Of a stretch of DNA of 64,000 bases, positions 1 to 64,000 are shown one piece after another. The notes below the pieces were generated by a model. That model ran no database searches. It was not told where the DNA came from and saw only the letters and a program-made list of their open reading frames with translations. The DNA is from Pseudomonas bijieensis. Lineage in GTDB: Bacteria > Pseudomonadota > Gammaproteobacteria > Pseudomonadales > Pseudomonadaceae. The translations under genes were made by a program, and so were the position numbers. The stretch covers positions 4,587,501 to 4,651,500 of the forward strand of contig NZ_CP048810.1 of the NCBI RefSeq assembly GCF_013347965.1, written 5' to 3'. How positions within the stretch are numbered: position 1 is the first letter of the stretch; each line of letters begins with the position of its first letter.

Positions 1-117
1 CAGGAGCTGTTCGTCTACGGTCGGGGCGGGGAGCTGTGCAAGGTCTGTGGCACGGGGCTGCGGGAGATTCGCCTGGGCCAGCGCGCCAGTGTCTGGTGTC
101 CGCGCTGCCAGAGCTGA
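1..117 (+). CDS. mutM: Formamidopyrimidine-DNA glycosylase, C-terminal fragment
   Basis: Only the last 38 residues are in the window; the gene starts upstream of base 1. The fragment reads [11 protein letters not shown], then CPRCQS and the stop. This is the C-terminal zinc finger of Fpg/MutM (four Cys as CxxC...CxxC), which helps bind DNA during excision of oxidised purines such as 8-oxoguanine. Ending a few residues after the last Cys pair is normal for the family. PAO1 also has mutM a few genes before fdx and coaD, which supports the call. The catalytic N-terminal proline cannot be checked here. Confidence 0.9.
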
Positions 118-174
118 TTCGTCCTACGGTCTATAGTCAGTAGTCATACTGCTGCTAAGCCGAAGGACCGCCCC

Positions 175-495
175 ATGAATCTGTTTCGACCTGTCGTTCT
201 TGCGCTGCTGCTGAGTGTCGGTTTGCCTGCCCTGGCGAACAGCGGCAGCGGCGACCCGCGCTACACCATCCAGAACCCGCCGGCCTTCGCCATGCTCGGC
301 GACCTGCTGATCGCTCGTCCGTTGCTGCTCGTCGCCACGGTGATTGGAACCGGGGCATTTGTGGTGTCTCTGCCGTTTACCGCGTTGGGCGGCGGGGTCA
401 GCGATGCGGGGAAGGCGCTGGTGGTGGACCCGGCGAAGGCCACGTTCGTGCGGTGTCTGGGATGTGTGGGGGAGGGGTTCGAGCGGCAGGAGTGA
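175..495 (+). CDS. Small exported or membrane hypothetical protein
   Basis: A 106-residue protein of unknown function. Residues 1-21 form a Sec-type signal peptide ending ALA. After a short polar stretch there is one hydrophobic segment (about residues 47-67, [21 protein letters not shown]), then a Gly-rich stretch (LGGGVSDAG) and a C-terminal CLGCVGEG pair of cysteines. It probably sits in the inner membrane or faces the periplasm. It resembles short proteins that some Pseudomonas annotations call multidrug transporter, but it is far too small to be a transporter and I see no basis for that name. It follows mutM by 57 bp and ends before a REPIN. Confidence 0.75.
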
Positions 496-526
496 GGCAG
501 GCTGTTGGATCTTGGGTGCTGCTGAT

Positions 527-630
527 GGCCCTATCGCGAGCAAGCTCGCTCCCACAAGGGATTTTGCTCAAGACACAAATTATGTGAGCACAGCGAATCC
601 CTGTGGGAGCGAGCCTGCTCGCGATAGGGC
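527..630. repeat. REPIN (inverted pair of REP sequences)
   Basis: Two inverted copies of the P. fluorescens-type REP core (GTGGGAGCGAGC.TGCTCGCGAT): the first reads toward the minus strand at about 528-558, the second toward plus at about 600-628. They lie between the convergent small membrane-protein gene and the ferredoxin gene. Paired REPs of this kind are mobilised in trans by RAYT transposases; no RAYT gene is in the window. Confidence 0.9.
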
Positions 631-658
631 CGGCACAAACACTGCAAAGCCACCTGGC

Positions 659-1613
<955 letters not shown>

Positions 1614-1641
1614 CTATAGACGCTGCGAATAATCCGGATAG

Positions 1642-3237
1642 TCATGGGTTTTTCAGGCGTTCGGCCAGGGCCGTCGCCAATTGCGCGGTCAGCCCGTACA
1701 CCGATAATTGTGGGTTGGCGCCGATGCTGGTGGGGAACAACGAGCCGTCATGGATCGACAGGTTGGCCAGTTGGTGATGGCGGCCCAGGCTGTCGGCGAC
1801 GGCGCTTTGCGGGTCTTCACCCATGGCGCAGCCACCCATCACGTGGGCACTGCCCAGGCGCGTGCGGTACAAGACCAGGTCAAGCCCGTCGATCAGCGTG
1901 CGGGCTTCGGCCAGGGTCTTTACGTAGCGAGCATCGCTGTGCAAGGGCATGACGGTCTTGGCGCCGCCGGCAAACTGGATCTCGGCCATGCTATGGAAGG
2001 CCCGACGCAAGCCATCCCAGGCATACGGTGAAACGGAGTAGTCGAGCACCGGCGTGCCATCGCTGCGCAACTCGACGCTGCCGCCTGGGCTATCCGGATG
2101 AAAACCGTCGCGCAACAGCGCCAGCATGGCGTGGGTATGGGGCAGCCGGGACATGTGCAAGGCGTTCTCGGGGCCGTAACCGCCCAATAGTGTGGCGGCG
2201 AGGGCCGGGTGCAAGGGCGGGACTTCGAGCTTGTAGGACATTTTGCCGGTGGTTCCGTCCTGCCATTGGAAATGATCCGAATAAATCGATTGCGGCGCAC
2301 CGTAGAACGGGTTGATGACCTCGTCGAATTGCCCGGCGGACATGTTCACTAAGTGCAGGAACGTGCGCTTGCCCAAGCGTTCATGCGGGTCCGGCGCATC
2401 GGAGTGCAACAGCAGGCCCGGGCTGTTGATGCCGCCGCCCGCCAGCACGTAATGCCGCGCCTTGACGGTGATGCGCCGCCCGGTCGGTGCTACGCAACGT
2501 TCGTCCATGGCTTGGCACTCGAGGCCGATGACGGCATCGTTTTTGATCGTCAGGCGCTCGGCCCGCGCCAGGTAAAGCAGCGCGCCACCCTTGTCCAGCG
2601 TGGCCGGGATGGTGGTGACCAGCATCGACTGCTTGGCGTTGGTCGGGCAGCCCATGCCGCAATAGCCCAGGTTCCAGCAACCGCGTACGTTGCGTGGGAT
2701 AACGTGCCAGGCGTAGCCCAATTGTTCACAGCCTTTGCGGATCACGTCGTTGTTGGCGTTGGGCGGAACGAGCCACGGTGCCACGCCCAGGCGTTGTTCC
2801 ATCTGCTCGAACCAGGGCGCCATCTCGGCGGGGCCGTGGCCCTTGACGTTGTGCTCGGCAGCCCAGTGGTCGAGGGTCTGGTCGGGCGTGCGGAAGCTGG
2901 AGGTCCAATTGATCAGCGTCGTGCCACCGACGGCACGGCCCTGGAGAATGGTGATAGCACCGTCCTTGCTCATGCGCCCGAGGCCTTCCTGATACAGGCT
3001 GCCATAGGCCTGGTCTTCGAGCAGCTTGAAGTCATGGCTGGTCTTGAGTGGACCTTCCTCGATCAGCAATACCCGGTAGCCGGCGGCGCTGAGGATTTCC
3101 GCCGTGGTGCCGCCACCGGCACCGCTACCGACGATTGCCACGTCCGCTTCCAGGCTCAGGTCCTGGGTCAACTGCGCGCCGTTGTAGGTGGTCCAGCCAC
3201 GGGCCAGGCCTTCGCGGAAGGGATCGGGGACGGACAT
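1642..3237 (-). CDS. laoA: GMC-family FAD alcohol dehydrogenase (LaoA-like)
   Basis: A 531-residue GMC oxidoreductase. The FAD dinucleotide fold is VAIVGSGAGGGTT (GxGxxG at residues 37-42), GRAVGGTTLIN follows near residue 100, and the C-terminal GMC signature has HVMGGCAMG and then SIHDGSLFPTSIGANP, which holds the active-site His/Asn region. By synteny it is LaoA, the long-chain alcohol dehydrogenase of the P. aeruginosa laoABCR system (PA0364-PA0367), oxidising alcohols released from alkanes or alkyl sulfates. An AACAATAA motif (3250-3257, minus strand) directly precedes an AAGAGG ribosome site, which suggests Hfq/Crc control. A REPIN separates it from laoB, so co-transcription is likely but not shown. 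Confidence 0.88.
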   Translation of the reverse strand: MSVPDPFREGLARGWTTYNGAQLTQDLSLEADVAIVGSGAGGGTTAEILSAAGYRVLLIEEGPLKTSHDFKLLEDQAYGSLYQEGLGRMSKDGAITILQGRAVGGTTLINWTSSFRTPDQTLDHWAAEHNVKGHGPAEMAPWFEQMEQRLGVAPWLVPPNANNDVIRKGCEQLGYAWHVIPRNVRGCWNLGYCGMGCPTNAKQSMLVTTIPATLDKGGALLYLARAERLTIKNDAVIGLECQAMDERCVAPTGRRITVKARHYVLAGGGINSPGLLLHSDAPDPHERLGKRTFLHLVNMSAGQFDEVINPFYGAPQSIYSDHFQWQDGTTGKMSYKLEVPPLHPALAATLLGGYGPENALHMSRLPHTHAMLALLRDGFHPDSPGGSVELRSDGTPVLDYSVSPYAWDGLRRAFHSMAEIQFAGGAKTVMPLHSDARYVKTLAEARTLIDGLDLVLYRTRLGSAHVMGGCAMGEDPQSAVADSLGRHHQLANLSIHDGSLFPTSIGANPQLSVYGLTAQLATALAERLKNP

Positions 3238-3278
3238 GTTTGGGGCCTCTTATTGTTATAAGTTTAGCGATGAAGATC

Positions 3279-3372
3279 CCTGTGGGAGCGAGCCTGCTCG
3301 CGATGGCGTCGGATCAGTTGCGTCTGTATTGACTGACACACCGCAATCGCGAGCAGGCTCGCTCCCACAGGG
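3279..3372. repeat. REPIN between laoB and laoA
   Basis: Inverted pair of REP cores (plus-reading at about 3281-3304, minus-reading at about 3346-3370) with a short unique loop. It lies in the 149-bp gap between two genes that should be in one operon, so it may act as an mRNA stabiliser or attenuator that sets laoA dosage. Confidence 0.9.
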
Positions 3373-3386
3373 TTTGGATGTGACTG

Positions 3387-3932
3387 TTAAACCGTTGGCG
3401 GCCCTGGATACCCGCAATGCGCCCAGGCCTCGGGTCGGCTGTACCAGGCCATCATTACCAGTTGCAGCAACGAACTGTGGCCTTGGCGCAGCAGGTCCAG
3501 CGAACTGTTTTCCCACCGCCCGAGGAACTGGCGGATGGCGTCGCTGCTGGCGTTTTCCCACGAAACCCAGACCCCGGTCAGTGGCCCGCGGGTGATGCCC
3601 AGCGTGAGCACGTCGAACAGCTGGTGCGTGAGCTTGAGCATCGCGGGGGACAAGTGAGCCAGGCCGCTGTCCAGGCTTCGCAGGGTCGCGTCAGTGGCGG
3701 TTGGGATTTGTCCGACGGCCACTGCGCCGTCCAGCAGCACGGGGATGATGCTGCGTAAAAATGGCAGGTCGCTGTCGCGCAGGACCGTCAGGCCGTTGGC
3801 CGGTTGGCTTGGCGAACAACCGCTCAGGCTGGCGCCCAGGCCGACAGTGGTCAGGAAGGCGCTGGCGCCGAGGCTGAATTTCAGCAGGCCGCGTCGTGAC
3901 AGCGTGGGTGTATCGATGAGGCTTGGGTTCAT
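3387..3932 (-). CDS. laoB: Tat-exported lipoprotein-like partner subunit (LaoB-like)
   Basis: A 181-residue protein of the gluconate 2-dehydrogenase subunit 3-like / Tat-signal family, which pairs with GMC dehydrogenases. The N-terminus has a twin-arginine signal (SRRGLLKFSLGAS, Arg at about 13-14) followed by a hydrophobic stretch and LSGC, a good lipobox, so the mature protein may be a periplasm-facing lipoprotein. In the lao system LaoB is needed for LaoA function; the Tat signal may carry the folded LaoA-LaoB complex across the membrane, since LaoA has no signal of its own (inference). The start at 3932 is preceded by AATAACAATA on the minus strand. Confidence 0.85.
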   Translation of the reverse strand: MNPSLIDTPTLSRRGLLKFSLGASAFLTTVGLGASLSGCSPSQPANGLTVLRDSDLPFLRSIIPVLLDGAVAVGQIPTATDATLRSLDSGLAHLSPAMLKLTHQLFDVLTLGITRGPLTGVWVSWENASSDAIRQFLGRWENSSLDLLRQGHSSLLQLVMMAWYSRPEAWAHCGYPGPPTV

Positions 3933-3959
3933 TATTGTTATTACCCGGGAAGAGACGCG

Positions 3960-5390
3960 TCAGCGGACAAACAGCTTCTGGATCAGTTTCTGCAAAGGCT
4001 TGCCGTAGGGTGGATAAATCAGCTTCGCCGCGTTGAATCGCTGCTTGGTCAGCACACCCTTGGCCTTGCTGAAGGTCAGGAAGCCTTCATGCCCGTGGTA
4101 ATGCCCCATTCCCGAGGGGCCGATGCCGCCGAACGGCATGTCGTCCTGGGCGACGTGCAGCAGCGTGTCGTTCAGGCAGACACCGCCGGAATGGGTTTCG
4201 TGGAGCACGCGATGCTGTTCGGCCTTGTTGTAGCCGAAGTAATAGAGCGCCAGCGGGCGAGGTCGCTGATTGATGTAGGCGAACGCCTGGTCCAGATGTT
4301 CATAGGGCACGATGGGCAGCAGCGGGCCGAAGATTTCATCCTGCATCACGGTCATGTCGTCGCTGACGTTGAGCAACAGACTGTGGGCCATGCGCCGCCC
4401 TTGGCCTTGCTCGAACAGCTCGATCAGCAGCGCGCCCTTGCTGGTGGCGTCGCTGATGTATCCGTTGAGCCGCGCCAGCTGTCGTTCGTTGATGATTGCG
4501 GTGTAGTCCGGGTTGTCCGTCAGGGTCGGATAAAACCCGCGAACCGCCTTGCGATAGGCCTCGACGAATTCGCCGACGCGGCTCTGTGGCACCAGCACGT
4601 AATCCGGGGCGACACAGGTTTGCCCGGCATTCAGGGTCTTGCCGAAGGCGATGCGTTCGGCGGCGTCCTTGAGAGGTACATCGACCGACACGATGGCCGG
4701 CGATTTCCCACCCAGCTCGAGGGTGACCGGGGTCAGGTTTTCGGCAGCGGCGCGCATGACATGCTTACCGATGCTGGTGGCACCGGTGAACAACAGGTGG
4801 TCGAAGGGCAGCTTGGAAAACGCCATGCCGATCTCGGCCTCGCCAAGCACCACGCATACCAGGTCCTGGGGGAACACCCGGGCCAGCAATTGCTTGAGCA
4901 GCAGGCCGGTCGCCGGTGTCGACTCGCTGAGCTTGAGCATCACCCGGTTGCCCGCCGCCAACGCCCCTACCAGCGGCCCGATGGCCAGGAACAGCGGGTA
5001 GTTCCACGGCACGATGACCCCGACCACACCCAACGGCTGATACACCACCTTGGCTGACGCCGGTTGGAAGGCCATGCCGACCTTGCGCCGGGAGGGCTTC
5101 ATCCAACCCCGGAGATGCCGGCTGGCGTAATGGATGCCATGCAGGCTCGGCATCAGCTCGGCCAGCAGTGTTTCGTCGGCGCTGCGGTGGCTGAAATCCT
5201 GGCTGATGGCATCGATCAAGGCTTGGCGTTCGTTGCTCAACACCTCGCGCAAAGCCTTGAGCCATTGTCGGCGCTGTTCGGCCGGTGGCATCGGATGGGC
5301 GGCATAGGCCTGGCGCTGGGCATCGAAGAGCGACCGCAGCTCGTCCAGTTGTTGTTGAGACTCGTGCAGGTAGGCAATGTCGGCGGGCAT
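3960..5390 (-). CDS. laoC: Long-chain / coniferyl-type aldehyde dehydrogenase (LaoC-like)
   Basis: A 476-residue NAD(P)-dependent aldehyde dehydrogenase that oxidises aldehydes to acids. The key residues are present: Glu near 225 in TLELGGKSP, the nucleophile Cys259 in NAGQTCVAPDYV, the cofactor segment GVVGVIVPWNYPLFLAIGPL, and FTGATSIGKHVM. The C-terminal tail is basic and hydrophobic (KLIYPPYGKPLQKLIQKLF), as in coniferyl aldehyde dehydrogenases, which may attach it to the membrane. By position it is LaoC, taking the aldehyde from LaoA. It starts 148 bp from divergent laoR and precedes laoB by 27 bp. Confidence 0.9.
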   Translation of the reverse strand: MPADIAYLHESQQQLDELRSLFDAQRQAYAAHPMPPAEQRRQWLKALREVLSNERQALIDAISQDFSHRSADETLLAELMPSLHGIHYASRHLRGWMKPSRRKVGMAFQPASAKVVYQPLGVVGVIVPWNYPLFLAIGPLVGALAAGNRVMLKLSESTPATGLLLKQLLARVFPQDLVCVVLGEAEIGMAFSKLPFDHLLFTGATSIGKHVMRAAAENLTPVTLELGGKSPAIVSVDVPLKDAAERIAFGKTLNAGQTCVAPDYVLVPQSRVGEFVEAYRKAVRGFYPTLTDNPDYTAIINERQLARLNGYISDATSKGALLIELFEQGQGRRMAHSLLLNVSDDMTVMQDEIFGPLLPIVPYEHLDQAFAYINQRPRPLALYYFGYNKAEQHRVLHETHSGGVCLNDTLLHVAQDDMPFGGIGPSGMGHYHGHEGFLTFSKAKGVLTKQRFNAAKLIYPPYGKPLQKLIQKLFVR

Positions 5391-5422
5391 CGTCGGGCAC
5401 CGGATATTATTAGAGTGGGTGT

Positions 5423-5446
5423 TTTCTAGAGCTTATACTCTAGAAA
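5423..5446. promoter_or_regulatory. Perfect palindrome in the laoC-laoR gap, likely LaoR operator
   Basis: TTTCTAGAG and CTCTAGAAA form a perfect 9-bp inverted repeat around the 6-bp spacer CTTATA. It lies 32 bp from the laoC start and 92 bp from the laoR start. Its length and symmetry suit a TetR dimer, and it is the only clear dyad in this divergent intergenic region. A single site here could repress both promoters. Binding is inferred. Confidence 0.7.
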
Positions 5447-5538
5447 GTCAATGGCATCCGTGACGGCTGTGGGTTTTTCCTGTGACCGATAGGTCGTAAG
5501 ATGCCGATCAATGCCTTCGTCGAATTAAAGCCCAAACC

Positions 5539-6210
5539 ATGGCCCCACGAATGAAAACCAGCGAGCGCATCGTGCAAAACAGCCTCGAGCTGTTCAACCA
5601 GCAGGGCGAGCGCAGCGTCAGCACCAACCACATCGCCGCCCACATGGACATGTCCCCAGGCAACCTCTACTACCACTTCCCCAACAAGCAGGCGATCATT
5701 GCCGTGTTGTTCAGTGAATACGAGAACCTGGTGGACAGTTTCCTGCGCCCGCCCCAGGGCCGTGCGGCCACGGTGGAGGACAAGCGTTTCTACCTGCAGG
5801 AGCTGCTGTCGGCCATGTGGCGCTATCGTTTCCTGCACCGGGACCTGGAGCATTTGCTCGACAGTGATCCGGACCTCGCAGCGCGCTATCGACGGTTTTC
5901 CCAGCGCAGCCTGATCCACGGTACCGCTATCTATGAAGGCTTCGTTGCCGCCGGCATCCTGAAGATGGACCGGGTGCAGATCGAGTCCCTGACCCTCAAT
6001 GCCTGGATCATCCTCACATCCTGGGTGCGGTTTCTGTGCACCACACGGGAAAATTTCAGCCACCTGAGTGAGCAGGCCATCAAGCGCGGCGTCTATCAGG
6101 TCCTGGTGCTGGAAGCCGGTTTCGTGACCGACCAGGCGCGCGACGCGGTGGATGCGCTGTTCAAAGAATTCTACGTCCCCCTGGCCCAGACCCTGGAGGA
6201 AGGGCAGTAG
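5539..6210 (+). CDS. laoR: TetR-family repressor of the lao genes
   Basis: A 223-residue regulator. The N-terminal helix-turn-helix is typical of TetR proteins: ERIVQNSLELFNQQGERSVS, then HIAAHMDMSPGNLYYHFPNK (about residues 34-53). The rest is a helical ligand-binding domain of the usual size. It is divergent from laoC across the palindrome at 5423-5446, as laoR (PA0367) is in PAO1, where the repressor responds to long-chain alcohol or aldehyde intermediates. An in-frame ATG four codons downstream (MKTSERIV) is an alternative start; neither has a strong ribosome site. Confidence 0.87.
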   Translation: MAPRMKTSERIVQNSLELFNQQGERSVSTNHIAAHMDMSPGNLYYHFPNKQAIIAVLFSEYENLVDSFLRPPQGRAATVEDKRFYLQELLSAMWRYRFLHRDLEHLLDSDPDLAARYRRFSQRSLIHGTAIYEGFVAAGILKMDRVQIESLTLNAWIILTSWVRFLCTTRENFSHLSEQAIKRGVYQVLVLEAGFVTDQARDAVDALFKEFYVPLAQTLEEGQ

Positions 6211-6242
6211 GACCGATCCCGACTTAGCCACAGGAGCTCACC

Positions 6243-7097
6243 ATGCCCATTGCGCAACTCATCAGTCCTCAAGCCCTCGAACAGCGGCGATCACAGCCCG
6301 GGCTGGTCATCCTCGATTGCCGTTTTGCCCTGGAAGACCCGGATTACGGTCAGCGCAGTTATGCCGAGGGGCACATTGCCGGTGCGTCGTTCGCGGACCT
6401 TGAGCGCGACCTGAGCGGGTCGGTGACCAAAGGCGTGACCGGGCGTCATCCGCTGCCGGAGCCCGGGGCCTTGATAGAGAGATTCAAGGCCTGGGGGATC
6501 GATAACGATAGCGATGTCGTGCTGTATGACGACGGTCCCGGTGCCTATGCCGCGCGGGCCTGGTGGTTGTTGGTGTGGCTGGGCAAGCGCGATGGCGTGT
6601 ACATCCTCGATGGCGGGCTCAAGGCCTGGCACGCCGCCGGCTTGCCTTTGAGCCTGGATCCGCCGCAGAACCATCGCGGGAATTTCAGCGGTGCGCCGGA
6701 TGCGAGCCTGCTGCTCAGTGCCCAAGCGCTGCAACAATGCCTCGGCCAATCGGAAATGACCCTGCTCGATGCCCGGGCGCTGCCGCGTTTCAAAGGTGAA
6801 GTCGAGCCGATCGACCCGGTGGCTGGACATATCCCGGGCGCCCAGTGCGCTGCGTTCACCGACAACCTGGGCGCTGATGGCCGCTTCTTGCCGGCCGACC
6901 AGCTCAAGCAGCGCTTCGCCGAAAAACTGGGTGAGCGCTCGCCCACCGAGCTGGTGGCCTACTGCGGCTCCGGCGTGACGGCGTGTCATAACCTGTTTGC
7001 CTTGTGCCTGGCAGGGTATCCCTTGGGGAAACTGTACGCTGGCTCGTGGAGTGAATGGATCAACGATCCCCAGCGGGGCGTGGCGACGGGCGAATAA
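6243..7097 (+). CDS. sseA: 3-mercaptopyruvate / thiosulfate sulfurtransferase
   Basis: A 284-residue tandem rhodanese-fold enzyme that moves sulfur from mercaptopyruvate or thiosulfate to cyanide or thiols. The N-terminal domain is inactive but keeps the fold (VILDCRFALEDPDYG, YAEGHIAGA). The C-terminal domain has LLDARALPRFKGE, GHIPGA and the active loop CGSGVTAC with nucleophile Cys241. The loop form CG(S/A)GVT is that of mercaptopyruvate sulfurtransferases rather than CRxGxR thiosulfate enzymes. It starts 32 bp after laoR with an AGGAG ribosome site, so the two may be co-transcribed. Confidence 0.9.
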   Translation: MPIAQLISPQALEQRRSQPGLVILDCRFALEDPDYGQRSYAEGHIAGASFADLERDLSGSVTKGVTGRHPLPEPGALIERFKAWGIDNDSDVVLYDDGPGAYAARAWWLLVWLGKRDGVYILDGGLKAWHAAGLPLSLDPPQNHRGNFSGAPDASLLLSAQALQQCLGQSEMTLLDARALPRFKGEVEPIDPVAGHIPGAQCAAFTDNLGADGRFLPADQLKQRFAEKLGERSPTELVAYCGSGVTACHNLFALCLAGYPLGKLYAGSWSEWINDPQRGVATGE

Positions 7098-7111
7098 CGC
7101 TCACACCCCAA

Positions 7112-7475
7112 ACCCCTGTGGGAGCGAGCCTGCTCGCGATGACGGTATGTCAGTCAACCTCTATGTCGCTGATCCACCGCTATCGCGAGCAGGCTCGCTC
7201 CCACAGGGGATTCTTGGTGAACACCCATTTCGCGAACACCCGGAAAAAATTGTGGGAGCGAGCTAGCTTGCGATGACGGTATGTCAGTCAACCTCTATGT
7301 CGCTGATCCACCGCTATCGCGAGCAGGCTCGCTCCCACAGGATTCTTGGTGAACACCCATTTCGCGAACACCCGGAAAAAATTGTGGGAGCGAGCCTGCT
7401 CGCGATGCGGTGGATCAGTCAACATCAATGCCGCTGATCCACTGCTATCGCGAGCGAGCTCGCTTCCACAAGGGA
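7112..7475. repeat. Cluster of three REPINs with a tandem ~133-bp duplication
   Basis: This 360-bp stretch holds three inverted REP pairs in a row and no gene. A unit starting with GACGGTATGTCAGTCAACC at 7141 recurs at 7275 (offset 134), and GAACACCCATTTCGCGAAC at 7219 recurs at 7351 (offset 132, because two G are missing in copy 2). So one REPIN plus its spacer was duplicated in tandem. One arm of the second copy is already degraded (GAGCTAGCTTGCGATG). Confidence 0.9.
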
Positions 7476-7503
7476 TTTGTTTGGGCTGTAAATCTTGCCA
7501 TGG

Positions 7504-8505
7504 TCAGCCACGCCCCAGGCTGGCCAGCCAATCGGGAATCCGCCGCTCCAGGTAGTACGCCGGGCGCCGCAGGGTCCCGTCGACAAACCCAACATGCCCA
7601 CCCTGGGCGTGAAGTTCGAGCCGGGTCGAGGCGGATAACTCGTCCGGTTCGGGCAGGCTGTGGGGGAATACAAAAGGATCGTCGGCGGCCTGGATGACCA
7701 GGGTCGGCGTGCTGATCCCCGCCATGAAATAACGGCTGGAGGCGCGACGGTAGTAGTCCGCCGCATCGGAGAACCCGTGCAGCGGCGCCGTCACCCGGCC
7801 GTCAAAATCCCAGAACGTGCGCATGTTCTCCAGCGGGCCAAGCGCCGCCAGGGTCGCCAGGCCTTCGTGGCGTCCGTCGTGCTGGAACTGGCGTTGCTTG
7901 CTGCGCACATAGGCCACCAACTGCCGCATGAAATGCGCCTGGTAGAACTTGGAAAATCCCTGGCCGATGCGATCGGCGCACTGGTCCAGGCGAAACGGTA
8001 CCGAGACCGCCACTGCTCCTTGCAACTGGCTGTCGCGGCCGGTTTCCCCCAGGTGCTTGAGCAACACATTGCCGCCCAATGAATAACCCACGGCAAACAG
8101 TGGCGCCAAGGGCCGTCGGGTGCGCAAATGGGCGATAGCGGCGGCCAGGTCTTCGCTGACGCCCGAGTGGTAGCTGCGGGGCAGCAGGTTCGGTTCGCCC
8201 GAGCAGCCACGCCAGTTCAAGGCCGCACTGGCCCAGCCCTGGCGGCCAAGGGCCTGTTGCAACCCGGCCACGTAAGGTGAGTTGGAAGAGCCGGTCAGCC
8301 CGTGCAGCACCAGCACCAGTGGTGCCTCGGCGCTGTGGGGGCCGTGCCAGTCGAGGTCGAGGAAATCACCGTCTTCCAGCCACAGACGCTCGCGTTGGCG
8401 ATCGATGTGAGTGGTCTTGCGCCATAGCGGGCCCCACAGGGTTTGCAGGTGCGGGTTGCCAAGGCCCGGGGCGGGGACGAAACGTTCGGATGCGGCGGAC
8501 ATCAT
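7504..8505 (-). CDS. yheT: YheT-type alpha/beta hydrolase
   Basis: A hydrolase of about 333 residues in the YheT/EMB8 family (substrate unknown). It has the family N-terminus FVPAPGLGNPHLQTLWGPL, an oxyanion HGLTGSSNS segment, the nucleophile elbow GYSLGGNVLLKHLGE, a distal Asp in IQAADDPFV and the catalytic His in GGHVGFVDG. The reading frame extends 56 codons upstream, but those residues are not family-like and overlap rsmD. The two adjacent ATGs at 8505/8502 follow GAGAACAAGA, so I start there. It follows rsmD by 28 bp on the same strand. Confidence 0.88.
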   Translation of the reverse strand: MMSAASERFVPAPGLGNPHLQTLWGPLWRKTTHIDRQRERLWLEDGDFLDLDWHGPHSAEAPLVLVLHGLTGSSNSPYVAGLQQALGRQGWASAALNWRGCSGEPNLLPRSYHSGVSEDLAAAIAHLRTRRPLAPLFAVGYSLGGNVLLKHLGETGRDSQLQGAVAVSVPFRLDQCADRIGQGFSKFYQAHFMRQLVAYVRSKQRQFQHDGRHEGLATLAALGPLENMRTFWDFDGRVTAPLHGFSDAADYYRRASSRYFMAGISTPTLVIQAADDPFVFPHSLPEPDELSASTRLELHAQGGHVGFVDGTLRRPAYYLERRIPDWLASLGRG

Positions 8506-8533
8506 TCTTGTTCTCGATGCACTGGTCAGCCGT

Positions 8534-9145
8534 TCAGCCAATGTCCTTTGCCAAACGCTGCCACAACGCGTAATACACCCGTCCGGATTTCTGCTCGCGA
8601 TGCAAGCGCCAATTGCCCGGCAAGCCCAGGGTGGACGGGGCAGTCTCGCTTTCAGTGTAGACCCAGGCATCGTCGGCCAGCCACTGACGTTCCTCGAGCA
8701 GGGTGCAGACCGTCGGCAACAGATTCTGGTTGAACGGTGGGTCCAGGAACACCAGGTCGAAAGGCGTCGCCGGTTGGCTGTCCAGGTAGCGCAGTGCGTC
8801 GGCGGTCTGCACCTGGCCTACGGTACAGCGCAGGGTGCCCAGGTGTTCTTTCAGGCTGGAGACTGCCAGGTTGCTGGCGTCCAGCGCCTGGCCCATGGCG
8901 GCGCCACGGGACAGCGCTTCGAGAAACAGCGCGCCGCTGCCAGCGAACGGGTCGAGCACCCGGGCACCGGCCACATAGGGGGCGAGCCAGTTGAACAGGG
9001 TTTCCCGCACGCGGTCGGGAGTGGGGCGCAGGCCCGGGGCGTCCGGGAAACTCAGGCGCCGGCTGCGCCATTCGCCGCCGATGATGCGCAACTGGTTCAC
9101 ACCGTTGTGCACGGGTTTCTTGCTTGAATTCGATGGACGGGCCAT
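8534..9145 (-). CDS. rsmD: 16S rRNA (guanine(966)-N2)-methyltransferase
   Basis: A 203-residue SAM-dependent methyltransferase that modifies G966 of 16S rRNA in the assembling 30S subunit. It shows LRIIGGEWRSRRLSFP, RPTPDRVRETLFNWL, the SAM motif VLDPFAGSGALFLEAL and the catalytic motif DLVFLDPPFN, all standard for RsmD. It starts one base into the stop codon of the M16-like gene upstream, which shows translational coupling. Confidence 0.95.
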   Translation of the reverse strand: MARPSNSSKKPVHNGVNQLRIIGGEWRSRRLSFPDAPGLRPTPDRVRETLFNWLAPYVAGARVLDPFAGSGALFLEALSRGAAMGQALDASNLAVSSLKEHLGTLRCTVGQVQTADALRYLDSQPATPFDLVFLDPPFNQNLLPTVCTLLEERQWLADDAWVYTESETAPSTLGLPGNWRLHREQKSGRVYYALWQRLAKDIG

Positions 9146-10635
9146 TAGTGCTCCGGAACCCCGAGCGGCTGCTCGGCAGGTTTGTCAGTGGGGGGCGGCA
9201 GCGGCTTTTGCGGCACGCTCGGGCCAGCGGTGACGATGACCATCTTGTCGGTGCTCAGGTGCTTGTTCAGTGCGGCCTTGACCTGCTCGACCGTCAGTTC
9301 CTGGGACTGGCGCATGAAGTCTTCCAGGTAGCTCAGCGGCAAATCATAGAAACCCATGGCTCCGAGCTGGCCGACGATGTCGGCATTGCTGGCGGTGGAC
9401 AGCGGGAAGCTGCCCGCCAACTCACGCTTGGCGTCATCGAGTTCTTTTTGGGTGGGACCGTTCTTGAGGTAGTCGGCGAATACGTCCTGCACCAGTTTCA
9501 AGGTGCCTTCGCTCATTTCGGCACGGGTCTGCAGGTTGATCATGAACGGGCCGCGGGCCTGCATCGCCGTGAAACCGGAGTACACGCCGTAGGTCAGGCC
9601 GCGCTTTTCCCGCACCTCGGTCATCAGCCGCGTGCCGAAACCACCGCCGCCGAGGATCTGGTTGCCCAGGGACACTGCGGCATAGTCCGGGTCGTCGCGG
9701 TCGATGCCTAACTGCGCGAGCATCAGGTTGGTCTGCTTGGACGGGAATTCGATGTGGCCGATGCTCGCCTTCGGCTCCACCGGTGGCGGGGTTTTCGCCA
9801 GGGCCGGGCCTTTGGGCAGTGCGGCGGAGACCTGGTTGGCCACTGTTTCGGCTTCGGCACGGGACAAATCCCCGACCAGCGCAATCACGGCGTTGCCGGC
9901 GGCATAGGCCTTGGCGTGGAACGCCCGGGCCTGGGCCAGGGTGATCGGGGGAATGCTGTCGGCGGTGCCATCGCTGGAGTGGGCATAAGGATGCTCGCCA
10001 TACAGGCGCTTCATCAGTTCCAGGCCGGCCAGTTTGCCCGGGTTCTGCTTCTGGTATTCGAAACCGTCGAGCATCTGGTTCTTGATTCGGGCGAAGGAGT
10101 CGGCGGGGAAGGTTGGCTTGCCGACGACTTCGGCGAACAGCTTCAGCGCCGGTTCACGCTTGTCGGCTGCGCTGAGGCTGCGCAGGGATGCCACGGCCAT
10201 GTCCCGGTAGGCGCCGTTGCCGAAGTCCGCGCCGAGGCTTTCGAAGCCTTGGGCAATGGCACTGACGTCCTTGCCGGCCACGCCTTCGTTGAGCATGGCG
10301 TTGGTCAGCAGCGCGAGGCCGGGGGCGTCGCCGTCCTGGCTGCTGCCGGCGGCGAAGGTCAGGCGCAGGTCGAACATTGGCAGCTCCCGGGCTTCGACGA
10401 ACAGCACCTTGGCGCCGTCAGCGGTTTTCCAGGTTTGCACATCGAGCTGGCGCCGACTGGGCGCCTTGTCGTTCAGTTCGAGCAAAGATTGCAGTTTGTT
10501 GCCGGACTTGGCCTTGTCCAATGCCTGGCTGGCGTTGGAACTGCTCGAAGGCGACAGGTAAAAGGCCAGCGCGCCGACCAGGGCGATCGATACCAGGCCG
10601 ATCAGCACCCGGCGCGATGATTGACGCTCACTCAT
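9145..10635 (-). CDS. M16-family non-catalytic partner subunit
   Basis: A 496-residue M16 (insulinase-like) protein with an N-terminal membrane anchor (VLIGLVSIALVGALAFYL) placing it in the periplasm. At the position of the zinc motif HxxEH it has LALLTNAMLNEG, so the catalytic His and Glu are gone. It keeps the glycine-rich loop (GNQILGGGGFGTRLMTEVREKRGLTY split by eye) and the R/Y pair of the C-terminal half that completes the active chamber. It probably pairs with the active M16 peptidase just upstream, overlapping it by 8 bp. I chose MSERQSS (10635) for its AGGAG site; the frame extends 10 codons further. Confidence 0.87.
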   Translation of the reverse strand: MSERQSSRRVLIGLVSIALVGALAFYLSPSSSSNASQALDKAKSGNKLQSLLELNDKAPSRRQLDVQTWKTADGAKVLFVEARELPMFDLRLTFAAGSSQDGDAPGLALLTNAMLNEGVAGKDVSAIAQGFESLGADFGNGAYRDMAVASLRSLSAADKREPALKLFAEVVGKPTFPADSFARIKNQMLDGFEYQKQNPGKLAGLELMKRLYGEHPYAHSSDGTADSIPPITLAQARAFHAKAYAAGNAVIALVGDLSRAEAETVANQVSAALPKGPALAKTPPPVEPKASIGHIEFPSKQTNLMLAQLGIDRDDPDYAAVSLGNQILGGGGFGTRLMTEVREKRGLTYGVYSGFTAMQARGPFMINLQTRAEMSEGTLKLVQDVFADYLKNGPTQKELDDAKRELAGSFPLSTASNADIVGQLGAMGFYDLPLSYLEDFMRQSQELTVEQVKAALNKHLSTDKMVIVTAGPSVPQKPLPPPTDKPAEQPLGVPEH

Positions 10636-11983
10636 GAGCTTTCTCCTCGGGCAGGACATGCGCAACGCTCAGGCGCGAGCGGGTGAAATACAACTGGGCT
10701 GCCTTCTGGATGTCTTGTGGGGTCACGCTTTGCAGTTCGGCGAGTTCGCTGTCCATCAGCTTCCAGGACAGGCCGACGGTCTCCAACTGGCCAATGGCGG
10801 TGGCCTGGCTGGTGATCGAGTCGCGTTCATACACCAGGCCAGCGATGACCTGGGCGCGCACGCGTTCCAGTTCGTCGGCGGTCGGGGCAGTGGTTTTCAA
10901 CTGATCGAGCAAGCGCCACAGGCCCGCTTCGGCCTGGGCGAGGGTTTTGTTTTTCTGCGTGTTGGGCGTCGCCGACAACGTGAACAGCGAGTCGCCGCGG
11001 GTGAAGGCGTCGTAGCTTGACGAGCCGCCGGACACCAGCTCTTCGCCGCGCTCCAGTTGGGTCGGGATGCGGCCGCTGTAACCGCCGTCCAACAGGGCCG
11101 AGATCAGCCGCAGTGCGTTGACCGAACCCTTGTCTTTCGCGGTGGCGATGCTCGGTACATTGAAGGCCAGCATCACGCTGGGGAGTTGGGTCTGCACATG
11201 CAAGGTGATCTGGCGCTCGCCGGGTTCGGCCAGCTCCAAGGGGATTTTCGCCACTGGCACCGCGCGCCGGGCGATCGGGCCGAAATAACGCTGGGCCAGG
11301 GACTTGACCTCGTCTGGCGTCACGTCGCCGACCACCACCAGGGTCGCGTTGTTCGGGGTGTACCAGGATTCGTACCAGTGGCGCAGCTCCTCGACGGTCA
11401 TCCGGTCCAGGTCGGCCATCCAGCCGATGGTCGGCGTGTGATAGCCGCTGGCCGGGTAGGCCATGGCCTTGAAGCGTTCGTAGGCCTTGGACATGGGTTT
11501 GTCGTCGGTGCGCATACGGCGCTCTTCCTTGATTACCTCGATCTCGCGGCTGAACTCCTCCGGCGGCAGGCGCAGGCTGGCCATGCGGTCGGCTTCCAGT
11601 TCGAAGGCCACGCCCAGGCGATCACGGGCCAGCACCTGGTAGTAGGCGGTGAAGTCATCGCTGGTGAAGGCGTTCTCTTCGGCACCAAGGTCGCGCAGGA
11701 TCAGCGACGCTTCACCGGGGCCGACTTTTTCACTGCCCTTGAACATCATGTGCTCGAGGGCGTGGGACAAACCGGTCTGGCCTGGCGTTTCGTAGCTGGA
11801 ACCAACCTTGTACCAGACCTGGGACACCACCACCGGCGCGCGATGGTCTTCGCGCACGACGACCTTCAGGCCGTTGTCGAGGGTGAATTCATGGGTGGGT
11901 TGTGGGTCGGCAGCCAAGGCTGAAAAGGGCAGACAAACTGTGCTGAGCAGCAGGCCTGCGGCGCGGCGGGCAAGAGCATTCAT
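10628..11983 (-). CDS. M16-family zinc protease, catalytic subunit
   Basis: A 451-residue periplasmic peptidase. A Sec signal ends at FSALAADPQP (about residue 25). The inverted zinc motif HxxEH is intact in LSHALEHMMFKG, with the third zinc ligand Glu in the later FELEADRM segment. It lies in tandem with a non-catalytic homologue, the bipartite arrangement of bacterial PqqL/processing-peptidase-like pairs (PA0371-PA0372 in PAO1). Its substrate is unknown; clean-up of periplasmic peptides is plausible. It is divergent from ftsY across a 344-bp gap. Confidence 0.9.
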   Translation of the reverse strand: MNALARRAAGLLLSTVCLPFSALAADPQPTHEFTLDNGLKVVVREDHRAPVVVSQVWYKVGSSYETPGQTGLSHALEHMMFKGSEKVGPGEASLILRDLGAEENAFTSDDFTAYYQVLARDRLGVAFELEADRMASLRLPPEEFSREIEVIKEERRMRTDDKPMSKAYERFKAMAYPASGYHTPTIGWMADLDRMTVEELRHWYESWYTPNNATLVVVGDVTPDEVKSLAQRYFGPIARRAVPVAKIPLELAEPGERQITLHVQTQLPSVMLAFNVPSIATAKDKGSVNALRLISALLDGGYSGRIPTQLERGEELVSGGSSSYDAFTRGDSLFTLSATPNTQKNKTLAQAEAGLWRLLDQLKTTAPTADELERVRAQVIAGLVYERDSITSQATAIGQLETVGLSWKLMDSELAELQSVTPQDIQKAAQLYFTRSRLSVAHVLPEEKAHE

Positions 11984-12327
11984 TCGTGTTTAAACCTGTT
12001 GGGTTGCCCGCTTGGCCTTAGCCTCAGCGGGCGAGGAGGTGCTAGGATACTGATCCGTTTTACTGGCGGCCACGCCTATCGGGTCTTTTATCGACCCCTG
12101 GCTGTTTGGGTTCCTCGGAGAAGCCTCGGGATTGCCTGTTGATCCCGGCGTTTTCGCCGATGATGCCGTACCAGTCCTTCGAAAAAATCGACTTTGAGGT
12201 GTCCTCGGGACGCTTCGACAAAATGTTGCGCGTGAACAAGCTGGATGAAACGCAGTCTGTTCAGCATTGAATATTTATCACCGAGGCGCCTTCGTGGCGC
12301 GTCGCTACCGTGAGATAGCCGTCCTCC
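11984..12327. other. Intergenic region between M16 protease and ftsY
   Basis: This 344-bp gap holds the divergent promoters. A plus-strand frame stays open from 12046 to a TGA at 12270; its only ATGs (12160/12163) would give a 36-residue peptide, MMPYQSFEKIDFEV...QSVQH. Codon use looks plausible but no ribosome site precedes it and I do not recognise it. In the ftsY leader a small hairpin GCGCC-TTCGT-GGCGC lies at about 12285-12299. I see no RNA gene. Confidence 0.4.
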
Positions 12328-13743
12328 ATGTTTGGTTCCAACGACGACAAGAAGACCCCAGCTGAGGCTGGCGAGAAAAAAGGCCTGTTCGGATGGCTGC
12401 GCAAGAAGCCGCAGGAAACCGTCGTCGAGCAGCCACAAGCGCTGGCTGAGCCCGCCGCCGAGGCAGTGGCCGAAGAGGCCGCGCCCATTGTCCTGCCGAT
12501 TGCCGAGCCGGTGCTGCAACCGGTCGAGCCTGAACCTGAACTCGCGCCTGAACCGGTGACCGAACAGCCGCTCACCCCGCCTGCCGGGCACACCCCCTGG
12601 CTGACCTTGCCAGTGGCCGAAGAGCCGGTTGCGCTGGTCGAAGACGCGCAGGCCCCCCACGTCACCCCGCCGATTCCGGCCCCGACACAGGCTGTCGAGG
12701 CGCCAGTCGTCGAGCCGACGGTCGCAGCCATTGTGCCTGTGGTTACGCCCGCTGCGCCTGAGCCGCAACCGCCTGCTCCAGTCGAGCCCGTCCGTGCTGC
12801 CGAGGAAAGCAAGGTTGGCTTCTTCGCCCGTCTCAAGCAGGGCCTGTCCAAGACCAGCGCCAGCATCGGCGAAGGCATGGCCAGCCTGTTCCTGGGCAAG
12901 AAAGTCATCGATGACGAATTGCTCGAAGACATCGAGACCCGCCTGCTGACCGCCGATGTCGGTGTCGAGGCCACCTCGGTGATCATCCAGAGCCTGACCC
13001 AGAAGGTCGCGCGTAAACAGCTGACCGACGCCGATGCGCTGTATAAGTCCCTGCAAGGTGAGCTGACCAGCCTGCTCCAACCGGTGGAAAAGCCGCTGGT
13101 GATTGCCTCGCAGAACAAGCCGTTCGTGATCCTGGTCGTCGGCGTCAACGGTGCCGGCAAGACCACCACCATCGGCAAACTGGCCAAGAAGCTGCAGCTC
13201 GAAGGCAAGAAAGTCATGCTCGCCGCCGGCGACACCTTCCGCGCCGCCGCGGTCGAACAGCTGCAAGTGTGGGGCGAACGCAACAAGATCCCGGTGATCG
13301 CCCAGCACACCGGCGCCGACTCCGCTTCGGTGATCTTCGACGCCGTGCAAGCGGCCAAGGCCCGTGGCATCGATGTGCTGATCGCCGACACGGCCGGTCG
13401 CCTGCACACCAAAGACAACCTGATGGAAGAACTGAAGAAGGTTCGCCGGGTGATCGGCAAGCTCGACGCCGACGCACCCCACGAAGTGTTGCTGGTGCTG
13501 GACGCCGGTACCGGCCAGAACGCCATCAACCAGGCCAAGCAGTTCAACCAGACTGTCGAACTGACCGGGCTGGCCCTGACCAAACTCGACGGCACCGCCA
13601 AGGGCGGGGTCATTTTCGCCCTGGCCAAGCAGTTTGGCCTGCCAATTCGCTACATTGGCGTGGGTGAAGGCATCGACGATTTGCGCACTTTTGAAGCCGA
13701 GCCCTTTGTCCAGGCGCTGTTTGCCGAGCGGGAGCATTCATGA
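12328..13743 (+). CDS. ftsY: Signal recognition particle receptor FtsY
   Basis: The SRP receptor GTPase that docks ribosome-SRP complexes to the SecYEG membrane site. At 471 residues it has the long acidic, Pro/Ala/Val-rich A domain (about 1-165) found in proteobacterial FtsY, then the NG domain: [21 protein letters not shown]1 [31 protein letters not shown]3 [18 protein letters not shown]4 [10 protein letters not shown], and [13 protein letters not shown]. It heads a tightly coupled ftsY-ftsE-ftsX operon: its stop overlaps the ftsE start (ATGA at 13740). Most A-domain length variation here lies in the Pro-rich repeats. Confidence 0.97.
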
Positions 13744-14411
13744 TTCGTTTCGAACAGGTCGGTAAACGCTATCCGAACGGTCACGTCGGCTTGCATGAGC
13801 TGAGCTTTCGGGTCCGTCGCGGCGAGTTTCTGTTTGTCACCGGCCATTCCGGCGCCGGTAAAAGCACCTTGCTGCGCCTGCTGCTGGCGATGGAGCGGCC
13901 CTCCACCGGCAAACTGCTGCTGGCCGGCCAGGACCTGAGCACCATCAGCAATGCCCAGATTCCCTACCTGCGCCGGCAGATCGGCGTGGTATTCCAGAAT
14001 CACCAGTTGCTGTTCGATCGCACCGTGTTCAACAACGTGGCGTTGCCATTGCAGATCCTGGGCCTGTCCAAGGCCGAGATCATCAAGCGCGTGGACTCGG
14101 CCCTGGAGCGTGTGGCCCTGTCGGACAAGACCGACCTGTACCCGGGCGACCTGTCCACCGGCCAGCAACAGCGCGTAGGCATCGCCCGCGCCATCGTCCA
14201 TCGGCCGGCCTTGCTGCTGGCGGACGAACCCACCGGTAACCTCGACCCGCGCCTGGCGGCGGAGATCATGGGCGTATTCGAAGACATCAACCGCCTGGGC
14301 ACCAGTGTGCTGATCGCCAGTCACGACCTGGCGTTGATCGCGCGCATGCGTCACCGCATGCTTACCTTGCAGCGCGGTCGATTGATCGGTGACGGGGAGG
14401 CTGGCGTATGA
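13740..14411 (+). CDS. ftsE: Cell-division ABC ATPase FtsE
   Basis: A 223-residue ABC ATPase. With FtsX it transmits ATP hydrolysis to periplasmic amidase activators so that septal peptidoglycan is split during division. It shows Walker [11 protein letters not shown]-loop FQNHQLL, ABC signature [14 protein letters not shown], Walker [13 protein letters not shown], and the switch His in IASHDLAL. The start overlaps the ftsY stop by 4 bp, and the stop overlaps the ftsX start by 4 bp. Confidence 0.97.
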
Positions 14412-15430
14412 GTGCGACTCGCAGCCCGAAAGTGGCCGAACGCGTAGCCCCGAAAGCTTCCGATCCGCAGCCGCAGAAGAAAAAACGCGACGATGACGAC
14501 GGCCCGGACTTCGCCACGCTGCTGCGCGCCTGGATCGAAAGCCATCGCGCCAGCCTGCTGGACAGCCTGCGGCGCCTGGGCAAGCAGCCCATTGGCAGCT
14601 TCTTTACCTGCATGGTGATGGCGGTGGCCCTGAGCCTGCCCATGGGCCTGTCATTATTGCTCAGTAATGTGGAGCGCCTGGGCGGTTCCTGGCAGCGTGC
14701 GGCGCAGATTTCCCTGTACCTGCAGATGGACGCGAGTCCCGGCGAAGGCCAGGCGTTGCGTGAGCAGATCAAGGCCATGCCGGGCGTGGCCGATGCCGAA
14801 TACATCGGACGCGAACAGGCGCTTGAAGAATTCCAGCAGCAGTCCGGCCTGGGCGAAGCCCTCAAGGAACTGCCGGAGAACCCGCTGCCGGGCGTGGTGC
14901 TGGTGACGCCGAACGAGGTCGACAAGTCGACTCTTGAAGCATTAAGACAAAGACTTTCCGAGTTGCCGAAGGTACAACAGGCGCAACTTGATCTAGTCTG
15001 GGTCGAGCGTCTTGCGGCGATCCTCAAGCTCGGCGACCGGTTTGTCTTCGGTCTGACGGTGCTGCTGGTTTCTGCATTACTTTTGGTGATAGGCAATACC
15101 ATTCGTCTTCATATTGAAAACCGCCGCACCGAGATAGAAGTGATTAAACTCGTCGGCGGTACGGACAGTTATGTACGCAGGCCCTTCCTTTATATGGGCG
15201 CGTTGTATGGCTTCGGTGCCGGGATTCTGTCCTGGGGTGTATTGGCGTTCGGCCTGGATTGGCTGAATGACGCGGTAGTGGGGCTGGCCGGTTTGTACGG
15301 CAGTGATTTTTCGCTGGCCGGAGTGCCAGTCGCCGACGGTCTGTCGCTCTTGCTTGGCGCGGTGCTGTTGGGTTATATCGGTGCATGGATTGCGGTAGCA
15401 CGCCACTTGCGTGAGCTTGCGCCAAAATAG
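14408..15430 (+). CDS. ftsX: Cell-division membrane protein FtsX
   Basis: A 340-residue integral membrane partner of FtsE. It has a basic cytoplasmic N-terminus (residues 1-60, rich in Lys/Arg/Asp), TM1 near 68-90 (TCMVMAVALSLPMGLSLLL), a periplasmic domain with the FtsX motif QISLYLQ, and then three TM helices in the C-terminal third (FGLTVLLVSALLLVIG; YMGALYGFGAGILSWGVLAFG; LSLLLGAVLLGYIGAWIAV). ENRRTEIEVIKLVGGTDSYVRRPFLY is the conserved coupling segment, split here by eye. The last gene of the ftsYEX operon, 111 bp before rpoH. Confidence 0.96.
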   Translation: MSATRSPKVAERVAPKASDPQPQKKKRDDDDGPDFATLLRAWIESHRASLLDSLRRLGKQPIGSFFTCMVMAVALSLPMGLSLLLSNVERLGGSWQRAAQISLYLQMDASPGEGQALREQIKAMPGVADAEYIGREQALEEFQQQSGLGEALKELPENPLPGVVLVTPNEVDKSTLEALRQRLSELPKVQQAQLDLVWVERLAAILKLGDRFVFGLTVLLVSALLLVIGNTIRLHIENRRTEIEVIKLVGGTDSYVRRPFLYMGALYGFGAGILSWGVLAFGLDWLNDAVVGLAGLYGSDFSLAGVPVADGLSLLLGAVLLGYIGAWIAVARHLRELAPK

Positions 15431-15465
15431 GTTTTTTGCGCGTATTGACCTTTCAGTTTTTGTGG

Positions 15466-15492
15466 GAACTTGTCCTATGGTTCCCGGTCAAT
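15466..15492 (+). promoter_or_regulatory. Candidate AlgU (sigma-E type) promoter of rpoH
   Basis: GAACTT (15466-15471) and TCAAT (15488-15492) are separated by 16 bp. The -35 box matches the AlgU/RpoE consensus exactly; the -10 box matches TCtgA only in part. P. aeruginosa rpoH has an AlgU-dependent promoter at the same place, linking envelope stress to the heat-shock sigma factor. The position, 50 bp before the rpoH ATG, is suitable. Confidence 0.55.
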
Positions 15493-15541
15493 TTTCGCAG
15501 TGCTGAACTGCACGAGTTATGTGAGTCGGAGGTTTTTTCGT

Positions 15542-16396
15542 ATGACCACTTCTTTGCAACCTGCTTATGCTCTGGTCCCGGGTGCGAACCTGGAGGCTTA
15601 TGTGCACACGGTGAACAGCATTCCTTTGCTGACGCCCGAGCAGGAGCGTGAACTGGCCGAGAGTCTCTATTATGAGCAGGATCTTGAGGCGGCTCGGCAG
15701 ATGGTGCTCGCCCACCTGCGTTTTGTCGTACATATCGCCCGCAGCTATTCCGGCTACGGGCTGGCCCAGGCCGACCTGATCCAGGAAGGCAACGTTGGCC
15801 TGATGAAGGCGGTCAAGCGTTTCAACCCGGAAATGGGTGTGCGCCTGGTGTCGTTTGCCGTGCACTGGATCAAGGCGGAAATCCACGAGTTCATCCTGCG
15901 TAACTGGCGCATCGTGAAAGTCGCGACCACCAAGGCCCAGCGCAAGCTGTTCTTCAACCTGCGCAGCCAGAAGAAACGCCTGGCCTGGCTGAACAACGAA
16001 GAAGTCCACCGTGTAGCCGAAAGCCTGGGCGTAGAGCCTCGGGAAGTACGCGAGATGGAAAGCCGCCTGACCGGCCATGACATGGCCTTCGACCCGGCCG
16101 CCGAAGCGGACGACGACAGCGCTTTCCAATCGCCGGCCAACTACCTGGAAGACCACCGGTACGACCCGGCGCGTCAACTGGAAGACGCCGACTGGAGCGA
16201 CAACTCCAACACCAACCTGCACGAAGCCCTGGAAGTGCTGGACGAACGCAGTCGCGACATCCTTTACCAGCGTTGGCTGGCCGAGGAAAAAGCCACGCTG
16301 CACGACCTGGCGCAGAAGTACAACGTATCGGCCGAGCGGATTCGCCAGCTTGAGAAAAGCGCGATGAACAAGCTCAAGGTGTCGATCGCCGCCTGA
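15542..16396 (+). CDS. rpoH: Heat-shock sigma factor RpoH (sigma-32)
   Basis: A 284-residue sigma-70-family factor that directs RNA polymerase to heat-shock promoters. It has region 1.2/2.1 ([19 protein letters not shown]), region 2.2 ([22 protein letters not shown]), 2.4 ([20 protein letters not shown]), the RpoH box QRKLFFNLR (the hallmark that separates RpoH from RpoD/RpoS), and region 4 helix-turn-helix ([23 protein letters not shown]). The frame runs 24 codons upstream, but [11 protein letters not shown] at 15542 follows GGAGG and matches the family N-terminus. A strong terminator follows. Confidence 0.98.
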
Positions 16397-16414
16397 CTGC
16401 GATAGCGGCCATAA

Positions 16415-16450
16415 AAAAACGCCCCGATCAGAGATGATTGGGGCGTTTTT
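16415..16450 (+). terminator. Rho-independent terminator of rpoH
   Basis: An 11-bp stem (AAAAACGCCCC / GGGGCGTTTTT) whose loop can pair further (ATCA/TGAT) ends in a T-run. It lies 18 bp after the rpoH stop. The A-rich left arm makes it potentially bidirectional. Confidence 0.9.
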
Positions 16451-16488
16451 GTTTGTGCTCACTCTCGGACCCGACGCAGGTCTCCTTG

Positions 16489-16580
16489 TGGGAGCGAGCC
16501 TGCTCGCGATTGCGTTGGCTCAGTCGATGAAGATGTCGAATGAGCTATTGTCATCGCGAGCAGGCTCGCTCCCACAAGGG
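16489..16580. repeat. REPIN between rpoH and mtgA
   Basis: Plus-reading REP core at about 16489-16511 and minus-reading core at about 16553-16578, separated by a ~40-bp spacer, between convergent genes. Confidence 0.9.
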
Positions 16581-16624
16581 GTCTCCAGTGTCTTGGTTAT
16601 TGGGTCCAAGGCGCTCGCCGCGAA

Positions 16625-17320
16625 TTATTGAGCTCCAGCAAATAGCTGTCGCCCCCCCAACTGGCTCATCTGCTGGCGAATCCAACTTGCCCGCCGCAGT
16701 ACATAAGGGCTCGGCCGGCTGGCGTTCCACACCCGCGGGTTGGGCAATACCGCCGCCAGCAGGCTTGCCTGTTGCCGGGACAAGGCGTCGGCGCTTACGC
16801 GAAAATGATGTCGTGCTGCCGCTTCGGCCCCGAACACACCGTCATCCCACTCGACGCTGTTGAGGTACACCTCCAGGATCCGCTGCTTGGGCCAGAACAC
16901 TTCGATCAGCCCAGTGAACCAGGCCTCCAGCCCTTTGCGCAGCCAACTGCGACCCGACCACAGGAACAGGTTCTTGGACACTTGCTGGCTGAGGGTGCTG
17001 GCACCGCGAATCGAACCGCCACGCCCATTGTGGGCGAACGCGGCCTGGATCGCGCCGATGTCGAACCCCCAGTGCTCGGGGAATTTCTGGTCTTCACCGG
17101 CAATCACCGCGACCTTCAGGCTATCGGAGATCCGGTCCCAAGGCTGCCAGGTGCGTTGCAGGTCAATCGGTTCGCCACCGAACCAGGATTCGACCTTGCG
17201 CTCGATCATCAGCGCGGTGAACGGTGGCGGCACCACGCGAAACAGCAGCACGAGCACAACGCTGCCGACGGCGAACCAGAGCAGGGCTTTAAGGAATCGT
17301 CGAAACAATAAACGCAGCAT
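16625..17320 (-). CDS. mtgA: Monofunctional peptidoglycan glycosyltransferase
   Basis: A 231-residue GT51 enzyme that polymerises lipid II into glycan strands. One N-terminal TM helix (ALLWFAVGSVVLVLLFRVV, about residues 11-29) anchors it with the catalytic domain in the periplasm. It has the GT51 motifs: AVIAGEDQKFPEHWGFD with the catalytic Glu, GASTLSQQVSKNLFLW, RKGLEAWFT, RILEVYLNSVEWDDGVFG with the second Glu, and the Ala/Leu-rich motif V. There is no transpeptidase domain. The frame extends 39 codons upstream, but MLRLLFRRFLKAL (17320) begins the TM helix. Confidence 0.95.
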   Translation of the reverse strand: MLRLLFRRFLKALLWFAVGSVVLVLLFRVVPPPFTALMIERKVESWFGGEPIDLQRTWQPWDRISDSLKVAVIAGEDQKFPEHWGFDIGAIQAAFAHNGRGGSIRGASTLSQQVSKNLFLWSGRSWLRKGLEAWFTGLIEVFWPKQRILEVYLNSVEWDDGVFGAEAAARHHFRVSADALSRQQASLLAAVLPNPRVWNASRPSPYVLRRASWIRQQMSQLGGRQLFAGAQ

Positions 17321-17393
17321 AGAGATGGCTTGGCCGAACCCGTCGAGCGGGCCATTATACAGACCCTGTCCCCCGAGTCTGATTGGAGTTCTC

Positions 17394-17765
17394 ATGCTGC
17401 GTAGCTTTCTGATGCTGGCTGCTTTTTTCGGCTTCACAGGCGTGGCACTGGGGGCGTTTGCCGCCCACGGCCTGAAAAATCGCCTGAGCGCCGATTACCT
17501 GGCGATTTTCCACACGGGCGTCACCTATCAACTGGTGCACACCCTGGCCCTGCTGGGCGTCGCGCTGCTGGCCACGCACATCCCCGGGCGCATCGTCACC
17601 TGGGCCGGGGTTTCCTTTGTGGTGGGCATCCTGTTGTTCTCCGGCAGCCTGTACCTGCTGACCCTCACAGGCATCAGCAAGCTGGGCATCATCACGCCGT
17701 TTGGCGGCGTGGCGTTCCTGATCGGCTGGCTGTGCCTGGGGCTTGCCGCCTGGCGGCTGGGCTGA
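17394..17765 (+). CDS. DUF423 (YgdD-like) inner-membrane protein
   Basis: A 123-residue protein with four predicted TM helices. The start MLRSFLMLAAFFGFTGVALG and the following GAFAAHGLK mark the DUF423 family, whose function is unknown. Other helices are LVHTLALLGVALLATHI, WAGVSFVVGILLFSGSLYLL and FGGVAFLIGWLCLGLAAWRL. The open frame is far longer upstream but overlaps mtgA; TTGGAG precedes the ATG chosen here. It is divergent from mtgA. Confidence 0.9.
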   Translation: MLRSFLMLAAFFGFTGVALGAFAAHGLKNRLSADYLAIFHTGVTYQLVHTLALLGVALLATHIPGRIVTWAGVSFVVGILLFSGSLYLLTLTGISKLGIITPFGGVAFLIGWLCLGLAAWRLG

Positions 17766-17855
17766 CCGGGCAGTCCATTTCATGACGAATGGCTTGGGTC
17801 ACCCAGACTGATCGGGCTAGAATGCCAGCCCCTAAAAATGATGGCGGCATCCGGC

Positions 17856-18056
17856 ATGCGCATTCAGTTGAACGGCGAACCCCTTGATCTGCCCGACGGT
17901 GAGACCGTCGCGGCCCTGCTGACCCGTCTGGAACTTGCCGGACGTCGCGTCGCGGTGGAGCTCAATCTGGATATCGTCCCGCGCAGCCAGCACGCCGAAA
18001 CCACGTTGAACGATGGCGATTCGGTCGAAGTGGTCCATGCCATCGGCGGCGGCTAG
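17856..18056 (+). CDS. thiS: Sulfur carrier protein ThiS
   Basis: A 66-residue ubiquitin-fold carrier that brings sulfur as a C-terminal thiocarboxylate for thiazole formation in thiamine synthesis. It begins [15 protein letters not shown] and ends in AIGGG, giving the C-terminal Gly-Gly that ThiF-type enzymes adenylate. Six more codons are open upstream (MMAASG), but the MRIQLNGE start fits the family. It lies 54 bp ahead of thiG, its functional partner. Confidence 0.95.
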
Positions 18057-18110
18057 TCGCTTCGGTTTCGCAGCATTTCGCAAGAACCTCACCCCAACAG
18101 AGGATTTCCC

Positions 18111-18905
18111 ATGAGCATCGTTCGTAGCGACAAGCCCTTCGTCCTGGCCGGTCGTACCTACCAGTCGCGCTTGCTGGTAGGCACCGGCAAATACCGTGAC
18201 ATGGAAGAAACCCGCCTGGCTATCGAGGCCTCGGGCGCCGAAATCGTAACCGTCGCCGTGCGCCGCACCAACATCGGCCAGAACCCGGGCGAACCGAACC
18301 TGCTGGATATCCTGCCGCCGGATCGCTACACCATCCTGCCGAACACCGCCGGTTGCTTCGACGCCATCGAGGCCGTGCGCACCTGTCGCCTGGCCCGTGA
18401 GCTGCTCGATGGCCACAACCTGGTGAAACTGGAAGTGCTGGCGGACCAGAAAACCCTGTTCCCCAACGTGATCGAGACCCTCAAGGCCGCCGAAACCCTG
18501 GTCAAGGAAGGTTTCGACGTGATGGTCTACACCAGCGATGACCCGATCATCGCCCGTCAACTGGCGGAAATCGGCTGCATCGCGGTCATGCCGCTGGCCG
18601 GCCTGATCGGCACGGGCCTGGGGATCTGCAACCCGTACAACCTGCAGATCATCCTTGAAGAAGCGAAGATCCCGGTGTTGGTGGATGCCGGTGTCGGTAC
18701 CGCTTCCGATGCCACCATCGCCATGGAGCTGGGTTGCGAAGCGGTGCTGATGAACTCCGCCATCGCCCACGCCCAACAACCGATCCTGATGGCCGAAGCC
18801 ATGAAACACGCGATTGTCGCCGGGCGCCTGGCGTACCTGGCCGGTCGCATGCCGAAAAAACTCTACGCCAGCGCCTCCTCGCCGCTGGATGGTCTGATCA
18901 AGTAA
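18111..18905 (+). CDS. thiG: Thiazole synthase ThiG
   Basis: A 264-residue TIM-barrel enzyme that condenses deoxyxylulose phosphate, ThiS thiocarboxylate and dehydroglycine into the thiamine thiazole phosphate. Visible motifs include [21 protein letters not shown], the Schiff-base Lys segment [22 protein letters not shown], and [21 protein letters not shown] for phosphate binding. Length and motifs are standard. It follows thiS and precedes trmB by 9 bp. Confidence 0.97.
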
Positions 18906-18914
18906 GAGCCATTG

Positions 18915-19640
18915 ATGACTGAATCGAACGACACGCCGGTCCTGCCGGAAGAAGGCGAAGAGCGCCAACACCGGCGCATCAAGAGTTTTGTGATGCGCGC
19001 CGGGCGCATGACCGAGGGCCAGCAGCGCGGCCTGGAGCAGGGCGCGCCGCTGTTTGTCCTGCCGCTTGCCGATGCCCCGGTGGATTTTGACCAGGTGTTC
19101 GGCCGCTCGGCCCCGCGCTCGCTGGAAATCGGCTTCGGCATGGGCCATTCGTTGCTGGAGATGGCCGCAGCTTCGCCTGAACAGGATTTCATTGGTGTGG
19201 AAGTCCACCGCCCCGGCGTCGGTGCGCTGCTCAATGGCGTGCTGACCCAAGGGCTGACCAACCTGCGGGTCTACGATTGCGACGCCATCGAAGTGCTCAA
19301 CCGCTGCGTGGCTGACAACAGCCTCGATCGGCTGATGCTGTTCTTCCCGGACCCATGGCACAAGAGTCGCCATCACAAGCGTCGTATCGTCCAGGCATCG
19401 TTCGCTGAACTGGTGCGCAGCAAGTTGAAGGTCGGCGGTGTGCTGCACATGGCCACCGACTGGGAACCCTATGCCGAATACATGCTGGAAGTGATGAATG
19501 TCGCCCCGGGCTACCGCAACCTGGCCGAAGACGGCAAGTGCGTGCCACGCCCGGCCGAACGGCCGATCACCAAGTTCGAACGCCGTGGTGAACGGCTTGG
19601 GCATGGGGTTTGGGATTTGAAGTTCGAGAAGGTGGCGTAA
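18915..19640 (+). CDS. trmB: tRNA (guanine-N7-)-methyltransferase
   Basis: A 241-residue SAM-dependent enzyme that makes m7G46 in tRNA variable loops. Motifs: [32 protein letters not shown] (SAM binding), [36 protein letters not shown] (TrmB signature) and [12 protein letters not shown]. The frame offers a TTG one codon earlier, but the ATG at 18915 is the likely start. It follows thiG closely, as in PAO1. Confidence 0.96.
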
Positions 19641-19659
19641 GCATCACGCGGTAAAAACT

Positions 19660-19786
19660 GTGGGAGCAAGGCTTTGTGGGAGCAAGGCTTGCCCGCGATA
19701 GCAGCACCTCGGTACCCACTTCAACCCCGAGTTGCCTGCATCGCGAGCAAGCTTTGCTCCCACAGAAGCCCGCTCCCACATTTGTT
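19660..19786. repeat. REPIN, variant with extra half-sites
   Basis: Inverted REP-like cores of the GTGGGAGCAAGGCTTGCCCGCGAT subtype. A partial core (GTGGGAGCAAGGCTTT) sits before the full plus-strand core, and a partial CCCGCTCCCACA follows the minus-strand core, so half-sites have been duplicated at both ends. It lies between the convergent genes trmB and the DUF3392 gene. Confidence 0.85.
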
Positions 19787-19803
19787 TTCTGGTGTCTGTG
19801 GGG

Positions 19804-20127
19804 TCAGCGCCGATCCGCCACGACACCAATCAACACCAGCACCACCAACAACACCGGCGCCAGGCTGTAGTTGTTGAACTGGCTCAAACCTCGGACGACC
19901 CATGGCGTGGCGTAGATCAGTGCCGCGCCGCTGCCGATCATGCACAGCAGGGCGATCAGTGGAACGCGCAAGGCGCCGGCGATGCTGCCCAGGCGTTGTT
20001 CGACCCAGCCCTTGATGTCGGCACCAAACAGCACCAGCAGGCAGCCTACCAATGCCAGGGAGATTTCTGACAGGTTGCTGCGGCTCCAGCGGGACACGGT
20101 GGCCAGCAGGTCGAGTACCAGATCCAT
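19804..20127 (-). CDS. DUF3392 family membrane protein
   Basis: A 107-residue hydrophobic protein with about three TM helices: LSEISLALVGCLLVLFGADI, LRVPLIALLCMIGSGAALIYA, and LAPVLLVVLVLIGVVADRR at the very end. The start MDLVLDLLATVSRW and layout match DUF3392, an uncharacterised gammaproteobacterial family found at this place in PAO1 (PA0383 region). It lies 18 bp upstream of... the hemW stop side, on the same strand, and may be the last gene of that operon. Confidence 0.85.
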   Translation of the reverse strand: MDLVLDLLATVSRWSRSNLSEISLALVGCLLVLFGADIKGWVEQRLGSIAGALRVPLIALLCMIGSGAALIYATPWVVRGLSQFNNYSLAPVLLVVLVLIGVVADRR

Positions 20128-20145
20128 TCGATTTCCTTGTGTTGA

Positions 20146-21345
20146 TCAGCTCAGAAATTTCTGCAGCAAGTCATTGAGAAACAGCTGTCCGCGCTCGGTG
20201 GCTGCCAGACGTTCCGGTTCGACCTGCAACAACCCGCTTTGTTCGGCCTCGCGCCGGCCTTCGGCCAGGCTTTGCAGGGGCAGCCCGGTGCGCTCCGGGT
20301 ACAGCCGCGATTCCACGCCTGCGGTCAAGCGCAGGGCGTTCATCAGGAACTCGAATGGCAGCTCTTCGTTGGCCAGGGTTTTCTCGCCCGCCAGGAAGCG
20401 TTTGGCCGGGTTGAGGTAATCCTTGGGCAGGCGCGTCTTCCAGGTGCGTACGATGCGCCCGTCCGGATGGCTGAGCTTGCCATGGGCGCCGGCGCCGATG
20501 CCAATGAAGTCGCCGAAGCTCCAGTAATTGAGGTTATGCCGCGCCGCCCGACCGGGTTGGGCGTAGGCCGAGACTTCGTACTGGGCGTAGCCGTGCTCGG
20601 CCAGCAGGGCTTGTCCGGCTTCCTGGATGTCCCACAACGTGTCGTCTTCGGGCAATGTTGGCGGCTGGTTCCAGAACACCGTGTTCGGCTCCAGCGTCAA
20701 CTGGTACCAGGACAGGTGAGTCGGCTTCAAGGCGATGGCCTGGCGCAGGTCGCTCAAGGCGTCGTCGAGGGATTGGTCGGGCAAGCCGTGCATCAGGTCG
20801 AGGTTGAAGTTGTCGAAACCGGCCTGGCGAGCCATGCCGGCGGCGCGCACCGCCTCGTCACCGTTGTGGATCCGGCCCAAGGCCTCGAGCTTGGCCTGCT
20901 GGAAGCTCTGGATGCCGATGGACAGGCGATTGATGCCCAAGGCCCGGTAAGCGACGAATTTTTCCTGCTCGAAGGTGCCGGGATTGGCTTCCAGGGTGAT
21001 TTCAATGTCCTGGGCGAAGGGAATGCGTGCTTCGACGCCCTTGAGCAACCGGCCCAGGGCCTGGGCACTGAACAGGCTCGGGGTGCCGCCACCGAAAAAG
21101 ATCGAGCTCAACGGTCGACCATAGACCGCATGCAGATCCTGGTCGAGGTCGGCCAGCAGGGCGTCGACGTACTCTTCTTCCGGCAATTGCGGGCTGGCGG
21201 TGTGGGAGTTGAAGTCGCAATACGGACATTTGCGCACGCACCACGGGATGTGCACGTACAACGCCAGGGGCGGCAGCACCGGCAGCGGCGCCCGAGGCGT
21301 TTGTGCACCGCCGTGAATCAGCGGTGCCGGAGCATCATCGATCAT
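20146..21345 (-). CDS. hemW: HemW-type radical SAM protein (heme chaperone)
   Basis: A 399-residue radical SAM protein of the HemW (formerly oxygen-independent coproporphyrinogen oxidase-like) group, thought to insert heme into respiratory enzymes. The cluster motif is [13 protein letters not shown] (CxxxCxxC, about residue 36). It then shows [43 protein letters not shown] and [10 protein letters not shown]. True HemN proteins have extra N-terminal Cys/Arg features not seen here. The frame extends 31 codons further, but the ATG at 21345 overlaps the rdgB stop by 4 bp, which fits coupled translation. Confidence 0.92.
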
Positions 21346-21938
21346 CGCAGGCCCAGGCGTTGACGCAGCAGGGCCATGGCGCGGGCGCGGTGGCTCAGTT
21401 GGTTCTTTTCCACCGGCCCCAGCTCGGCGCTGGAGCAATTACGCTCCGGCACCCAGAACAACGGGTCATAGCCAAAACCGTGCTCGCCGCTGGCTTCGGT
21501 GAGAATGCGCCCGTGCCACAAGCCTTCGCAGAGGATCGGCAACGGGTCATCGGCATGGCGCACCAGGGCCAGCACGCACACGAACTGCGCGCCGCGCTCG
21601 GCTTCGGGCACGTCCTTGAGGGCTTCGAGCAGCTTGGCGTTGTTCGCCGCGTCCCCTTTGCCGTCCGCGTAACGGGCCGAATAAATGCCCGGCGCGCCGC
21701 CGAGGAAGTCCACTGCCAGCCCGGAATCGTCGGCCAGCGCCGGCAGGCCCGAGATGCGGGCGGCATTGCGGGCCTTGAGGATGGCGTTCTCGACGAACGA
21801 CAGACCGGTCTCTTCCGGTTCCACCTGGCTGAACTCGCCAATCGAGCGCAACTGCACCGAGCCGCCGAGCATGGCCTGCAGTTCCTTGAGTTTGCCGGCG
21901 TTGTGGCTGGCCAGTACGAGTTGGGTGAAGTTGATCAT
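21342..21938 (-). CDS. rdgB: dITP/XTP pyrophosphatase (RdgB)
   Basis: A 198-residue house-cleaning enzyme that hydrolyses dITP, ITP and XTP to monophosphates so they do not enter DNA. It has the HAM1 signatures: [18 protein letters not shown] at the N-terminus (Ser-His-Asn substrate loop), [25 protein letters not shown] with the catalytic Asp (split by eye), [18 protein letters not shown] ...[11 protein letters not shown], and LSHRARAM. It overlaps both neighbours (hemW and the DUF4426 gene) by 4 bp. Confidence 0.96.
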
Positions 21939-22369
21939 TGGCCCGGGAACAGTTCCTGGTTGAAGTTGATGGTGTTGATCTTGTCGCCGGTTTGCACCTT
22001 GATCTCGAAGGTGCGGGTTTCCTGCTGGGGCACCGGGTACTGGGCGATGTAGTAGATCGCGCCTTGTTCGGTCACCTGCTTGAATTGCAGCGGGATGCTC
22101 TGGCTGGTGAGGTCTTTCACCGTGCCACTGACCTGGGCGCTCAAGGGCACGCCGGCCTTGAGCACCGAGACGTTGATCACGCCCTGTTGCTTGCTGCGGA
22201 TCAGCTCGGCATTCTTGGCGATCTCCGGCGTCAGGAAGGTGGAGTTGAAGGTGTTGTAGTGCACGGTGATATCACCGAACACTTCCTTGCGCTCGCCTTT
22301 GATAACGTCGGCGGCCATGGCGCCAACGCTCAGGCAAGCGGTGATGAGAAACAACCCTAGACGTTTCAT
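21935..22369 (-). CDS. DUF4426 secreted protein
   Basis: A 144-residue protein with a clear Sec signal peptide ([20 protein letters not shown]). The mature part is a beta-rich single domain: [20 protein letters not shown], then [19 protein letters not shown] and [20 protein letters not shown]. This is DUF4426, an uncharacterised periplasmic family that sits between metW and rdgB in pseudomonads. The 4-bp overlap with rdgB ties it into the metX-metW-rdgB-hemW transcription unit. No function can be assigned. Confidence 0.88.
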
Positions 22370-22394
22370 GTCGTGCTCCTGGTGAGGCCGGGGC

Positions 22395-23015
22395 TCACAC
22401 CGCGACCTGGTAATCGGTAAGGCCCGGACTACTGACCCTATAGATGCCTATCTCACCTAACAGATTAGGCCATAGCTTGCTGGCCCACCCGTGGCGGTGC
22501 TGCTGGTCCACGGCCAGGCGATCGATGACCTTGGCTTCGCGTTCGCGGCACAGCGCCTCGAAGTCGGCGAAAGTGCAGAAGTGGATGTTCGGCGTGTTGT
22601 ACCAGGTGTAGGGCAGGAACTCCGAGACCGGCATGCGCCCCTTGCTCGCCAGGTACCAGCGGCAACGCCAATGCCCGAAGTTGGGGAAGGTGATGATGCA
22701 CTGGCGCCCGACCCGCAGCATTTCGTCGAGGATCTTGTCCGGGTAGTGCACCGCTTGCAGGGCCTGGGTCATGACCACGATGTCGAAGCTGTTGCTGGCG
22801 AAGTTGCCCAGGCCCTTGTCCAGGTCCTGCTCGATGACGTTGATGCCCTTGGCGACGCACTCGGCGATGTTGTCCGGGTCGTTTTCCAGGCCGTAGCCGC
22901 TGACTTGCTTGTTGTCCCGCAGCCAGGTCAGCAGTTCGCCGTTGCCGCAGCCCAGGTCAAGCACGCGGCTGCCGGCGGGGATCCATTCCTGGATGATTTC
23001 CAGATCGGCTCTCAT
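22395..23015 (-). CDS. metW: Methionine biosynthesis protein MetW
   Basis: A 206-residue SAM-methyltransferase-fold protein required with MetX for O-acyl-homoserine formation in pseudomonads. Motifs: MRADLEIIQEWIPAGSRVLDLGCGNGELLTWL, here split as LEIIQEWI and RVLDLGCGNGELL, then GINVIEQDLDKGL, DIVVMTQALQAVHYPDK and FPNFGHWRCRW, all standard. It starts 7 bp after the metX stop, so the two are co-translated, matching their joint role. Confidence 0.95.
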   Translation of the reverse strand: MRADLEIIQEWIPAGSRVLDLGCGNGELLTWLRDNKQVSGYGLENDPDNIAECVAKGINVIEQDLDKGLGNFASNSFDIVVMTQALQAVHYPDKILDEMLRVGRQCIITFPNFGHWRCRWYLASKGRMPVSEFLPYTWYNTPNIHFCTFADFEALCREREAKVIDRLAVDQQHRHGWASKLWPNLLGEIGIYRVSSPGLTDYQVAV

Positions 23016-23022
23016 GGCGTCC

Positions 23023-24162
23023 TCACAGCGTTATACGGTTCATGTAGTTGCCGAACGCCTGCAGGTAGCGCGGGATCGGGATCAAAAAGGCGTCGTGGCC
23101 CTGGGGCGCGTCGATTTCCAGGTAGCAGACGTCCTTGCGCGCGGCCATCAGCGCGTCCACCAGCTCCCGGGAGCGCGCCGGGGAGAAGCGCCAGTCAGTG
23201 GTGAACGACATCACGCAGAACTTGGCGGTGGCATTGGCGAAGGTTTTTGCCAGGTTATCGTCGAAGTTCGCTGCCGGATCGAAGTAGTCCAGTGCCTTGG
23301 TCATCAACAGGTAGGTGTTGGCGTCGAAGCGCCCGGAGAACTCTTCACCCTGATAGCGCAGGTAGCTCTCGACCTGGAACTCGACGCTGTGGAAGTCGTA
23401 GTTGAGCTTTTCGCTCTTGAGGCCACGGCCGAATTTTTCGCCCATGGAGTCGTCGGACAGGTAGGTGATGTGCCCGACCATCCGCGCCAGCATCAACCCG
23501 CGCTTGGGGATCACGCCGTGTTCCTGGAACGAGCCGCCGTGGAATTCAGGGTCGGTGAGGATCGCCTGGCGCGCCACTTCGTTGAAGGCGATGTTCTGCG
23601 CCGACAGCTTGGGTGCCGAGGCGATTGCCAGGCAATGGCGCACGCGGTCCGGGTAGGTGATGGTCCACTGCAAGGCCTGCATGCCCCCCAGGCTGCCGCC
23701 GATCACGGCTGCCCACTGGGCGATGCCGAGGCGATCGGCCAGGCGCGCCTGGCTGTGGACCCAGTCTTCCACCGTCAGCACTGGAAAATCGGCGCCGAAG
23801 GGCTTGCCGGTGTCCGGGTTGAGGCTGCTGGGGCCGGTGGAGCCGTTGCAGCCGCCGAGGTTGTTCAGGCTGACTACGAAGAATTTGCTGGTGTCGATGG
23901 GCTTGCCCGGGCCGATGCAACTGTCCCACCAGCCGGGTTTGCGGTCGTCGACGCTGTGGTAGCCGGCGGCGTGGTGATGCCCCGACAAGGCGTGGCAAAT
24001 CAGCACGGCATTGCTCGCCGTGGCATTGAGGGTGCCGTAGGTTTCGTAGATCAGGTCATAGGCCGGCAACGAACGGCCGCAGGCCAGGGCCAGGGGCTCG
24101 CTGAAATGCGCCATTTGCGGCGTCACCAGACCAACGGAATCGGGGGGAAAGGCAGTTGGCAT
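23023..24162 (-). CDS. metX: Homoserine O-acyltransferase
   Basis: A 379-residue alpha/beta-hydrolase-fold enzyme that acylates homoserine as the first committed step of methionine synthesis. The nucleophile elbow is [32 protein letters not shown] is the substrate loop; the distal Asp and His fall in the C-terminal [14 protein letters not shown] and APQGHDAFL segments. Pseudomonas enzymes of this type (MetXS) mostly use succinyl-CoA, so the O-succinyl product is likely, but sequence alone by eye cannot decide. The open frame extends 67 codons upstream over a repeat; [11 protein letters not shown] at 24162 is the family start. Confidence 0.94.
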
Positions 24163-24246
24163 CGACCCTGCTCGCGTTGAAATGAGGCGTAAGTCTAAAG
24201 ACCGCTGTGGCAGGCGGCAAGCAAAGGCGCGGCTGGGCGATTTAAG

Positions 24247-24362
24247 TGTGGCGAGGGGATTTATCCCCGTTGGGCTGCGTAGCAGCCCCAACACAGCTAA
24301 TGCGATCCGCCAGACACGCCGAGGCGACGGATAGCCCAGCGGGGATAAGTCCCCTCGCCACA
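24247..24362. repeat. Long inverted repeat of the GTGGCGAGGG family
   Basis: GTGGCGAGGGGATTTATCCCC at the left end and its complement (GGGGATAAGTCCCCTCGCCAC) at the right end bracket a loop with GGGCTGCGTAGCAGCCC. Same family as 27930-28051 and 62738-62836, different in core from the GTGGGAGCGAG REPINs. It lies between metX (divergent start) and the YggU gene. Confidence 0.85.
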
Positions 24363-24379
24363 AGATCGGCGCTAACCGA

Positions 24380-24670
24380 TCAGGCCCGTGTCAGGCCTGG
24401 CAGCTCCGGCAGCTTCTTCGGCGAATGAATCCGCACCCGCTTCTGTCGGTTCAATTCGCCGCTGATCAGGCTGACCTGGCTCTTGGACACGCCAAACGCC
24501 TTGGCCAGGAATGCCATCAGGTAGGCATTGGCCTTGCCCTCGACCGGCGGGGCGGTGAGGCGGATCTTCAGGCGGTCACCGTGCAGCCCGGCGAAGTCAT
24601 CGCTGCGGGCTGCCGGTTGCAGGTGACATTCCAGGATCAGGTCGTCGCCGTCCCAGCGAAAGTAGCTCAC
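24380..24670 (-). CDS. yggU: YggU/DUF167 family protein
   Basis: A 96-residue basic protein of the UPF0235 family. It has [20 protein letters not shown], the conserved [24 protein letters not shown] segment (split by eye) and [23 protein letters not shown]. Function is unknown. It lies 4 bp after yggT, the pairing seen across gammaproteobacteria (yggS-proC-yggT-yggU). Confidence 0.93.
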
Positions 24671-24674
24671 CGGG

Positions 24675-25265
24675 TCAGATCAGCAGGCGCAGGATTTCCG
24701 GCATCATGGTCATCGCTGCCAGGTTGTTGATCACCAACATGTCGATCAGCTTGAGCACCATGAACGCCAGGATCGGCGAAATGTCCAGGCCGCCAAGGTT
24801 CGGCACGATACGACGGAACGGCGCCAGGGCCGGCTCGCAGATCTGGTTGACCAGCTCGGCGCCCGGATTGTGGCTGCCCGGAGCGACCCACGACAGGATC
24901 ACGCTGATGATCATGGCGAAGAAGAAAATCTTCAGGAACAGCGCGGTCACGCCGATGATCGACCAGATCAGCAGTTGCAGCGGGTTGCCGGTGGTGCCGT
25001 AGGTCAGCAGCAGGGTCAGGGCCATCAGCGCCAGTTGCACGAGGATCGCCAGCACCAGCGACGACATGTCCAGGCCGAACAGGCTGGGGATGATCCGGCG
25101 CAAAGGCTTGAGCAGCGGCTGGGTAGCCTTGACGACGAACTGGCACAGCGGGTTGTAGAAGTTGGCGCGCACCAGTTGCAGTACGAAACGCATCAGCACG
25201 ATCAGCAGATACAGGCTGCCGAGGGTTTGCAGCACATAGACCGCTGCGGTGTTCAATCCAATCAT
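24675..25265 (-). CDS. yggT: YggT family membrane protein
   Basis: A 196-residue protein with two copies of the YGGT domain, each with paired TM helices. The first copy contains RFVLQLVRANFYNPLCQFVVKATQP and PLRRIIPSLFGLDM, and the second LSWVAPGSHNPGAELVNQIC and APFRRIVPNLGGLDISPILAF (segments approximate). The family is implicated in osmotic or membrane homeostasis but has no firm biochemical role. It follows proC by 10 bp in the yggS-proC-yggT-yggU operon. Confidence 0.94.
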   Translation of the reverse strand: MIGLNTAAVYVLQTLGSLYLLIVLMRFVLQLVRANFYNPLCQFVVKATQPLLKPLRRIIPSLFGLDMSSLVLAILVQLALMALTLLLTYGTTGNPLQLLIWSIIGVTALFLKIFFFAMIISVILSWVAPGSHNPGAELVNQICEPALAPFRRIVPNLGGLDISPILAFMVLKLIDMLVINNLAAMTMMPEILRLLI

Positions 25266-25275
25266 GAATGGCTCC

Positions 25276-26094
25276 TTATTGGCCCAGTTGTTCGGCCATC
25301 TCGGCCGAGCGGTGCGCGGCGGCGCCGAGTGCTTTTTCCACCAGGGCTTCGAAGCCCCCGGCCTGGAATGATTTGATGGCCGCTTCGGTGGTGCCGGCCG
25401 GCGAGGTCACGCGGCGGCGCAGCTCGGCCGCATCGACGTCGCTGGACACGGCCATGTGCGCGGCCCCCAATGCGGTCTGCAAGGTCAGCTGCGCGGCGAT
25501 ATCCCGGGGCAGGCCGAGTTTCTCGCCGGCGGCGGTCATGGCTTCGATCAGCAGGAAGAAGTACGCCGGGCCCGAGCCGGAGACGGCGGTGACGGCGTCC
25601 AGTTGCTGTTCGGTGTCCAGCCACAGCGCCAGGCCGACGGCTGACAGCAGCTCCTCGGCCTGTTGCCGTTGTGCGGTGGACACCTGGGCCGTGGCGAACA
25701 GGCCGCTGACGCCCTGGCGCAGCAGCGCCGGGGTGTTGGGCATGCAGCGTACGATCGGCTGTTCGCCGAGCCAGTTGTTCATACTGGCGCAGGTGATGCC
25801 AGCGGCAATCGACACCACCAGTTGCTGGGGCTTGAGGCTGGGGCGCAGGGCCTCGCACACGGTTTTCATCGCCTGTGGCTTGACCGCCAGCACGACGACG
25901 TCCGCACCGTCGACGGCCTGGGCGTTGTCGGCGAAGGTTTCGATGCCGTGTTCGGTGCTCACTCGGTTGCGGGTCTCTTCACCCGGATCGCTGGCGCGGA
26001 TCAGGGAAGCGTCCAGGCCCTTGGCCCGCAGGCCGCCGATCAGGCTGGCGGCCATGTTGCCGGCGCCGATGAAGGCAATACGCGTGTTGCTCAT
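25276..26094 (-). CDS. proC: Pyrroline-5-carboxylate reductase
   Basis: A 272-residue enzyme that reduces pyrroline-5-carboxylate to proline with NAD(P)H. It shows the Rossmann motif IAFIGAGNMAASLIGGL, VVVLAVKPQAM, RCMPNTPALLRQGVSGL, and the C-terminal signature DAVTAVSGSGPAYFFLLIEAM with the substrate-binding segment. LTSPAGTTEAAIKSFQ (read VTSPAGTTEAAIKSF here) follows. Length is normal. It lies 35 bp after yggS. Confidence 0.97.
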   Translation of the reverse strand: MSNTRIAFIGAGNMAASLIGGLRAKGLDASLIRASDPGEETRNRVSTEHGIETFADNAQAVDGADVVVLAVKPQAMKTVCEALRPSLKPQQLVVSIAAGITCASMNNWLGEQPIVRCMPNTPALLRQGVSGLFATAQVSTAQRQQAEELLSAVGLALWLDTEQQLDAVTAVSGSGPAYFFLLIEAMTAAGEKLGLPRDIAAQLTLQTALGAAHMAVSSDVDAAELRRRVTSPAGTTEAAIKSFQAGGFEALVEKALGAAAHRSAEMAEQLGQ

Positions 26095-26129
26095 GACAGG
26101 TCCTTATAAAGAGATGAGTCGGCCATGGT

Positions 26130-26816
26130 TCAGGATTGACCGTAGTCGCGGGCGCCGAACAGGGCGGTTCCGATGCGCACCCAGGTGGCGCCCTGGGCGA
26201 TGGCCGACTCAAGGTCGTGGCTCATGCCCATGGAAAGGGTGTCCAGCGGCAGCTCCAGGCTGGTTTGCAAGTTTTGAACGGCGGCGAAGGCTGCGTCCTG
26301 GGCGGCGCGCTCTTCGGTGGGCTCGGGAATCGCCATCAGCCCACGCAGCTTCAAGCGCGGCAAGGCGCTGATGGCGCTGGCCAGGGCGGGCAGGTCTGCC
26401 GGGGTGCAGCCGGACTTGCTGGCTTCACCGCTGACATTGACCTGGATGCAGATGTTCAGCGGCGGCAACTCGGCCGGGCGTTGCTCGGACAGGCGCTGTG
26501 CAATTTTCAAGCGATCCACGGAATGCACCCAGTCGAAGTGTTCGGCGATAGCACGCGTCTTGTTCGATTGAATGGGGCCGATGAAGTGCCAGATCAAGGG
26601 CAGGTCGGTCAGTTCGACCTGTTTGCCCAGGGCCTCTTGCAGATAATTCTCGCCGAAGTCCCGCAGGCCCGCGGCATAAGCTTCGCGCAGGGCCTGGGCG
26701 GGCTTGGTCTTGCTTACGGCCAGCAGCTGGACACTGTGTTCGGCACGTTGGGCGGCCTGCTCCGCAGCGCGGATACGCGATCTAACCTGAGCGATGTTGT
26801 CTGCTATCGTGGACAT
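26130..26816 (-). CDS. yggS: PLP homeostasis protein YggS
   Basis: A 228-residue PLP-binding protein of the YggS/PLPBP family, which buffers pyridoxal phosphate and affects amino-acid pools; no catalytic activity is established. The PLP lysine is Lys36 in LLAVSKTKPAQAL. FGENYLQEALGK, WHFIGPIQSNK, SVDRLKIAQRL, LRGLMAIPEP and the C-terminal LSMGMSHDLESAIAQGATWVRIG phosphate-binding part (in segments) are all present. It is divergent from pilT across 56 bp. Confidence 0.95.
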   Translation of the reverse strand: MSTIADNIAQVRSRIRAAEQAAQRAEHSVQLLAVSKTKPAQALREAYAAGLRDFGENYLQEALGKQVELTDLPLIWHFIGPIQSNKTRAIAEHFDWVHSVDRLKIAQRLSEQRPAELPPLNICIQVNVSGEASKSGCTPADLPALASAISALPRLKLRGLMAIPEPTEERAAQDAAFAAVQNLQTSLELPLDTLSMGMSHDLESAIAQGATWVRIGTALFGARDYGQS

Positions 26817-26872
26817 AAAGAAGCGCCAGCGGGTCTGAGGTTCGCGGCATTCTACTGGAATTGAGGAGCGCT

Positions 26873-27907
26873 ATGGATATCACTGAACTGCTGGCGTTCA
26901 GCGCCAAACAGGGGGCGTCGGACCTGCACCTGTCCGCCGGGTTGCCGCCGATGATCCGCGTCGATGGCGATGTGCGGCGCATCAACCTGCCGGCGCTGGA
27001 CCACAAGCAGGTCCATGAACTGATCTACGACATCATGAACGACCGGCAACGAGTAGATTACGAAAAGTTTCTGGAGACCGACTTTTCCTTCGACGTGCCG
27101 GGTGTGGCGCGGTTCCGGGTCAACGCCTTCAACCAGAATCGCGGCGCGGGGGCGGTATTCCGGACCATTCCGTCGAAAGTCCTGACCATGGAGGACCTGG
27201 GGATGGGCGAGGTGTTTCGCAAAGTGACCGAGGCGCCGCGCGGGCTGGTGTTGGTGACCGGGCCGACCGGTTCGGGCAAGTCCACCACCCTGGCGGCCAT
27301 GATCGACCATTTGAACAGCCACAAGCACCATCACATCCTCACCATTGAAGACCCTATCGAGTTCGTTCACGAACCGCGCAAGTGCCTGATCAACCAGCGC
27401 GAGGTGCACCGCGACACTCAGGGGTTCTCCACGGCCCTGCGATCGGCCCTGCGGGAGGATCCGGACGTGATCCTGGTAGGGGAGATGCGTGACCTGGAGA
27501 CCATCCGCCTGGCGCTGACCGCCGCGGAAACCGGGCATCTGGTGTTCGGCACACTGCACACCACATCGGCGGCCAAGACCATTGACCGAGTGGTGGACGT
27601 GTTCCCCGGTGACGAGAAGTCCATGGTTCGCTCGATGTTGTCGGAATCGTTGCAGGCGGTGATTTCCCAGACGCTGGTCAAGAAGATCGGCGGCGGCCGG
27701 ATCGCGGCGCATGAAATCATGCTGGGCACCTCGGCGATCCGGAACCTGATCCGCGAGGACAAGGTGGCGCAGATGTACTCGGCCATCCAGACCGGTGGTT
27801 CACTGGGGATGCAGACGCTGGATATGTGTTTGAAGGATTTGGTGAACAAAGGCTTGATCAGCCGCGAACATGCGCGGGAACGGGCGCGTTCGCCGGATAA
27901 CTTCTAG
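26873..27907 (+). CDS. pilT: Type IV pilus retraction ATPase PilT
   Basis: A 344-residue hexameric ATPase that powers pilus retraction and twitching. Motifs: N-terminal MDITELLAFSAKQGASDLHL, Walker A GPTGSGKSTTLAA (about residues 129-140), Asp box ILTIEDPIEFVH, Walker B LVGEMRDLETIRLALTAAETGH (in part), His box, and the retraction motif AIRNLIRED near the C-terminus. The start at 26873 follows TTGAGGAGCGCT. In PAO1 pilU follows directly; here the next gene is an NlpC/P60 hydrolase on the other strand, so pilU is not linked. Confidence 0.97.
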   Translation: MDITELLAFSAKQGASDLHLSAGLPPMIRVDGDVRRINLPALDHKQVHELIYDIMNDRQRVDYEKFLETDFSFDVPGVARFRVNAFNQNRGAGAVFRTIPSKVLTMEDLGMGEVFRKVTEAPRGLVLVTGPTGSGKSTTLAAMIDHLNSHKHHHILTIEDPIEFVHEPRKCLINQREVHRDTQGFSTALRSALREDPDVILVGEMRDLETIRLALTAAETGHLVFGTLHTTSAAKTIDRVVDVFPGDEKSMVRSMLSESLQAVISQTLVKKIGGGRIAAHEIMLGTSAIRNLIREDKVAQMYSAIQTGGSLGMQTLDMCLKDLVNKGLISREHARERARSPDNF

Positions 27908-27929
27908 CGGGGGAGGTGGTGTAGCCCTG

Positions 27930-28051
27930 TGGCGAGGGAGCTTGCTCCCGCTGGGTGGCGCAGCCGCCCCAAACTGACCAATGATCTCTGTGGGCCTCAT
28001 CATTTTGGGTCCGCTTCGCGGCCCAGCGGGAGCAAGCTCCCTCGCCACAAA
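27930..28051. repeat. Long inverted repeat of the GTGGCGAGGG family
   Basis: TGTGGCGAGGGAGCTTGCTCCCGCTGGG and its complement at the far end (CCCAGCGGGAGCAAGCTCCCTCGCCACA, given here as arms only) bracket a GC-rich loop. Each arm also folds on itself (GAGCTTGCTC). Between the convergent pilT and NlpC/P60 genes. Confidence 0.88.
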
Positions 28052-28071
28052 AGAGCCATGTAGGCTTCAGA

Positions 28072-28683
28072 TCAGCGCTGAACCACGCGCATCGCCCCCG
28101 GCTCCTTCGGCAGAACCCGCTTGGCCACCACGTAATGGGTGTCCCAGTACGGCTTGTTCAGCGTGTCGATAGTCACCGACTTGCCACGGCGCGGAGCGTG
28201 GATGAAACGGTCGTTGCCCAGGTAGATGGCCACGTGATTGACTCGGCGGCTCTTGAGCTTGAAGAAAATCAGGTCGCCGGGCTTGAGATCCTTGCGTTCG
28301 ACTTTCTCGCCATGACCGGCAGCCATCGCATTGGAGGTGCGTGGCAGGTCGAAGGTGGCGTCGTTGAAGGCGTATTTCACCAAGCCGCTGCAATCGAAGC
28401 CTTTACTTGGGCTACTGCCGCCCCAACGATAAGGTGTGCCGAGTACATTCACGGCGCGACTCAGCACGTTGCTGCTTGCTTTGGTCGCCATCGGCGGAAC
28501 CAGCTTGCTGTTGGCCGTGCTCAAGCGCTGGGCGCTTGGCTTGTTCTTGCTCAAGGAAGCAGAAACATGGGATTTCGGGGTGTAGCCGTTGACGTTGGGA
28601 AGACGTTGCTCACGATTGGTGGCGTGGGCGGCCAGTGGCAATAATAGGCAAATGGTTAGCCATGTCTTGAAAAATGGACGCAT
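28072..28683 (-). CDS. NlpC/P60 (C40) peptidoglycan endopeptidase
   Basis: A 203-residue secreted hydrolase. A Sec signal (WLTICLLLPLAAHA, residues 8-21) is followed by a Lys/Ser-rich linker to about 66 and a C40 domain: RWGGSSPSKGFDCSGLVKYAF with nucleophile Cys98, KPGDLIFFK, NHVAIYLGNDRFIHAPRRGK with catalytic His150 and His162 (motifs read in pieces). Such enzymes cut the gamma-D-Glu-diamino acid bond or related cross-links in peptidoglycan. No SH3 or lipobox is visible. It faces pilT convergently. Confidence 0.92.
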   Translation of the reverse strand: MRPFFKTWLTICLLLPLAAHATNREQRLPNVNGYTPKSHVSASLSKNKPSAQRLSTANSKLVPPMATKASSNVLSRAVNVLGTPYRWGGSSPSKGFDCSGLVKYAFNDATFDLPRTSNAMAAGHGEKVERKDLKPGDLIFFKLKSRRVNHVAIYLGNDRFIHAPRRGKSVTIDTLNKPYWDTHYVVAKRVLPKEPGAMRVVQR

Positions 28684-28933
28684 TAGGCAGGGCTCTTAAA
28701 GGTTAGCGCGCAACTTTATAACAGCTTTTTTCGCTGTTCCGAGGCCGTTTGTCGATTCGAAACTTGGCGCCAACCCCGCATGATTGTGACAAATTGACCC
28801 GATTGTCCGACAGAACCCCGACACCACGGGGGTTTCCTTGGTTCAAAGTTGCTCAGGACCGCTTGTCGGCGAGACACAAAAAAGTCACAAAAAATCCGAA
28901 AAAATTTATCTATCGAGGCAAAAGAGGCCATTC

Positions 28934-29362
28934 ATGAACAGCTATCAGCAGGATGCGATCCGCGATACCCACAGCAAAGTCATCGGGTATCTGCTGTGGA
29001 TTTTCGGTTTCACCGGGGCCCACCGTTTCTATTACGGCAAGCCGGTCACGGGCACGATCTGGTTCTTCACCTTCGGCCTGCTGGGCATTGGTTGGTTGAT
29101 CGACCTGTTCCTGATCCCGGCCATGGATCGCGAAGCGGACCTGCGTTTCACCCCAGGGCCTATCGAATACAGCGTGGCGTGGATCCTGCTGACGTTTCTC
29201 GGGGTGCTTGGCGTACACCGGATGTATCAGGGCAAGTGGCTCAGCGGGATTATCTACCTGCTGACGGGTGGGGTGCTTTTCCTGGGGGTGCTGTATGACT
29301 TCTGGACCCTGAATGATCAGGTTTCGATTCGGAATGCGCAGAAGCGGGGGGCTTTCCAGTAA
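28934..29362 (+). CDS. TM2-domain membrane protein
   Basis: A 142-residue integral membrane protein with duplicated TM2 domains. The first copy reads GYLLWIFGFTGAHRFYYGKP and then WFFTFGLLGIGWLIDLFLIP; the second reads ILLTFLGVLGVHRMYQGKW and IIYLLTGGVLFLGVLYDFWTLND. The repeated G(A/V)HR(F/M)Y.GK motif between helices is the TM2 hallmark. Function is unknown. The frame is open upstream to 28838, but the ATG at 28934 follows an AAGAGG-like site (GCAAAAGAGGCC). The 250 bp before it holds no other feature I can support. Confidence 0.87.
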   Translation: MNSYQQDAIRDTHSKVIGYLLWIFGFTGAHRFYYGKPVTGTIWFFTFGLLGIGWLIDLFLIPAMDREADLRFTPGPIEYSVAWILLTFLGVLGVHRMYQGKWLSGIIYLLTGGVLFLGVLYDFWTLNDQVSIRNAQKRGAFQ

Positions 29363-29378
29363 GACCGAGTCGCTTGCA

Positions 29379-29473
29379 TCGCGAGCAGGCTCGCTCCCAC
29401 ATTGGATCGAGGTGTTCACACATCATGTGTTCACCGAAGATCCCTCTGTGGGAGCGAGCCTGCTCGCGATAGG
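29379..29473. repeat. REPIN between the TM2 gene and pyrC'
   Basis: A minus-reading REP core (about 29379-29401) and a plus-reading core (about 29448-29472) flank a ~45-bp loop between convergent genes. Confidence 0.9.
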
Positions 29474-29485
29474 AGCGACGCGGTA

Positions 29486-30757
29486 TCAGGCCTGGTGGGT
29501 GATCCGCCCATCCATCAAGGTGTAGCGCACCACACCCGGTAAGCTGTGGCCCAGGAACGGACAGTTGTCACCCTTGGAACGCCAGGCTTCGCCGGCCACG
29601 GTGGACGCGGCTGGGTCGAACAGCACCAGGTCCGCCGCCGCGCCAACCGCCAGTTTCCCTGCCGGCAATTGCAGCGCCTGGGCCGGGCCGGCGCTCAGGC
29701 GTGCGAGCAAGGTCGGCAGGTCGAGCAAGCCGTCTTCCACCAGTGTCAGGGCCAGCGGCAGCAGCAGTTCGACGCTGCTGATACCCGGCTCGGTGGCGCC
29801 GAATGGTGCCAGCTTGGCATCGCGCTCATGGGGCTGGTGGTGGCTGGAAATGGCCGAGATCACCCCGGATTTCACCGCCTCGCGCAAGCCCTCGCGGTCG
29901 GCGCGGGTGCGCAGCGGCGGCTGGACGTGGTAGACGCTGTTGAAGTCGATCAGCGCTTCGTCGGTCAGGATCAATTGGTACAGTGCCACATCGGCGGTCA
30001 CCGGCAGGCCACGGGCCTGGGCCTGGGCGATCAGCGCCGCGCCGCGAGCACTGGTCAACTGGCTGAAGTGGGCGCGCACGCCGCTTTGTTCCACCAACAG
30101 CAGATCCCGGGCCAAGGCTACGGTCTCGGCGGTTTCCGGAATGCCCGGCAGGCCGAGGAAGCTGGCGGTCGGGCCCTCGTGGGCCAGGCCGCCTTCGGCC
30201 AGGTCGTGGTCCTGGGAGTTGAAGATCACCGTCAGGCCGAAGGTCGCCGCGTATTCCAGGGCGCGGCACAGGGTACGGGTATTGCGGAAACTGTTCAGGC
30301 CGTTGCCAAACGCCACGCAACCGGCGTCGCGCAGGGCGATGAGCTCGGCCAGTTGCTCGCCGTCCAGGCCCTTGCTCAGTGCGCCAATCGGGAAGACCTT
30401 GGTGTTGCCGGCCTCGCGGGCGCGGTCGAGGATCAGTTCGGCCACGGCCGAGGTGTCCAGCACCGGTTTGGTCTGCGGCGGGCAGCACAGGCTGGTCACG
30501 CCACCGGCGGCAGCGGCACGGGTTTCGCTGACGATGCTGCCTTTGCGGCTGTAGCCCGGTTCGCGCAGGGCGACGTTCAGGTCCACCAGGCCGGGGGCGG
30601 CCACCAGGCCTTGGGCGTCGACGGTCTCGACCGCCACGAAACCGGCCGGCGCGGCGCCCAGGGCGACGATCTTGCAGGCATCGATATGGATATCAGTCAC
30701 TTGATCCAGGCCACTGGCTGGATCGATCACGCGTGCGCCGAGAATGCTGAGCTTCAC
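29486..30757 (-). CDS. pyrC': Non-catalytic dihydroorotase-like subunit (PyrC')
   Basis: A 423-residue amidohydrolase-fold protein. The metal-binding HxH of active dihydroorotases is replaced by NVA in [13 protein letters not shown] (about residues 56-68), so it should have no zinc site. It keeps the fold ([38 protein letters not shown], in segments). In pseudomonads pyrC' gives an inactive partner that holds aspartate transcarbamoylase PyrB in its dodecameric complex, and a separate pyrC supplies the activity. It overlaps pyrB by 4 bp. Confidence 0.93.
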
Positions 30758-31758
30758 TGGGCGTTCTCCTGGTCGAATTGGCGCTGGGCCGTTTGCCCGC
30801 TCATGGCCATGGACAGCACGGCCATGCGGATGGCGATGCCGTAGGTCACCTGGTTGAGAATCACCGAGTGCGGCCCGTCGGCCACCGCCGACTCGATCTC
30901 CACGCCGCGGTTGATCGGCCCCGGGTGCATGACGATGGCATCCGGCTTGGCCCCGGCCAGGCGGGCGGTGGTCAGGCCGAACAGGCGGTAGAACTCGCCT
31001 TCGCTAGGCAGCAGGCCGCCGGTCATGCGCTCACGTTGCAGGCGCAGCATGATCACCACGTCCACATCCTTGAGGCCTTCGGTCATGTCGGTGTAGACCT
31101 TCACGCCGTACTGCTCGACGCCGATGGGCAGCAGGGTTTTCGGCGCGATCACGCGGATGTCCGGGCAGCCGAGGGTCTTGAGGGCCAGCATGTTCGAGCG
31201 GGCCACTCGCGAGTGCAGGATGTCGCCGACGATGGCCACCGACAGGTTCTCGAAACTGCCCTTGTGCCGACGGATGGTCAGCATGTCCAGCATGCCCTGG
31301 GTCGGGTGGGCATGACGGCCGTCGCCGCCATTGATGATCGCCACTTGCGGGCACACGTGTTCGGCAATGAAGTGCGCCGCGCCGGAATCGCCGTGGCGCA
31401 CGACGAACATGTCGGCAGCCATGGCTTCAAGGTTGCGCAGGGTGTCGAGCAGGGTTTCGCCCTTGCTCGCCGAGGACGTGGACACGTTCAGGGTAATCAC
31501 GTCCGCCGACAGCCGTTGGGCCGCCAGTTCGAAGGTGGTGCGGGTGCGGGTGGAGTTTTCGAAGAACACGTTGCACACGGTCTTGCCGCGCAGCAACGGG
31601 ACTTTCTTCACTGCCCGGGCACCGACTTCGAGGAATGAGTCGGCAGTGTCGAGGATTTCCGTCAGCAGCTCGCGGCGCAGGCCGTCGAGGGACAGGAAGT
31701 GCCGCAGCTGGCCCTGATCGTTGAGCTGCAGCGGGCGCTTGGTTTCGAGAGGCGTCAT
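30754..31758 (-). CDS. pyrB: Aspartate carbamoyltransferase catalytic subunit
   Basis: A 334-residue enzyme that joins carbamoyl phosphate and aspartate, the committed pyrimidine step. The carbamoyl-phosphate motif is [12 protein letters not shown] (STRTR), followed by [27 protein letters not shown], the aspartate loop LRLQRERM, and [11 protein letters not shown]. An N-terminal extension of about 30 residues is typical of the Pseudomonas class A enzyme and carries nucleotide-effector sensitivity. It sits between pyrR (24 bp away) and pyrC'. Confidence 0.97.
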
Positions 31759-31782
31759 CGCGATGGACTCTTACAAGGGCAG

Positions 31783-32289
31783 TTAAAGGGCAAGGTCTTG
31801 CAGTTCGAGTTGCAGCGGCGACGGGCCGGAGAGCTTGACCCGCTCGTGGGCGGCCAGCGTCAGCGTCGCACCGACCACGTTCGGCCGGATCGGCAACTCG
31901 GCGGCGTCCAGGTCCAGCAGGCACACCAGCGTCACGCTGGCCGGGCGGCCGTAGTCGAACAGTTCGTTCATGGCGGCGCGGATGGTCCGGCCGCTCATCA
32001 GTACATCATCGATCAAGACCAGGTGCTGGCCTTCGATCTCGAACGGCAGGGCCGAGGGGCGCACTTGTGGGTGCAGGCCGTTCTGGCTGAAGTCGTCGCG
32101 GTAGAACGACACGTCCAGGGTGCCCAGGGGCGCTTGGCTGCCCAGTTCATCGAGCAAGGCCTGGGCGACCCAGACGCCACCGGTGCGAATGCCGATATAG
32201 CGCGGTTCGCTGATGCCGCGTTGTTCCAGGTGCGCCGTGAGACGAATCGCCATCTGGCTGATCAGTTCGGCAGGATTGGGCAGGCTCAT
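31783..32289 (-). CDS. pyrR: Pyrimidine operon regulator / uracil phosphoribosyltransferase PyrR
   Basis: A 168-residue PRTase-fold protein. It has [16 protein letters not shown] and the PRPP motif [20 protein letters not shown]. In Pseudomonas PyrR acts with pyrBC' expression, though the mechanism differs from the antiterminating Bacillus protein. The open frame runs 63 codons further into the spacer after ruv[15 protein letters not shown] at 32289 follows AAGGAGCCAGC and is the sensible start. A hairpin at 32346-32366 separates it from ruvX. Confidence 0.94.
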
Positions 32290-32345
32290 GCTGGCTCCTT
32301 CAGGTTCCCGGGCCGGTGGTGGGTGGCGCGGTTTGTCGCTAAAAG

Positions 32346-32366
32346 AAAGCGCCTTGGCGGCGCTTT
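32346..32366 (-). terminator. Terminator after ruvX
   Basis: A perfect 8-bp stem (AAAGCGCC / GGCGCTTT) with a 5-base loop begins 8 bp beyond the ruvX stop and is followed on the minus strand by CTTTTAG. The U-tract is short, so termination may be partial; it could also act in the pyrR leader. Confidence 0.65.
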
Positions 32367-32374
32367 GTAAAAAA

Positions 32375-32812
32375 TCAGGTTTCGAACAGGGCGGCGTTCG
32401 CGTCGAGCCAGCCTTGCAGCAGCAGGGCGGCGGCGATGGCGTCCACCGGGTTGTCGCGGTAACTGCCTTTCTGCCCACCGCGCACCAGGCGCTCGCCCTT
32501 GGCCTCGAAAGTGGTCAGGCGCTCGTCATGGGTATAGAAGGGCAGGTTGAAGCGGCCATTGAGCCGGCGGGCGAACTTTTCGGCGCGCAGGCACATATCG
32601 CTGGGCGTGCCGTCCATGTTCAGCGGCAGGCCGACCACCACGGCATCGGGTTTCCATTCCTTGATCAGCGCTTCGACCTGGTTCCAGTCTGGAACACCGT
32701 TCTGCGCCTTCAATGTACACAACTCGCGGGCCTGGCCGGTGATGACCTGGCCGACCGCCACGCCGATCTGTTTGGTGCCGTAATCGAAGCCCAGCAACAA
32801 GCGCAGGGCCAT
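32375..32812 (-). CDS. ruvX: Holliday junction resolvase-like RuvX (YqgF)
   Basis: A 145-residue RNase H-fold nuclease that processes the 5' end of pre-16S rRNA. It has [18 protein letters not shown] with the first catalytic Asp, [14 protein letters not shown], and [15 protein letters not shown] with [21 protein letters not shown] bearing the last acidic residue (read in parts). Its ATG overlaps the yqgE stop by one base (TGATG), showing coupling. Confidence 0.95.
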
Positions 32813-33381
32813 CAGGCGTGTCCTGCCTGGCTGGTGAGCAGGCTGAGGTTGACCCCCAACCGGCTGGCCGCCGCTTCCAGGCGCAGTTCGCTGCTGGTGT
32901 TGAACAGGATGTCGGCGTCGAACGGGCAGGTCAGCCAGGCGTTATCGGCCAGTTCGGCTTCCAGTTGCCCAGGTTCCCAGCCGGCATAGCCGAGGGCGAT
33001 CAGGCTTTTTTCCGGGCCGACGCCGTCGGCGATGGCGAACAGCACGTCCTGGGAGGTGGACAGTGACACACCGTCCAGGTCCACGGTGGCCTGGTATTTG
33101 GGGCCCGACGGGTGGAGTACGAAGCCACGGTCGGTCTGCACCGGGCCGCCGATGAAAATTGGCACGTGCTGGCACAAGAGCGGCGGTTCAACGTCGGGGC
33201 GCAACTGCTCAAGAATGTCCGCCAGGTTCAGTTCCTGCGGGCGATTGATCACCAGCCCCATGGCCCCATTGGCCGTGTGCTCGACGATGTACGTCAAGGT
33301 ATGGGCAAAGTTCGGATCGGCCATGTGCGGCATGGCGATCAGGAAGTGATGCTTGAGGTAGGTGGGGCTGACGTTTTTCAT
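32812..33381 (-). CDS. yqgE: YqgE/AlgH family protein
   Basis: A 189-residue protein of the UPF0301 (AlgH) family. It begins MKNVSPTYLKHHFLIAMPHM and has ANGAMGLVINRPQELNL, IGGPVQTDRGFVLHPSG, LFAIADGVGPEKSLIALGYAGW (in pieces) and NAWLTCPFDADILFN. AlgH was once linked to alginate regulation in P. aeruginosa, but its biochemical role is unclear. The frame extends 26 codons upstream without family similarity. Confidence 0.94.
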   Translation of the reverse strand: MKNVSPTYLKHHFLIAMPHMADPNFAHTLTYIVEHTANGAMGLVINRPQELNLADILEQLRPDVEPPLLCQHVPIFIGGPVQTDRGFVLHPSGPKYQATVDLDGVSLSTSQDVLFAIADGVGPEKSLIALGYAGWEPGQLEAELADNAWLTCPFDADILFNTSSELRLEAAASRLGVNLSLLTSQAGHA

Positions 33382-33475
33382 AGGCGCTAGTGTGGCGGCG
33401 CAGGGCCGAACTGACAAGCTGGGGATGTGCAGGAAATGCCTCGATCTGGAAGGCGACACCGATCAAATGTGGGCT

Positions 33476-33580
33476 GTGTGGGAGCAAAGCTTGCTCGCGA
33501 TCCAGGCGCTGCGGTCCTCAAGAGACCGCGGCGTTTTCATCGCGGGCAAGCCTTGCTCCCACCAAGCCCGCTCCCACAAG
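33476..33580. repeat. REPIN, GCAAAGCTTGCTCGCGAT subtype
   Basis: Plus-reading core GTGGGAGCAAAGCTTGCTCG at about 33479 and a minus-reading core at about 33539-33560, followed by an extra half-site CCCGCTCCCACA. It fills most of the 214-bp gap between yqgE and tonB3; nothing else is evident there. Confidence 0.85.
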
Positions 33581-33595
33581 GGGATTGGCGGTGGG

Positions 33596-34492
33596 TCAGT
33601 TACTGGAAAGGCGATCGCCCCGGGCGAATTTCCAGGTGCGGATGATTTCCAGCCGGTCGATGTCCGACAGATCGCCGGTAAACGGTGCGAACGGCGCGGC
33701 CAGGCGCACGATTCGCTGGGCGGCCTGGTCCAGCAGTGGCTGGCCGGAGGATTCGAGCACCAGCACTTCGTACAACGAGCCGTCGCGGTTGATCGAGACC
33801 ATTAGCCGCAGGTTGCCGTAGATCTGTTTGCGCCGGGCTTCGTCAGGGTAGTTGAGGTTGCCGATGCGCTCGACCTTCTTGCGCCATTCGTCCTTGTACC
33901 AGGCGCCCTTGTCGCGCATGGTCGAGGCGGCGCTCAGGCGGTGGATGCGCGGGCGCTTGGCGTACAGCTGTTGCTCCTGGGCCAGTTCGGCTTCCAGGCT
34001 GGCGATGTCGCTGGACAGCTGGGAGCTGTCGAAAGTCGGTGCTGGGGCCTGGGGCTTGGGATCAGGCTTGACCTCTTCCTTGGCCGGGGCTTTTTTCGGC
34101 TTTGGTGCCACGGTGGTCACGGCGGCCTTGGGCGCGGTCTCCTGCACTTCGGGCTTGGCCGCTGGCGGTGGGGTGACTTTCTGCACCGTGGTGTCCTGGA
34201 ACGGCGCGATCTCGGTGGTCTTGGGAATCGCCTTTTTTTCCAGGGTGCCGCTGCCTTGCTGGTTTTCCTGGGCGAGGAAATCGGCCTTCTTGGGCTTGGT
34301 CTCGCTCTTGAAGGTGGCCAGGGTGATTTCCAGGGTCTGGCTGATCTGCTTGGGCTCGACCGTGGCAAACCCGACGCCCAGCAGCAGGGCCAGGTGGATC
34401 AGCGCCGCCAGGAACAGGGTAAAACCGAGGCGATCAGCCGGGCGCACGCCACGATGGGCGAGCTCTAGGGGCAGATCGGACGGAAGTGTCAT
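33596..34492 (-). CDS. tonB3: TonB-type energy transducer (TonB3-like)
   Basis: A 298-residue TonB-family protein. TM helix LGFTLFLAALIHLALLLGVGF (about 23-43) anchors it, a long Lys/Pro/Ala-rich periplasmic linker follows (about 75-165), and the C-terminal domain has YPDEARRKQIYGNLRLMVSI and SLYEVLVLESSGQPLLDQAAQRIV (in segments), the TonB_C fold. In P. aeruginosa the gene here (PA0406, tonB3) is needed for twitching and pilus assembly, which fits the pil genes downstream. The ATG at 34492 lacks a clear ribosome site and abuts a long hairpin. Confidence 0.88.
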   Translation of the reverse strand: MTLPSDLPLELAHRGVRPADRLGFTLFLAALIHLALLLGVGFATVEPKQISQTLEITLATFKSETKPKKADFLAQENQQGSGTLEKKAIPKTTEIAPFQDTTVQKVTPPPAAKPEVQETAPKAAVTTVAPKPKKAPAKEEVKPDPKPQAPAPTFDSSQLSSDIASLEAELAQEQQLYAKRPRIHRLSAASTMRDKGAWYKDEWRKKVERIGNLNYPDEARRKQIYGNLRLMVSINRDGSLYEVLVLESSGQPLLDQAAQRIVRLAAPFAPFTGDLSDIDRLEIIRTWKFARGDRLSSN

Positions 34493-34497
34493 GACAA

Positions 34498-34553
34498 GGA
34501 AACCAACATCGCGTTTTTTTCAGGCCGGGCATGATAACGCAATGTGGGTTTCC
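34498..34553. promoter_or_regulatory. Imperfect 18-bp inverted repeat between gshB and tonB3
   Basis: Arms at 34498-34515 and 34536-34553 match at 16 of 18 positions and enclose a 20-base loop. The hairpin begins 15 bp after the gshB stop and ends 5 bp from the tonB3 ATG, so it fills the whole gap. It could terminate gshB transcripts or mask the tonB3 start. Confidence 0.6.
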
Positions 34554-34568
34554 TTCAGCAGATCTGGA

Positions 34569-35522
34569 TCAACGAGCCTTGAGCTTCTGATCGATGGCAT
34601 CCATCAGCATGCCGCCGATGTCCGTGCCAAAGGCGTTGTCGATCTCGCGAATGCACGTCGGGCTGGTGACGTTGATTTCCGTCAGGTGCTCGCCGATCAC
34701 GTCCAGGCCCACGAACAGCAGGCCTTTCTCGCGCAGGGTCGGGCCGACCTGGGCGGCGATCCAGCGATCCTTCTCGGTCAACGGACGGGCTTCGCCACGC
34801 CCGCCGGCCGCCAGGTTGCCGCGGGTTTCGCCGGCTGCCGGAATACGCGCCAGGCAATAGTCCACCGGCTCGCCGTCGATCATCAGGATGCGTTTGTCAC
34901 CATCGACGATGGCCGGCAGGTAGCCCTGGATCATGATCTGCTGCTTGCCGTGCAAGGTCAGGGTTTCCAGGATCACCGACAGGTTCGGGTGGCCGGCGGT
35001 GTGCCGGAAGATCGAGGAACCGCCCATGCCGTCCAGGGGCTTGAGGATCACGTCGCCGTGATGGTCGGCAAATTCGCGCAATACGTCCGGGCGTCGGCTG
35101 ACGATGGTCGGCGGCGTGCATTGCGGGAACAGCGTGGCGAACAGCTTTTCGTTGCAGTCGCGCAGGCTCTGGGGCTTGTTGACCACCAGCACGCCGGCGT
35201 TTTCCGCCTGTTCCAGCAGGTAGGTGGAATACACGAACTCCATGTCGAACGGCGGATCCTTGCGCATCAGGATCACGTCCAGGTCACTCAGCAGTGCGTC
35301 GCTTTCTTCGCCCAGTTCGAACCACTTTTGCGGGTTGGCGAAGACTTTCAGCGGTTTCATCCGCGCCCGCGCCTGGCCTTCGGCCTGGTAGAGGTCGCGC
35401 TGCTCCATGTAGAACAGTTCCCAGCCGCGCTTTTGAGCGGCCAGCAGCATGGCCAGCGAGCTATCCTTTTTATAGGAAATGCTGGCGATAGGGTCCATGA
35501 CAATGCCGACGCGTACGCTCAT
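34569..35522 (-). CDS. gshB: Glutathione synthetase
   Basis: A 317-residue ATP-grasp enzyme joining gamma-glutamylcysteine and glycine. Motifs: VRVGIVMDPIASISYKKDSS, VILMRKDPPFDMEFVYSTYLL, LKPLDGMGGSSIFR (glycine-rich ATP loop), GDKRILMIDGEPV, GETRGNLAAGGRGE and the metal-binding TEINVTSPTCIREID. Length is normal. MSVRVGI at 35522 is preferred over a start 10 codons upstream because it matches the family N-terminus. Confidence 0.97.
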   Translation of the reverse strand: MSVRVGIVMDPIASISYKKDSSLAMLLAAQKRGWELFYMEQRDLYQAEGQARARMKPLKVFANPQKWFELGEESDALLSDLDVILMRKDPPFDMEFVYSTYLLEQAENAGVLVVNKPQSLRDCNEKLFATLFPQCTPPTIVSRRPDVLREFADHHGDVILKPLDGMGGSSIFRHTAGHPNLSVILETLTLHGKQQIMIQGYLPAIVDGDKRILMIDGEPVDYCLARIPAAGETRGNLAAGGRGEARPLTEKDRWIAAQVGPTLREKGLLFVGLDVIGEHLTEINVTSPTCIREIDNAFGTDIGGMLMDAIDQKLKAR

Positions 35523-35746
35523 GGCTTGGTTCCTCGAAATTTGATTGGGCACATATGGCGTGAAAAAGTGGCGTCAGAGTGGCGCCCGGAAGATTGGCGG
35601 TCAAGGAAAAACCACCGCGCCGAGCGGCCGATAGATCGGCGATGGAGACTGTGCTAAAAAGGCTGCCATGTGACGTGCGGGCCTTGAACATCAAGGGTTT
35701 GCGCTGTCGATCACACTTACGCGTTAAAAATCGGTTCGCAGTGGCA

Positions 35747-36172
35747 ATGGCAGAGCATCTCACGCAGCAACCCAGCGCCTTGAAGGTCATGGTCATCGAC
35801 GACTCGAAGACCATCCGCCGCACCGCCGAAACCTTGCTGCGCAACGTGGGCTGCGAGGTGATCACGGCTATCGACGGCTTCGATGCCCTGGCCAAGATCG
35901 CCGACCATCATCCGGGCATCATTTTTGTCGACATCATGATGCCGCGCCTCGATGGCTACCAGACCTGTGCCCTGATCAAGAACAACAGCGCGTTCAAGGC
36001 CACGCCGGTGATCATGCTGTCGTCCCGGGACGGGTTGTTCGACAAGGCCAAGGGGCGCATCGTCGGTTCCGATCAGTTTTTGACCAAGCCGTTCAGCAAG
36101 GAAGAACTGCTGGGCGCGATACAGGCCCATGTCCCGGGCTTTGCCGCTGTCCAGCCGCACCAGGCACATTAA
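35747..36172 (+). CDS. pilG: Twitching response regulator PilG
   Basis: A 141-residue single-domain CheY-like receiver. It shows LKVMVIDDSKTIRRTAETLL with the acidic pair, the phospho-Asp in IIFVDIMMPRLDGYQTC, LSSRDGLFDKAKG, and the conserved Lys in FLTKPFSKEELL. In P. aeruginosa PilG promotes pilus extension and raises cAMP under ChpA control. The 224 bp before it separates it from divergent gshB and should hold the cluster promoter; I see no clear operator. The frame is open upstream, and the start at 35747 follows AGTGGCA only weakly. Confidence 0.95.
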   Translation: MAEHLTQQPSALKVMVIDDSKTIRRTAETLLRNVGCEVITAIDGFDALAKIADHHPGIIFVDIMMPRLDGYQTCALIKNNSAFKATPVIMLSSRDGLFDKAKGRIVGSDQFLTKPFSKEELLGAIQAHVPGFAAVQPHQAH

Positions 36173-36220
36173 TGACACTCGGCCATCGGGCCTGGGGTCG
36201 ACAAGAAAATGGGGAACACC

Positions 36221-36586
36221 ATGGCACGAATTCTGATCGTCGATGATTCGCCGACTGAAATGTACAAACTGACCGGCATGCTGGAAAAGCACGGCCATCA
36301 GGTCCTGAAGGCCGAGAACGGCGCTGATGGCGTGGCCCTGGCCCGCCAGGAAAAACCCGATGCGGTGCTGATGGACATCGTCATGCCCGGCCTCAACGGT
36401 TTCCAGGCCACGCGCCAGTTGACCAAGGACCCGGACACCGGCCACATCCCGGTGATCATCATCACCACCAAGGACCAGGACACCGACAAGGTCTGGGGTA
36501 CGCGCCAAGGCGCGAAGGACTACCTGACCAAGCCGGTGGACGAAGAAACCCTGATCGCGACCCTGAACAAAGTGCTGGCGGGTTGA
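36221..36586 (+). CDS. pilH: Twitching response regulator PilH
   Basis: A 121-residue CheY-like receiver. MARILIVDDSPTEMYKLTGML, phospho-Asp in AVLMDIVMPGLNGFQATRQL, IITTKDQDTDKVWG and the Lys in YLTKPVDEETLIA are all present. PilH acts as a phosphate sink or retraction-linked partner to PilG. GGGGA lies 8 bp before the ATG at 36221; the earlier ATG would include the ribosome site. Confidence 0.96.
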   Translation: MARILIVDDSPTEMYKLTGMLEKHGHQVLKAENGADGVALARQEKPDAVLMDIVMPGLNGFQATRQLTKDPDTGHIPVIIITTKDQDTDKVWGTRQGAKDYLTKPVDEETLIATLNKVLAG

Positions 36587-36596
36587 CGGCGCAGCC

Positions 36597-37136
36597 ATGA
36601 GCCAATCGCTGACTGCATTCGAATTGCTGCTGCAGATCGATCGGCGTTGCCGGTTGCTGGGGGCGGACCTGCCCTCCCAGCCGACCCATCGCGCCGGCTG
36701 GAGCGGCATCGGCTTTCGGTTGGGCGAGCATTGGTACGTGGCGCCGATGGGCGAAGTCAGCGAAGTGCTGCACGAACCACGTCACACACATTTGCCCGGG
36801 GTCAAGCCGTGGGTTCGTGGGGTGGCTAACCTGCGCGGGCGATTGTTGCCGTTGATGGACCTGTGCGGTTTCTTCGGTCATGAGCTGTCGCCGGTGCGTA
36901 AGCAGCGTCGGGTACTGGTGGTGGATCACGACGAAGTGTTCGCCGGATTGCTGGTGGACGAAGTTCTCGGGCTGCAGCATTTCGCCCAGGACAGTCTGGA
37001 ACCGACGCTGGTGGATGATCTCGATGGCCCCGAATCGGTTTTCGTCAGGGGGCGGTTTTGCGGCGAGCGCGAGTGGCAAGTGTTCAGCCCGTTTGCCCTG
37101 GCGCGCTCGCCAGGGTTCATGGATGTGGCGATTTAA
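36597..37136 (+). CDS. pilI: CheW-like adaptor PilI
   Basis: A 179-residue single CheW domain that links the PilJ receptor to the ChpA kinase. SGIGFRLGEHWYVAPMGEVSEVL opens the SH3-like fold (read in parts), then PGVKPWVRGVANLRGRLLPLMDL is the family core, followed by VLVVDHDEVFAGLLVDEVLGL. It starts 10 bp after pilH. A REPIN and an inverted repeat separate it from pilJ, unusual inside this cluster. Confidence 0.95.
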   Translation: MSQSLTAFELLLQIDRRCRLLGADLPSQPTHRAGWSGIGFRLGEHWYVAPMGEVSEVLHEPRHTHLPGVKPWVRGVANLRGRLLPLMDLCGFFGHELSPVRKQRRVLVVDHDEVFAGLLVDEVLGLQHFAQDSLEPTLVDDLDGPESVFVRGRFCGEREWQVFSPFALARSPGFMDVAI

Positions 37137-37156
37137 CGAGATGCAACGCAGGCCCC

Positions 37157-37259
37157 TTGTGGGAGCGAGCCGGTGGGAGCAAAGCTTGCTCGCGATGGCA
37201 GTGTCTCGGTTGGCGAGAAAACTGTGTCGTTCTCATCGCGGGCAAGCCTTGCTCCCACA
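37157..37259. repeat. REPIN between pilI and pilJ
   Basis: A partial core (GTGGGAGCGAGCC) runs into a full GTGGGAGCAAAGCTTGCTCG core at about 37172, with a minus-reading core at about 37236-37258. It splits pilI from pilJ and may lower read-through. Confidence 0.87.
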
Positions 37260-37298
37260 GAGCAGCACTGGTTGAGCAGGCTGCACGACAAAGGCTTG

Positions 37299-37319
37299 CT
37301 TACAGTTAATAGCTGTAAG
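37299..37319. promoter_or_regulatory. Perfect inverted repeat before pilJ
   Basis: CTTACAG and CTGTAAG enclose TTAATAG, 28 bp before the pilJ ATG. It is AT-rich and could be an operator or a small mRNA hairpin near the ribosome site. No known binding motif is recognised. Confidence 0.5.
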
Positions 37320-37347
37320 TTGGATTGGGCAGTACAGGCGAGAACCG

Positions 37348-39408
37348 ATGATCAAAGCAAAAACAGGCAAGCCACTGGAAGCGTCGCGCAGTCGTTCGCA
37401 GATCATCGTGCTGTTCGTCGCGCTGATCGTCTTCATCATGCTGCTGTTCGCCAACTTCGCTTACCTCAATACCCAATCCACCTACGACAAGCAGTACATC
37501 GGCCATGCCGGTGAATTGCGGGTGCTGTCCCAGCGCATCGCCAAGAACGCCACCGAAGCCGCTGCCGGCAAGGCGGCGGCGTTCAAGCTGTTGAGCGATG
37601 CGCGCAATGATTTCGCCCAGCGCTGGGGCTACCTGAAGCAGGGCGACCCGGTGACCGGCCTGCCACCTGCGCCCGCCACCCTGCGCCCGCAGATGCGCGC
37701 CGTGCAGCTGGACTGGGAGCGTCTGCTCAAGAACACCGATGCCATTCTCTCCAGTGAACAGACTGTGCTGTCGCTGCATCAGGTGGCGGCGACCTTGGCC
37801 GAAACCGTGCCGCAGTTGCAGGTCGAGTACGAAAAAGTCGTCGAGATCCTGTTGCAGCGCGGCGCGCCGGCCGCCCAGGTGGCCATGGCCCAGCGCCAGT
37901 CGCTGCTGGCCGAGCGGATTCTCGGCGCGGTGAATACCGTGTTGGCAGGGGACGAAAACGCCAGCCAGGCCGCCGACACCTTCGGTCGCGACGCCGCGCG
38001 TTTTGGCCAGGTGCTCAATGGCATGTTGCAAGGTGACCCGGCCCTGAAGATATCCCAGGTCCAGGACCGCGATGCGCGGGCACGCCTGAGCGAAATCAGC
38101 GAGCTGTTCGAGTTTGTCTCGGGCTCGGTGGATGAAATCCTCGAAACCTCCCCGGAGCTGTTCAAGGTCCGGGAATCGGCCGGCAACATCTTCAACCTGT
38201 CGCAGACCCTGCTCGACGAGGCTTCGCACCTGGCCACGGCTTTCGAAAACCTCGCCGGGGGGCGTTCCATCAATACCATCGGCGGCTATGTGCTGGGTTT
38301 GCTGGCGCTGATGTCGATCATTCTGATCGGGCTGGTGATGGTCCGCGAAACCAATCGCCAGTTGCACGAAACCGCGGAAAAGAACGAGCGTAACCAGAAC
38401 GCGATCATGCGATTGCTGGATGAAATCGAAGACCTGGCCGATGGTGACCTGACCGTTACCGCCTCGGTCACCGAAGACTTCACCGGCACTATCGCCGACT
38501 CCATCAATTACTCGGTGGACCAACTGCGCGACCTGGTGGCGACCATCAACCTCACCGCTGGCCAGGTCGCCGCCGCCGTGCAGGAAACCCAGGCCACGGC
38601 GATGCACCTGGCCCAGGCTTCCGAGCACCAGGCCCAGCAAATCTCCGAAGCTTCGACTTCAATTAATGAAATGGCCCAGTCCATCGACCAGGTATCGGCC
38701 AATGCCGCCGAATCGTCGGCGGTGGCCGAGCGGTCGGTGGAGATCGCCAACAAGGGTAATGAGGTGGTGCACAACACCATTCATGGCATGGACAACATTC
38801 GCGAGCAGATCCAGGACACCGCCAAGCGCATCAAGCGCCTGGGTGAGTCGTCCCAGGAGATTGGCGACATTGTCAGCCTGATCGACGACATCGCCGACCA
38901 GACCAACATCCTGGCCCTCAACGCCGCCATCCAGGCGTCCATGGCCGGTGATGCCGGGCGCGGGTTCGCGGTGGTGGCCGATGAGGTACAGCGCCTGGCC
39001 GAGCGCTCGTCGGCGGCGACACGGCAAATCGAGACCCTGGTGCGGGCGATCCAGGCCGATACCAATGAAGCGGTGATTTCCATGGAGCAGACCACCACCG
39101 AAGTGGTGCGCGGCGCGCGACTGGCCCAGGATGCCGGCGTGGCCCTGGAGGAAATCGAGGGTGTGTCCAAGACCCTGGCGGCGCTTATCCAGAGCATTTC
39201 CAACGCGGCGCAGCAACAGACCACCTCGGCGGGGCAGATTTCCTTGACCATGAACGTGATCCAGCAGATCACCACCCAAACCTCGTCGGGCTCCACCGCC
39301 ACCGCCGAGAGCATCGGCAACCTGGCGAAAATGGCCAGTCAGCTGCGCCGTTCGGTGTCGGGGTTTACCTTGCCGGCAGCGCCTGCGGCGGATGAGGACA
39401 AAGGCTGA
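37348..39408 (+). CDS. pilJ: Chemoreceptor PilJ
   Basis: A 686-residue methyl-accepting chemotaxis protein of the Pil-Chp system, which senses PilA/surface contact. TM1 is about 20-39 ([20 protein letters not shown]); the periplasmic part has two PilJ-type four-helix modules ([36 protein letters not shown]); TM2 is about 310-330 ([20 protein letters not shown]). A HAMP-like linker follows, then the signalling tip [41 protein letters not shown] (in segments). No pilK methyltransferase is linked, so methylation by this cluster is not evident. It is followed by chpA after 32 bp. Confidence 0.96.
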
Positions 39409-39440
39409 TAAGCGCCTGCGGCATACGACTTTGATTTGGA

Positions 39441-42400
39441 GTGGTTATGGGTGATCGGCACGACTACGTGGCCCTGGAATGGGTCAAGGGCGAGATTGCC
39501 GAAACGCTGAAGCAGGCTCATCTGGCCCTCAACCGCCTGGTGGACGATCCGCAGGCGTCGGATGCCCTCGGGCAATGCCTGGCCTGCATTCACCAGGTCC
39601 ATGGCGGCCTGCAGATGGTCGAATTCTACGGTGCGGCGTTGCTGGCCGAGGAGATGGAACAGCTGTGCGCCGCCCTGCAGGACAACCGCGTGACCCATCG
39701 CGACGAAGCCATCAGCCTGTTGAGCCAGGCCCTGGGGCAGTTGCCGATCTATCTGGACCGCGTACAAGGTGCCCGTCGCGACCTGCCGCTGGTGGTTCTG
39801 CCCTTGATCAACGACCTGCGCAGTGCCCGGGGCGAGAGCCTGTTGTCGGAAACCAGCCTGTTCAGCCCCGAATTGCCCGAAATTGCGCCGCTCAGCGACG
39901 AGGCCTTGCAGCGTCTCGAGCCCGCTGACCTGCCAAACACCTTGCGCAAATTGCGCCAGACCCTGCAAATGGCCCTGGTGGGCTTGCTGCGCGAACAGGA
40001 CGACACGACCCACCTCGGTTACCTGGCCAAGGTTTTCCATCGCCTGGAAACGTTGTGTGCCGGGGCGCCGCTCAATGCATTATGGCAGGTGGCCTCGGCG
40101 CTGGTCGAAGGCATGCGTGACGGGCGCATCGCCAACAGCCCGGCGCTGCGCAGCCTGTTCAAGGAAGCCGACAAGGAACTCAAGCGCCTGCTGGAGCAAG
40201 GCATGCCCGGCATCAATCAGCCGGCACCGCCCCACCTGCTCAAGAGTTTGTTGTTCTATATTGCCAAGGCCGAACATCCCAGCGGGCAGATGCAGATCAT
40301 GAAAGAACGCTACTCACTGGACGACGCGCTACCCGACAGCGCTATGGTCGACGAAGAACGCGCACGTCTGGCCGGGCCCGACCGTGACGCCATGCGCTCG
40401 GTGCTCGCCGCGCTCTGCGAAGAACTGGTACGGGTCAAGGAACGCCTGGACCTGTTCGTACGCAGCGATCGCCAGCACGCCTCGGAGCTGGACAGCCTGT
40501 TGGCGCCGCTACGGCAGATCGCCGACACCCTGGCGGTGCTGGGTTTCGGTCAACCGCGCAAGGTCATCATCGATCAACTGGCGGTGGTGTTGAGCCTCGC
40601 CCAGGGCCAGCGGGAACCGGATGACGCCACCCTCATGGACGTCGCCGGAGCCTTGCTCTACGTCGAGGCGACCCTGGCCGGCATGGTCGGCACCGTCGAA
40701 CCCGAGAGCCGCGAAGACACGCACCTGCCCACCACCGACCTGACCCAGATCCACCAGATTGTCATCAAGGAGGCCCATACCTGCCTGCAACAGGCCAAGG
40801 ACATGATCGTCGACTACATCGACGCGGACTGGAACAGCGAGCAACTACTGCCCTTGCCGGCGCTGCTGACCCAGGTGCGCGGCGCGCTGGCGATGATTCC
40901 CCTGAGCCGTGCCGCCAGCCTGGTGGAGGCCTGCAACGCGTTCATCCGCGACCATCTGTTGCTGGAGCAGGCCCAGCCGGGCTGGGAAGAACTCGACCAC
41001 CTGGCCGACGTGATCACCGGCCTCGAATACTATCTGGAACGCTTGAGCGAGGACCCGGAAACCCCGGGCGAGCCCTTGCTGGACGGGGTCGAACGGAGCC
41101 TGGCCGCGCTCGGTTATTTCCCTGACGAAGCACGGGTGCCGGTGCTCGATGATGTGTTGAGCCCCAACGAAGCCCAGGTCATGCAGGACTTGCAGGAACT
41201 GGATGACCCGCAGACTGTGCAGTCCTTGGCCGAGGTGCTGGCCAGCCCGGTCTCGGCGGTCAATCCGCCGGCCAGGAGCACCCCGGGCAGCCTGTTACCG
41301 CCACCGATGGATGAAAATCCGGTGGACGACGAGTTGCGCGAGGTCTTCCTCGAAGAAGCCGACGAGGTACTCGACGTTCTGCGTGAGTACCTGCCGCGTT
41401 GGAGTGCGCATCCCGACGACCCTGTTGCCCTGGGTGAACTGCGCCGGGCCTTCCACACCCTCAAGGGCAGTGGCCGGATGGTCCGGGCGCTGGTGCTCGG
41501 TGAACTGGCCTGGGCTGTGGAAAACCTGCTCAACCGGGTGCTGGAGCGCAGCGTCGAGCCGCAGGCTTCGGTGCGTCAGTTGATCGAAGCCACGGTGCAA
41601 TTGTTACCGGACCTGGTGACCGAATTCGCCGCCAATCGCCAGCGCCAGCGCGACGATGTCGACCGTTTGGCCGCCCGTGCCCATGTCCTGGCCAAGGGCG
41701 GCGATGAGGACGATGAAGACGAGCAGGACGTGGCCGCCCTTGATCCGCTGCTGTTGAAGATCTTCGATAACGAAGCCCAAGGCCACCTTGCCAGCCTCAA
41801 TCGCTTTCTCGACCAGGCGGCCGACCACTTGCCGTTGCAGGCCAGCGATGAGTTGCAGCGGGCCTTGCACACCCTCAAGGGCAGCGCGTCCATGGCCGGC
41901 GTGCTGCCTATCGCCGAGCTGGCCGGTGCGATGGATGAGCTGGCCCGGGAATACCGGGCGCACCTGATTGCCCTGGACCTGGATGAGGTCGAGTTGCTGA
42001 TGGAAGCCGAAGGGCTGTTACGCCGGGGCTTGCGCCAGTTGCACAGCGAGCCGCTGGCGGCGATTCCCGGTGCAACGGATCTGATCCAGCGCGCCCAAGC
42101 CCTGCTGGCCGAGCGCTTGCGCGCCGCCAACAGTGCGCCGGACAAGGCGCTACGGACCAAACGCGACCCACAACTGATCAACAACTTCCTCGCCCAGGGC
42201 ATGGACATCCTGCTGGATGCCGAAAGCCTCTTGCAGCGCTGGCAGCAGCACCCTGGCGAGGGCCAGGAGCTGAGTGCGCTGCTCGATGAGCTGACCACTC
42301 TCGGCGAAGGCGCGCACCTGGCCGACCTGCGTCCGGTCGACGAACTCTGTGAAGCCTTGCTGGACCTCTATGGTGCGGTAGAAGAAAGCAGCCTGGCGGT

Positions 42401-45386
42401 CAGCGATGAGTTTTTCCGGCAAGCGCAGCTCGCCCACGAAGCACTGATCGACATGCTCGATCAGCTGGCGGCCGGGCAGCATGTGCATGCGCAGCCGGAA
42501 CGGGTCCAAGCCCTGCGCCGCTTGCTCCAGGAGAGCCTCGACCCATCGGCCACCGGCCTGATCCGTAGCGATGGTAGCCGGACCCTGAGCATCCGTGAGC
42601 TGGGCCAAGCAACAGCGGAAATGGAACGCGCCGCGCCCGCCGATACCTCGGTGGAGGATGAGCTGGCGTCGATTTTCCTCGAAGAGGCCCAGGACATCCT
42701 CGAAAGCGCTGCCCAGGCCTTGCAGCGCTGGTTGGCCGATCCGGATAACGGCGCGCCGCTGTCCTCGCTGCAACGTGATTTGCACACCCTCAAGGGCGGT
42801 GCGCGCATGGCCGACATCCGGCCGGTGAGCGACTTGGCCCAGGAACTGGAAAATCTCTACGAAGGGCTGGTGGACCGCCGTTACAGTTACAGCGAGGAAC
42901 TGGCGCAACTGCTCGAAAGCAGCCACGAACGCCTCGACCTGTTGCTTGGACAGTTGCAACAGGGCCAGCCGTTGGGCGATCCCGTGGCGCTGATCGACGC
43001 CATACGACGGTTCCGCCAGGACAAGCCTAACGCCATCGAGACGAGCGCAGCGAACCAGGCCGACGGTGCTGGTCATGATCCCGAGCTGCTGGAAATCTTC
43101 CTTGAAGAAGGTTTCGATATCCTCGACAGCTCAGGCGCGGCGCTGCTGCGTTGGCAAGAAGAACCGTCGAACCGCCAGGCAGTGGAAACCCTGCTGCGGG
43201 ACTTGCACACCCTCAAGGGCGGTGCGCGCATGGTGGAAATCGTCCCCATCGGCGACTTGGCCCACGAGCTGGAAAACCTCTACGAAGGCTTGTCGGCGGG
43301 CCTGCTTCAGCCGACACCGGCGTTGTTCACCTTGCTGCAGAGCAGCCATGACCGTCTGGCGCAGATGCTCGACGCGGTGCGCGCCGGCCACCCGTGCCCG
43401 CTGGCCGACCGGCTGATCGCGCAGATCCAGGCGGTGAATCATCCCCAGGAGAATGCTGCGCCGCAGGCTGTCGCGGCGCCGGAGCCGGCCCCCGTCTCCA
43501 ATCCCATCGTGAGCCCGCCGGCGGCGCCCGCAAGACCTGACCCTGGTGCCCCGGGCGACGGGGCGGACATGGTCAAGGTCTCCGCCGAACTGCTCGACGA
43601 CCTGGTGAACCTGGCGGGCGAAACGTCGATCTTCCGTGGGCGCATCGAACAGCAGGTCAACGACGCGCGCGTGGCCCTCGGCGAAATGGAAACCACCATC
43701 GAGCGCATGCGCGATCAGTTGCGGCGCCTGGATACCGAAACCCAGGGGCGAATCCTCAGCCGTCAGCAGGTGGAGGCCGAGCGCCTGGGCTACGAAGAAT
43801 TCGACCCGCTGGAAATGGACCGCCATTCCCAGTTGCAGCAGCTGTCCCGGGCGCTGTTCGAGTCCGCCTCGGACTTGCTCGAACTCAAGGAAACCCTTGA
43901 TCGCAGCAATCACGATGCCGAGGTCTTGCTGCAACAGCAGGGGCGCATCAACACCGAACTCCAGGAAGGCCTGATGCGTACGCGCATGGTGCCGTTCGAG
44001 CGAATGTTGCCACGGCTCAAGCGCATCGTGCGGCAAGTGGCGCAGGAACTGGGCAAGGACGTGGAGTTCGTGGTCGGCAACGCCGATGGCGAGATGGACC
44101 GCAACGTGTTGGAGCGCATGGCCGCGCCTTTGGAGCACATGCTGCGCAACGCCGTCGACCATGGCCTGGAGCCGGCCGATGTGCGCATTGCCGCTGGTAA
44201 ACCGGCCCGGGGGCGCATCAGCCTCGACCTGTCCCGGGAAGGCGGCGACATCATTTTCGACATCCGTGACGATGGCGCCGGCGTGCCGCTGGAGGCGGTG
44301 CGGAGCAAGGCGATCAAGCGTGGCCTGTTGGCGCCGGACAGTGACATCAGCGACCGCGACGTGTTGCAGTTCATCCTGCAACCGGGGTTTTCCACCGCGG
44401 AAAAAATCACCCAGATCTCCGGGCGCGGCGTTGGCATGGACGTGGTCCACGAAGAGGTGCGGCAACTGGGCGGCAGCATGGGCATCGATTCCACGCCGGG
44501 GCAGGGCGTGCACTTTCGCATTCGCCTGCCGTTTACCGTGGCGGTCAACCGGGCGCTGATGGTGCAGTGCCATGAAGACCAGTACGCGATTCCGCTGAAC
44601 ACCATCGAAAGCATCGTCCGGGTGTTGCCCGCCGAACTGGACGGCTATTACCAGCTCGATTCGCCGACCTACACCTACGCCGGGCAACGTTATGAGTTGT
44701 GCTACCTCGGCGAGCTGTTGAAAACCGGCGCCCGCCCGAAACTACTGGGCCAGAGCCAACCGTTGCCGGTGCTGCTGGTGCAGTGCAACGAGCGGCACGT
44801 CGCCGTGCAAGTGGACGCGACCGCCGGGACCCGGGAGATCGTGGTCAAGAGCCTGGGTCCGCAATTCTCGGCGGTGCAGGGCCTGTCCGGGGCGACGATC
44901 CTGGGAGACGGCCGGGTGGTATTGATCCTCGACCTGCTGGCGCCCATCCGTGCCTTGCCCCACCAGGTCCCGCGCCGCCCGACAGCGACGCAAGGGGAGG
45001 GCGAACACCAGCGGCCGTTGCTGGTGCTGGTGGTGGACGACTCGGTGACGGTGCGCAAGGTCACCAGCCGCTTGTTGGAGCGTCATGGCATGCACGTGCT
45101 CACCGCCAAGGATGGCGTGGACGCCATGGCGCTGCTGGCCGAACACTCCCCGGACCTGATGCTGCTGGACATCGAAATGCCGCGCATGGACGGCTTCGAA
45201 GTGGCCACCCAAGTACGCAACGACCCGCGTCTGGCGCACCTGCCGATCATCATGATCACCTCCCGCACCGGCCAGAAACACCGCGATCGCGCCATGGCCA
45301 TCGGCGTCAACGACTACCTGGGCAAGCCGTACCAGGAATCGGTGCTGCTCGACAGCATCGCGCACTGGAGCAAGACCCATGCATGA
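39441..45386 (+). CDS. chpA: Multi-phosphotransfer chemosensory kinase ChpA
   Basis: A 1981-residue CheA-type hybrid kinase. Four canonical Hpt sites of the form HTLKG are visible with His at 672, 810, 1115 and 1256. A further module between the second and third has Thr952 in place of His (LTTLGEGAHLADLRPV against LHTLKGGARMADIRPV). An N-terminal HQVHGG (His49) may be a degenerate site. Then come the dimerisation segment (about 1375), kinase N box LRNAVDHGLE (about 1568), DDGAGVP, GRGVGMDVV, a CheW domain, and a receiver with phospho-Asp1910. PAO1 ChpA is longer (2472 residues, more Xpt modules). It overlaps chpC by 8 bp. Confidence 0.95.
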   Translation: MVMGDRHDYVALEWVKGEIAETLKQAHLALNRLVDDPQASDALGQCLACIHQVHGGLQMVEFYGAALLAEEMEQLCAALQDNRVTHRDEAISLLSQALGQLPIYLDRVQGARRDLPLVVLPLINDLRSARGESLLSETSLFSPELPEIAPLSDEALQRLEPADLPNTLRKLRQTLQMALVGLLREQDDTTHLGYLAKVFHRLETLCAGAPLNALWQVASALVEGMRDGRIANSPALRSLFKEADKELKRLLEQGMPGINQPAPPHLLKSLLFYIAKAEHPSGQMQIMKERYSLDDALPDSAMVDEERARLAGPDRDAMRSVLAALCEELVRVKERLDLFVRSDRQHASELDSLLAPLRQIADTLAVLGFGQPRKVIIDQLAVVLSLAQGQREPDDATLMDVAGALLYVEATLAGMVGTVEPESREDTHLPTTDLTQIHQIVIKEAHTCLQQAKDMIVDYIDADWNSEQLLPLPALLTQVRGALAMIPLSRAASLVEACNAFIRDHLLLEQAQPGWEELDHLADVITGLEYYLERLSEDPETPGEPLLDGVERSLAALGYFPDEARVPVLDDVLSPNEAQVMQDLQELDDPQTVQSLAEVLASPVSAVNPPARSTPGSLLPPPMDENPVDDELREVFLEEADEVLDVLREYLPRWSAHPDDPVALGELRRAFHTLKGSGRMVRALVLGELAWAVENLLNRVLERSVEPQASVRQLIEATVQLLPDLVTEFAANRQRQRDDVDRLAARAHVLAKGGDEDDEDEQDVAALDPLLLKIFDNEAQGHLASLNRFLDQAADHLPLQASDELQRALHTLKGSASMAGVLPIAELAGAMDELAREYRAHLIALDLDEVELLMEAEGLLRRGLRQLHSEPLAAIPGATDLIQRAQALLAERLRAANSAPDKALRTKRDPQLINNFLAQGMDILLDAESLLQRWQQHPGEGQELSALLDELTTLGEGAHLADLRPVDELCEALLDLYGAVEESSLAVSDEFFRQAQLAHEALIDMLDQLAAGQHVHAQPERVQALRRLLQESLDPSATGLIRSDGSRTLSIRELGQATAEMERAAPADTSVEDELASIFLEEAQDILESAAQALQRWLADPDNGAPLSSLQRDLHTLKGGARMADIRPVSDLAQELENLYEGLVDRRYSYSEELAQLLESSHERLDLLLGQLQQGQPLGDPVALIDAIRRFRQDKPNAIETSAANQADGAGHDPELLEIFLEEGFDILDSSGAALLRWQEEPSNRQAVETLLRDLHTLKGGARMVEIVPIGDLAHELENLYEGLSAGLLQPTPALFTLLQSSHDRLAQMLDAVRAGHPCPLADRLIAQIQAVNHPQENAAPQAVAAPEPAPVSNPIVSPPAAPARPDPGAPGDGADMVKVSAELLDDLVNLAGETSIFRGRIEQQVNDARVALGEMETTIERMRDQLRRLDTETQGRILSRQQVEAERLGYEEFDPLEMDRHSQLQQLSRALFESASDLLELKETLDRSNHDAEVLLQQQGRINTELQEGLMRTRMVPFERMLPRLKRIVRQVAQELGKDVEFVVGNADGEMDRNVLERMAAPLEHMLRNAVDHGLEPADVRIAAGKPARGRISLDLSREGGDIIFDIRDDGAGVPLEAVRSKAIKRGLLAPDSDISDRDVLQFILQPGFSTAEKITQISGRGVGMDVVHEEVRQLGGSMGIDSTPGQGVHFRIRLPFTVAVNRALMVQCHEDQYAIPLNTIESIVRVLPAELDGYYQLDSPTYTYAGQRYELCYLGELLKTGARPKLLGQSQPLPVLLVQCNERHVAVQVDATAGTREIVVKSLGPQFSAVQGLSGATILGDGRVVLILDLLAPIRALPHQVPRRPTATQGEGEHQRPLLVLVVDDSVTVRKVTSRLLERHGMHVLTAKDGVDAMALLAEHSPDLMLLDIEMPRMDGFEVATQVRNDPRLAHLPIIMITSRTGQKHRDRAMAIGVNDYLGKPYQESVLLDSIAHWSKTHA

Positions 45387-45861
45387 TTTGCATCTTCATC
45401 AGCGCACCAGCCCACTTACCGGCCTGCTGCTGCCATTGGCCGACCGGCACCTGGTGTTGCCCAACGTGGCCGTGGCCGAACTGATCGACTACCAGAGCAG
45501 CGCATTCGATATGGACACCCCGCCATGGTTCCTGGGCTGGGTGAGCTGGCGCGAACGGCAAATCCCGCTGCTGAGCTTCGAGTCGGCCTGCGGCCAGAAA
45601 ACCGTGGTGGGCGAGCGAGCACGCATCGTCGTGCTCAACGCCCTCGGCGGGCGCCCGGAGTTGCGGTTCATTGCGCTGTTGGTGCAAGGCATCCCGCGCT
45701 CCTACAAGCTCGACAGTCAGTTGAGCTACGTCGACGTGCCGTTGTGCGGGTTGGAACAGGCGGCGGTGCAAGTGGGGGAGCATGTGGCGAAAGTGCCGGA
45801 TTTGTTGGCGTTGGAAGAGTTGGTGATGGCTGCGGGCTTGATTCAACCTCACACAACCTGA
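45379..45861 (+). CDS. chpC: CheW-like protein ChpC
   Basis: A 160-residue CheW-domain adaptor. TGLLLPLADRHLVLPNVAVAEL, WFLGWVSWRERQIPLLSFE and RIVVLNALGG follow the CheW pattern. In P. aeruginosa ChpC connects extra inputs to ChpA. In PAO1 a methylesterase gene (chpB) lies between chpA and chpC; here the two overlap, so chpB was lost or never present. The cluster ends here; chpD and chpE are not seen. Confidence 0.92.
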   Translation: MHDLHLHQRTSPLTGLLLPLADRHLVLPNVAVAELIDYQSSAFDMDTPPWFLGWVSWRERQIPLLSFESACGQKTVVGERARIVVLNALGGRPELRFIALLVQGIPRSYKLDSQLSYVDVPLCGLEQAAVQVGEHVAKVPDLLALEELVMAAGLIQPHTT

Positions 45862-45879
45862 GCCATGCATATCTCCCCT

Positions 45880-45905
45880 GTGGGAGCGAGCTTGCTCGCG
45901 ATGGC
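45880..45905 (+). repeat. Single REP sequence after chpC
   Basis: One core, CTGTGGGAGCGAGCTTGCTC plus GCGATGG, without an inverted partner. It marks the boundary between the Pil-Chp cluster and the accessory islet. Confidence 0.85.
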
Positions 45906-45921
45906 GGCCTGGCAGTCGGCT

Positions 45922-46262
45922 AGGGTTTTGTTGATTGAGTACATATCCATTGCTGCGGTAACGGCGACTTAGGGGGCCGCCCTGACGGCGGGTCACTTTC
46001 GAAAAGCCGGAATGCCGGCCCAGGCGAAAGTAACCAAAGCGCTTTTGCCCCACCACTCGGCACCTCGCCTAGGCTCGGTGTGCCCTCATTCCGGCATTGC
46101 TCCGTGGGCTGCCGCGAAGGGCCATCCATGGCCCAGCGCGGCTAACCCGGCATCCATGCCGGGTTGCCCACTCCACAATGCCTGCGTTCGGCCAGCGTGG
46201 TTAATGGAGCGCCAAAATCTATGTCCACTGCGAGGCGGCCTAATAGCCGACCTGGTTTTGGG
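45922..46262. repeat. Long structured repeat, copy 1
   Basis: About 340 bp, matching 47989-48311 in the same orientation. Hairpins: CCGCC-CTGAC-GGCGG (about 45977-45991), ACTTTCG/CGAAAGT (45995-46001 and 46025-46031), GGGCCAT/ATGGCCC (about 46119), and a perfect 10-bp AACCCGGCAT/ATGCCGGGTT (46144-46153 and 46156-46165). Two pairs change in a compensatory way between copies. I recognise it as a type of long intergenic repeat common in fluorescent pseudomonads but cannot name the family. No coding frame is convincing; from 46263 to 46385 I see nothing. Confidence 0.85.
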
Positions 46263-46385
46263 CGACCGCGTTCCTCCTGTGGGAGGGTATTTCAACTTGA
46301 AACTCGGGGTGCCGAAAGCCCGCGGCGAGGGAATTGGCTCCGCTGGGTAAAAACCTCCGCAAGCCAGGCGACCGTTCTTGAGTTT

Positions 46386-46895
46386 CTATTTATCGGGAAC
46401 TCGCACAACCTCGATGTTATCGAGGTCAAACTTACGGGACACTCCGGGCTCTGCGGCATTCGTACCGATCACGATATGGGCCTTGGTACCAGAGTAGCGA
46501 ACGCCGATGGGATCAGTTTGGAGCCACACACCGGTTGGCGTGTTCGGATCTATATAGAAGGCGTTATAACCCAGCGATACGTTCGCTGTAACAATGACCC
46601 TGATCGTTGTGGCTTCCCCCGCCTCCGGTGGGTGAACTCTGTATCTGAAGGAGGTAAAAAGAAAACCTTTCTCCGGTTTTGGGTCATCCTGCCTTGGGCC
46701 CGGAAAGGTAAACATCTTGGCGAGAGAGGGCAGGAATATGTTTGGAGGCCTGTACTCCAGCTTGCCGGACCAGAAAGTATTCTTGCCCCCTGGGCCTTCT
46801 TCCGATTTGAGTACCCCATCCGGGGACCCAATGTCATTTTCCCAGCCGTTGCGTTTTCCATCTTGAAAGTCGTGCCCATACTTGTCGTGGTTCAT
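46386..46895 (-). CDS. Unrecognised small protein, paralogue A of the islet pair
   Basis: A 169-residue protein without signal peptide or TM helix. It starts MNHDKYGHDFQDGKRNGWEN after GGCGGGAGAAACAGC, so the longer frame (to 46946) is not used. It shares with paralogue B the N-terminal DF....RNGWEN, then NTFWSGKLE, K(M/K)FTF, F(R/N)YRVH, IGT and a C-terminal (F/I)D(L/I)DNI. The beta-rich pattern ending in xDNIxV recalls carbohydrate-binding jelly-roll domains that open with DFExGxxxGW, but that is only a resemblance. Function unknown. A conserved palindrome lies 100 bp before the start. Confidence 0.7.
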   Translation of the reverse strand: MNHDKYGHDFQDGKRNGWENDIGSPDGVLKSEEGPGGKNTFWSGKLEYRPPNIFLPSLAKMFTFPGPRQDDPKPEKGFLFTSFRYRVHPPEAGEATTIRVIVTANVSLGYNAFYIDPNTPTGVWLQTDPIGVRYSGTKAHIVIGTNAAEPGVSRKFDLDNIEVVRVPDK

Positions 46896-46995
46896 GCTGT
46901 TTCTCCCGCCACAGCGCTTGTGATCCTGCCCGAGGAGTCCGGGCATTGAAGATCGCGGCGCAACCTATTCGGCGATGAGGCCGGTGGGTTGGCTA

Positions 46996-47011
46996 CTGTC
47001 AGGGTTGACAG
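46996..47011. promoter_or_regulatory. Conserved palindrome upstream of paralogue A
   Basis: CTGTCAGGGTTGACAG, a 6-bp dyad with a 4-base centre, lies 100 bp before the start of paralogue A. The identical 16 bp occur at 47771-47786, 100 bp before paralogue B, inside a longer match (GGCTACTGTCAGGGTTGACA). Its outline (TACTGT-N8-ACAG) resembles a LexA box, although the centre is more GC-rich than normal. Confidence 0.65.
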
Positions 47012-47097
47012 GTTAGAGCTGCAATCCGACAAACGGCTGCGTATGGGAAGAGCTGCTTGAGGGCCGCTTCGCTCATTCGAATGCAATCACATGACGC

Positions 47098-47155
47098 TTT
47101 GCGGGAGCGAGCCTGCTCGCGAAGGCGAAGTGTGCCGCCATCGCGAGTTACCTTG
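47098..47155. repeat. Degraded REPIN in the islet
   Basis: A near-complete core (TGCGGGAGCGAGCCTGCTCG) at about 47099 is followed by a truncated inverted half (CCATCGCGAG) at about 47139. It lies between the two paralogues. Confidence 0.75.
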
Positions 47156-47178
47156 AGGGGGGCCCAGATTTATCTGCA

Positions 47179-47670
47179 CTAGGTCTGTTTCCAAACATAG
47201 ATATTATCGATATCTATTCGACGAGATCTTGTCTCGGATATACCGCCACGCGTGCCAATCTGAATTATTTCGTTTGACCGCGCGAACCACTGGTTGGGGG
47301 TCGTCTCCGTCGTCGCCAGCAGCCATTTGTCTACTTCAGTGTTCTCATCCAAATCGTTATCTAAATTGAAGGAGGTTCTTGGGTTCCCCATGGCGATCGC
47401 AAGAACAAGGAGTCTTGCCTCGTCATCTTCGAGTTTATGGACACGATAATTAAAGGATATACAGTACAAATCGGTTCTTTCTTCTTTGGTCTGAAACGTG
47501 AATTTTTTCTTCAGAGATGCTCTGAAGGTCGGAAAGGAGACTAGGGGCTTCAGTTCACCTTTCCAGAAAGTATTCCCATCTACGGTAATAAGTTCTCCTG
47601 TGATTTCTTCGCCATTTTCCCACCCATTTCGCCCATTCGATTCGAAGTCAGTTTCATCAGGAAATTTCAT
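47179..47670 (-). CDS. Unrecognised small protein, paralogue B of the islet pair
   Basis: A 163-residue protein, no signal peptide or TM helix, diverged paralogue of the 46386-46895 product. I start at MKFPDETDFESNGRNGWENG (47670) because GGAG precedes it and its N-terminus then aligns with paralogue A. It ends RIDIDNIYVWKQT. Base composition stands out: the 60 bases from 47461 contain 22 G/C in a GC-rich chromosome, so recent horizontal transfer is likely. The frame extends 19 codons further to a TTG with no ribosome site. Function unknown; a jelly-roll-like fold is a guess. Confidence 0.7.
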   Translation of the reverse strand: MKFPDETDFESNGRNGWENGEEITGELITVDGNTFWKGELKPLVSFPTFRASLKKKFTFQTKEERTDLYCISFNYRVHKLEDDEARLLVLAIAMGNPRTSFNLDNDLDENTEVDKWLLATTETTPNQWFARSNEIIQIGTRGGISETRSRRIDIDNIYVWKQT

Positions 47671-47770
47671 ATTGATGTCTCCGGTCATTTGCGCTGTCGA
47701 CCAGCCCTTGAAACCGGACATAAACAATCGCAGCAGGGTTTAGTAGGCGTCGGAGAGGACTGCTTGGCTA

Positions 47771-47786
47771 CTGTCAGGGTTGACAG
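47771..47786. promoter_or_regulatory. Conserved palindrome upstream of paralogue B
   Basis: Second copy of CTGTCAGGGTTGACAG, 100 bp before the paralogue B start, the same spacing as at paralogue A. Downstream of it the two promoters still align without gaps for about 35 bp (CGCC.A.TA....GC.GCGAT....ATG.CCGG, minus strand), which indicates a duplicated promoter. Confidence 0.65.
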
Positions 47787-47850
47787 GTCGAAGCGGTTAA
47801 CCGACAAGCGGTTTCGGTCAGCCCGATCAAAGCTTCTATACCAGCGCTAA

Positions 47851-47968
47851 GCCTTGGAGCCGTTTTCCAGACAACTGAGCTGGGCGTTCGTCTACGGCTC
47901 CATTGCCAAAGGCCAGGCCAACGCATCCCAGTGACATGGATCTCCTGCTGATCGGCGAAGGCCTGTAG
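47851..47968 (+). pseudogene. Nucleotidyltransferase (MNT-type) remnant
   Basis: In one frame the DNA reads ALEPFSRQLSWAFVYGSIAKG, QANAS, then a stop; one frame over it continues SDMDLLLIGEGL and stops. Together these make the GSxAKG...SDxDLLxIG core of minimal nucleotidyltransferases, the type found in MNT/HEPN and AbiE-like modules. A frameshift sits near 47928-47931 and both ends are missing. No start, ribosome site or HEPN partner is visible. Confidence 0.75.
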
Positions 47969-47988
47969 CCGACGATCCGGTGGGAGCA

Positions 47989-48311
47989 GGATTTTGTTGG
48001 CTGAGTACATATCCATTGCTGCGGTAACGGCGGCTTATGGTTCCGCCCTTACGGCGGCTCACTTTTGAAAAGCGCAAAAGTAAGCAAATGTATGGCCCCA
48101 CCACTCGGTGCCTCGCTTAGGCTCGGTGTGCCCTCACTCCGGCATTGCTCCGTGGGCCCGCCGCGAAGGGCCATCCATGGCCCAGCGCGGCTATCCCGGC
48201 ATCCATGCCGGGATGCCCACTGCGCAATGCCTGCGTTCGGCCAGCGTGGTTAACGGGGCGCCGAAATCAACGTCCACCGCGAGGCGGCCTGACAGCCGGC
48301 CTGGCTCTTGC
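47989..48311. repeat. Long structured repeat, copy 2
   Basis: Direct repeat of 45922-46262, bracketing the paralogue module. Hairpin ACTTTTG/CAAAAGT (48061-48067, 48075-48081) replaces copy 1's ACTTTCG/CGAAAGT, and ATCCCGGCAT/ATGCCGGGAT (48193-48202, 48205-48214) replaces AACCCGGCAT/ATGCCGGGTT, so pairing is kept. It ends at a run of 11 G (48312-48322). From there to 48643 only REP sequences are recognised. Confidence 0.85.
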
Positions 48312-48352
48312 GGGGGGGGGGGTACACCCATCAGACCTGTTTGGGCTGGACC

Positions 48353-48515
48353 TGTGGGAGCAAAGCTTGCTCGCGAAGGCGGTGGCACATTCAGCATTGA
48401 TGCAATTAGCCCCACCGCTATCGCGAGCAAGCTTTGCTCCCACAAGATTGGCGGTGGGCACTGATCTTATAAACGACCGAAACCAGTGTGGGAGTGAGCC
48501 TGCTCGCGATGGCGG
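48353..48515. repeat. REPIN plus single REP in the islet
   Basis: An inverted pair of GTGGGAGCAAAGCTTGCTCG-type cores (about 48354-48377 and 48420-48444) is followed by a lone GTGGGAGTGAGCCTGCTCG core at about 48488. Three cores within 160 bp. Confidence 0.85.
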
Positions 48516-48677
48516 CCTGACAGCCGACCAAGCGTTGTGGGAATGGTCGGACACACTTCCTGACTCAAGTTGATTTTTCCGACGAGCTCTGGCGGTTGCC
48601 GGGTGGGAAGGGCTGTCGCTAGTCTTTTCCCGTCGCTGCAAATTCAGCGGCCGGGCTTGGAAATCCGATAAGTAGAC

Positions 48678-48858
48678 GGCGCGAAAGCGCCCTTCATAAC
48701 GTATGCTTGCGGTCGTTTTTTGACCATGCTTTCGTTATGGCAGCTGTGCGCGGGAGACCTTCGGGTCTGCCGGGCTCGTTTACCCCGGTTTTCCAACCTG
48801 CGTACGGCTGCCACCCCCTCGCTTGGAAACGAACGTGGCAGCTCCAACCAGTAAACGG
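48678..48858 (+). ncRNA. Candidate structured leader RNA of the DUF6124 gene
   Basis: Hairpins in order: GGCGC-GAAA-GCGCC (48678-48691, GNRA loop), GGTC/GACC (48711-48725), AGACC-TTCG-GGTCT (48755-48768, UUCG loop), GCTGCCAC/GTGGCAGC (48807-48814, 48835-48842), and a long-range CGTTTAC/GTAAACG (48777-48783, 48851-48857) that ends at the GGAG ribosome site (48857-48860). Similar leaders precede DUF6124-type genes in other pseudomonads as far as I recall. It may control translation or be a processed RNA. Confidence 0.55.
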
Positions 48859-48869
48859 AGTGTCACCCT

Positions 48870-49226
48870 ATGTTCAAAGCCACACCCAATCCTCCCGAAA
48901 CCGATCCCACCTCAGCCCATGCCGGCCAAGCTTCGCAAAAGCTTGATGAAGCGGCCGAGCGCGCCCTCAGTTTCTATCTCGATCCCAAACCTCAAACCAA
49001 AAAGAAACAACCCCCAGGCCAACTGTTCACTGTCGTGGATGACCTCGACAGCGAATGCCTCCTGTCCAACCTCAGCGAAACCCTCGCCTCCGCCAATGTC
49101 ATGCTCAACGAGCTGGCTTTCGACCTTGAAGGTTCGCCCCGGCATTTTGCCCTCGGCATTCAGCAGATGATCGAACTCAGCGAGTTGCTGGCCCATCGGG
49201 CGCTGGATATTGTCGACCCGCGCTAA
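48870..49226 (+). CDS. DUF6124 (formerly DUF3077-type) family protein
   Basis: A 118-residue soluble protein. A polar N-terminus (MFKATPNPPETDP) and a DEAAERALSFYLDPK segment lead to LFTVVDDLDSECLLSNLSETLASANVM (in parts), which looks helical, ending SELLAHRALDIVDPR. This pattern matches the small Pseudomonas-specific DUF6124 family, often present in several copies per genome, function unknown. The ATG follows GGAG by 9 bp. The long hairpin-rich leader is the notable part. Confidence 0.78.
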   Translation: MFKATPNPPETDPTSAHAGQASQKLDEAAERALSFYLDPKPQTKKKQPPGQLFTVVDDLDSECLLSNLSETLASANVMLNELAFDLEGSPRHFALGIQQMIELSELLAHRALDIVDPR

Positions 49227-49239
49227 AGTCGAGCGCACT

Positions 49240-49385
49240 CTTGTGGCGAAGGGACAAACCCCCTCGCCACAGAATTCGAATCCACCCCTACCCCCTGTGG
49301 GAGCGAGCCTGCTCGCGATGGCGGCAGAACAGTCAGCATTGATGTGGCCTGACCCACCGCTATCGCGAGCAAGCTCCCACATTTT
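49240..49385. repeat. Mixed repeats before the mdc operon
   Basis: A short GTGGCGAAGGGAC/CCCCTCGCCAC pair at about 49241-49271 (relict of the GTGGCGAGGG family) is followed by a REPIN (plus core about 49297-49320, truncated minus core about 49362-49381). The region 49386-49504 should hold the mdcA promoter. Confidence 0.8.
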
Positions 49386-49504
49386 GATTTGTGTTTATCG
49401 CAAACCATTACTCCAATCGTAACGATCCGCCGCTAAGCTTGATTGATACCCTCGCCCCAACACTCCTAATGTGACCCCCACGACAGCGAACCCGTGGAGT
49501 GGTC

Positions 49505-51175
49505 ATGACAACAACAATATCCCCCGACTCGCGCTGGACGCGGCGGCGCGGCGAAAAGCAGCGGCGTCTCGAGCTGGTGAAGGGGCTTGCCGACGGTGTG
49601 GTGTTGCCCACCGACAAAATCGTTGCGGCGTTGGAGGCGTTGATCCTGCCTGGCGACCGTGTGGTGCTGGAGGGGAACAACCAGAAGCAGGCGGATTTTC
49701 TGTCGCGCTCGCTGGCCAAAGTCGACCCTTCGAAGCTGCACGATCTGCACATGATCATGCCCAGCGTCGGCCGCTCCGAGCACCTGGATCTGTTCGAACG
49801 CGGCATCGCCCGCAAGCTGGATTTTTCCTTCGCCGGCACCCAGAGCCTGCGCATCAGCCAGTTGCTCGAAGACGGTCTGCTGGAGATCGGCGCGATCCAC
49901 ACCTACATCGAGCTCTATGCCCGACTGGTGGTGGACCTGATCCCCAACGTGGTGCTCTCGGCCGGTTTCATGGCCGACCGCGCCGGCAATATCTACACCG
50001 GCCCTAGCACCGAAGACACTCCGGCGCTGATCGAACCGGCGGCCTTCAGTGACGGTATCGTCATTGTCCAGGTCAACCAGTTGGTGGACGACGTCAGTGA
50101 CCTGCCTCGGGTGGATATCCCGGCCTCCTGGGTCGATTTCGTGGTGGTGGCCGACAAGCCCTTCTACATCGAGCCGTTGTTCACCCGCGACCCGCGCCAC
50201 ATCAAGCCTGTGCACGTGCTGATGGCGATGATGGCGATTCGTGGGATCTACGAAAAACACAACGTCCAGTCCCTCAATCACGGCATCGGTTTCAACACCG
50301 CCGCCATCGAGCTGATCCTGCCGACCTACGGCGAATCCCTCGGCCTGAAGGGCAAGATCTGCCGCAACTGGACCCTCAATCCGCACCCGACCCTGATCCC
50401 CGCCATCGAAAGCGGCTGGGTCGAAAGCGTGCATTGCTTCGGCACTGAGTTGGGCATGGAAAACTACATCGCCGCCCGTCCCGACGTGTTCTTCACCGGA
50501 CGCGACGGCTCGCTGCGCTCCAACCGCATGGTCTGCCAACTGGCCGGGCAGTACGCGGTGGACCTGTTCATCGGCGCCACTCTGCAAGTGGATGGCGACG
50601 GTCATTCCTCCACCGTGACCCGTGGCCGCCTGGCCGGCTTCGGTGGGGCGCCGAACATGGGGCACGACCCGCGCGGTCGTCGTCACGGCACGCCGGCCTG
50701 GCTCGACATGCGTCACGGCGACGGCGAGGCACCGCTGCTCGAACGTGGCAAGAAGCTGGTGGTGCAGATGGTCGAGACGTTCCAGGAGGGCGGCAAACCG
50801 ACTTTCGTCGAGACCCTCGACGCGGTGGACGTGGCGAAGAAGGCCGGCATGCCCCTGGCGCCGATCATGATCTATGGCGACGACGTCACCCACCTGCTGA
50901 CCGAGGAAGGCATTGCCTACCTGTACAAGGCCCGCTCCCTGGAGGAGCGCCAGGCGATGATCGCCGCCGTGGCCGGGGTCACCGCCATCGGCCTGCGCCA
51001 CGACCCGAAAGATACCGCGCGCATGCGCCGCGAAGGGCTGATCGCCCTGCCCGAAGACCTCGGTATCCGCCGCACCGACGCCACCCGCGAACTACTCGCG
51101 GCCAAGAGCGTGGCAGATCTGGTGGAGTGGTCCGGTGGCCTCTACAACCCGCCCGCCAAGTTCAGGAGCTGGTAA
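49505..51175 (+). CDS. mdcA: Malonate decarboxylase subunit alpha (acetyl-S-ACP:malonate ACP transferase)
   Basis: A 556-residue subunit that swaps acetate for malonate on the ACP subunit MdcC, the first step of biotin-independent malonate decarboxylation. It has RRRGEKQRRLELVKGLADG, GDRVVLEGNNQKQADFL, the CoA-transferase-like NVVLSAGFMADRAGNIYTGP, and SRVSRGRLAGFGGAPNMGHDPRGRRHGTPAW-like glycine loops (VTRGRLAGFGGAPNMGHD here). The ATG follows GTGGAG; a GTG two codons earlier is possible. AACAACAA (49510-49517) overlaps the start region, a candidate Hfq/Crc site. First gene of mdcABCDEGH-madLM. Confidence 0.96.
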   Translation: MTTTISPDSRWTRRRGEKQRRLELVKGLADGVVLPTDKIVAALEALILPGDRVVLEGNNQKQADFLSRSLAKVDPSKLHDLHMIMPSVGRSEHLDLFERGIARKLDFSFAGTQSLRISQLLEDGLLEIGAIHTYIELYARLVVDLIPNVVLSAGFMADRAGNIYTGPSTEDTPALIEPAAFSDGIVIVQVNQLVDDVSDLPRVDIPASWVDFVVVADKPFYIEPLFTRDPRHIKPVHVLMAMMAIRGIYEKHNVQSLNHGIGFNTAAIELILPTYGESLGLKGKICRNWTLNPHPTLIPAIESGWVESVHCFGTELGMENYIAARPDVFFTGRDGSLRSNRMVCQLAGQYAVDLFIGATLQVDGDGHSSTVTRGRLAGFGGAPNMGHDPRGRRHGTPAWLDMRHGDGEAPLLERGKKLVVQMVETFQEGGKPTFVETLDAVDVAKKAGMPLAPIMIYGDDVTHLLTEEGIAYLYKARSLEERQAMIAAVAGVTAIGLRHDPKDTARMRREGLIALPEDLGIRRTDATRELLAAKSVADLVEWSGGLYNPPAKFRSW

Positions 51176-52051
51176 ATGCACGCCTTCAACCTGCAACCGA
51201 AAAAAATCTCCTTGGCCGAGCGCCTGGCGGATATGGCGGTGGATGCGCTGATCGACGAAGCCGACCTGTCGCCTAAACCGGCCTTGGTGGACCGGCGCGG
51301 CAATGGCGCCCACACCGATCTGCACCTGGGCCTGATGCATGCCTCGGCGCTATCGCTGTGGCCCGCATTCAAGGAAATGGCCGACGCCGCTCTTGGCTGT
51401 GGCGAGATCGGCTTGCCGTTGCGTGAAGCCCTTGGACGGATCGGCCGTGAGGGTGAAGCGGCGATGCTCGCGACCACCAACGGCGTGAACACCCACCGGG
51501 GTGCGATCTGGGCCCTGGGCTTGCTGGTTGCGGCGGCGGCGCTGGAGCCTGAATCCAGCGTTGCCAGTGCCGTTACGCTACGGGCCGCCCGCCTGGCCCT
51601 GCTCAATGACCGCTACGCGCCTCAATCTTTGAGCCACGGCGCCCAGGTCGCCCAACGCTACGGCGTACGCGGTGCCCGGGAAGAAGCGCAATTGGCGTTT
51701 CCGGCCGTCACCGGTCTGGGCTTGCCGCAACTCAAGCGCAGTCGCGCGGCGGGGGCGGGTGAGCAGAACGCCCGGCTCGATGCCTTGCTGGCGATCATGA
51801 CCACGCTGGCCGACACCTGCGTGCTCTACCGTGCCGGTGAAAAGGGCCTGCAAGCCATGCAGAGCGGCGCCAAAGCGGTGCTCGATGCCGGTGGCAGTGC
51901 GAGCCTGGGCGGTCGTCGCCAGTTGCATGCGCTGGACCAACAACTGATTGCCTTGAACGCCTCGCCCGGCGGCGCTGCCGACTTGCTCGCCGCCTGCCTG
52001 TTCCTCGACCGTATCGAACGCGGCGATGGCCTCTTCCCTGGAGTGTGCTGA
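51176..52051 (+). CDS. mdcB: Triphosphoribosyl-dephospho-CoA synthase
   Basis: A 291-residue CitG-type enzyme that makes 2'-(5''-triphosphoribosyl)-3'-dephospho-CoA, precursor of the MdcC prosthetic group. [33 protein letters not shown] carries the N-terminal motif (read in parts), and [18 protein letters not shown] is the CitG signature. The start directly abuts the mdcA stop, and its stop overlaps the mdcC start (TGATG). Confidence 0.94.
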
Positions 52052-52350
52052 TGGAAACCTTATCCTTTGAATTCCCCGCCGGGCAGCCGCCACGGGGCCG
52101 GGCACTGGTGGGCTGCGTCGGCTCGGGCGATCTGGAAGTGCTGATCGAGCCGGGGCTGGCGGGCAAGCTGACGATTCAGGTGCAGACCTCGGTCAACGGC
52201 AGCGAACAACGCTGGCAACACCTGTTCGCTCGCATGTTCGACGGCCAGACGCCACCGGCCCTGTCCATCGACATTCACGATTTCGGCGCCACCCCCGGCG
52301 TGGTGCGCCTGCGCCTGGAACAAGGCTTCGAGGAGATCGGCCATGACTGA
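52051..52350 (+). CDS. mdcC: Malonate decarboxylase acyl carrier protein, subunit delta
   Basis: A 99-residue carrier protein. The prosthetic group attaches to a Ser, here Ser25 in LVGCVGSGDLEVLIEP, close to the N-terminus as in MdcC/CitD-like carriers and unlike 4'-phosphopantetheine ACPs. SIDIHDFGATPGVVRLRLEQ completes the fold. It overlaps mdcB by 1 bp and mdcD by 8 bp, so translation is coupled. Confidence 0.95.
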   Translation: METLSFEFPAGQPPRGRALVGCVGSGDLEVLIEPGLAGKLTIQVQTSVNGSEQRWQHLFARMFDGQTPPALSIDIHDFGATPGVVRLRLEQGFEEIGHD

Positions 52351-53194
52351 CAGCGCAGCGCTGCTCGACAAACACAGCTTCGTCGAACTCGGCGCCCGGC
52401 AACGGGCCAAGGCCTTGCTCGATGAGGGTACCTTCCGCGAACTGCTCGACCCGTTCCAGCGAATCATGTCGCCCTGGCTGTTGCGCCAGGGCGTGGTGCC
52501 GCAAAGCGATGACGGCGTGGTGATCGCCAAGGGTTCGCTCGATGGCCTGCCGGTGGTGATCGCCGCCATCGAAGGCGCGTTTCAGGGTGGCAGCCTCGGC
52601 GAAGTCGGCGGGGCGAAGATTGCCGGTGCCTTGGAGCTGGCTGCCGAAGACAACCGCAAGGGCATCCCGACCCGCGCCGTATTGCTGCTGGAAACCGGTG
52701 GCGTGCGTTTGCAGGAGGCCAACCTCGGGTTGGCGGCGATTGCCGAGATTCATTCGGCGATAGTCGATCTGCGTCAGTATCAGCCGGTGGTTGGAGTGGT
52801 GGCCGGCAGCGTCGGTTGTTTTGGCGGCATGTCCATTGCCGCCGGGCTGTGCAGTTATCTGCTGGTGACCCGGGAAGCACGGCTGGGCCTGAACGGTCCC
52901 CAAGTGATCGAACAGGAAGCCGGGATCGACGAATACGACTCCCGCGACCGGCCGTTCATCTGGAGCCTGACCGGTGGCGAGCAGCGTTTTGCCACGGGAT
53001 TGGTGGATCGTTATGCGGCCGACGATGTGGCGCAGATCCGTCAACAAGTCAGCCAGTTGCTGCACCTGGGCGTGCCCGCGCAACACCGCAGCGGCCAAGC
53101 CGAGTTGTTCCTGCAACGCCTGGCCCGCTTGGACACTGACGTGCAAATCGAACCGGCAGCGGTTCGTCAGCTGTATCAGGGAGAACGCCCATGA
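52343..53194 (+). CDS. mdcD: Malonate decarboxylase subunit beta
   Basis: A 283-residue carboxyltransferase-fold subunit. With MdcE it decarboxylates malonyl-S-ACP to acetyl-S-ACP. SFVELGARQRAKALLDEGTF, VVAIEGAFQGGSLGEVGGAKI-like segment (VIAAIEGAFQGGSLGEV), LLLETGGVRLQEAN, GVVAGSVGCFGGMSIAAGL (oxyanion-forming glycines) and RLGLNGPQVIEQEAG are present. It overlaps mdcC and mdcE. Confidence 0.95.
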   Translation: MTDSAALLDKHSFVELGARQRAKALLDEGTFRELLDPFQRIMSPWLLRQGVVPQSDDGVVIAKGSLDGLPVVIAAIEGAFQGGSLGEVGGAKIAGALELAAEDNRKGIPTRAVLLLETGGVRLQEANLGLAAIAEIHSAIVDLRQYQPVVGVVAGSVGCFGGMSIAAGLCSYLLVTREARLGLNGPQVIEQEAGIDEYDSRDRPFIWSLTGGEQRFATGLVDRYAADDVAQIRQQVSQLLHLGVPAQHRSGQAELFLQRLARLDTDVQIEPAAVRQLYQGERP

Positions 53195-53994
53195 GTTCGT
53201 ATTCATTGAGAGGCTTGCGCTGGTTCGAGGCCCTGAGTGGCGAGGCCAAACCGCTGGAAGGCTTGCCGGCTTCGTTGAAAGTCGCCGACGTCAGACTGGG
53301 CGAGCAAAGCGTGCGCTTGCTGGCGGTGGTGGCCGATCCCGACAGTCGTTTTCCCCGGGCGCGCAACGGCGAAGTCGGTTTGCTGGAGGGTTGGGGCCTG
53401 GCCAAAGCCGTGGATGATGCGATCGACGCCGACCGCGATGCTTCCCACAAGCGGGCGCTGATCGCCATCGTCGATGTGCCGAGCCAGGCCTATGGCCGAC
53501 GCGAAGAAGCCCTGGGCATTCATCAGGCCTTGGCCGGCGCGGCGGACAGTTATGCCCGGGCGCGGTTGGCCGGGCATCCGGTGATCGGTTTGCTGGTGGG
53601 CAAGGCCATGTCGGGGGCGTTTCTGGCCCACGGCTACCAGGCCAACCGACTGATTGCCCTGCGCGACCCGGGCGTGATGGTCCACGCCATGGGCAAGGCC
53701 TCGGCGGCGCGGGTGACCCTGCGCAGCGTCGAGGAGCTTGAAGCCCTGGCCGCCAGCGTGCCGCCGATGGCCTATGACATCGACAGCTTCGCCAGCCTGG
53801 GATTGCTTTGGGAAACCTTGTCGGTGGAGCAGGTTGAACAGCCGTTGGCGGAGGATCTGGAGCGGGTGACGGCGTGTCTGCTCCAGGCGATTGACGATGT
53901 AGAGGCGGGGCCGCGGGATCTGAGTGGACGTCTGGGTGCGTTCAATCGCATCGCGTCGAGCCGGGTTCGCCAACTGCTGAGAGAGCAGTGGTGA
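53191..53994 (+). CDS. mdcE: Malonate decarboxylase subunit gamma
   Basis: A 267-residue partner of MdcD. RFPRARNGEVGLLEGWGLAK, RALIAIVDVPSQAYGRREEALGIHQ (in pieces), GHPVIGLLVGKAMSGAFLAHGYQANRL and DPGVMVHAMGKASAARV form the crotonase-like fold. The ATG overlaps the mdcD stop by 4 bp, and the stop overlaps the mdcG GTG start. Confidence 0.95.
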   Translation: MSSYSLRGLRWFEALSGEAKPLEGLPASLKVADVRLGEQSVRLLAVVADPDSRFPRARNGEVGLLEGWGLAKAVDDAIDADRDASHKRALIAIVDVPSQAYGRREEALGIHQALAGAADSYARARLAGHPVIGLLVGKAMSGAFLAHGYQANRLIALRDPGVMVHAMGKASAARVTLRSVEELEALAASVPPMAYDIDSFASLGLLWETLSVEQVEQPLAEDLERVTACLLQAIDDVEAGPRDLSGRLGAFNRIASSRVRQLLREQW

Positions 53995-54611
53995 GTACGT
54001 TTCTGGCCCATGACCTGCTGTGGGGGATGACCTCGCAGCAGTTGTCAGCGGATGCACCGGCCTGGGTGGTCGAGTCGATCACCGCCGGTCAACCTGTGGT
54101 GGTTCGGCGTGCGCTGACGACGCCGGATCGAATCGCGGTCGGCGTGCGTGGGCGCTTGCGCGAGCAGCGTTATGCAGCGTCGATGGCGATCACGGCGATT
54201 GCCCGTCGCGTCAGGCCAGAAGACCTTTGTCACGTTGCGTCGACTCGCGACTTGCCAGCCCTGCGAGCGCTGTCCCGACTGCGCCCGCTGCTCGACGCCA
54301 GCGGCTGGACCTGGGGCGTCAGCGGTAGCGCCGGGTTCGAGCTCGCCACGGGGATCGAGGCGCTACATGAACGCAGTGACCTGGATTTGATCCTGCGCAC
54401 GCCGCACTGTCTGGATCGTCTCCAGGCCAGGGAGTTGCTGGCGCATCTGGATGCTTCGGTATGCGCCGTGGACATGCAGTTGCAAACGCCTTGCGGCGCC
54501 GTGGCCCTGCGCGAATGGGCGGGTTTGTCGCGCCGGGTCTTGCTCAAGGATGATCTTCAGGCCCGGTTGGTGAGCGATCCTTGGCAATCTTCAGTGGAGC
54601 AGGTCGCGTGA
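53991..54611 (+). CDS. mdcG: Phosphoribosyl-dephospho-CoA transferase MdcG
   Basis: A 206-residue nucleotidyltransferase-fold enzyme that loads the prosthetic group onto MdcC. TWGVSGSAGFELATG and ERSDLDLILRTP give the GSxxxE...SDLDL catalytic motif with two acidic residues. The start is GTG at 53991, overlapping the mdcE stop (GTGA); another GTG lies one codon earlier. The stop overlaps the mdcH start in the same way. Confidence 0.92.
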   Translation: MSTFLAHDLLWGMTSQQLSADAPAWVVESITAGQPVVVRRALTTPDRIAVGVRGRLREQRYAASMAITAIARRVRPEDLCHVASTRDLPALRALSRLRPLLDASGWTWGVSGSAGFELATGIEALHERSDLDLILRTPHCLDRLQARELLAHLDASVCAVDMQLQTPCGAVALREWAGLSRRVLLKDDLQARLVSDPWQSSVEQVA

Positions 54612-55528
54612 GCAGCCTCTTGGTCTTTCCCGGCCAGGGTGCGCAGCGAGCAGGCATGCTCCATGGCCTTGCGCCGCACATTCTGGACGAGGCGAACGAC
54701 GTGCTCGGCGAGGACGTCCTGCTACTGGACAGCGCCGAGGCCTTGCAATCGACCCGCGCCGTGCAGCTATGCCTGCTGATCGCCGGCGTGGCGGCGGCCC
54801 GTCGTTTGCTGGAACAGGCGCCTGCGCCGGACTATGTGGCAGGACTATCCATCGGTGCCTACCCGGCGGCGGTGGTGGCCGGTGCGCTGGGGTTTGACGA
54901 GGCGTTGCGACTGGTCAGCCTGCGCGGCGAGTTGATGCAGCGGGCGTATCCGCAAGGCTACGGCATGACCGCGATCATCGGCCTCGATCTCGCGGCAGTG
55001 GAAGCGTTGCTGGCACAGGTACACAGCGACCGCACACCGGTCTACCTGGCCAATATCAATGCCGATAATCAGGTGGTCATTGCCGGCAGCGACGAGGCCA
55101 TGAGCAGCGTTGCCAAACAGGCGCGAAGCCTGGGTGCCGGGAAGGCCTGTCGGCTGGCGGTGAGCGTGCCGTCCCATTGCCCGTTGCTGGAGGCTCCGGC
55201 GCAAGCATTGGCCCAAGCGTTTGCCGATGTGACGTTGAAAGCGCCCACCCTGGGCTATCTCAGCGGCAGCCGCGCTCGACCGGTGATCAGCCCCGAGGCC
55301 CTACGCGACGACCTGGCGTTCAACATGTGCCGTGTCGTCGATTGGCGCGGCACGGTGCAAAGCGCCTATGAACGCGGCGTAAGGCTGCAAATCGAACTGC
55401 CGCCCGGTGCGGTGCTGACCGGGCTGGCGCGCCGGGTGTTCGAGCAAGGCACGGTCATGGCCTTCGACGGTGCCCGGCTCGATACCCTGCAGGCGCTGTT
55501 ACGTGAGGAGGGAAGCCGCCAACCCTAG
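54608..55528 (+). CDS. mdcH: Malonate decarboxylase subunit epsilon (malonyl-CoA:ACP transacylase)
   Basis: A 306-residue FabD-like transferase that primes MdcC with malonyl. LLVFPGQGAQRAGML is the N-terminal loop. The nucleophile elbow is GLSIGAYPAAVVAG, with Ser in GLSIG in place of the usual GHSLG. The catalytic His lies in VSVPSHCPLLEAP. The GTG start at 54608 follows GGAG and overlaps mdcG by 4 bp; the longer frame uses a TTG inside mdcG. Confidence 0.93.
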   Translation: MSSLLVFPGQGAQRAGMLHGLAPHILDEANDVLGEDVLLLDSAEALQSTRAVQLCLLIAGVAAARRLLEQAPAPDYVAGLSIGAYPAAVVAGALGFDEALRLVSLRGELMQRAYPQGYGMTAIIGLDLAAVEALLAQVHSDRTPVYLANINADNQVVIAGSDEAMSSVAKQARSLGAGKACRLAVSVPSHCPLLEAPAQALAQAFADVTLKAPTLGYLSGSRARPVISPEALRDDLAFNMCRVVDWRGTVQSAYERGVRLQIELPPGAVLTGLARRVFEQGTVMAFDGARLDTLQALLREEGSRQP

Positions 55529-55594
55529 ACCCCCGACTCAGGCTGCGAATTACAAAAACAACAATTTCGACGATGCACTTTGAGGACTACAACA

Positions 55595-56011
55595 ATGATT
55601 ATTTACGGTGTGGCGCTGTTGGCGATCTGTACGCTGGCAGGGGTGATCATGGGCGACCTGCTCGGCGTTTTGCTCGGCGTCAAATCCAACGTCGGCGGGG
55701 TCGGCATTGCGATGATCCTGCTGATCTGTGCGCGGCTGTGGATGCAAAAACGCGGCGGCATGACCAAGGAATGCGAAATGGGCGTCGGCTTCTGGGGCGC
55801 CATGTACATTCCGGTGGTGGTCGCGATGGCCGCGCAACAGAACGTGGTCACGGCCTTGCACGGCGGCCCGGTGGCGGTGTTGGCGGCCATTGGTTCGGTG
55901 GTGCTCTGCGGCTGCACCATTACGCTGATCAGCCGGACCCACAAAGGCGAACCCTTGCCCGATGAGCCGGCGGAAGTCACGCCCCTCGGCACCCCAGTAG
56001 GAGGCCGCTGA
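55595..56011 (+). CDS. madL: Malonate transporter subunit MadL
   Basis: A 138-residue membrane protein with about four TM helices (MIIYGVALLAICTLAGVIMG; VGGVGIAMILLICARLWM; FWGAMYIPVVVAMAAQ; VAVLAAIGSVVLCGCTITLI). With MadM it forms a malonate:Na+ symporter. The ATG at 55595 has GAGG upstream. AACAACAA (55557-55564) lies in the 66-bp gap after mdcH, a candidate Hfq/Crc site for the transporter genes. Confidence 0.93.
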   Translation: MIIYGVALLAICTLAGVIMGDLLGVLLGVKSNVGGVGIAMILLICARLWMQKRGGMTKECEMGVGFWGAMYIPVVVAMAAQQNVVTALHGGPVAVLAAIGSVVLCGCTITLISRTHKGEPLPDEPAEVTPLGTPVGGR

Positions 56012-56012
56012 T

Positions 56013-56777
56013 ATGTGGGATCTCATCGAGAAAGGCCTGGAACATAACGGTTTGATCACGGCGTTCGCCTTCGTCGGCGTGATCATGTGGGTGTCGGTGG
56101 TGTTGTCCAAGCGCCTGACCTATGGCCGGATCCACGGCTCGGCGATTGCCATCGTCATCGGCCTGGTGCTGGCCTGGGTGGGCGGCACCATGACCGGTGG
56201 GCAAAAAGGCCTGGCGGACCTGTCGCTGTTTTCCGGCATCGGTTTGATGGGCGGCGCCATGCTGCGTGACTTCGCCATTGTTGCCACGGCGTTCGAGGTG
56301 CAGGCCACCGAAGCGAAAAAGGCCGGGTTGATTGGCGCCATCGCGTTGCTGCTGGGCACGATCCTGCCCTTCATCGTCGGTGCGAGCATTGCCTGGGTGT
56401 TCGGTTATCGCGATGCGGTGAGCATGACCACCATCGGCGCGGGTGCGGTGACCTACATCGTCGGGCCCGTGACCGGGGCGGCGATTGGCGCGACCTCCGA
56501 TGTGATGGCGTTGTCGATTGCCACCGGTTTGATCAAGGCGATCATCGTGATGGTCGGCACGCCCATGGCGGCGCGCTGGATGGGCCTGGACAATCCGCGC
56601 TCGGCCATGGTCTTCGGCGGCCTGGCCGGGACCGTGAGCGGCGTGACTGCCGGCCTGGCCGCGACGGACCGGCGGTTGGTGCCGTATGGCGCGTTGACGG
56701 CGACGTTCCATACCGGGCTTGGCTGTTTGCTGGGGCCTTCGTTGCTGTACTTCATTGTGCGCGGGATTGTCGGCTAG
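56013..56777 (+). CDS. madM: Malonate transporter subunit MadM
   Basis: A 254-residue integral membrane protein with many helices (ITAFAFVGVIMWVSVVL; AIAIVIGLVLAWVGGTM; LIGAIALLLGTILPFIVG and others) and glycine-rich loops such as GAGAVTYIVGPVTGAAIGA. It pairs with MadL; the two are separated by one base. It ends the malonate operon, and REP sequences follow before convergent mdcR. Confidence 0.94.
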   Translation: MWDLIEKGLEHNGLITAFAFVGVIMWVSVVLSKRLTYGRIHGSAIAIVIGLVLAWVGGTMTGGQKGLADLSLFSGIGLMGGAMLRDFAIVATAFEVQATEAKKAGLIGAIALLLGTILPFIVGASIAWVFGYRDAVSMTTIGAGAVTYIVGPVTGAAIGATSDVMALSIATGLIKAIIVMVGTPMAARWMGLDNPRSAMVFGGLAGTVSGVTAGLAATDRRLVPYGALTATFHTGLGCLLGPSLLYFIVRGIVG

Positions 56778-56807
56778 GTTCCGAATTTGTATCGCCTGTT
56801 CTGACGC

Positions 56808-56883
56808 TATCGCGAGCAGGCTCGCTCCCACATTGGATCGGTGTTCACAAATCCCTTGTGGGAGCGAGCCTGCTCGCGATGGG
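56808..56883. repeat. REPIN between madM and mdcR
   Basis: Minus-reading core (about 56810-56832) and plus-reading core (about 56858-56881) with a short ~25-bp loop between convergent genes. Confidence 0.9.
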
Positions 56884-56895
56884 GGCGACTCGGTT

Positions 56896-57810
56896 TCAAG
56901 CCTGGCGATTGGCATACATCCGGCATTCGGCCAACAACGCCAGGAGGTTCGGATCCCGCTCCTTGGCCTTGAGGAACACCACGCCGATGTGCTGCTGCAA
57001 CCGGTACTTTTCCTGCAACGGGATCAGCTTCACCCGGTTTTCATACACCGCCGCGATCCTGCCCGGCAGCAACGCATAGCCCACCCCGGAGCTGACCATG
57101 CTCAGCAGGGTGAAGATGTCGTTGACCTGCATCGCCACCTTCGGCTCGAACCCCGCCTGCTTGAACACCCGGATACCGTCCTGGTGCGTGGCGAAGCCCT
57201 GGGTCAGGGTGATGAACGTCTCGTCGCGGACCTCGGCCAGGTCGACTTCGCTGCGCTGGGCAAAGGGCGAATCCGCCGGTGTGGCAAGAAAGATGTCATC
57301 GGAAAACAGCGCGATATGCTCACAGTCCGGGTCGTTCACGCTGTCATCCAGGGAAATCAGGATCGCGTCCACTTCCATGTTCTTGAGTTTGTACAGCAGG
57401 TCGATGTTCGAACCCAGGATCAGATCGATATTGAGTTCGCTGCGGCGGATTTTCAGGCCCATGATCAGTTGCGGCACGGTCTTGACCGTCAGCGAATACA
57501 GCGAGCCCAACTTGAAGCGCTCGGCGGAGAATCCGGCGGCTTCGCGGGTCAGGCGTACACTTTCGACCACGTCCTGGATCAGTTTCTGCGCCCGTTCTTC
57601 CAGCACATAGGCGCTCTCCAGCGGCGTGAGGTTGCGGCCTTCGTGCTTGAACAACGGGCAGCGCAGGGCGCTTTCCAGCGAGTGAATGGCCCGGTGCACA
57701 CTGACGTTGCTGGTCTGCAATTCGGCCGCCGCTCGCGCCAAGTTGCCGGTGCGCATGAAGGCCAGGAACACCTCGAGTTTCTTCAGGGTCAATTCTTCGT
57801 CGATCAGCAT
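56896..57810 (-). CDS. mdcR: LysR-type regulator of malonate utilisation
   Basis: A 304-residue LysR-family activator. The N-terminal helix-turn-helix is LKKLEVFLAFMRTGNLARAAAELQTSNVSVHRAIHSLE (in pieces), and the C-terminal part has the two-lobed effector domain with DAILISLDDSVND and SSGVGYALLPGRIAAVY. In Pseudomonas and Acinetobacter such a gene at the end of the mdc operon activates it with malonate. Here it is convergent to madM. LysR proteins usually bind a T-N11-A site near the target promoter; I did not find a clear one before mdcA. Confidence 0.9.
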   Translation of the reverse strand: MLIDEELTLKKLEVFLAFMRTGNLARAAAELQTSNVSVHRAIHSLESALRCPLFKHEGRNLTPLESAYVLEERAQKLIQDVVESVRLTREAAGFSAERFKLGSLYSLTVKTVPQLIMGLKIRRSELNIDLILGSNIDLLYKLKNMEVDAILISLDDSVNDPDCEHIALFSDDIFLATPADSPFAQRSEVDLAEVRDETFITLTQGFATHQDGIRVFKQAGFEPKVAMQVNDIFTLLSMVSSGVGYALLPGRIAAVYENRVKLIPLQEKYRLQQHIGVVFLKAKERDPNLLALLAECRMYANRQA

Positions 57811-57845
57811 GGGGCGGACTCTTATTCGTATTGCCCGATTGTGCC

Positions 57846-57935
57846 CTGTGGGAGCAAAGCTTGCTCGCGAAACAGGCGACTCGGTTTTGCAGAAACCGAG
57901 TTACCTTCATCGCGGGCAAGCCTTGCTCCCACAGC
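57846..57935. repeat. REPIN between mdcR and the hemolysin III-like gene
   Basis: Plus core GTGGGAGCAAAGCTTGCTCG at about 57848 and minus core about 57911-57934, in the divergent spacer. Confidence 0.87.
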
Positions 57936-57958
57936 AAGCAAAACATTGCACTTTGCCG

Positions 57959-57979
57959 CGCCAAGCCTGAGCCTTGGCG
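57959..57979. promoter_or_regulatory. Inverted repeat before the hemolysin III-like gene
   Basis: CGCCAAG and CTTGGCG (perfect 7 bp) enclose CCTGAGC, 28 bp before the ATG at 58008. Could be an operator or an mRNA hairpin; no known motif. Confidence 0.45.
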
Positions 57980-58007
57980 TCTGTTCTGGAATGTGAGGTG
58001 GGATTGG

Positions 58008-58625
58008 ATGTATCACGGCGAACGACTCAATGCCTGGACGCACCTGGTCGGGGCGGTGGCGGCTTTTATCGGGGCGGTGTGGTTGCTGGTGATTGCCGGG
58101 ATGGCGGGCGATCCGTGGAAGATCGTCAGCGTGGCGATCTACGGGTTCACCCTGCTGGTGCTGTACAGCGCTTCGACGGTTTACCACAGCGTGCGCGGGC
58201 GCAAAAAAGAAATCATGCAGAAGGTCGATCACTTTTCGATCTATCTGTTGATCGCCGGCAGCTACACCCCGTTCTGCCTGGTGACCCTGCGCGGGCCCTG
58301 GGGCTGGAGTTTGTTCGGGATTGTCTGGGGGTTGGCGCTGATTGGGATCTTGCAGGAGACCAAGCCGCGTTCCGAAGCGCGGATCCTGTCGATCGTGATC
58401 TACGCGGTGATGGGCTGGATCGTGCTGGTGGCGGTCAAGCCCTTGATGGCGGCCCTGGGCAGCGCCGGGTTCGCCTGGCTGGCCTCGGGTGGCGTGTTGT
58501 ACACCGTGGGCATTATCTTCTTTGCCCTCGACCACCGGCTGCGCCACGCCCACGGGATTTGGCACCTGTTCGTGATCGCCGGCAGCCTGCTGCACTTCGT
58601 GGCGATTCTGTTCTACGTCCTCTAG
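58008..58625 (+). CDS. Hemolysin III / PAQR-family membrane protein
   Basis: A 205-residue protein with seven predicted TM helices. It has ERLNAWTHLVGAVAAFIGAVW with the conserved His, YSASTVYHSVRG (second His), DHFSIYLLIAGSYTPF, and the C-terminal DHRLRHAHGIWHLFVIAGS with paired His. These four His/Asp positions are the metal site of the PAQR/HlyIII fold. Hydrolase activity (ceramidase-like) is known for distant members; hemolysis is not implied. The frame is open upstream across a REPIN, but GAGG precedes the ATG chosen. Confidence 0.88.
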   Translation: MYHGERLNAWTHLVGAVAAFIGAVWLLVIAGMAGDPWKIVSVAIYGFTLLVLYSASTVYHSVRGRKKEIMQKVDHFSIYLLIAGSYTPFCLVTLRGPWGWSLFGIVWGLALIGILQETKPRSEARILSIVIYAVMGWIVLVAVKPLMAALGSAGFAWLASGGVLYTVGIIFFALDHRLRHAHGIWHLFVIAGSLLHFVAILFYVL

Positions 58626-58631
58626 TCAGGT

Positions 58632-59549
58632 TCAACCGGCCACCGCGAACAGGCGGTCCAGTTGCGCCTGGGCCTGACTGGCAAAAATTTCCAGCAACGC
58701 GCCGAGGGTGTGCGCCGGGGCCTCATTGGCCCGGGTCACGGCATACAGGGAAATGGGCAGCGGTGGCGACAACGGTCGGATTGCCGTACGGGTGTTCGAG
58801 GCGCCGAGCGCCGTGAACGGGTCGATCACCGCCAGCCCGGCACCGGATTCGACCATGGCGCGGGCCAGTGAATACGTCTGCACGGCGATGCTGATGCGCG
58901 GCGGTGGTTCCACGGCCTTGAGATAGCCGTCCAGTTTGGCCGAGAGCGGGTCGGCGCTGGACAGGCCGATCAACGGTGCGCCGGCCAGCGCCTGCAACGG
59001 CATCGGCTGCCCCACCTGTGCTTGGGTCCAATGCCCGCTTGGCGCCAGGGCCACCAGTACGCCGCTGGCCAGGGCCTGGGCCTTGAGGCCCGGATGATCG
59101 GGCGGTTGCAGGGTCAGGGCGACGTCGATTTCGCGCATCAACAGGTTTTGCACCAGTTCGCGGCTGTGGGCGCTGGACAACTCGCAGACGATGTCCGGGT
59201 AGCGGCGCGTCCATTGATGAATCGCCGCTGGCAGCAGCGACAGGGCCAGGGCTGGTGTCGCACCGATCCGCAGGCTGTGGCCCGGCTCGCGCCGCAGGCT
59301 TTGGGCGAGACGCCGGACACCTTGCAGGCTCTCGCTGACTTTATCGACCTCGCGCTCCAGCTCCAGCGCTTCAGGCGTGGCCTGCAACTTGCCGCGCACC
59401 CGCAGAAACAACGCAAACCCCAATTGCTGCTCGGCATGCTGCAACACTTTGGTCACCGCCGGTTGCGAAACATGCAGCAGTTGAGCGGCACCGCTGATGG
59501 AGCCGGTCTGGCGTATGGCCTGGAAGATCTCGATATGGCGAAGACGCAT
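58632..59549 (-). CDS. LysR-family regulator, divergent from a D-amino-acid dehydrogenase
   Basis: A 305-residue LysR regulator. MRLRHIEIFQAIRQTGSISG and AAQLLHVSQPAVTKVLQHAE form the helix-turn-helix (in pieces), followed by the effector domain with ALTLQPPDHPGLKAQ and GAGLAVIDPFTALG. It sits head-to-head with the oxidoreductase at 59649, so it probably controls that gene and the binding protein. The reading frame runs on to 60923 because the opposite strand is coding; MRLRHIE at 59549 is the family start, with MNKDGLPIN at 59594 possible. Confidence 0.88.
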   Translation of the reverse strand: MRLRHIEIFQAIRQTGSISGAAQLLHVSQPAVTKVLQHAEQQLGFALFLRVRGKLQATPEALELEREVDKVSESLQGVRRLAQSLRREPGHSLRIGATPALALSLLPAAIHQWTRRYPDIVCELSSAHSRELVQNLLMREIDVALTLQPPDHPGLKAQALASGVLVALAPSGHWTQAQVGQPMPLQALAGAPLIGLSSADPLSAKLDGYLKAVEPPPRISIAVQTYSLARAMVESGAGLAVIDPFTALGASNTRTAIRPLSPPLPISLYAVTRANEAPAHTLGALLEIFASQAQAQLDRLFAVAG

Positions 59550-59648
59550 GGCAAACCCATAACCTTTGTTTATAGGGAGTCCATCTTTATTCATTGTTCG
59601 CGGCCTGTCACCTCGCCCTAACCTCAAGCCATTGAAAACGGATGTGAG

Positions 59649-60896
59649 ATGGACATGGCTCAGCGGGTTTGCATCATCGGTGGTGGCGTGGTCGGGCTGG
59701 CGACGGCTTATGCATTGGTGCGCGATGGCGTCGACGTGACGCTGGTGGAGGCCCGGGAAACCTTGGGCAGCGAAACCAGTTTTGCCAACGGCGGCCAGTT
59801 GTCGTATCGCTACGTCACCCCGCTGGCGGACGCCGGGGTGCCCTGGCAGGCAATGGGCTGGATGCTGCGCGGTGATTCGCCACTCAAGTTGCGACCTCGC
59901 CTGGACCCGGCACAGTGGCGCTGGATGGCCGCATTCATCGGCGCCTGCCGGACCTCGGTCAACCGGCGCAACGGCGCCCACCTGTTGCGCCTGGCGTTGT
60001 TGAGCCAGGCAACCTTGCAGGGCTGGCGCGAGGACGACCGCCTCGACGGTTTCAACTGGCGGCGCAATGGCAAGCTGGTGACGTTTCGCGACGCGAGGCA
60101 TTTCCAGCGTGCGCGGCAGGGTTTGGCGGACAGCACCCATCAGCAGGTGCTTGGCCCCAACGAGTGCGCGAACCTGGAGCCGGCCCTGGCCGGCGTGCCA
60201 TATGTGGGTGGGATCTACACGCCGGATGAGGAAGTCGCCGATTGCCATGCCTTCTGCCAGCAATTGGCGGTACGTCTGCGGGCTTCGGGGCGTTGCGAGT
60301 TCCTGTTGGGGCAGCCGGTGAGCGGCATCGAACACGCCGACGGCGCGGTGCGCGCCATCGCGCTGGACGGGCAGCGGCTCCCGGTGGAGCAATTGGTGAT
60401 CGCCGCCGGCCATCGCAGTGCCGCGCTCGCAGTGCCTGGCGTGCGGATGCCGCTGTATCCGCTCAAGGGCTACAGCCTGACCGTGCCTATTGGCCCACAG
60501 CATCGGGCACCGGAGTTGAGCATCACTGACTACGACCGCAAGGTCGTCTACGCTCGCATCGGCGAACAACTGCGAGTCGCGGCGATGGTGGACATCGTCG
60601 GCTTCGACCCGACGCCGGACCCCAAGCGCCTGGCCCTGATCAAGCGCCAGGCCCAGGAAGCCTTCCCCCAGGCTGGGGATTACCAGCGCGCCGTCGAATG
60701 GGCCGGCATGCGCCCGGCGACCCCCAGCGGCGTGCCGCTGATCGGCGCCACTGGCTACCGTAACCTGTGGCTCAACCTCGGTCATGGGGCCTTGGGCTTT
60801 ACCCTGGCGTGTGGCAGCGCTCGCTTGCTCAGCGAGCTGATCCGCCAGCACACACCCTCCATCGACTTGCAGGGCTTGACGCCCCGCGCCGCCTGA
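59649..60896 (+). CDS. D-amino-acid dehydrogenase-like FAD oxidoreductase
   Basis: A 415-residue DAO-family flavoprotein similar to DadA. The FAD fold VCIIGGGVVGLATAYALVRDG is at residues 7-27 (in pieces), FANGGQLSYRYVTPLAD is the DadA-like substrate segment, and LYPLKGYSLTVPI plus MRPATPSGVPLIGATGYRNLW, HGALGFTLACGSARLLSELI close the domain. It should oxidise a D-amino acid to a keto acid with electrons going to the respiratory chain. It is not the main dadA by context (no dadX alanine racemase). An amino-acid binding protein follows after 21 bp. Confidence 0.88.
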   Translation: MDMAQRVCIIGGGVVGLATAYALVRDGVDVTLVEARETLGSETSFANGGQLSYRYVTPLADAGVPWQAMGWMLRGDSPLKLRPRLDPAQWRWMAAFIGACRTSVNRRNGAHLLRLALLSQATLQGWREDDRLDGFNWRRNGKLVTFRDARHFQRARQGLADSTHQQVLGPNECANLEPALAGVPYVGGIYTPDEEVADCHAFCQQLAVRLRASGRCEFLLGQPVSGIEHADGAVRAIALDGQRLPVEQLVIAAGHRSAALAVPGVRMPLYPLKGYSLTVPIGPQHRAPELSITDYDRKVVYARIGEQLRVAAMVDIVGFDPTPDPKRLALIKRQAQEAFPQAGDYQRAVEWAGMRPATPSGVPLIGATGYRNLWLNLGHGALGFTLACGSARLLSELIRQHTPSIDLQGLTPRAA

Positions 60897-60917
60897 CCCA
60901 TCCAACGGAGAATAACA

Positions 60918-61821
60918 ATGCAAAAAATCACGTTGATCGGCTGCACCCTGAGCCTGTTGCTAAGCGTCCAGGCCCTTGCCAACGAAGCGCCCCCGGCCGG
61001 CACGCTGGACAAAATCGCCAGCAGCCGGAGCATTACCCTGGGCTATCGTGACGCCTCGGTGCCCTTTTCCTACGTCGGTGACAGCAGCGGCCAGCCGATG
61101 GGTTACTCGGTGGAGCTGGCGGGCAAGATTGTCGAGCGCATCAAGACCCAACTGGCGTTGCCGCAACTGAACGTGAAGTACAACCTGGTCACGTCCCAGA
61201 CCCGTATCCCACTGGTGCAGAACGGTACCGTCGACCTGGAGTGCGGCTCGACCGGGGTGACGGCCGAGCGGCAGAAGCAAGTGGCGTTTTCCTATGGCTT
61301 CATCTATGTGAAGGGCCAGTTGCTGACGGCCAAGGACAGCGGCATCCACAGCTTTGCCGACCTGCGCGGCAAAAATGTGGTGACCACCGCCGGTACCACC
61401 AACGAACGCTTCCTGAAAAGCTACAACCAGGACAACAACGCCGAGATGTTCATCATCAGCGCCAAGGATCACGGCGAGTCCTTCCAGATGCTCGAGACCG
61501 GTCGGGCGGCGGCGTTCTACATGGACGATGCGCTGCTCTACGGCGAACGGGCCAAGGCCCGCGACCCGCACAAATGGGTGGTGGTGGGGCAGGAGCAATC
61601 GCGGGGAAATCTACAGCTGCATGCTGCGCAAGGACGACCCGCAATTCCTGGCGCTGGTCAACGCGACCCTGGCCGATTTGTACAAATCGGGGGAGATCAA
61701 CGAGATCTACGCCCGCTGGTTCCAGAAGCCGATCCCACCCAAGGGCCTGAACCTGGAGTTCCCGATGACCAGCGAATTGAAGGCGATCATTGCCAAGCCG
61801 ACCAGCGAGCCGGTGCAGTAG
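60918..61821 (+). pseudogene. Amino-acid ABC transporter substrate-binding protein, frameshifted
   Basis: A periplasmic binding protein of the family-3 type: signal peptide to about residue 21 (LSVQALANEA), then TLDKIASSRSITLGYRDASVPFSY, VDLECGSTGVTAERQKQVAFS, FADLRGKNVVTTAGTT and MLETGRAAAFYMDDALLYGE. At 61603-61606 a run of four G moves the frame; with three G it would continue as REIYSCMLRKDDPQFLALVN to a stop at 61821, giving about 300 residues. Without that, the protein ends with 90 unrelated residues. It may be a real pseudogene or a sequencing error. AATAACAA overlaps the start (60911-60918). Confidence 0.82.
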
Positions 61822-61845
61822 GCCGCACGGACATCCACGACCCAC

Positions 61846-61937
61846 TGTGGGAGCGGGCTTGCTCGCGAAAGCGGTGTGTCAGCCAGCATTTGTATTGACT
61901 GACACATCACTTTCGCGAGCAAGCCCGCTCCCACAAT
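61846..61937. repeat. REPIN, GGGCTTGCTCGCGAAAG subtype
   Basis: Plus core CTGTGGGAGCGGGCTTGCTC at about 61846 and its inverted partner at about 61912-61935, between convergent genes. Confidence 0.9.
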
Positions 61938-61958
61938 ATCTTCAGTGGTCGCGGAGCC

Positions 61959-62679
61959 TTAGAAATCCCCCCACAACTGCTGCGCCACTGCCAGCGCCAC
62001 CACGGGCGCGGTTTCGGTGCGCAGCACGCGGGGGGCCGAGGCGGGCGGCGTGGTAGCCGGCGGTCTTGGCTTGTTCGACTTCGGCTTCCGACAACCCGCC
62101 TTCGGGCCCGATCAGGAATGCCAGGCTCGACGGCTTGGCATGGCTGACCAGCGGCTCGGCCACCGGATGCAGTACCAGCTTCAGCTCGGCCTCGGTCTGT
62201 TTCAGCCAGTCAGCCAGTAGCAGCGGTGGGTGGATCACCGGTACGGTCGAGCGTCCACACTGCTCGCAGGCGCTGATCGCCACTTGGCGCCAGTGCAGCA
62301 GGCGTTTGTCGGCGCGTTCGTCCTTGAGGCGTACTTCGCAGCGCTCGCTGAAAATCGGCGTGATCTCGCTGACCCCCAGCTCCGTGGCTTTCTGGATCGC
62401 CCAATCCATGCGCTCGCCCCGGGACAAGCCCTGGCCGAGGTGGATGCGCAGCGGCGATTCAGGTTGGCCGGCGAACTGCTCGTCCAATTGCACCCGCACG
62501 CGTTTCTTGCCGACTTCGGCCAGCGTGCCGCGAAACTCCTGGCCCGAGCCGTCGAACACCTGCACCGCATCGCCCTCGGCCATGCGCAGCACCCGGCCGA
62601 TGTAGTGGGCCTGGGCTTCGGGCAGTTCGTGGTCGCCGAGGCCCAGGGGGGCGTCGATGAAGAAGCGGGACAGTCTCAT
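61959..62679 (-). pseudogene. rsmE: 16S rRNA (uracil(1498)-N3)-methyltransferase, frameshifted
   Basis: A SPOUT methyltransferase for U1498. MRLSRFFIDAPL, HYIGRVLRMAEGD, QGLSRGERMDWAIQKATELG, SERCEVRLKD, ISACEQCGR and FLIGPEGGLSEAE are intact. At 62030-62035 six G occur where five would keep the frame: with five it reads ARLGPRVLRTETAPVVALA to a stop at 61959 (239 residues), including the trefoil-knot Leu-Arg-Thr-Glu-Thr-Ala motif for SAM. As given, this motif is lost. Because the gene is conserved and the error is in a homopolymer, a sequencing error is quite possible. Confidence 0.87.
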
Positions 62680-62737
62680 GCTCTGTTCTCTACTGAATCT
62701 GAATTCGACATTGCAGCCTGATTGAGTGTGGCGAGGA

Positions 62738-62836
62738 CGCTTTTGTGGCGAGGGAGCTTGCTCCCGCTCGATTGCGCAGCTATCGCAAGAATGGGGCCGC
62801 TTCGCAGCCCAGCGGGAGCAAGCTCCCTCGCCACAG
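62738..62836. repeat. Long inverted repeat of the GTGGCGAGGG family
   Basis: TTGTGGCGAGGGAGCTTGCT at the left, complement at the right, loop ending in CCGCTTCGCAGCCCAGCGG. Between bioA and rsmE, both minus strand, so it lies downstream of bioA and upstream of rsmE. Confidence 0.88.
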
Positions 62837-62848
62837 GGAAAGTTGCCG

Positions 62849-64000
62849 TCAGCCCGGATCGCGATAGCCCGGATGAAAATCCTTCGGCACCGCCACGCTG
62901 ACCTTGTCCCGGGTGGCGATGTCGATGCCTTCGCTGGCCACTTCTGCCAGGAAGTCGATCTGCTCCGGGGTGATGACATACGGCGGCAGGAAATACACCA
63001 CGCTGCCCAGCGGTCGCAACAGCGCACCGCGCTCCAGGGCATGCTGGAACACACTCAGGCCGCGCCGTTCCTGCCACGGGTAGGCGGTCTTGCTGGCCTT
63101 GTCCTTGACCATCTCGATCGCCAGCACCATGCCGGTCTGGCGCACCTCGGCGACGTTCGGGTGGTCGGCCAGGTGCGCGGTGGCGCTCGCCATGCGCTGG
63201 GCCAGGGCCTGGTTGTTTTCGATGACGTTGTCTTCTTCGAAGATGTCCAGGGTCGCCAGGGCCGCGGCGCAGGCCAATGGGTTGCCCGTGTAGCTGTGGG
63301 AATGCAGGAAGGCGCGCAGGGTCGGGTAGTCGTCGTAGAACGCGTTGTAGACCTCGTCGGTGGTCAGGCACGCCGCCAACGGCAGGTAACCGCCGGTCAG
63401 GGCCTTGGACAGGCAGAGGAAATCCGGGGTGATACCGGCCTGTTCGCAGGCGAACATCGTCCCGGTGCGGCCGAAGCCGACGGCGATTTCATCGTGGATC
63501 AAGTGCACGCCATAGCGGTCGCAGGCTTCGCGCAGCAACTTCAGGTACACCGGGTGGTACATGCGCATGCCGCCAGCGCCCTGGATCAGCGGCTCGACGA
63601 TCACCGCCGCGACGGTGTCGTGGTGCTCGGCCAGGGTCTGCTCCATGGCCGCGAACAGGTTGCGCGAATGCTCTTCCCAACCCATGCCTTCGGGGCGGTG
63701 GTAGCAGTCGGGGCTTGGCACCTTGATCGTGTCCAGCAGCAGTGCCTTGTAGGTTTCGGTGAACAACGGCACATCGCCCACCGACATCGCCGCGATGGTT
63801 TCGCCGTGGTAGCTGTTGCTCAGGGTGACGAAGCGCTTCTTGTCCGGCCGGCCGCGATTGATCCAGTAGTGAAAGCTCATCTTCATCGCCACTTCGATGC
63901 AGGACGAGCCGTTATCGGCGTAGAAGCACCGAGTCAGGCCCTCGGGCGTCATTTTCACCAGGCGCTCGGACAGCTCGATCACCGGTTGATGGCTGAAGCC
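62849..64000 (-). CDS. bioA: Adenosylmethionine-8-amino-7-oxononanoate aminotransferase, 5' end missing
   Basis: 383 codons are in the window and the frame is open at the right edge (GFSHQPVIELSERL...), so the N-terminus lies outside. A class III PLP aminotransferase that makes 7,8-diaminopelargonic acid for biotin. It has FYADNGSSCIEVAMKMSFHYW (PLP phosphate loop), NSYHGETIAAMSVGD, LIHDEIAVGFGRTGTMFACEQ with the PLP Asp, and the Schiff-base Lys in LCLSKALTGGYLPLAACLTT (segments). Next to rsmE as in PAO1 (PA0419-PA0420). Confidence 0.95.
   Translation of the reverse strand, partial: GFSHQPVIELSERLVKMTPEGLTRCFYADNGSSCIEVAMKMSFHYWINRGRPDKKRFVTLSNSYHGETIAAMSVGDVPLFTETYKALLLDTIKVPSPDCYHRPEGMGWEEHSRNLFAAMEQTLAEHHDTVAAVIVEPLIQGAGGMRMYHPVYLKLLREACDRYGVHLIHDEIAVGFGRTGTMFACEQAGITPDFLCLSKALTGGYLPLAACLTTDEVYNAFYDDYPTLRAFLHSHSYTGNPLACAAALATLDIFEEDNVIENNQALAQRMASATAHLADHPNVAEVRQTGMVLAIEMVKDKASKTAYPWQERRGLSVFQHALERGALLRPLGSVVYFLPPYVITPEQIDFLAEVASEGIDIATRDKVSVAVPKDFHPGYRDPG

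Follow-up and report, generated by a model that had tools for sequence, protein, structure and literature searches.

A lux-box-like candidate operator before two small paralogous genes of Pseudomonas, and its likely reader

How is it that two small neighboring genes, whose proteins have diverged so far that they are only about one-third identical, carry the very same palindrome at the very same distance from their start codons? The pair lies in a stretch of 64,000 nucleotides from the chromosome of Pseudomonas bijieensis (the window, by which we mean the whole of that stretch), and the question divides naturally into three: what are the two proteins, what kind of site is the palindrome, and which protein would read it? 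We take these up in turn, with the following features of the locus in hand.

45379-45861: CheW-like gene; A and B lie between it and the malonate decarboxylase alpha subunit gene
46386-46895, minus strand: gene A, 169 aa; predicted all-beta, CBM/MAM-like jelly-roll; no match in Pfam or NCBIfam
46966-46972, minus strand: putative -10 region of A, +21 to +27 after the box, from the promoter alignment
46993-47013, minus strand: lux-box-like site of A, ACCTGTCAACCCTGACAGTAG, with its palindrome at 46996-47011; from recurrence of the motif and the homologue loci
47179-47670, minus strand: gene B, 163 aa; diverged paralogue of A, with the same predicted fold class at lower confidence
47741-47747, minus strand: putative -10 region of B, from the promoter alignment
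47768-47788, minus strand: lux-box-like site of B, ACCTGTCAACCCTGACAGTAG, with its palindrome at 47771-47786; from recurrence of the motif
48870-49226: DUF6124 gene, between A/B and the malonate decarboxylase gene
49499-51175: malonate decarboxylase alpha subunit gene, past the DUF6124 gene

Two genes and the palindrome that they share

That A and B are a related pair, as a preliminary description of this DNA had it, is borne out: a pairwise alignment of the proteins (E 2e-14) has 35% identity in 167 columns. Their ATG starts match those of most homologues and have, by eye, a GGAG-type ribosome site; longer open frames are also present upstream. The same description called B AT-rich, and at 44.3% GC in a window of 62.8% it is, but A is AT-rich too (52.7%), only less so. 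A CheW-like frame also adjoins, by eye, the family member in P. batumici, so the genomic place of the pair may be old. The locus is flanked by direct repeats, 63-150 bp long and 88-94% identical; no tandem repeats were found there, and a plasmid search with 45880-48620 gave nothing at near identity.

What sort of proteins are these? Searches of Pfam, NCBIfam and PHROGs with A and B gave nothing significant (a DUF892 match to B, at E 0.093, was taken as noise), and neither did a profile search of the PDB, which reached a carbohydrate-binding module (3acf) at E 2.5 only. Structure prediction coupled with Foldseek gives jelly-roll beta sandwiches of carbohydrate-binding type for both, the AlphaFold2 model of B (pLDDT 74.0, pTM 0.75) matching CBM4 at E 7.3e-5, and the predicted fold is like that of CBM22, CBM4, CBM27 and MAM domains. 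Unlike those carbohydrate-binding modules, A and B stand alone, with no enzyme domain, and no signal peptide was recognized by eye. The models thus favor the "lectin-like" half of an earlier suggestion as far as predicted fold goes; of its "bacteriocin-like" half we saw no sign. Judged by these models, A and B probably bind sugars, or serve as accessories in adhesion or effector functions.

The palindrome, CTGTCAGGGTTGACAG, does stand exactly 100 bases before both ATGs, just as first described. The accompanying claim that the promoters align without gaps holds for the 25 bp that are identical (ACCTGTCAACCCTGACAGTAGCCAA), and only in part farther out: beyond the palindrome, ungapped identity is 46/100 downstream and 23/40 upstream, and a repeat finder reports one 53-bp pair at 81%. 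At up to three mismatches, 0.59 matches would be expected in the window by chance and 11 of 100 shuffles reach two; both of the copies found are exact.

More telling are the homologues. One scan of named genomes found six loci—in Pseudomonas sp. K18, two strains of P. gingeri, P. batumici, P. fluorescens ISL-33 and P. thivervalensis—and at all six there is a box with 0-2 mismatches, whose end stands 96-100 bp ahead of the start. Two of these placements needed a closer look: at L082 the start chosen by the script fell inside the leader, and the homologous start was used (gap 96), and at the P. batumici locus (L084) the box has two mismatches, beyond the script's limit, with an ATG at 497 and a gap of 100. 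P. gingeri A8002 and P. thivervalensis have a tandem pair of family members, each with its own box; in P. thivervalensis the first member (L087) is 85% identical to B, with a one-mismatch box, and the second frame stops early, at 108 aa.

A search with the family profile returned 34 proteins, 29 of them A/B-like and five of a 139-aa kind, and for the 13 whose organism is named by a source, that organism is a Pseudomonas every time. The 139-aa protein of this genome (L021), encoded near G000:C1:1833290, resembles the family in its end motifs and has the box in exact form. The relationship to A and B is weak: BLASTP gave no match, and a profile comparison gave 46% probability and E 2e-4 over 52 columns. 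The protein was placed by eye, by its motifs, in the family alignments, where it makes one row in both structure alignments, and it formed part of the search profile, so the five matches of its kind (P0030-P0034) are its own subfamily.

The box, then, keeps nearly the same distance before the homologues at six loci of six, which supports the earlier claim that the site is under selection. We conclude that the palindrome is a selected site and, as far as such conservation can tell, probably a regulatory one.

A dispersed motif with the layout of a lux box

The palindrome forms the middle of a longer motif of 21 bp, ACCTGTCANNNNTGACAGTAG, which we call the box. The whole genome holds seven exact copies and 19 distinct places at up to two mismatches (21 rows, as two self-complementary places are counted twice), against 0 + 1 for the reversed control. 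Among 298 Pseudomonadaceae genomes, 44 share 123 exact sites, with none for the control, and all 44 belong to the genus group of the window (g1: 44/103; outside it, 0/195). The exact motif also occurs in three stretches of viral contigs, a raw count that carries no chance figure.

What follows the box is varied. In this genome it is followed, among others, by ORFs for giant proteins whose repeats are Ig-like (Big_6) or of the RCC1 kind, for a trypsin-like protease, for a cold-shock protein and for a protein that carries an autochaperone domain of autotransporter type; one further ORF has a weak match to SET. Other genomes have, again among others, cold-shock proteins in this place, as well as a GH3 enzyme, an enzyme resembling saccharopine dehydrogenase, a protein with RHS repeats and proteins in which no domain is known. 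The median distance from box to start is 83 bp, with a 10-90% range of 57-107 (48 pairs, two places counted twice), figures that are not independent of the 20-200 bp within which starts were picked. The picking used a score of our own (length, ribosome site, ATG), and the pairs counted reached 4 or more for the ribosome site.

Could so dispersed a motif be just a mobile element or a repeat that regulates nothing? Its dispersal and the direct repeats that flank the A/B locus are what one would cite for this, and we give it next to no credence: the flanks of the box vary from locus to locus, while the box itself, a C at +2 and a -10-like region are kept, and the order and distance of box and gene are the same at the six homologue loci. 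The preliminary description had allowed for the palindrome being a common repeat, dispersed with no link to such genes; the motif is indeed dispersed, yet it precedes the homologues of A and B.

That which is kept downstream of the box resembles a promoter. In an alignment of 41 non-redundant box sites, C stands at +2 in 85% and T at +26 in 73%, with an AT fraction of 0.88, and none of 2000 shuffles reaches either the observed AT patch or the T column; an alignment of 50 sites retains the C at +2, the -10-like AT-rich patch (+22 to +27) and the T at +26. If that T is position -7, then the center of the box would lie at about -43.5 from the transcription start, and published lux boxes are 20 bp long and centered at -42.5 (PMC7585371 and PMC3376562, from the portions of each that are available).

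The box has the build of a lux box in other respects as well. Its 123 exact sites, ACCTGTCANNNNTGACAGTA, form an inverted repeat of 20 bp laid out as CT-N12-AG, and GATC is a frequent core, one that makes the repeat complete. Lux boxes are also found in luxI promoters, and among 29 luxI loci one has the exact box (L103, the pair of genome G265, also L070): there it lies between divergent luxR (PF03472, 9.6e-28) and luxI (PF00765, 1e-25) genes, 55-58 bp upstream of luxI, according to which start codon is taken. A second locus, L101, has a copy with three mismatches before luxI, and the other 27 have none before luxI at up to four. The sole match at that level among these 27, at L111, lies past the luxI match. 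All told, the motif looks like a lux-box-like candidate operator of a LuxR-type receptor.

There is, of course, an older reading of the palindrome, that it is a LexA operator and that A and B are damage-inducible effectors. The CTGT-N8-ACAG outline of a LexA box does fit. We nevertheless find this reading very improbable, and the idea of a DNA-damage response is not supported either: the conserved part is wider, CTGTCA-N4-TGACAG with ACC and TAG flanks, an exact copy sits in a luxI promoter, and its spread follows a LuxR gene, as described below. Pseudomonas LexA sites have an A/T-rich core, unlike the conserved part of the box. No SOS gene was recognized by eye downstream at the 19 places in this genome and 29 loci elsewhere, a check in which 23 downstream proteins were compared with Pfam. 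LexA is, to our knowledge, near-universal; the exact site is absent from 59 of the 103 genomes of the genus.

The likely reader of the box

If the box is a lux box, then who reads it? The genome of P. bijieensis encodes two LuxR proteins with PF03472. One is a solo between fpr and rlmG, outside the window, at G000:C1:5112919-5113671, with an autoinducer-binding domain (PF03472, 2.3e-23) and a GerE domain (PF00196, 2.7e-17); the other is a PipR-like solo at G000:C1:3286168-3286980, between two proline iminopeptidase-like genes. A PF00765 search found no luxI in this genome; the same search matches 23 of the 298 genomes and none of 14 named controls. Near the gene in the fpr slot, no such box was found at up to two mismatches.

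The two solos can be set against the box by their distribution. Across the 103 genomes of the genus, a PpoR-like match (E 1e-50 or better) and the exact box occur together in 39, the LuxR alone in three, the box alone in five and neither in 56 (p 2.6e-19); the corresponding counts for the PipR-like control are 16, 5, 28 and 54 (p 1e-3). With comparison confined to the 61 genomes of at least 5.5 Mb, the PpoR-like association persists (p 1.8e-8) and the PipR-like one does not (p 0.56). Outside the genus, a PpoR-like match of that strength (38% identical) is found in one genome, G135, which lacks a box at up to one mismatch.

We then took the stretch beside fpr from all 103 genomes and searched it with a profile of the DNA-binding domain. 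A LuxR-type gene occupies the slot in 44/44 genomes with the box and 15/59 without it (Fisher p 1.7e-16, a test in which the slot of G261, at a contig end with 650 bases, is counted as empty, though it stands outside the slot classes). The slot is empty in 43 genomes, none of which has the exact box; eight of these were searched at one mismatch and have no box either, including three close relatives by fpr identity (G226, 89%; G132, 86%; G185, 84%). By kind of slot gene, the exact box accompanies 39/41 of the usual full-length LuxRs (41/41 within one mismatch), 4/8 of the shortened ones (6/8, the exceptions being G188 and G271) and 1/10 of those with a P. putida-type helix (3/10); the one exact box among the last is that of G270. 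In 17 genomes that bear the slot gene, each has 3-14 sites at up to one mismatch.

How much of this is shared ancestry? With our own genome left aside, 27 have an fpr that is 84% identical or more: 22 of them have the slot LuxR and the exact box, two the slot LuxR only and three neither (p 0.003). An rlmG-like match is present in 95 of the 103 fpr stretches, this genome included, and the tree of these 95, which omits the eight genomes with no rlmG match in the fetched stretch, has the slot gene changing four times and the box nine times. It yields two well-supported independent pairs, four in all and none contrary, so few that a sign test is powerless and cannot reach 0.05. The distance between DNA-binding domains does track the dialect of the box core (Mantel r 0.39; partial r 0.138, p 0.028), in 43 of the 44 box genomes, as G087 is among the eight with no rlmG match; in the same 43, the recognition helix alone gives p 0.066 and relatedness given the domain gives 0.268. 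The covariation of domain and dialect is weak and mostly through relatedness. Because the independent events are few and this covariation is weak, the slot LuxR is the likely reader only; it is, on distribution, the best-supported one, a solo of subgroup A, PpoR-like.

One may ask whether another member of the LuxR family reads this lux-box-type site, either the PipR-like solo or, beyond the PF03472-bearing proteins that our survey covered, a LuxR with no autoinducer domain. A PipR-like solo is present in this genome too, a different LuxR adjoins the exact box of G265, and the association with the slot gene is partly a matter of shared ancestry. This has some claim to be considered, and we judge it unlikely. 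PipR itself is disfavored by distribution: a full-length match is found in only 16 of the 44 box genomes, and in the larger genomes its association vanishes while that of the PpoR-like protein stays strong. It is less likely still that the palindrome belongs to a regulator outside the LuxR family whose distribution happens to coincide with the slot LuxR. The small number of independent events leaves some room for such a coincidence, and binding by the slot LuxR is a prediction, but the 20-bp lux geometry, the GATC cores, the place at about -43 and the exact copy in a luxI promoter argue against it.

The slot LuxR, which we prefer as reader, has known relatives. PpoR, PplR and the solos of subgroup A occupy the same fpr-luxR-rlmG slot, and like them the protein of P. 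bijieensis joins PF03472 to GerE with no luxI found. Its best match of sequence in the PDB is QscR (3szt, E 4.8e-33) of P. aeruginosa, a species that GTDB places in another genus group, and, unlike the genus of the slot LuxR, genomes beyond g1 were without an exact box. By eye, its AHL-pocket residues align with those of QscR; AHL binding is predicted only. PipR and PsoR (subgroup C) have a counterpart here in the solo beside the proline iminopeptidase-like genes, whose distribution does not fit the box.

What has been published on these relatives we know from the available parts of the papers. There, the context of PpoR is given as fprB-ppoR-rlmG (PMC10134790), and QscR is called an orphan LuxR (PMC11543582). 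A 2021 survey finds subgroup A in almost all fluorescent species analyzed, and, for the subgroup A protein tested, its available text has direct evidence neither of target genes nor of binding to AHLs (PMC8546723). Over-expressed PpoR changed metabolic and ribosomal genes of P. putida on microarrays (PMC2703642); loss of PplR in P. plecoglossicida affects 84 genes by RNA-seq, flagellar and DNA-binding functions among them, and PplR binds several AHLs, with promoter and gel-shift tests called for (PMC11543582). These responders are of other kinds than the genes that the box precedes here, and the parts of the two responder papers at hand (PMC2703642, PMC11543582) name no operator for them. The P. 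putida-type slot LuxRs differ in their helix and mostly lack the box, which would fit a different operator. The operator described here is not named in what is available of PMC7683790 or PMC12175535, and our search found no paper describing it; most subscription papers lay outside its coverage, and absence is thus unproven.

A proposed regulon run by a solo receptor

Putting the pieces together, we hold with reasonable, though not full, confidence that A and B belong to a dispersed regulon that is activated through a lux-box-type operator and whose most likely reader is the LuxR solo of the fpr slot. A LuxR-type dimer would bind ACCTGTCA-N4-TGACAGTAG, centered about 43 bp before the putative transcription start, and would recruit RNA polymerase there in the manner of class II activation. 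In this genome the dimer would most likely be that of the solo between fpr and rlmG, of the PpoR (subgroup A) kind, and, as no luxI was found, it would respond to the AHLs of neighbors or to an unknown ligand. The CBM-like beta-sandwich proteins predicted for A and B would be accessory members of the regulon, and in the literature searched we found no description of such a LuxR-solo regulon. All of this suggests a network under a receptor whose signal-making partner gene is missing from this genome.

In a clade of eight genomes (support 100 in a quick tree), the LuxR genes of the fpr slot are shortened to open frames of 84-190 codons, stop to stop. Between fpr and the HTH there are 382-668 bases in the six shortened cases measured, as against 813-952 in three full-length ones. 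Two of the eight retain a piece of the ligand domain (32% identity over 62-65 residues), and none was found in the other six. Boxes are kept by six of these genomes; TTTC and CTTC are among their cores. It is tempting to go a step further, to a proposal that we put forward tentatively and hold to be somewhat doubtful: that the fluorescens-type solos of the fpr slot run a shared and fast-changing regulon of stand-alone lectin-like, giant Ig-like repeat, small cold-shock and apparently secreted proteins, and that in the eight-genome clade, where the sensor is mostly or fully lost and the box kept in most members, the circuit has become independent of signal with its wiring intact.

What does this mean for these bacteria? 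A 21-bp operator with so many exact sites in 44 genomes amounts to a concrete list of targets, and what such receptors control thereby becomes directly testable. Small genes like A and B, with no known function, gain a place in a signaling network, and in the shortened clade nature provides an example of how a receptor loses the domain with which it senses.

Surroundings and relatives of A and B

The locus of A and B, the related genes for predicted lectin-like proteins, is bordered on both sides by direct repeats (window 45922-46255 and 47988-48304) that comprise three pieces, of 86, 63 and 150 bp, at 88-94% identity, and each side holds an RNA match. Beyond them lies a C4 antisense RNA with its a1/b1 partner (48619-48818), directly followed by a DUF6124 gene (48870-49226).

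46111-46165, minus strand: TwoAYGGAY RNA match, within the first repeat side
48154-48218, minus strand: TwoAYGGAY RNA match, within the second repeat side
48619-48671, plus strand: a1/b1 target family of C4 antisense RNA
48733-48818, plus strand: C4 antisense RNA

In P. thivervalensis, the frame of the second family member (L087:2977-3303) stops early, at 108 aa, although the similarity match spans L087 3001-3467.

Shortened LuxR genes beside fpr

In one clade, the place beside fpr where the LuxR solo sits, the proposed reader of the box, holds LuxR genes that are shortened or HTH-only (L117-L122, L151 and L185, from G216, G222, G273, G287, G250, G257, G271 and G188). Two of the eight retain remnants of the sensor domain.

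Boxes elsewhere

The lux-box-like 21-mer also occurs next to luxI genes: an exact copy lies in the luxI promoter of the luxR-luxI pair of G265 (L070:2421-3845), and one with three mismatches precedes a luxI of G264 (L101). The P. bijieensis genome itself has an apparent regulon hot spot, where 27 kb (C1:1515488-1542765; L011, L012, L027) hold five boxes, three of them exact. Three of the genes behind these boxes encode proteins of 1196-2075 aa; the other two products measure 273 aa and at least 469 aa. A one-mismatch variant, ACCTGTAATTTCTGACAGTAG, recurs at up to four copies per genome in nine of the 17 slot-bearing genomes that gave hits when one mismatch was allowed (G137, G252, G253, G260, G264, G267, G277, G278 and G297), and is possibly a second conserved target class.
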